Assembly (NCBI GenBank): GCA_016219235.1
Contig: JACRBO010000120.1
Location: 1 to 16,974, forward strand
Direction: 5' to 3'
Origin: Chloroflexota bacterium
Lineage (GTDB): Bacteria; Chloroflexota; Anaerolineae; Fen-1058
Length of the DNA stretch: 16,974 nt
This document shows, in pieces, positions 1 through 16,974 of this stretch. A program made the position numbers and the translations under genes. The notes below the pieces were generated by a model. It searched no databases. It saw nothing but the letters and a program-made list of their open reading frames with translations, and was not told the DNA's origin. Each line of letters begins with the position of its first letter. The stretch's first letter is position 1.

Positions 1-860
1 GCGCCATAATACACCCGCTGCGTAGCAGCGATAGTAATACTCCAGAGCAAACCGCTGCTGTCGAGCAGATCATCTTCAAACACGCCGATAATGCGTGGCG
101 AAGCGAAAGTAATCTCGAGTGCATCTTCTGAAAGTCTCAATCCGGTGTTGGAAGATCCAATTAGACTGAGCGTGTAGGTCAACTCTGCCGTGTTATCTAT
201 ACACCCGAGATTGCGACAGACCTGTGGATAGGCTTCTTCCAATTGGCTGATCATGGGTCGTACCAGTTCGCGATCTTCGACGGCGTAGATCACGTGAAAG
301 TGAAGTGTGTCGAGGATCTCAACCTGATCGCTCCAGAAGAACGGATCCGGGTCGCTGCGCAGCCAGCGCTCGCCTTCACGTTGATAGAAGCGCGTTTCAC
401 GGAACCAGCGGCCATTCCGGTACTGGCGGATGTCGGCCCAGGCTTTGGTCTGGGTTCGCAGATTGTAATCGACGATCACATAGTACGGCTGCCTGTTCGC
501 CGGCCGCCCCCACGCGGTAAGGTCATTGCGCAAGGGTCCCTGGTCGGACGCATCACGCGGCATGCTCATGGCCAAGTACGAATCGATATCGCCATCGGCC
601 AGCGCCTGCGCTTCGCGATCGATTGCGGCATACAACTTAGCGGGCACAGACAGGGGTGTAGGCGTAGGTGGTAGCGGCGTCGGCGTGGGATGCGGCGCCG
701 ATTCTGGGATCGACTGATAGGTCATGCCAAGCGCGACGCCTAACACAATCACGAGACCGATCGCCCACATGCGCCAACGCGGCGGCTTCGGCGCAGTCGT
801 CTTAGCGATGGTCTGGTTGCCGGAAGAATCATCAACACGCCATTCGAGATCGGGAGACAC
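1..860 (-). CDS. Membrane-anchored extracytoplasmic protein, unidentified, 3' end outside window
   Basis: The reading frame opens at GTG (860-858) and runs without a stop off the left edge, giving 286 codons. AGGAG at 872-868 lies 7 nt upstream and decides this start; an ATG at 865-863 is in another frame and closes quickly. The protein has a short cytoplasmic N terminus, one hydrophobic segment at about residues 31-47, then a proline/threonine linker (HPTPTPLPPTPTP, about 57-69), as in many Chloroflexota surface proteins. A soluble domain follows from about residue 74. Around residues 180-220 (DTLHFHVIYAVEDRELV, then EEAYPQV) it resembles the opening of peptidase-MA-like domains, but any HExxH site would lie outside the window, so this is only a suggestion. 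It is downstream of birA on the same strand, 84 nt away, and is probably the last or a later gene of that operon. The function is not recognised. Confidence 0.75.
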   Translation of the reverse strand, partial: MSPDLEWRVDDSSGNQTIAKTTAPKPPRWRMWAIGLVIVLGVALGMTYQSIPESAPHPTPTPLPPTPTPLSVPAKLYAAIDREAQALADGDIDSYLAMSMPRDASDQGPLRNDLTAWGRPANRQPYYVIVDYNLRTQTKAWADIRQYRNGRWFRETRFYQREGERWLRSDPDPFFWSDQVEILDTLHFHVIYAVEDRELVRPMISQLEEAYPQVCRNLGCIDNTAELTYTLSLIGSSNTGLRLSEDALEITFASPRIIGVFEDDLLDSSGLLWSITIAATQRVYYG

Positions 861-871
861 GGCATTACTCC

Positions 872-949
872 TGTAGGGGCGCGCGCGTCAATGACGCGAC
901 GCCCTCGCCCTTGTGGGCAAGACGGGCGAGGGCAAGCCTCGCCCCTACA
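872..949. repeat. REP-like nested palindrome filling the birA 3' spacer
   Basis: The outer arms TGTAGGGGCG (872-881) and CGCCCCTACA (940-949) are perfect 10-bp inverted repeats. Inside are a second perfect hairpin, GCCCTCGCCC (901-910) with GGGCGAGGGC (924-933), and a small palindrome CGCGTCA-A-TGACGCG (884-898). The element covers essentially the whole spacer between birA and the next gene. birA's TAG stop (947-945) lies within one outer arm, and the first base of the next gene's AGGAG lies in the other. Similar GTAGGGGCG/CGCCCCTAC palindromes are, to my recollection, common dispersed elements in Chloroflexota and cyanobacterial genomes; only one copy was seen here. Confidence 0.7.
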
Positions 950-1835
950 AATTGAGATTGTGCAGCGTCACATCGCCCGCCAGTAGTCGCTGAATCTGTC
1001 CATCCGGGGTGCGCAGCAACAACGCACCGTCGTCGTCAACGTCGTCCGATCGGCCAGTGATGATCTCGTCGTCCAGTTGCACGCGAATCTCTCGGCCTAA
1101 ATTGATCAGCCGCGCGGCCCACGCTTCGCGCAATCGATCGGCGTCATGCAGCCACGCGTAGCGTTCGACGAAAGCGACGACGATCGCTTTCAATACCGCG
1201 CTCCGATCGATTGGGTTCCCGCTCAACGTCTTCAAACTTGTGGCGATGTCGCGCAGTTCGGCGTTGCGGCTGAAATCGACGTTGACGTTGATGCCCATCC
1301 CCACGACGGCGTATTCCAACCCGTCGCCCTGAAACGAGGCTTCGGTCAGGATGCCGCCGACTTTGCGTGTGAGTGGTAATTGGTCAACTGGTAACTGGTC
1401 AACTGGTAATCGGCCAATCGGTAACTGGTCAATCGGTGATTGGGCATTATGCATTATGAATTGTGAATTATGAATTGCCACCACGTCATTCGGCCACTTC
1501 AAATCTAAGTGTAAACCCGTCGCTTGTTCAATGCCTTCGACGACGGCGAGGCCGGCCAGCATCGTGAGGCGCATCGCATGTTGGGCGGCGATCTTTGGTC
1601 TCGTCAGCAGCGAGATCGCCAGCGCCGTGCCGGGGGGCGTGAACCACGCTCGGTTTTGCCGCCCGCGCCCGCTGAGTTGTTCATCGGCGGAGATCAGCGC
1701 GATCTCGGGTGTGCCTGCGTTCGCGAGTTCACGCGCTCGATCGTTGGTGGAACCGATCGAGGCATGGTGTTCGACGGTGGAGATCAACGGCACGTCGCGC
1801 AGCGCGGCGCGGATGAGGTCGGCGGTGAGCATCAC
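945..1835 (-). CDS. birA: Biotin--[acetyl-CoA-carboxylase] ligase with an in-frame repeat insertion
   Basis: Biotin-protein ligase activates biotin with ATP and transfers it to the lysine of biotin carboxyl carrier proteins in the cytoplasm. Family motifs are clear: SIGSTNDRA (27-35), GRGRQNRAW (56-64, the biotinyl-AMP loop), KWPNDV (113-118), KVGGIL (158-163) and GMGINVN (179-185), followed by the C-terminal SH3-like domain from about 245. There is no N-terminal helix-turn-helix, so this is the monofunctional type rather than a BirA repressor. Between KWPNDV and KVGGIL, normally about 6-10 residues apart, sit about 39 residues (IDQLPIGRLPVDQLPVDQLP and flanks) encoded by word repeats. The frame is kept and both motifs are intact. 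Start is GTG 1835 or the next codon ATG 1832; both overlap the upstream channel gene's TGA, suggesting translational coupling. Stop is TAG at 947-945. Confidence 0.93.
   Translation of the reverse strand: MMLTADLIRAALRDVPLISTVEHHASIGSTNDRARELANAGTPEIALISADEQLSGRGRQNRAWFTPPGTALAISLLTRPKIAAQHAMRLTMLAGLAVVEGIEQATGLHLDLKWPNDVVAIHNSQFIMHNAQSPIDQLPIGRLPVDQLPVDQLPLTRKVGGILTEASFQGDGLEYAVVGMGINVNVDFSRNAELRDIATSLKTLSGNPIDRSAVLKAIVVAFVERYAWLHDADRLREAWAARLINLGREIRVQLDDEIITGRSDDVDDDGALLLRTPDGQIQRLLAGDVTLHNLNL
1371..1475. repeat. Intergenic-type word repeats inside birA
   Basis: On the plus strand this stretch is built of the words TGGTCAACTGGTAAC, TGGTAATCGGCCAATCGG and TGGTCAATCGGTGAT (1380-1441), followed by an AT-rich block of ATTATG/AATTGTG/AATTATG words (1445-1473). 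The end GAGTGGTAATTGGTCAACTGG is, on the minus strand, a 19/21 match to 3343-3363 in the spacer after the HIT gene. The same repeat family is therefore present both between genes and inside a gene. The inserted DNA contains no stop in the birA frame. It encodes near-repeats of the hexapeptide PVDQLP. Confidence 0.85.
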
Positions 1836-2707
1836 AGATCACCTTTCTTGCGCAGGGCGGCGCGGACTTCAGCCGTATTGATGGGCACCGTGGCTCGATC
1901 GGGGGTGGGCTGCGGCACGGCGATGATGCTTTGCTCGCCCAGCGCTTTGTGGATGCGCGTGATCAAATGCGTGCGCACCTTTGCGCCGTGGCCGTACTCG
2001 GCTTTGACCATGACGGTCAGCAGCGTCTCAGTGCTGAGCAGGCCGCTCTCGCTGAGGACGAACGGCTCTTCCACGATGTCGTCACTTTCGGCGTACAGCT
2101 GCGCCGCGACCTTGCGTAGAATGGACAGCGTGGTCGCCACTTGCTCGCGCGGCACCGTGACCTGCACCGACGCCAGCGAGAAGGCGCTGCGGCTGAAGTT
2201 GCGGATGAGGCGCACCTCGCCGTTGGGCACGATGAGCAGTTCGCCGCCGTCGCCGCGAATGTAGGTGTTACGCAGCTGCACATCTTCGATGTAGCCGCTC
2301 ACGTCCAGCAGCTGCACCTTCTCGCCCACGCTGTAGTGATCGTCGAACAGCAGGCCGATGCCACTGATGATGTCGCTGAAGAAGGGGCGCGCGGCAAAGG
2401 CTACGCCCGCGCTGATGAGGCCCAGCGCGGTCAACACATTGCCGCCGGGAAAGAACAATGACAGGATCATCAAAATGGCGATGATATAGACGACCGCGTG
2501 GGTCGCGCCGCCGATGAGTTTGAACAGCGTCTCGCGGCGGGCGGCGCTGAGGTTGCGGCGGGCGCGGCCCACCAGCAGGCGCGGCATCAGCCAGCTCAAG
2601 ACCTGGCCCAGCAGCCAGGCCGCCACGGCGATGAGGACAATTTGCACGATCAACATGCCGCTGATCGATTGTGTCATACCGGTCACCAGGTCTTGCCAGA
2701 TAGTCAT
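1832..2707 (-). CDS. mscS: MscS-family small-conductance mechanosensitive channel
   Basis: Homologues form homoheptameric inner-membrane channels that open under tension and release solutes during hypo-osmotic shock. At 291 residues this is close to E. coli MscS. Hydrophobic segments lie at about 17-41, 64-86 and 90-121. The third is the Ala/Gly-rich pore helix (LGLISAGVAFAARPFFSD, 95-112), followed by GIGLLFDDHYSVGEKVQL and the beta domain (DGGELLIVPNGEV, 153-165), which is diagnostic. A cytoplasmic alpha/beta domain with SESGLLSTETLLTVMVK-like sequence follows to about 265. The last 25 or so residues are charged. Its TGA stop overlaps the birA start, so the two are co-translated. No Shine-Dalgarno sequence precedes the ATG at 2707; TACAAT lies only 7 nt upstream, so the mRNA may be leaderless. 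Confidence 0.92.
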   Translation of the reverse strand: MTIWQDLVTGMTQSISGMLIVQIVLIAVAAWLLGQVLSWLMPRLLVGRARRNLSAARRETLFKLIGGATHAVVYIIAILMILSLFFPGGNVLTALGLISAGVAFAARPFFSDIISGIGLLFDDHYSVGEKVQLLDVSGYIEDVQLRNTYIRGDGGELLIVPNGEVRLIRNFSRSAFSLASVQVTVPREQVATTLSILRKVAAQLYAESDDIVEEPFVLSESGLLSTETLLTVMVKAEYGHGAKVRTHLITRIHKALGEQSIIAVPQPTPDRATVPINTAEVRAALRKKGDL

Positions 2708-2714
2708 GGCCGTA

Positions 2715-2720
2715 ATTGTA
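2715..2720 (-). promoter_or_regulatory. Candidate -10 box of the mscS-birA operon
   Basis: On the minus strand TACAAT ends 7 nt before the ATG of the channel gene. A start point at the usual distance would fall at or next to the ATG, giving a leaderless transcript, which agrees with the lack of a Shine-Dalgarno sequence. No convincing -35 hexamer is present at 16-18 bp. Confidence 0.4.
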
Positions 2721-2767
2721 CTCTAACCGCCGGTGTCATTGCGGCGCAGACTCAGGGTTGTTTGGTG

Positions 2768-2773
2768 TAAAAT
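2768..2773 (+). promoter_or_regulatory. Candidate -10 box of the HIT gene
   Basis: TAAAAT within GGTGTAAAATAGGG lies 30 nt before the ATG at 2804, in the divergent spacer shared with the channel gene. No good -35 is seen at 17 bp; TTGCGG at 2739-2744 is too far upstream. Weak evidence. Confidence 0.35.
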
Positions 2774-2803
2774 AGGGCCATCAACCACCAAGGGCAAAAC
2801 TGA

Positions 2804-3304
2804 ATGGATCACATCTGGCGCGATCGCATGGCGTACATTCTGGGCGCGGCCAAACCGCCCGACGGGGTGTGCGTGTTTTGCGAAGCGCCCAGGCATGACG
2901 ACGCCACCACGCTCATCTTGCACCGCGGGCAACTGGCCTACGTCATCATGAACATCTTCCCCTACAACACCGGCCACGTGATGGTGAACCCGTACGCGCA
3001 CGTCGATTCGCCGGAGAAACTCGATGCGGCCGCGCTGACGGAGATCATGCTGCTAACCAATTTAAGTTTGCGCGCCATCCGATTGGCCTCCAACCCTCAC
3101 GCGTTCAACCTGGGCGCCAACGTGGGCAAAGCCAGCGGCGGCGGCATCGATCAGCACTTTCACTTTCACATCGTGCCGCGCTGGCCAGGCGACACCAACT
3201 TCATGCCCATCATCGCCGAGACGCGGGTGCTGCCGGAAAACTTGAATGATCTGTATGCGCGGCTGAAGCCGGCGTTCGAGCAAGTCGCAGCCGAAATGAA
3301 GTAA
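2804..3304 (+). CDS. HIT-family nucleotide phosphorylase/hydrolase (Ap4A phosphorylase-like)
   Basis: Histidine-triad enzymes cleave or transfer nucleotidyl groups from substrates such as Ap4A, ADP or AMP-amidates. The triad H-F-H-F-H-I-V is at residues 118-124, with the central histidines as the predicted nucleophile region. NTGHVMVNPYAHV (55-67) and NLGANVGKASGGGIDQH (102-118) are typical HIT segments. A Cys-X2-Cys pair at 23-26 (CVFC) suggests a structural metal site. The PRWPGDTNFMPII segment (125-137) after the triad resembles actinobacterial diadenosine tetraphosphate phosphorylases such as Mycobacterium Rv2613c, so that activity is the best guess, from recall. Length 166 aa is normal. 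It is transcribed divergently from mscS and is followed directly by a hairpin, so it may be monocistronic. Confidence 0.88.
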   Translation: MDHIWRDRMAYILGAAKPPDGVCVFCEAPRHDDATTLILHRGQLAYVIMNIFPYNTGHVMVNPYAHVDSPEKLDAAALTEIMLLTNLSLRAIRLASNPHAFNLGANVGKASGGGIDQHFHFHIVPRWPGDTNFMPIIAETRVLPENLNDLYARLKPAFEQVAAEMK

Positions 3305-3348
3305 CTGGTTAATCGGTAACTGGTTGACCGGTTACCGATTAACCAGTT
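3303..3348. repeat. 18-bp hairpin made of word repeats after the HIT gene
   Basis: Arms 3303-3320 and 3331-3348 are perfect inverted repeats of 18 bp with a 10-nt loop, starting inside the HIT stop codon (TAA 3302-3304). The arms are made of the same words (CTGGTTAATCGGTAAC) as the insertion in birA, and the repeat tail continues to about 3363. There is no T-run after the stem, so it does not look like a standard intrinsic terminator, although it could stabilise or end the HIT transcript. The remaining spacer to 3415 is AT-richer, with no confident promoter. Confidence 0.75.
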
Positions 3349-3415
3349 GACCGATTACCGCTCGACTAATCTACCAATTTACTAAGTTCCTAATTTACCC
3401 TTCTTTGGAGGCTCT

Positions 3416-4630
3416 ATGACCCACCCCCCGTCCGATCGTGATCCTGTGATTGTCAGCGCCGCCCGCACGCCCATCGGCAAATTCCTGAGCGCGTTTGGAT
3501 CGATCCCCGCGACGCAGTTGGGCGCGGTGGCGATTCGGGAAGCGGTGAAACGCGCCGGCATCGATCCGGTGTTGATCGATGAAGTGCTCATGGGCCAGGT
3601 GGTCACGGCCGGGGCGGGACAGGCGCCCGCGCGGCAGGCGGCCATCGGCGCGGGGCTGCCCGACACGGTGGGCGCGGTGACGGTGAACAAAGTGTGTGGC
3701 TCCGGCCTGGAAGCGGCGATGCTGGCCGCGTCGATGATCAAGGCTGGCGATGGCGACATCTACGTGGCGGGCGGCATGGAGAGCATGAGCACCGCGCCGT
3801 TCTTGCTGCCCGAAGGCCGCACCGGCCACAAATACGGCCACACGCAAGTAATCGATGCGGTGGTGCAAGACGGTCTGTGGTGTCCCTTCGAGAAACAAAG
3901 CATGGGCGTGGCGGCGGAGTTCATCGCGGACAAGTATGAAGTCACGCGCACCGAAATGGACGAGTTCGCATTCCAGAGCCATCAGAAAGCGGTGGCCGCG
4001 ATCGAGGCGGGCAAGTTCAAGGCCGAGATCGCGCCGGTCGAGATCAAGGATGCCAAAGGCCGCGCGACCGTCGTCGATACGGATGAAGGCCCGCGCCGCG
4101 ACACATCGATCGAAGCACTCGCAAAACTTAAGCCCGCGTTCAAGGCGGATGGCCGTGTGACGGCGGGCAATGCGCCAGGCCTGAATGACGGTGGCGCAGC
4201 CGTCGTCGTGATGAGCCGCGCCAGAGCAATCGAGTTGGGGGTGAAGCCGCTGGCGTGCATCGTCGGTTACGCACACGCAGCCGTTCAGCCGCTGTGGTTG
4301 TTCATCGCGCCCGCGAAGGCTATGCCCAAATTGTTGACTAAGATCAACTGGTCGCTGACTGACATTGATCTGATCGAAATCAACGAAGCGTTCGCCGCGC
4401 AGGTCATCGCCGATGCGCGCGACATGGAGCAGGCCGGGCACGCCTGGGATTGGAACAAGGTCAACGTCAACGGTGGCGCGATCGCGCTGGGGCATCCGGT
4501 GGGGTGCAGCGGCGCGCGCGTGCTGGGCACGCTGATCTACGCGCTGAAAGATCGCGGCCTGCAGCGCGGTCTCGCCACGTTGTGCCTGGGCGGCGGCGAA
4601 GCGGTGGCGATGGCGATAGAGATCGAGTAA
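3416..4630 (+). CDS. Thiolase (acetyl-CoA C-acetyltransferase)
   Basis: Thiolase II condenses two acetyl-CoA to acetoacetyl-CoA or runs the reverse thiolysis in fatty-acid breakdown. Length 404 aa fits the family. Catalytic features are all present: the acyl-accepting cysteine C94 in NKVCGSGLE, NEAFA at 323-327, H360 in GGAIALGHPVGCSGAR, and C390 in LCLGGGEAVA. AARTPIGKF near the N terminus and GGMESMS (119-125) are family signatures. A small deviation is TAGNAPGLNDGG (249-260), where most relatives have TAGNASGxNDG. GGAGG at 3407-3411 is 4 nt from the ATG. The next gene encodes the following enzyme, 3-hydroxyacyl-CoA dehydrogenase. No enoyl-CoA hydratase or acyl-CoA dehydrogenase is nearby, so direction (butyrate/PHB-type synthesis or degradation) cannot be decided. 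Confidence 0.94.
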   Translation: MTHPPSDRDPVIVSAARTPIGKFLSAFGSIPATQLGAVAIREAVKRAGIDPVLIDEVLMGQVVTAGAGQAPARQAAIGAGLPDTVGAVTVNKVCGSGLEAAMLAASMIKAGDGDIYVAGGMESMSTAPFLLPEGRTGHKYGHTQVIDAVVQDGLWCPFEKQSMGVAAEFIADKYEVTRTEMDEFAFQSHQKAVAAIEAGKFKAEIAPVEIKDAKGRATVVDTDEGPRRDTSIEALAKLKPAFKADGRVTAGNAPGLNDGGAAVVVMSRARAIELGVKPLACIVGYAHAAVQPLWLFIAPAKAMPKLLTKINWSLTDIDLIEINEAFAAQVIADARDMEQAGHAWDWNKVNVNGGAIALGHPVGCSGARVLGTLIYALKDRGLQRGLATLCLGGGEAVAMAIEIE

Positions 4631-4703
4631 CGAGAAACGAGTAACGAGAAACGAGTAACGAGTGAGAATGGACTTGACTCATCACTCATTACTCGTTACT
4701 CGT
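4625..4703. repeat. GAGTAACGAGAAAC direct repeats and hairpin after thiolase
   Basis: The 14-nt unit GAGTAACGAGAAAC occurs twice in tandem from 4625 and then once as a partial unit. It begins within the thiolase stop region (TAA 4628-4630). ACGAGTAACGAGT (4651-4663) is perfectly inverted at 4691-4703. The block fills most of the spacer before the dehydrogenase gene. It has the same architecture as the other word repeats here but a different word. Confidence 0.75.
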
Positions 4704-4722
4704 CATCAATCATTCAAAGACC

Positions 4723-4728
4723 AAGGAG
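4723..4728 (+). promoter_or_regulatory. Ribosome-binding site fixing the dehydrogenase start
   Basis: AAGGAG lies 8 nt before ATG 4737. The frame is open further upstream (to an ATG at 4662), but that extension would translate the repeat block and has no ribosome-binding site. Confidence 0.8.
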
Positions 4729-4736
4729 TGATCAGC

Positions 4737-5585
4737 ATGACCATTCAAACCGTCGGCGTCGTGGGCATGGGGCAAATGGGCAGCGGCATCGTGGAGGTCT
4801 TTGCGCGGGCAGGCGTCAACGTCATCGCGCGCGAGATCAACGACGAGCTGCTGGCGCGCGGCCTGAACTACTTAAAGCGATCCTTTGGCAAAGGGGTGGA
4901 GCGCGGCAAATTGTCGCAGGCCGACGCGGACGCGGCGCTGGGCCGCATCACGACCACCACGCAGTTGACCGACTTTGCGGGCTGTGATCTGGTGATCGAA
5001 GCGGCCACGGAAAACATGGCGCTGAAGAAGACCATCTTTACCGAACTGGATGTGATCTGCAAGCCGGACGCCCTCCTCGCGTCCAACACGTCGTCGCTGT
5101 CGATCACGGAAATCGCGTCGGCAACGCAGCGGACCGATCGAGTGGTGGGGCTGCATTTCTTCAATCCGGTGCCCGTCATGCCCCTAATCGAAATCGTGCG
5201 CGGCCTATTGACCAGCGATGAAACGCTGGACGAGGTGCGCTCGCTGGGCGCGCAGCTCAATAAACAGCTGGTCTTTGCCAAAGACAATCCCGGCTTCATC
5301 GTGAATCTGCTGCTGGTGCCCTATCTGTTCGATGCAATCCGCGCGCTGGAAAACGGCGTGGGCACGAAAGAAGATATCGACACAGGCATCAAGCTGGGCC
5401 TCAACCACCCGATGGGCCCGTTCACGTTAGCGGACTTTGTGGGGTTGGATACCTGCCTGTTCATCGGCGACGCGATGTATAACGAGTTCAAAGACCCGCG
5501 CTACGCCGCCCCGCCCCTGTTGCGCCGGATGGTGACGGCGGGCTTGCTCGGTCGCAAGAGCGGGCGCGGCTTCTATGCCTACTAG
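4737..5585 (+). CDS. 3-hydroxybutyryl-CoA (3-hydroxyacyl-CoA) dehydrogenase
   Basis: This NAD(P)-dependent enzyme interconverts acetoacetyl-CoA and 3-hydroxybutyryl-CoA. From ATG 4737 it is 282 aa, the standard length for stand-alone Hbd/PaaH proteins. The Rossmann motif GVVGMGQMGSG is at residues 7-17. Catalytic H140 lies in LHFFNPVPVMPLIE with E152 downstream, and SNTSSLS at 116-122 and NHPMGP at 223-228 are family signatures. The usual DNPGFxxNR reads DNPGFIVNL (183-191), so the normal Arg is Leu. It follows the thiolase by 106 nt of repeat-rich spacer and ends at a strong terminator, so thiolase and dehydrogenase probably share a transcript. This enzyme uses the thiolase product, which fits fermentative C4-CoA, PHB or beta-oxidation metabolism. 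Confidence 0.94.
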   Translation: MTIQTVGVVGMGQMGSGIVEVFARAGVNVIAREINDELLARGLNYLKRSFGKGVERGKLSQADADAALGRITTTTQLTDFAGCDLVIEAATENMALKKTIFTELDVICKPDALLASNTSSLSITEIASATQRTDRVVGLHFFNPVPVMPLIEIVRGLLTSDETLDEVRSLGAQLNKQLVFAKDNPGFIVNLLLVPYLFDAIRALENGVGTKEDIDTGIKLGLNHPMGPFTLADFVGLDTCLFIGDAMYNEFKDPRYAAPPLLRRMVTAGLLGRKSGRGFYAY

Positions 5586-5603
5586 GCATCACCGGTTGAT
5601 GAC

Positions 5604-5636
5604 ATCGAGACGCTAATCTGGCGTCTCGATTTATTT
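5604..5636 (+). terminator. Rho-independent terminator after the dehydrogenase gene
   Basis: ATCGAGACGC (5604-5613) pairs perfectly with GCGTCTCGAT (5621-5630) around a 7-nt loop and is followed by TTATTT. It ends the HIT/thiolase/dehydrogenase region. The next promoter's -35 starts at its last bases. Confidence 0.88.
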
Positions 5637-5663
5637 GGCAAACCGCGTTAAATGTGCCACAAT
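5635..5663 (+). promoter_or_regulatory. Sigma-70-type promoter of the histidine kinase gene
   Basis: TTGGCA (5635-5640) and CACAAT (5658-5663) are separated by exactly 17 bp. A start near 5670 would leave a leader of about 22 nt carrying the GGAGG ribosome-binding site. Confidence 0.6.
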
Positions 5664-5681
5664 CGTTTCAAACTTCGGCCC

Positions 5682-5686
5682 GGAGG
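5682..5686 (+). promoter_or_regulatory. Ribosome-binding site fixing the kinase GTG start
   Basis: GGAGG is 5 nt before GTG 5692. The frame is open upstream to a TTG inside the terminator/promoter, which cannot be a sensible start, so GTG 5692 is preferred. Confidence 0.75.
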
Positions 5687-5691
5687 CCGGT

Positions 5692-8600
5692 GTGCTGATT
5701 CGCCTTAAACAGGCGTTAACTCCGCCGACGATGGTGGATGAAGAGCAGACTCGCGTTGCGCGGATCGTGCATACGATCATCGTCGCGCTCGTGTTGATCG
5801 CGCTGGTTGTCATCGCGGCGGATTTAACGATTGGCTATCTGGTCGGCATTCCGTCACTGGTGATCGGTCTGGGTCTGGGGCTGCTGGCGTGGGGCGTGTT
5901 GCGGCGCGGCCAGCTGTCCGCGGCTGCCCTGCTGGTGTTGTTGACGACGCTGGGCGTGGTGACGGTGCAGTTGTATATTGGGCAAGGCATCCACGACCCG
6001 ACCGTGAGCGCTTATCCGGTGCTGGTGATGTTGGCGAGCCTGGTCTTTGACCGGCGTCGCTTCATCGTGTTCACGGTGTTGGCGCTGCTCTCACTCGGCG
6101 GCATCGTCCTGGCTGAATTGCTGGGGCTGGTCTACGAGGCATTTCCCGGCGCGACCACCTGGTACGATTTTGTCGTCGCGGCGTCGATTCTGATCCTGGC
6201 CGCGATTGGCGCCCGCCTGCTGGCCGATGATCTGACACATAATCTAAGCAAGGCCCGGCGTGAGCTGGCCGAGCGGACGCGCATCGAAGCGGCGCTGCGT
6301 GACAGTGAGACGCGCTATCGGTCGTATGTAGAGCAATCGACCGAAGGGTTGATGCTGATCGACGAAGGCGGTGTAGTCAGCGAGTGGAATCACGCGCAAG
6401 AGATCATCACCGGTCTGACCCGCGCCGAGGTAGTCGGCTGGCCGCAGTGGACGGTGCAGGGCAAGCTGGTCGCGCCTGACAGGCGCACGCCGGAGCTGGA
6501 AGCACGCTGGCAGGCCAGCATTCTGGACGCCCTAAAGACGGGGCGGTCGCCGCTGTTTGAGCGTCCGGTCGAGGCGGTGCTGGAAACGCCCGGCGGCGAA
6601 CGACGGCACATTCAACAATCGATCTTCCCCATCAAAACCGAGCACGGCTGGCGGCTGGGCGTGATGACATTGGACGTGACGGATCGGAAACGGATGGAGG
6701 AAACGCTGCGCCAGTCGGAAGCCAGCCTGGCAGAGGCGCAGCGGATTTCTCATTTCGGCAGTTGGACCTGGGATTTGTCCACCAACCAGCTGCAGTGCTC
6801 GGATGAAATGTTTCGGATTGCGGGTGTGTTGCCCCAAGCAGTCGCAGTAACTCAAGACGCGTTTCTCAAGTTCATGCCCGCCGATGATGTGACGTGGCTG
6901 CTTCAGCAAATTCAACACGGCCCGACCGGAAAATTGCCAGACGGTCTTGAGCACCGTCTCGTCCGACCCAACGGCGAAATCCGGGATGTGTACAGCCGCG
7001 CGAAAGTCTATTACGACGAGCATGGCCGCCCCCTGCGGCTGCTGGGTTCCACGCAGGACATCACCGAGCGCAAGCAAGTGGAAGCCGCCTTGCGTGTCAG
7101 CGAAGATCGCTTCCGATCGTTGGTGCAGAATGCCTCGGATATTATTACCGTTCACAAAGCGGACGGCACGATCGTGTACGAAAGCCCCTCGGCGGCGCGT
7201 GTCTTGGGTTATGCAGCAGGCGGCTTGATCGGCCGTAACCCGATCGAACTCATCCATCCCGACGATGCGCAGCTGCTCCAGACCAACTGGCAAGAGGTGG
7301 TCGATCAGCACACTGACGGCCAGCCCACAGAGCTGCGCTTCCACCGGGCTGACGGTGAATGGCTGTATCTGGAAGTGATCGGCAAGAATCTGCTGGAGCA
7401 TCCCGGCATTCGCGGCATTGTCGTGACGGCCCGCGATGTCACCGAGCGCCGGCGCGCCGAGCACGCGCTGCGCCAGTATGTGGAGCGCTTGACGACGCTG
7501 CACTTGATCGATCAGGCAATTTTGTCGGAGCAGCCGATCGGGGTGATTGCCCAGGCGGCCTTGAGCCGCGTTCAGCGCCTGGTGTCCAATCAGCGGGCGG
7601 AGGTGACGCTGTTTGAAGCCCAGACCGGTGAGGCAATAGTAGTGGCCGGATTGCTGGATGGCGAGGTCAAGCCGCTGGACGTCCATTTTCCATTGAGCGC
7701 TGTTGAAGCCAGGGACGCGCTGCGGCGGGGGCAAGTCCATGTGGAGCCGGACGTCACCCGGCTGAGCGAGCCGTCGCCGGAAGAACGGCGCATGCTGGCG
7801 CGCGGCAGCCGGTCATACGTGGCGGCGCCGCTGATCGTCAAGGGCGACCTGATCGGTGTGCTGAATCTGGAGTCGGCTGAGCTCAACGCGTTTCACGACG
7901 AGCTGAGTGTGGTAATCCGCGAGGTGGCCGATCAACTGGCGATTGCGATTCAACAGGCGTGGCTGTTTGAGCAGAACCGCCAGCACGCCGCCGAACTGGA
8001 ACAGCGGGTGGCCGATCGGACGCGTGAACTGACGGCGGCCAACGAACAACTGACTGAGCTCGATCGGCTCAAGTCCAAGTTCGTGTCGGATGTGTCGCAC
8101 GAGCTGCGCACGCCGATTGCCAACCTGAAGCTGTACGCGGGTCTGCTGGAGCGCGGCAAGCCGGAGAAGCTGGGACACTATCGCACAGTGCTGAAGCAAC
8201 AGACGCAGCGGCTGTCTCAATTGGTGGAAGACATCCTGGATCTATCGCGACTGGAGATAGCCAAACAACACGCGCTGTTTGGCCCGGTCGATTTGTATGC
8301 CGTGATCGATCAGATCGTGACGGCGCACCAGCCGCGCGCGGAGGCGGCCGGCCTGGCGCTGACGTTTGCGGCGGCGGACGATCTGCCGCCCGTGCGCGGC
8401 GATATTCATCAGTTGACCCAGGTCATGACCAACCTGATTGTCAACGCCTTGAACTATACGTCACAGGGCGGGGTGCAGGTGACGCTGACGGCGACTGACG
8501 GGCACATGCGGGTGGGCGTGGTCGATTCCGGGCAGGGCATTGCGTCCGATGATTTGCCGCATATTTTTGAGCGGTTTTACCGGGGGCGGCAGGCGCGCCA

Positions 8601-8736
8601 ACGGGATGTGCCCGGCACCGGGCTGGGGCTGGCGATCGTGAAGGAGATCGTGGAACTTCATCACGGCTCGATTACGGTGGACAGCCGGGTAGACCAGGGA
8701 ACGACGTTCCGTGTGGATTTGCCGGTGAATCTCTGA
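5692..8736 (+). CDS. Membrane sensor histidine kinase, 3 PAS + GAF + HisKA + HATPase
   Basis: From GTG 5692 the protein has 1014 residues. The first 185 or so hold five or six hydrophobic segments, a membrane sensor region I do not recognise as a named family. Three PAS domains follow: about 207-330 (starts RYRSYVEQSTEGLML), 350-460 (HFGSWTWDLSTNQL, PAS_3-like) and 470-600 (RFRSLVQNASDIITV). Then come a GAF domain (about 605-760), a short coiled coil and the HisKA domain with phospho-acceptor H803 in SDVSHELRTPIANL. The ATPase domain carries the N box (NLIVNALNY, N918), G1 (DSGQGI, from 945), F box (IFERFYRG) and G2 (GTGLGLAI, from 975). All catalytic boxes are intact, so it should autophosphorylate. 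No response regulator or receiver domain is encoded in the window; the ligand is unknown. It is monocistronic between its own promoter and the next gene's promoter. Confidence 0.93.
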   Translation: MLIRLKQALTPPTMVDEEQTRVARIVHTIIVALVLIALVVIAADLTIGYLVGIPSLVIGLGLGLLAWGVLRRGQLSAAALLVLLTTLGVVTVQLYIGQGIHDPTVSAYPVLVMLASLVFDRRRFIVFTVLALLSLGGIVLAELLGLVYEAFPGATTWYDFVVAASILILAAIGARLLADDLTHNLSKARRELAERTRIEAALRDSETRYRSYVEQSTEGLMLIDEGGVVSEWNHAQEIITGLTRAEVVGWPQWTVQGKLVAPDRRTPELEARWQASILDALKTGRSPLFERPVEAVLETPGGERRHIQQSIFPIKTEHGWRLGVMTLDVTDRKRMEETLRQSEASLAEAQRISHFGSWTWDLSTNQLQCSDEMFRIAGVLPQAVAVTQDAFLKFMPADDVTWLLQQIQHGPTGKLPDGLEHRLVRPNGEIRDVYSRAKVYYDEHGRPLRLLGSTQDITERKQVEAALRVSEDRFRSLVQNASDIITVHKADGTIVYESPSAARVLGYAAGGLIGRNPIELIHPDDAQLLQTNWQEVVDQHTDGQPTELRFHRADGEWLYLEVIGKNLLEHPGIRGIVVTARDVTERRRAEHALRQYVERLTTLHLIDQAILSEQPIGVIAQAALSRVQRLVSNQRAEVTLFEAQTGEAIVVAGLLDGEVKPLDVHFPLSAVEARDALRRGQVHVEPDVTRLSEPSPEERRMLARGSRSYVAAPLIVKGDLIGVLNLESAELNAFHDELSVVIREVADQLAIAIQQAWLFEQNRQHAAELEQRVADRTRELTAANEQLTELDRLKSKFVSDVSHELRTPIANLKLYAGLLERGKPEKLGHYRTVLKQQTQRLSQLVEDILDLSRLEIAKQHALFGPVDLYAVIDQIVTAHQPRAEAAGLALTFAAADDLPPVRGDIHQLTQVMTNLIVNALNYTSQGGVQVTLTATDGHMRVGVVDSGQGIASDDLPHIFERFYRGRQARQRDVPGTGLGLAIVKEIVELHHGSITVDSRVDQGTTFRVDLPVNL

Positions 8737-8759
8737 GCCTGCCTACGGCCCCCGCTGTG

Positions 8760-8788
8760 TTGCGCTATCAGCTCGTTTCAGTTATAAC
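8760..8788 (+). promoter_or_regulatory. Promoter of the M23 peptidase gene
   Basis: TTGCGC (8760-8765) and TATAAC (8783-8788) are spaced by 17 bp in the short gap after the kinase gene. A start near 8795 puts the AGGAGGT ribosome-binding site about 7 nt into the transcript. Confidence 0.55.
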
Positions 8789-8801
8789 ATCGTCAACCTG
8801 T

Positions 8802-8808
8802 AGGAGGT
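8802..8808 (+). promoter_or_regulatory. Near-perfect Shine-Dalgarno serving a 16-codon ORF
   Basis: AGGAGGT lies 5 nt before ATG 8814. It is the strongest ribosome-binding site seen in the window, yet the frame it opens closes after 16 codons. Neither candidate start of the peptidase frame (8851, 8884) has a comparable site. Confidence 0.75.
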
Positions 8809-8813
8809 AGACG

Positions 8814-8864
8814 ATGACCCCGTTGACCAAGCCTCAAGCAAACATCGACCATGTATCCAGCTGA
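8814..8864 (+). CDS. 16-residue leader ORF or frameshifted 5' end of the M23 gene
   Basis: ATG 8814 to TGA 8862-8864 encodes MTPLTKPQANIDHVSS. The peptide shows no recognised feature. The ATG at 8851 of the peptidase frame lies inside it in another frame, so ribosomes ending at 8864 could reinitiate at 8851 (backwards by 11 nt) or 8884. Alternatively the real gene once started at 8814 and a one-base indel has split it from the signal-peptide frame. The sequence alone cannot separate a translated leader from a lesion. Confidence 0.4.
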   Translation: MTPLTKPQANIDHVSS

Positions 8865-9165
8865 CGGTCCGGCCTGGCCGTCCATGATCAAGCGCGGCAT
8901 CATCGTCCTGGCCGTTCTGGCGATGTGGCCGATTCTCGTAAGCCGCGCCCAATCTGCCGACTGGCTCACCTATACCGATTTTGCAGCGGGTTATGCGATC
9001 GAGTATCCCGCGGCAGCGCGTCTGGATGTGGCAGGCGAAGCGGTGTACGTCGCGCTGAACCAACAGCCGCCCTATCAAGGTTATGCCATCGTCGCACTGG
9101 ACAATTCAGCCGATCGATCGCTGCCCGAATTCCTGGCAGATCGTTTCGATGGTGGCCTGTTCTAG
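8851..9165 (+). CDS. Signal peptide and N-terminal domain of a disrupted M23 peptidase
   Basis: This is the 5' part of a gene cut by TAG at 9163-9165. From ATG 8884 (residue 12) the sequence MIKRGIIVLAVLAMWPIL is a good Sec signal peptide, with likely cleavage after SRAQSA; 8884 may therefore be the true start, though neither start has a clear ribosome-binding site. After the signal peptide, SADWLTYTDFAAGYAIEYP begins a small extracytoplasmic domain of the kind often starting 'YTNPxYGYSxxYP' in Chloroflexota secreted proteins. The same frame continues beyond the TAG (PTRINGLEAAV, then AYWIKIDGAVIKIEL) with no loss of coding character, so one protein was evidently split. As a product on its own, 104 aa (or 93 from 8884) would be a secreted fragment without catalytic domain. 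Confidence 0.7.
   Translation: MYPADGPAWPSMIKRGIIVLAVLAMWPILVSRAQSADWLTYTDFAAGYAIEYPAAARLDVAGEAVYVALNQQPPYQGYAIVALDNSADRSLPEFLADRFDGGLF
9163..9165 (+). other. In-frame TAG interrupting the M23 peptidase gene
   Basis: TAG separates two segments of one reading frame (8851-9162 and 9166-10740) with no insertion or deletion between them. A single C-to-T change from CAG (Gln) would explain it. TAG also ends at least five genes here (birA, the dehydrogenase, this gene, the upstream beta-propeller gene and the DHODH-like gene), so general reassignment of TAG is not supported. Confidence 0.85.
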
Positions 9166-9240
9166 CCGACGCGGATCAACGGCCTTGAGGCCGCCGTCAA
9201 TGACGGGGCGACTGCGTACTGGATCAAGATCGATGGGGCG

Positions 9241-10740
9241 GTGATCAAGATCGAGTTAGCGGCCGGTGACCACGGCTCGATCGAACCTGCGCCCGCCACG
9301 CAAGCCGCCTTCGATCACGCGCTTCGGTCTTTCCGATTGATTCCGCGGCAGCCGCGGCTGCCGCGCCTGCCGCGTTTGTTCCCGACGCCACGTGCGACGG
9401 TCGCGCCGCAAACGCTTAGCCCCAACGTGGCGGAGCAATTTGGGTCGCCGTTCAATTTGTCAACAACCACTCAGTTCGAGACGCAGTGGAACATCATCAC
9501 CAGCGACACTCGCTATGGCATCCGCAATCTGGCGCTGCCCGGTTCACCGCGCAAATGCTTCAATGTGACGTGGCCGCGCATGCTGCACAGCGGCATGGAT
9601 TTGTATCGCGCCGATGAGGTTGACGCCACGGGACTGACGGTGTATGCCGTCGCCGATGGGCAGGTGGCGTTCTACGATCCCGCGTATGCCACTTATCCGG
9701 GGCGGGTGGTCATCGTGAGCCACGTGCTGACCGATGGCCGCACGATCTACTCGATGTACGCGCACCTGGGATCGGTGGCGGTGTTTCAGGGACAACTGGT
9801 GGCGCGCGGCCAGCCAATTGGCACGATCCTGTATCAGCCGGGTGATTCGCATCTGCATTTTGAGATGCGGTGGTTTCTGGACGGTCACGCGATCTATCCG
9901 GTCAACACCAGTTGCAACAGCGTACCCACGTTTTATTACGGGCGCGGCTACACCTACTTGATCCATCCCGACAACTTTCCGCCGAACGTTGGCTACGTCA
10001 ACCCCGATGCGTTTATTCAAGCCCACGGCGGCCCGGCGCTGACGCCGATCGGTGTGCCCGACCCCTACACGCCGACGATGACACTGAATGCGGTGAGTCA
10101 AGGCTTGACGTTGTCGCGCGAACCGATCGGAGTAGTGTACCCACCTGCTATCGATCCGTCGATCGTGATGACGGACACGCTGACGTATACCGTCAATCTA
10201 CCGTTGATCATGCGCGCTGAACCGCGCCTCGAGCCGGCCTGTGTGGAGGGGCAAGAATTGTTATCGAACGGCGGCTTCGAGGACGGGCCGGGTAGTGCAC
10301 CGTGGGTACAGGTGCGCAACAACGCGTCCGATCTGATCAGCGCGGCGCAGGCTTATGCGGGAGCGTATGGTTTGTGGCTAAGCGGGCGCGATACGGCCGA
10401 CGATGAGGCGCTGCAATCGTTCGTGGTGCCGTACTACACCGACGGCTTGACGGTGACGTTCAAGCGCCTGTTGACGACACAGGAAACCGAGGCCGTTGTC
10501 TACGATCACTTTGAAGTGGTGATCGAAAATAACGTGGGCAACGAGCTATCGCCGCAGATCGGGCTGAGCAACATGAGTCCAGGGCGGGGCGGTTGGGTCA
10601 GCGAACAGGCGGTATTTGCAGGCTTTGAGGCGTGGGGCAATCGACGTGTGCGGTTGAGCCTCAAAGGAATGTCGGACAGTAATCTGGTGACGAGTCTGTA
10701 TGTGGATGAGGTCAGCGTGCAGACGAGGTGTGCGCCGTAG
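9241..10740 (+). CDS. Secreted M23/LytM-type metallopeptidase, C-terminal part of the disrupted gene
   Basis: M23 enzymes cut peptidoglycan cross-bridges or act as cell-wall scaffolds. The frame is open from 9166, just after the internal TAG; GTG 9241 is the first plausible separate start but has no good ribosome-binding site. Numbering from 9241, a Pro/Arg-rich linker (34-51) leads into the peptidase with all Zn and catalytic residues: H116 and D120 (HSGMD), H175 (YAHLGS) and the HLHFE motif with H204 and H206. YTVNLPLIMR (316-325) resembles the YLP-type motif of Chloroflexota surface proteins. The C-terminal part from 340 (LLSNGGFEDGPG) looks like a galactose-binding-like jelly-roll module ending YVDEVSV. 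The catalytic domain is intact, so loss is recent, or the protein is made by readthrough. Without readthrough it lacks a signal peptide. Confidence 0.8.
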   Translation: MIKIELAAGDHGSIEPAPATQAAFDHALRSFRLIPRQPRLPRLPRLFPTPRATVAPQTLSPNVAEQFGSPFNLSTTTQFETQWNIITSDTRYGIRNLALPGSPRKCFNVTWPRMLHSGMDLYRADEVDATGLTVYAVADGQVAFYDPAYATYPGRVVIVSHVLTDGRTIYSMYAHLGSVAVFQGQLVARGQPIGTILYQPGDSHLHFEMRWFLDGHAIYPVNTSCNSVPTFYYGRGYTYLIHPDNFPPNVGYVNPDAFIQAHGGPALTPIGVPDPYTPTMTLNAVSQGLTLSREPIGVVYPPAIDPSIVMTDTLTYTVNLPLIMRAEPRLEPACVEGQELLSNGGFEDGPGSAPWVQVRNNASDLISAAQAYAGAYGLWLSGRDTADDEALQSFVVPYYTDGLTVTFKRLLTTQETEAVVYDHFEVVIENNVGNELSPQIGLSNMSPGRGGWVSEQAVFAGFEAWGNRRVRLSLKGMSDSNLVTSLYVDEVSVQTRCAP

Positions 10741-10771
10741 ATGATGCAGGCGGCAGGATGCAAGATGCGGG

Positions 10772-10823
10772 AAACATCAAGACCTCGATGGGTTTAGTTG
10801 GGCCATCGAGGTCTTGATGTTTT
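10772..10823. terminator. Bidirectional terminator between convergent genes
   Basis: A perfect 20-bp stem (10772-10791 with 10803-10822, core GACCTCGATGG/CCATCGAGGTC) encloses an 11-nt loop. T-runs flank both sides (TTTT at 10820-10823 on plus; AAA at 10772-10774 gives TTT on minus). It lies between the M23 gene and the minus-strand beta-propeller operon and can end both. Confidence 0.88.
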
Positions 10824-10852
10824 AACAGGCCGCGTTTAGCGGCGAGGTTGAA

Positions 10853-12982
10853 TTAGCGGCGTATGACCGGCAAATAGATTGGGTGTGAGCCAACGACGAA
10901 GGAACCCCAGGTGATCTCGTCGATGAGGGTGCCGACGGCGCGATCTGTGTCGGGCATTGCTAGTTCGATCCGCAGGGTGACGGTGGGCGCAGTCCACGTC
11001 GAAACATCGAACCATTGATGCGTCCAGTTCGTGGCCGTGATGGGCAGCGTGAGTGTCAGCGTGTCAGCCGGGCCAACGAGGTAGGCCGTGAGCGTATCGC
11101 TGAGCGGATCGGCGGCAGTGACTTGATACAGCAGCGACAGCGTGCCGCCGGTCAGCGTGAGCGGCACGGTGATCGTCTGCTCGATAGTGCTGAGATAGGG
11201 TTCGCTGCTGATCGTATCCGATGGGACGATGCCGCCCAACAAGACTGCGTAGTTGCCGGTGTGGGCAGTGGTGGTGATTGTCGCTGTGAGATCGCCCGTT
11301 GGATTCCACGCCGACAGCGTACCGCTTTCAAAGTGGCCGTCATTGAGTTGATCATCGAGCGGCGGTAGATAAAGTGTTGGCAGAGTCGAGGAGGCGGGCA
11401 CGGCCACATTGAACAGTGGCGGCAATACCCCGAACGCGTTGCGAGTAGTAGTGAGCGTGTAAGTATCGCTCGAAGCGAAGTAGAGATCGAATAGGCCGTC
11501 GTGCCGAGAGCGGCCGGTATTTGTGGATGATGAGTCTGTCGTAATTGAAGCAACGGTCACGGGCTGTTCGCGATTGCCAAGAACTTGGCCAGTGAGCGAG
11601 TATTGATAAACGGTAGTGGAGGTGTCGCCGTTGCCATTTGGATACACTTCCACATTGAAAGAATGGTCGTGTGCGCGACTGCGAAAATAGTAAGTGTGGC
11701 CGGCAATCCCTGTGTAGGCTGCGCTTATTGCGGTCGTTTGAGGTTGCCAGTCTGTCCAGTCGTCCGCGGCGCCATCCTTAACCTGGATATCATAGCTTGC
11801 GATACCAGATGGGCCTACATCACTTCCTGTCCACGTAACGGTAAAGATTTCAGGCGACCAGGCAGACAAGGGCTCTACTCGCGACACTGGCCGTTCACGT
11901 TCAAGCGGTTCCCAGTCCACGTTATAGCTGTTGGCGCAACTTACATAGAAACTGTACGGGCCGACACCATTGATGGTGACGCGGCCAACTGACCCATAGG
12001 CCAGGTAGATTTGTCCGCCTGAATTGAAGTAATAGATGCGTGCAAAGGTCAACATCTGACCATCGGGGGACCAACCAGACAACCACATTTCGCCCGTTGA
12101 GTCATGCAGATCAAAAATCGTGTGCAACGCTGTACTATCGGTATTGATAATGGCGAGCTCGTTCATCGTGTCGCCATCACTATCATAGTCGAGTGCCAGG
12201 CGGGTGCCGTCGGGTGACCAACGCAGATGCTGGGCATAAGCGAGGTTGGTCGCTACCGGGTGTTGGTTGCTGCCATCCGCGTTCATGATCCAAATGGCAT
12301 TAGTTGTCCCACTCTTGATCCAGGCGATCTGGCTACCGTCCGGCGACCAGGCAGGCTGTGTATCATCAACCAGATCGGCGGTCAGGGGTGTGCTATTCGT
12401 GCCGTCGGCGTTCATGACATAGATTTCCCAGTCCAAGTCCTGTTGGTAGGCAAAAGCGATCCGATTGCCATCCGGGGACCACACAGGCCCGCGATGGTGA
12501 TTGCTATCCCAGGTTAATCGTGTCAGACCTGTTCCATCGATGTTGATCGTAAAGATATGCCACTCAAAGACGTTCCACTCTTTTTGCAGTGCTCGGCTGA
12601 AGACTACCCGGGTAGCGTTTCGGTTGAGATGCGGCTCGATATCGTGATATTGATCCGCCGTCAACCGCCAATTCGGATCAATCCAGGCGCGATCAATCAG
12701 GTTGATATCCCAAGAGCCATTACAGATTGTCTGATAAACGGCGATGGTCCAGTCCATTTCGCCTTCTGTTGGGCCTGATTGAGATGGCGAGACAATGCAT
12801 CCATCAGTCTTGTCCAGTATTGGCGGCAGATCGTCTAGACGGATGCGGTTTTTAAGACCGGAAATGGCTTGTAAATCTAACTGCTGCTCGTTCTGCGCCA
12901 CACTCGGCCCAGCCGAAGTCAACAAACCCAGCACTGCTGCTACGATGACGACTTGCCTAAACCAGCGACTTGCAGAGCGCAT
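10853..12982 (-). CDS. Secreted TolB/PD40-type beta-propeller protein, paralog A
   Basis: This 709-aa protein starts with a Sec signal peptide (to about residue 30, GPSVAQ). PD40/TolB-like blades follow, with SPDG motifs at 169-172, 213-216, 256-259 and 305-308, each near an 'IYVMNADG'-type strand, and a degenerate blade before them. Then come a fibronectin-like domain (about 372-450, ending TYYFRSRAHD), a carboxypeptidase-regulatory-like segment (461-540, YSLTGQVLGN) and a jelly-roll module (547-693, DGHFESGTLSAWN). It ends GSHPIYLPVIRR. TolB-like propellers usually bind partners; nothing indicates an enzyme, and the function is unknown. AAGGAG sits 8 nt before the ATG. It begins 39 nt after its paralog, with no promoter visible between them, so it is the second gene of an operon. 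Its first 120 residues are unlike the paralog's. Confidence 0.88.
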   Translation of the reverse strand: MRSASRWFRQVVIVAAVLGLLTSAGPSVAQNEQQLDLQAISGLKNRIRLDDLPPILDKTDGCIVSPSQSGPTEGEMDWTIAVYQTICNGSWDINLIDRAWIDPNWRLTADQYHDIEPHLNRNATRVVFSRALQKEWNVFEWHIFTINIDGTGLTRLTWDSNHHRGPVWSPDGNRIAFAYQQDLDWEIYVMNADGTNSTPLTADLVDDTQPAWSPDGSQIAWIKSGTTNAIWIMNADGSNQHPVATNLAYAQHLRWSPDGTRLALDYDSDGDTMNELAIINTDSTALHTIFDLHDSTGEMWLSGWSPDGQMLTFARIYYFNSGGQIYLAYGSVGRVTINGVGPYSFYVSCANSYNVDWEPLERERPVSRVEPLSAWSPEIFTVTWTGSDVGPSGIASYDIQVKDGAADDWTDWQPQTTAISAAYTGIAGHTYYFRSRAHDHSFNVEVYPNGNGDTSTTVYQYSLTGQVLGNREQPVTVASITTDSSSTNTGRSRHDGLFDLYFASSDTYTLTTTRNAFGVLPPLFNVAVPASSTLPTLYLPPLDDQLNDGHFESGTLSAWNPTGDLTATITTTAHTGNYAVLLGGIVPSDTISSEPYLSTIEQTITVPLTLTGGTLSLLYQVTAADPLSDTLTAYLVGPADTLTLTLPITATNWTHQWFDVSTWTAPTVTLRIELAMPDTDRAVGTLIDEITWGSFVVGSHPIYLPVIRR

Positions 12983-13021
12983 GACATTTTCTCCTTGAAC
13001 TAAAGACTCTGGCTGAGATTT

Positions 13022-15043
13022 CTACCGAGCGATTATCGGCAGATAGATCGGGTGTGAGCCACCGACGAAGGAACCCCAGGTGACTTCATCGATGAGGACG
13101 CCGACGGCGCGCTCTTTATCGGGCGTTGATAGTTCAAGCCGCAAGGTGGCGGTGGGTGCAGTCCACGCGGAAACGTCGAACCACTGATGGGTCCAATCCG
13201 CCACCGTGATGGGCAATGTGAGTGTCAGCGTGTCAGCCGGGCCGACGAGATAGGCTATGAGTGTGTCGCTGAGCGGATCAGCGGCGGTAACTTTATACAG
13301 CAGCGATAATGTGCCATCGGTCAGCGTCAGCGGCACGGTGATCGTTTGCTCAATGGTGCTGAGGTACGGCCCGCTGCTGATCATGTCCGAGGGGACGCTG
13401 CCGCCCAGTATGGCCGCATAGCTGCCGGTGTGTGCGGTGGTGGTGATCGTCGGGATGAGCAAGCCGCTCGGGTTCCAGGCGGATAGATTGCCGCTTTCGA
13501 AATGACCGTCGCTGATCTGATCATCGAGCGGGGGCAGGTAGATGATCGGGCTTGAGGACGTATCAGAGACGACAACGTTTAACATCGGCGGCAGAGTGCC
13601 GAAAGCAGTGCGCGTGGCGGAGAGCGATAGCGTGCCGCTGAGGTTGTAGTAGAGCGTGAAGTTGCCGAGATGATCGGTCTTGACTTGGTTGAGCGCGGCG
13701 GGCGTGGTCTGGGCCTGCGCCAGAGCGATGGCCTGAGCGCGATTGCCTTTGATGGTGCCGGTCAAAGCGTAGAGCGGTGTGGTGGTGAGGGTGTCGCCCT
13801 CACCGTTCGGATAGGCTTCGAGGTTACCGGCCTTGTCGCGGGCGCGTGATTGGAAGTAGTAGGTGTGACCGAGTTGTCCGTTGAACTGCAGAGCGGTCTG
13901 AGTGGTCGAGGTGATCCAATCGATCCATTGGTCTAATGCACCATCACGATATTGAATGTCGTAGGAGGCGACACCCGACGTTGCGTCGCTACCGCTCCAA
14001 GTCACAAGAAACTGAGGCGCAACGGCGTGTGCGGGAGAACTGGCCGTAGATGTCGGTGGTGTCAGATCGGATGAGTCGGAAGTCTGCCAGTCGGGCGAGA
14101 CAAAACAGCTCGTCGGAATCAAGCGCGTTATTGAGTGATCGTTCAGGTTGACCGCATCGATATACGAAGCGGTCATGGAGTAGGTTCCCCCGACTAGCGG
14201 CCAATACTCATTGGCAAAGGCAATGGCTTGACTGTCTGGCGACCAGGCCGGGGTGAAATGTGTGTAACTATTTGACGCAAAACCAGCCGGAAAAGTGAGC
14301 CCCGTGCCATCCGTGTTGAGGTAGGCTACTTCGGTCCAACCATCGCTATTGCCGTCAGCGGTAACGGCCAGCCGTGTGCCATCGGGCGACCAGCGCGGGC
14401 TATCCAGCAAAGATGCCGATGCCAGCAGGTGTTGGCCCGATCCGTTCGCGGTCATGAACCACAAATCCATATCAGAGCTGCCAAAGCCGGACAAAAACGC
14501 GATTTGTGTCCCATTGGGTGACCAGGTCGGGCTTGTATCCTCAGCCGTTCTGGTCGTAAGGCGAGTCCGGCCGGTACCGTCGGCGTTCATCACATAAATG
14601 TCAGTATTGCCCGACACTAGCGCGCTGAAGGCAATCTTTGAGCCATCGGGCGACCAGGTTGGCGCGGCTTCGTTTTCTGGCGTGTTCGTCAAGCGGGTCT
14701 GGTTAGAACCATCCGCCCCCATGATGTAGATTTCTTGGTTGCCATCGCGGGTGGAGATGAAAACGATTTGACTGGCGTTGTTATTGAAGCGCGGCACATA
14801 GTTGCTACCAAGTGTGTTGGTCCTCTGAGCGAGGTTGGCGCCGTCCGCCGAGGCGGTGTAGATTTCCAGATTGCTCACATTGGCGCATGACACAAAGGTT
14901 AGAAGCGAGACGTTGGTTAGGACTGTGGAGTGTGTGGACACAAGCCATGTGCCCTGCGCCACCCCCGGCCACGCTGAAGTGAGTAAACCCAGTACTGCCA
15001 CTACGATGATGATCTGCTTGAACCATCGACTTGCGAAACGCAT
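13022..15043 (-). CDS. Secreted TolB/PD40-type beta-propeller protein, paralog B
   Basis: This protein has 673 aa and the same layout as its downstream neighbour: signal peptide (to about 30, WPGVAQ), propeller blades with SPDG/SPNG/SPDS at 131, 175, 219 and 268, a fibronectin-like domain (335-412, GHTYYFQSRARDKAGN), a regulatory-like segment (424-503) and the jelly-roll module (512-658), ending GSHPIYLPIIAR. The last 170 residues are about four fifths identical to paralog A by eye, and the signal peptides are also alike, whereas the propellers have diverged. The ribosome-binding site (AAGGAG, 8 nt before ATG) matches that of paralog A, so the duplication included the leader. A weak promoter (ATGACA, 19 bp, TATAGA at 15082-15077) lies over the upstream terminator. 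It is probably the first gene of the two-gene operon. Role unknown, likely cell-surface binding. Confidence 0.88.
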   Translation of the reverse strand: MRFASRWFKQIIIVVAVLGLLTSAWPGVAQGTWLVSTHSTVLTNVSLLTFVSCANVSNLEIYTASADGANLAQRTNTLGSNYVPRFNNNASQIVFISTRDGNQEIYIMGADGSNQTRLTNTPENEAAPTWSPDGSKIAFSALVSGNTDIYVMNADGTGRTRLTTRTAEDTSPTWSPNGTQIAFLSGFGSSDMDLWFMTANGSGQHLLASASLLDSPRWSPDGTRLAVTADGNSDGWTEVAYLNTDGTGLTFPAGFASNSYTHFTPAWSPDSQAIAFANEYWPLVGGTYSMTASYIDAVNLNDHSITRLIPTSCFVSPDWQTSDSSDLTPPTSTASSPAHAVAPQFLVTWSGSDATSGVASYDIQYRDGALDQWIDWITSTTQTALQFNGQLGHTYYFQSRARDKAGNLEAYPNGEGDTLTTTPLYALTGTIKGNRAQAIALAQAQTTPAALNQVKTDHLGNFTLYYNLSGTLSLSATRTAFGTLPPMLNVVVSDTSSSPIIYLPPLDDQISDGHFESGNLSAWNPSGLLIPTITTTAHTGSYAAILGGSVPSDMISSGPYLSTIEQTITVPLTLTDGTLSLLYKVTAADPLSDTLIAYLVGPADTLTLTLPITVADWTHQWFDVSAWTAPTATLRLELSTPDKERAVGVLIDEVTWGSFVGGSHPIYLPIIAR

Positions 15044-15085
15044 GCTGTGATCTCCTTGAAAACTAAGGTCTGCACATCTATATGC

Positions 15086-15123
15086 AAAAAACTCCTGAGG
15101 CTGTCATCAGCCCCCGGAGTTTT
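15086..15123 (-). terminator. Intrinsic terminator of the nifJ/DHODH-like operon
   Basis: Read on the minus strand, GGCTG/CAGCC (15108-15112 with 15099-15103) and AAAACTCC/GGAGTTTT (15116-15123 with 15088-15095) form an imperfect stem with unpaired bases between the two helices. Six Ts (15091-15086) follow. It lies about 58 nt beyond the DHODH-like stop. The plus side is also T-rich (TTTTCTTTTCTT), but no plus-strand gene precedes it. Confidence 0.8.
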
Positions 15124-15139
15124 CTTTTCTTCTGTCGCA

Positions 15140-15174
15140 CCACGTGACGCTGGCTCACGAAGTGCCCTGCATCT
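15140..15174. repeat. Degenerate copy of the DHODH-like gene's 3' region
   Basis: CCACGTG-x-CGCTGGCTCA followed by GCCCTGCATCT at 15140-15174 matches 15253-15285 inside the DHODH-like gene, with 28 identical bases and a 2-base length difference in between. It lies just past the gene's stop codon in the same orientation. It looks like a decayed fragment of a former duplicated 3' end. Confidence 0.55.
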
Positions 15175-15181
15175 ATGGCGG

Positions 15182-16186
15182 CTACTCCATATTCACTTCA
15201 AACGCCTGCAAGACCTTCATGTAGTTGGCGCGCTCAAAGGCGGCGGTATTCGCCACGTGCCGCTGGCTCATGCTGCCCTGCATCTGCGCGATCGATTCGT
15301 ACTCGTGTGTCTCCAGCCAGCGCTGCAAGTCGACCAGGATGTCGCTGAGGCGCGGCACGCCGTTATGCAGCAGCACCGACGCCAGCTGCGTCACCTTCGC
15401 GCCAACCATCATCGCCTTGACGACATCCTCGGCGGTGTGGACGCCGCCGGTCACGGCCATATCGGCCACCAGTTGACCAAACATGATCGCCACCCAGCGC
15501 AGCCGCAAGCGCAGTTCGTAGCTGCTGCTGAGCGTGAGGTTGGTGACGACTTCCAGATTCTCCAGATCGATGTCCGGCTGATAGAAGCGATTGAACATCA
15601 CCAGCCCGTTGGCCCCGGCCCGATCGAGCTGGATGGCCATGTAGGGAATGCTGCTGAAGAAGTGCATCATCTTCACGGCGACCGGAATCTGGACGGTGGC
15701 TTTGACTTCGCGCACCAGATCGAGGTACATCTGCTCGACCGCGCCGCTGCTGACAAAGCCATCGGTCGGGATGTGATAGACGTTGAGTTCGATCCCGTCC
15801 GCGCCCGCTTCTTCCATCAATTTGGCATACCGCGTCCAGCCGCCCTTCGAGATGCCGTTCAGGCTGGCGATGACGGGAATCTGCAAAGCGGCTTTGGCCT
15901 TGCGAATGTGATTGAGATATTGATCCGGCCCCAGGTTGTATTCGCCCAGATCGGGGAAGTACGACACGGCCTCGGCGTAGCTTTCCGCGCCGTAGGTCAG
16001 ATAGTGATTCAGTTCTTTGCTCTCGTGCTCGATCTGCTCCTCAAACAGCGAGTACAGCACAATCGCGGCCGCGCCGTGATCTTCCAGCCGCTTCATCGTA
16101 TCCAGCGACTTCGACAGCGGCGACGCCGACGGCACGAGCGGATTCTTGAGGGTGAGACCCATGTAGGTGGTGGTTAAGTCGATCAT
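15182..16186 (-). CDS. Dihydroorotate dehydrogenase-like flavoprotein linked to PFOR
   Basis: This is a TIM-barrel FMN protein of the DHODH superfamily (COG0167-type), 334 aa from ATG 16186. AAGGAG at 16198-16193, 6 nt upstream, selects this start; the frame is open further upstream only through repeat DNA. Visible features are [11 protein letters not shown] (15-25), a conserved Lys in VAVKMMHF (169-176), and a phosphate-binding end of the FMN site, [18 protein letters not shown] (246-263). In true class 1 DHODH the strand after 'ELN' reads SCPN; here it is [11 protein letters not shown] (133-143), so the orotate-binding and active-site loop is replaced and pyrimidine synthesis is doubtful. 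Genes of this type are often next to pyruvate:ferredoxin oxidoreductase, as here, so an electron-transfer role is likelier. It is probably co-transcribed with nifJ, which lies 119 nt upstream. Confidence 0.87.
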
Positions 16187-16192
16187 TGGTAG

Positions 16193-16198
16193 CTCCTT
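16193..16198 (-). promoter_or_regulatory. Ribosome-binding site fixing the DHODH-like start
   Basis: AAGGAG on the minus strand is 6 nt from ATG 16186. It rules out a longer reading starting within the upstream repeats. Confidence 0.75.
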
Positions 16199-16206
16199 GC
16201 ATTCGC

Positions 16207-16308
16207 TGACAAGATGACAAGATGACGCGCCGCAAAAAAGCGCGGCGGATGACAAGATGATCTTGCGAACTGATCATCCTGTCATCCCTTCAGCGTATCA
16301 TCTTGTCA
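16207..16308. repeat. TGACAAGATGA word repeats in the nifJ-DHODH-like spacer
   Basis: TGACAAGATGA occurs at 16207-16217, 16215-16225 (overlapping) and 16250-16260, and inverted as TCATCTTGTCA at 16298-16308. Related words (TGATCATCCTGTCATCCC) lie between. The inverted copy contains the nifJ stop codon (TGA, 16308-16306). No terminator with a T-run was seen in this spacer, which fits co-transcription of both genes. Confidence 0.75.
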
Positions 16309-16974
16309 CTTCGTCACCTTAATCTGCGTCGCCGCATCGCCGTTGCCGCTGTAATTCATCGCGGCCAGTTGTTCGTACAGTCGCCACTTCTTGATGACAT
16401 CGCCCTGCGCTTCTTCCAGCAGCTGCGCGGCAACTTCCGGCTTGCTCTGCGTCAGCATCTTATAGCGCGTCTCATTGTAGATGTACTTGTCCAGCGGCAG
16501 CGCGGGCGCTTTGCTGTCCAGTACAAACGGATTTTCACCGTGCGCGGCGCGGCGCGGGTCGAAGCGGAACAGCGGCCAGTAGGCCGACTGCACGGCCAGT
16601 TTCTGCTGCTCCATGCCCTTCGCCATGTTGATGCCGTGGTTGATGCAGTGCGAGTAAGCGATGATCAACGACGGGCCGTCGTAGGACTCGGCTTCGACGA
16701 TGGCCTTGATCGTCTGGGCATCATTGGCGCCCATGGCGATCTGCGCGACGTAGACATTGCCGTACGTCATCGCCAACCGGCCCAGGTCTTTCTTGCCCAG
16801 CGGCTTGCCGCCGGCGGCGAACTTCGCCACAGCCGCGCGCGGTGTGGACTTCGAAGCTTGACCGCCGGTGTTCGAGTACACTTCCGTATCGAGCACGAGG
16901 ATGTTGATGTTGCGGCCTGAAGCGATGACGTGGTCGAGACCACCATAGCCGATGTCGTACGCCCAACCGTCGCC
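16306..16974 (-). CDS. nifJ: Pyruvate:ferredoxin (flavodoxin) oxidoreductase, C-terminal 222 residues
   Basis: This enzyme oxidatively decarboxylates pyruvate to acetyl-CoA and CO2, reducing ferredoxin or flavodoxin; it is typical of anaerobic metabolism. The frame is open to the right edge, so the N-terminal part (about 950 residues in relatives of about 1180) is missing. The fragment starts in the thiamine-diphosphate-binding domain: GDGWAYDIGYGGLDH (1-15 of the fragment) and the LDTEVYSNTGGQ motif at about 28-39, both classic PFOR signatures. SHCINHG further on holds the cysteine that in PFOR lies near the proximal iron-sulfur cluster. The fragment ends normally, KVTK then TGA. It is followed by the DHODH-like gene, and together with the thiolase and dehydrogenase it supports acetyl-CoA-centred anaerobic metabolism. 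Confidence 0.95.
   Translation of the reverse strand, partial: GDGWAYDIGYGGLDHVIASGRNINILVLDTEVYSNTGGQASKSTPRAAVAKFAAGGKPLGKKDLGRLAMTYGNVYVAQIAMGANDAQTIKAIVEAESYDGPSLIIAYSHCINHGINMAKGMEQQKLAVQSAYWPLFRFDPRRAAHGENPFVLDSKAPALPLDKYIYNETRYKMLTQSKPEVAAQLLEEAQGDVIKKWRLYEQLAAMNYSGNGDAATQIKVTK

Follow-up and report, generated by a model that had tools for sequence, protein, structure and literature searches.

The gene birA, which encodes a biotin protein ligase, lies on the minus strand of the window, by which we mean the whole stretch of 16,974 nucleotides of Chloroflexota DNA analysed here. It comes directly after a gene for an MscS-like protein, with an overlap of 4 bases. Its product contains the domains BPL_LplA_LipB and BPL_C, has the ligase fold and thus belongs to the BirA family. 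Part of the gene is built from short repeat units, which we refer to as ‘words’. The relevant features, numbered by position in the window, are as follows.

945..1835, minus strand: birA, biotin protein ligase, 296 amino acids (list of open reading frames; Pfam BPL_LplA_LipB and BPL_C)
1482..1499, minus strand: codons for KWPNDV, the end of the strand before the loop
1365..1481, minus strand: word-built loop of 117 nucleotides and 39 amino acids, VAIHNSQFIMHNAQSPIDQLPIGRLPVDQLPVDQLPLTR (pLDDT below 50 at residues 126-143)
1446..1476, minus strand: first word slot, YAATKCA heptads, read as IHNSQFIMHN (TRF period 7 and pattern matches)
1374..1443, minus strand: second word slot, ACCRRTT(R) 7- and 8-mers, read as PVDQLP (TRF period 15 and pattern matches)
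1347..1364, minus strand: codons for KVGGIL, the strand after the loop, with the conserved lysine
3301..3363, plus strand: ACC words as a 22-bp hairpin, intergenic, between the HIT gene and the thiolase gene
4624..4705, plus strand: CGAGTAA/CGAGAAA heptads, then complementary ACTCATC-type words (hairpin)

A sequence-only reading of this DNA had described a block of repeat words between KWPNDV and KVGGIL, at 1371-1475, inserted in frame and without a stop. The block is there, 39 codons made of two word families, although its limits are slightly wider (1365-1481). The birA frame is open throughout; the other two forward frames have 1 and 5 stops. The units are tandem and 7 bp long, as in the repeats termed STRR (period 7 in the first slot; period 15, that is 7 + 8, in the second). 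ACCRRTTRACCRRTTACC, with at most one mismatch allowed, matches the window 8 times, compared with 0 in each of 200 dinucleotide-preserving shuffles; AATTCAYAATTCA matches it 3 times, compared with a shuffle mean of 0.03. The block shares its words with intergenic spacers, as had been claimed, and the 19 of 21 bases at which 1371-1391 (minus strand) was said to match 3343-3363, between the HIT and thiolase genes, are exact. This likeness is one of sequence and not of structure: the spacer copy (3298-3362) folds as a hairpin at z -8.06, whereas the birA copy is one-armed, with no palindromic hairpin and no excess structure (z -0.21). Rfam, at gathering scores, gave no match in the window. Predicted promoters in the loop (minus strand, 1446-1481) were considered and set aside; 2 of the 3 sites found fall there, against 1.3 expected (sd 1.2), which is not evidence.

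In the AlphaFold model of BirA, the insert is a low-confidence loop between two confident strands, on a confident core, which agrees with the surface hairpin that had been proposed. Structure comparison gives 33 residues at this place in BirA and 3 in the Methanocaldococcus jannaschii BPL (2ej9). The two motifs usually stand only a few residues apart, as the earlier reading had supposed: 6 residues follow KWPND in 15 of 27 other Anaerolineae loci (range 6-27), and in 34 of the 75 further loci that have both motifs (of 78; range 6-28). In the window there are 40. The nearest locus compared comes from Thermoflexales bacterium BIN20 (its genome, G001, is likewise the nearest genome compared), and the nearest named relatives of the lineage are Thermoflexales (Anaerolineae, Chloroflexota). 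Outside the loop, the two BirA proteins are identical at 226 of 254 residues, and these flanks are under purifying selection (254 codons; dN 0.069, dS 0.58, dN/dS about 0.12). Within the loop, the first 25 nucleotides are identical, and then CTTCAGC heptads in BIN20 replace the ACC block of the window. The junction at the end of the gene also differs: at 872-949 in the window, a palindrome, TGTAGGGGCG...CGCCCCTACA (-52.3 kcal/mol), provides the birA stop codon (945-947), and BIN20 lacks this palindrome at the same junction. A tblastn search of plasmids returned 45 records, all below 60% identity and uninformative.

Other relatives vary at this loop too. A protein search gave 120 BirA sequences among the matches listed, the window's included. 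The loop is short in 47 of them (9-12 amino acids) and long in 73 (13-53 amino acids). Classed by regular expressions on the peptides, with the DNA examined for a few loops, the long loops contain words of the types PVDQLP, NNEQLTM, PSSLIPHP, PSAFSLQP, NQRPTT, LPRREGPGE, SLTLPGLRDQ and DDGRRTT, and 9 are unclassed. Most close relatives have another word block at the loop, which is the least conserved part of BirA. Relatives do not, then, all share a conserved loop, and a conserved, clade-specific loop is ruled out by lengths of 9-53 amino acids and by the differing word families. Nor is the insert the single rare event that had been suggested, since 73 of the 120 sequences have long loops there, and other enzymes, described below, have inserts too. 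A tree of BirA computed without the loop implies at least 19 changes between long and short and at least 49 changes of word type, counts that are rough because support is poor for many of the inner branches (43 of 117 are open); the long/short changes fall to 17 when branches below 80 are collapsed, and to 10 when those below 95 are. Of 20 pairs whose flanks are 93% identical or more, 15 share the word type and 5 differ in it. Two pairs have different words in the second slot on flanks identical at 255 of 256 residues (P0007/P0010) and 249 of 256 (P0013/P0018). In a third (P0061/P0067; 246 of 256), one loop is longer by a SLTLPGLRE block.

The ACC words are dispersed in a few genomes and absent from most. 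Exact sites of ACCRRTTRACCRRTTACC number 33 in G001, 23 in G005, 5 in G002 and 0 in G003 and G004; the reversed pattern, used as a control, gives 0, 1, 2, 0 and 0 in the same genomes. Of 396 genomes in the class, just 5 contain ACCRRTTRACCRRTTACC; the two besides G001, G005 and G002 have it once each. AATTCAYAATTCA has 6 matches in G001, 2 of them in birA, and 0-1 in each of the other four. G001 has CAGCCTTCAGCCTTCAGC at two places, in birA and in the glycyl-tRNA synthetase gene, each time within an open frame; G002 has it at three. CCAACGACCAACGACC, one 16-base guess for the NQRPTT word, had no match in the 5 genomes. A census of periods across about 128 kb (the window, the BIN20 locus and 20 G001 contigs, 8 of them N-masked) found 9 period-7 arrays after subtraction of the masked contigs. 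Shuffled sequence had none, and the counts for the remaining periods between 5 and 12 were 0-3. Dispersed intergenic copies able to form hairpins, another property of STRR-type repeats, are present here, in the 33 sites of G001 and in the copy at 3298-3362. A single transfer from the HIT-thiolase spacer to birA is rejected: copies of the words are scattered over the nearest genome, and other families share the same birA site. The hairpin at 4624..4705 lies between the genes for thiolase and 3-hydroxyacyl-CoA dehydrogenase and folds at z -4.66; TGACGAG heptads akin to this family occur in G001 (locus L106, 5855-5913).

Most copies are outside genes. Words on both strands occur in 21 of 59 ACC-word clusters. 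Those at least 40 amino acids inside an open reading frame of at least 150 amino acids number only 5 of the 59 examined (in Nnr, KsgA, MutL and two function-unassigned proteins), so coding ACC copies are the exception. They are found nevertheless, as are copies of other words, in frame in unrelated housekeeping genes, in the manner of Rickettsia palindromic elements (RPE): birA, nnr, ksgA, mutL and glyS in G001, and leuS in G002. The sequence-only reading had advised a search for the words inside other genes. ACC words lie in Nnr, KsgA and MutL of G001. CTTCAGC words lie in the fused glycyl-tRNA synthetase (GlyS) of G001, between the alpha and beta domains, and in G002 they separate the catalytic from the anticodon-binding domain of the leucyl-tRNA synthetase (LeuS). 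The MutL and GlyS inserts are weaker evidence, because they lie in linkers that are variable anyway. A frame of 331 amino acids with CTTCAGC words in G002 (L195), whose protein was not recognised, is left out of the counts. The two function-unassigned proteins, one from G001 (L159) and one from G005 (L219), are similar to each other and carry PVDQLP-type words at matching positions, before SISRYAEDMPLID.

KsgA and Nnr repeat the pattern of BirA, each at one site: before VVANIPYY in KsgA and before VLVGPGNNGGDG in Nnr. KsgA loops, parsed in 115 of 120 listed sequences, are plain (at most 27 amino acids) in 72, of the type SLRG...LAMT in 19, made of ACC words in 13, of HPSTARR in 7 and long in some other way in 4, one of which is of the SLRG type by eye. 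By DNA, the KsgA site holds ACC words in G001, a palindromic GTCATTGCGAGG repeat in G004 (contig position 3536-3547, between the halves of the gene) and a plain loop of 20 residues in G003. Counts of the GTCATTGCGAGG repeat in the five genomes, from G001 to G005, are 38, 3, 49, 36 and 35 (control, 0-1). In the G004 gene (L245), a second repeat (CACCCTTCGACTGCG...) is seemingly nested inside the GTCATTGCGAGG palindrome. The KsgA insert of G001 (residues 109-143) is, by AlphaFold, a low-confidence loop on a confident core, and structure comparison gives 38 residues there and 2 in Bacillus subtilis RsmA (6ifs). Among 120 Nnr sequences, whose spacers were classed by alignment, 97 have a plain spacer of 17 residues, 6 have ACC-word inserts and 3 have another repeat; since the spacer is plain in 97 of the 120, the insert is the derived state in Nnr. 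The match of Nnr to TM0922 (2ax3) begins only after the insert. A repeat peptide, NLAKG...QPSQG, occupies the ACC-word site in three Nnr sequences (P0301, P0317 and P0325). The Nnr of G001 (P0241) is named ‘Planctomycetaceae bacterium’ at its source and the genome is titled Thermoflexales, a conflict between public labels. In BirA and KsgA alike, the words substitute for about 8-10 residues of a short turn, rather than interrupting it.

The words that appear in proteins are those that can be read. Ideal arrays of ACCAGTTGACCAGTT are open in 4 of 6 frames, those of AATTCAC and CTTCAGC in 3 of 6, and those of AATTCAT in none. AATTCAC reads as NSQFTIH, CTTCAGC as LQPSAFS and ACCAGTTGACCAGTT as PVDQLP; only stop-free word forms are found as peptides, and these match the open readings of the arrays. 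Natural ACC clusters that are non-coding and 45 nucleotides or longer number 19, and of their 114 frames 24 are open. With so few open frames, insertion into a gene needs luck with both frame and place, which fits the 5 in 59 found. The stop-free forms also bear on a different proposal, that the inserts never reach the protein. In mitochondria, inserts known as byps are bypassed by the ribosome, and introns are removed from the RNA. The KsgA and Nnr inserts fold as long hairpins (-83.7, -52.9 and -37.8 kcal/mol, that of G001 KsgA among them), as such elements might; the birA insert has none, and bypass would not require that stop-free words be used and stop-bearing AATTCAT arrays not. Our ascertainment is biased to open frames, and frame-breaking inserts may be missed. 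On balance, we consider bypass or removal highly improbable.

In our view, the birA insert is very probably a translated copy of the dispersed word repeats, which are kept in genes only at sites that are permissive and in forms that preserve the frame and contain no stop. Most copies stand outside long open reading frames, and many of them form hairpins; we suppose that the words are spread by some process at the DNA level whose main targets are spacers, with slippage, template switching at hairpins and a mobile enzyme as candidates. To survive inside a gene, a copy would have to lie in a solvent-exposed loop or linker, be of a length that preserves the frame and consist of words that can be read without a stop. 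The tip of the BirA beta-hairpin, from KWPND to the conserved lysine, would then be a site of recurrent landing and replacement, and coding copies would survive there by tolerance. We infer that the loop reaches the protein and that the enzyme tolerates it without benefit. As for the mobile enzyme, REP and REPIN elements are dispersed, palindromic, intergenic sequences moved by RAYT (Y1) transposases, and the GTCATTGCGAGG repeat of the KsgA loops is of this general type. Four of the five genomes have Y1_Tnp matches, but G005, rich in ACC words (23 sites), has none, which weakens the case for a RAYT/Y1 transposase as mover of these words.

Pairs of proteins that differ in little but the loop allow several readings. 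Besides the BirA pairs, two KsgA proteins (P0122/P0128) agree at all 259 of 259 residues that flank the loop, which consists of ACC words in one and is plain in the other. Unrelated loops on identical flanks hint at whole-loop exchange by recombination, which strain mosaics in the assemblies could mimic. A bolder proposal, which we advance as a long shot, is that word arrays are exchangeable loop cassettes, and that recombination rewrites the surface loops of essential enzymes at the speed at which strains diverge. Equally speculative is its corollary that unrelated repeat families rotate through the BirA hairpin, the KsgA site before VVANIPYY and the corresponding Nnr site. If this were so, enzymes identical outside the loop would form a standing library of loop variants. 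Near-identical flanks (255 of 256 in BirA, 259 of 259 in KsgA) with differing loops also look like the fast replacement expected of selection, whereby a variable surface loop would be useful, for partner choice, stability or avoidance, and the words would be its raw material. This we judge unlikely. The same words appear in BirA, Nnr, KsgA, MutL, GlyS and LeuS, which are unrelated; the loops are predicted to be disordered; short, plain loops are frequent in relatives; and many loops are recognisable repeats without a common motif. The question of artefact arises, finally: the words might have caused chimeric joins inside birA. Dispersed repeats do produce misjoins, the relatives are all metagenomic or draft assemblies, and identical flanks with unrelated loops could be strain mosaics. 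However, an assembly that had jumped elsewhere at such a word would not come back to the correct half of the same gene; four source collections (ncbi, jgi, ena and lgn) contain assemblies with the pattern; and the first 25 loop nucleotides are common to the window and BIN20, with the window's reading frame intact. We find artefact scarcely credible. Translation and tolerance of dispersed words remains our preferred account of the loop.

Dispersed repeats of this kind have precedents, although few became protein. REPs apart, an STRR is reportedly present within an RNase P RNA gene, according to the title of a paper of 1997. Passages of two papers describe RPE. One, a review, gives their length as about 150 bp and reports in-frame insertion into genes that are unrelated (PMC10969869); the other locates them in housekeeping proteins, in segments that are non-structured, and also names Wolbachia and M. 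jannaschii (PMC2996958). The Chloroflexota words resemble RPE, and the protein-coding palindromes of Wolbachia and Methanocaldococcus, in being dispersed repeats in frame in unrelated housekeeping genes. Compared by these partial descriptions, they differ from the defined, approximately 150-bp families of RPE in their unit, a word of 7 or 15 bases in arrays of variable length. They differ, too, in that the window's birA copy has no palindrome, in that several unrelated families replace one another at a single site, and in the host phylum. Passages of the literature on heptamers describe the STRR of filamentous cyanobacteria, mostly 7-bp units, intergenic, hairpin-capable and of unknown function (PMC2670836), and the TAACTGA arrays of Beggiatoaceae, of which a few copies occur in open reading frames, successfully mainly at protein ends (PMC4679880). 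As far as these passages go, the Chloroflexota arrays are alike in being heptameric, intergenic and hairpin-forming, with some copies in open reading frames; their words differ from TAACTGA, and their inserts sit in the middle of catalytic domains, not mainly at protein ends. In a search of one open-access library, titles and the opening lines of abstracts gave nothing that we recognised as a report of word repeats in frame in Chloroflexota, or of such repeats in BirA.

These loops add a free-living, uncultured Chloroflexota lineage to the few cases in which dispersed repeats have turned into protein sequence, and in a stronger form: unrelated repeats independently fill the same loop of an essential enzyme, the rest of which is conserved or even identical. 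They amount to a natural experiment that tests which loops of a protein can take up foreign peptides. Because the coding copies have precise counterparts that are empty or differently filled, short repeats can here be caught in the act of moving.

Elsewhere in the window, the open reading frames at 10853-12982 and 13022-15043 are neighbouring paralogues that share a stretch of 300 nucleotides at 84% identity, and a perfect 20-nucleotide inverted repeat with an 11-nucleotide gap lies at 10772-10822, between convergent genes.
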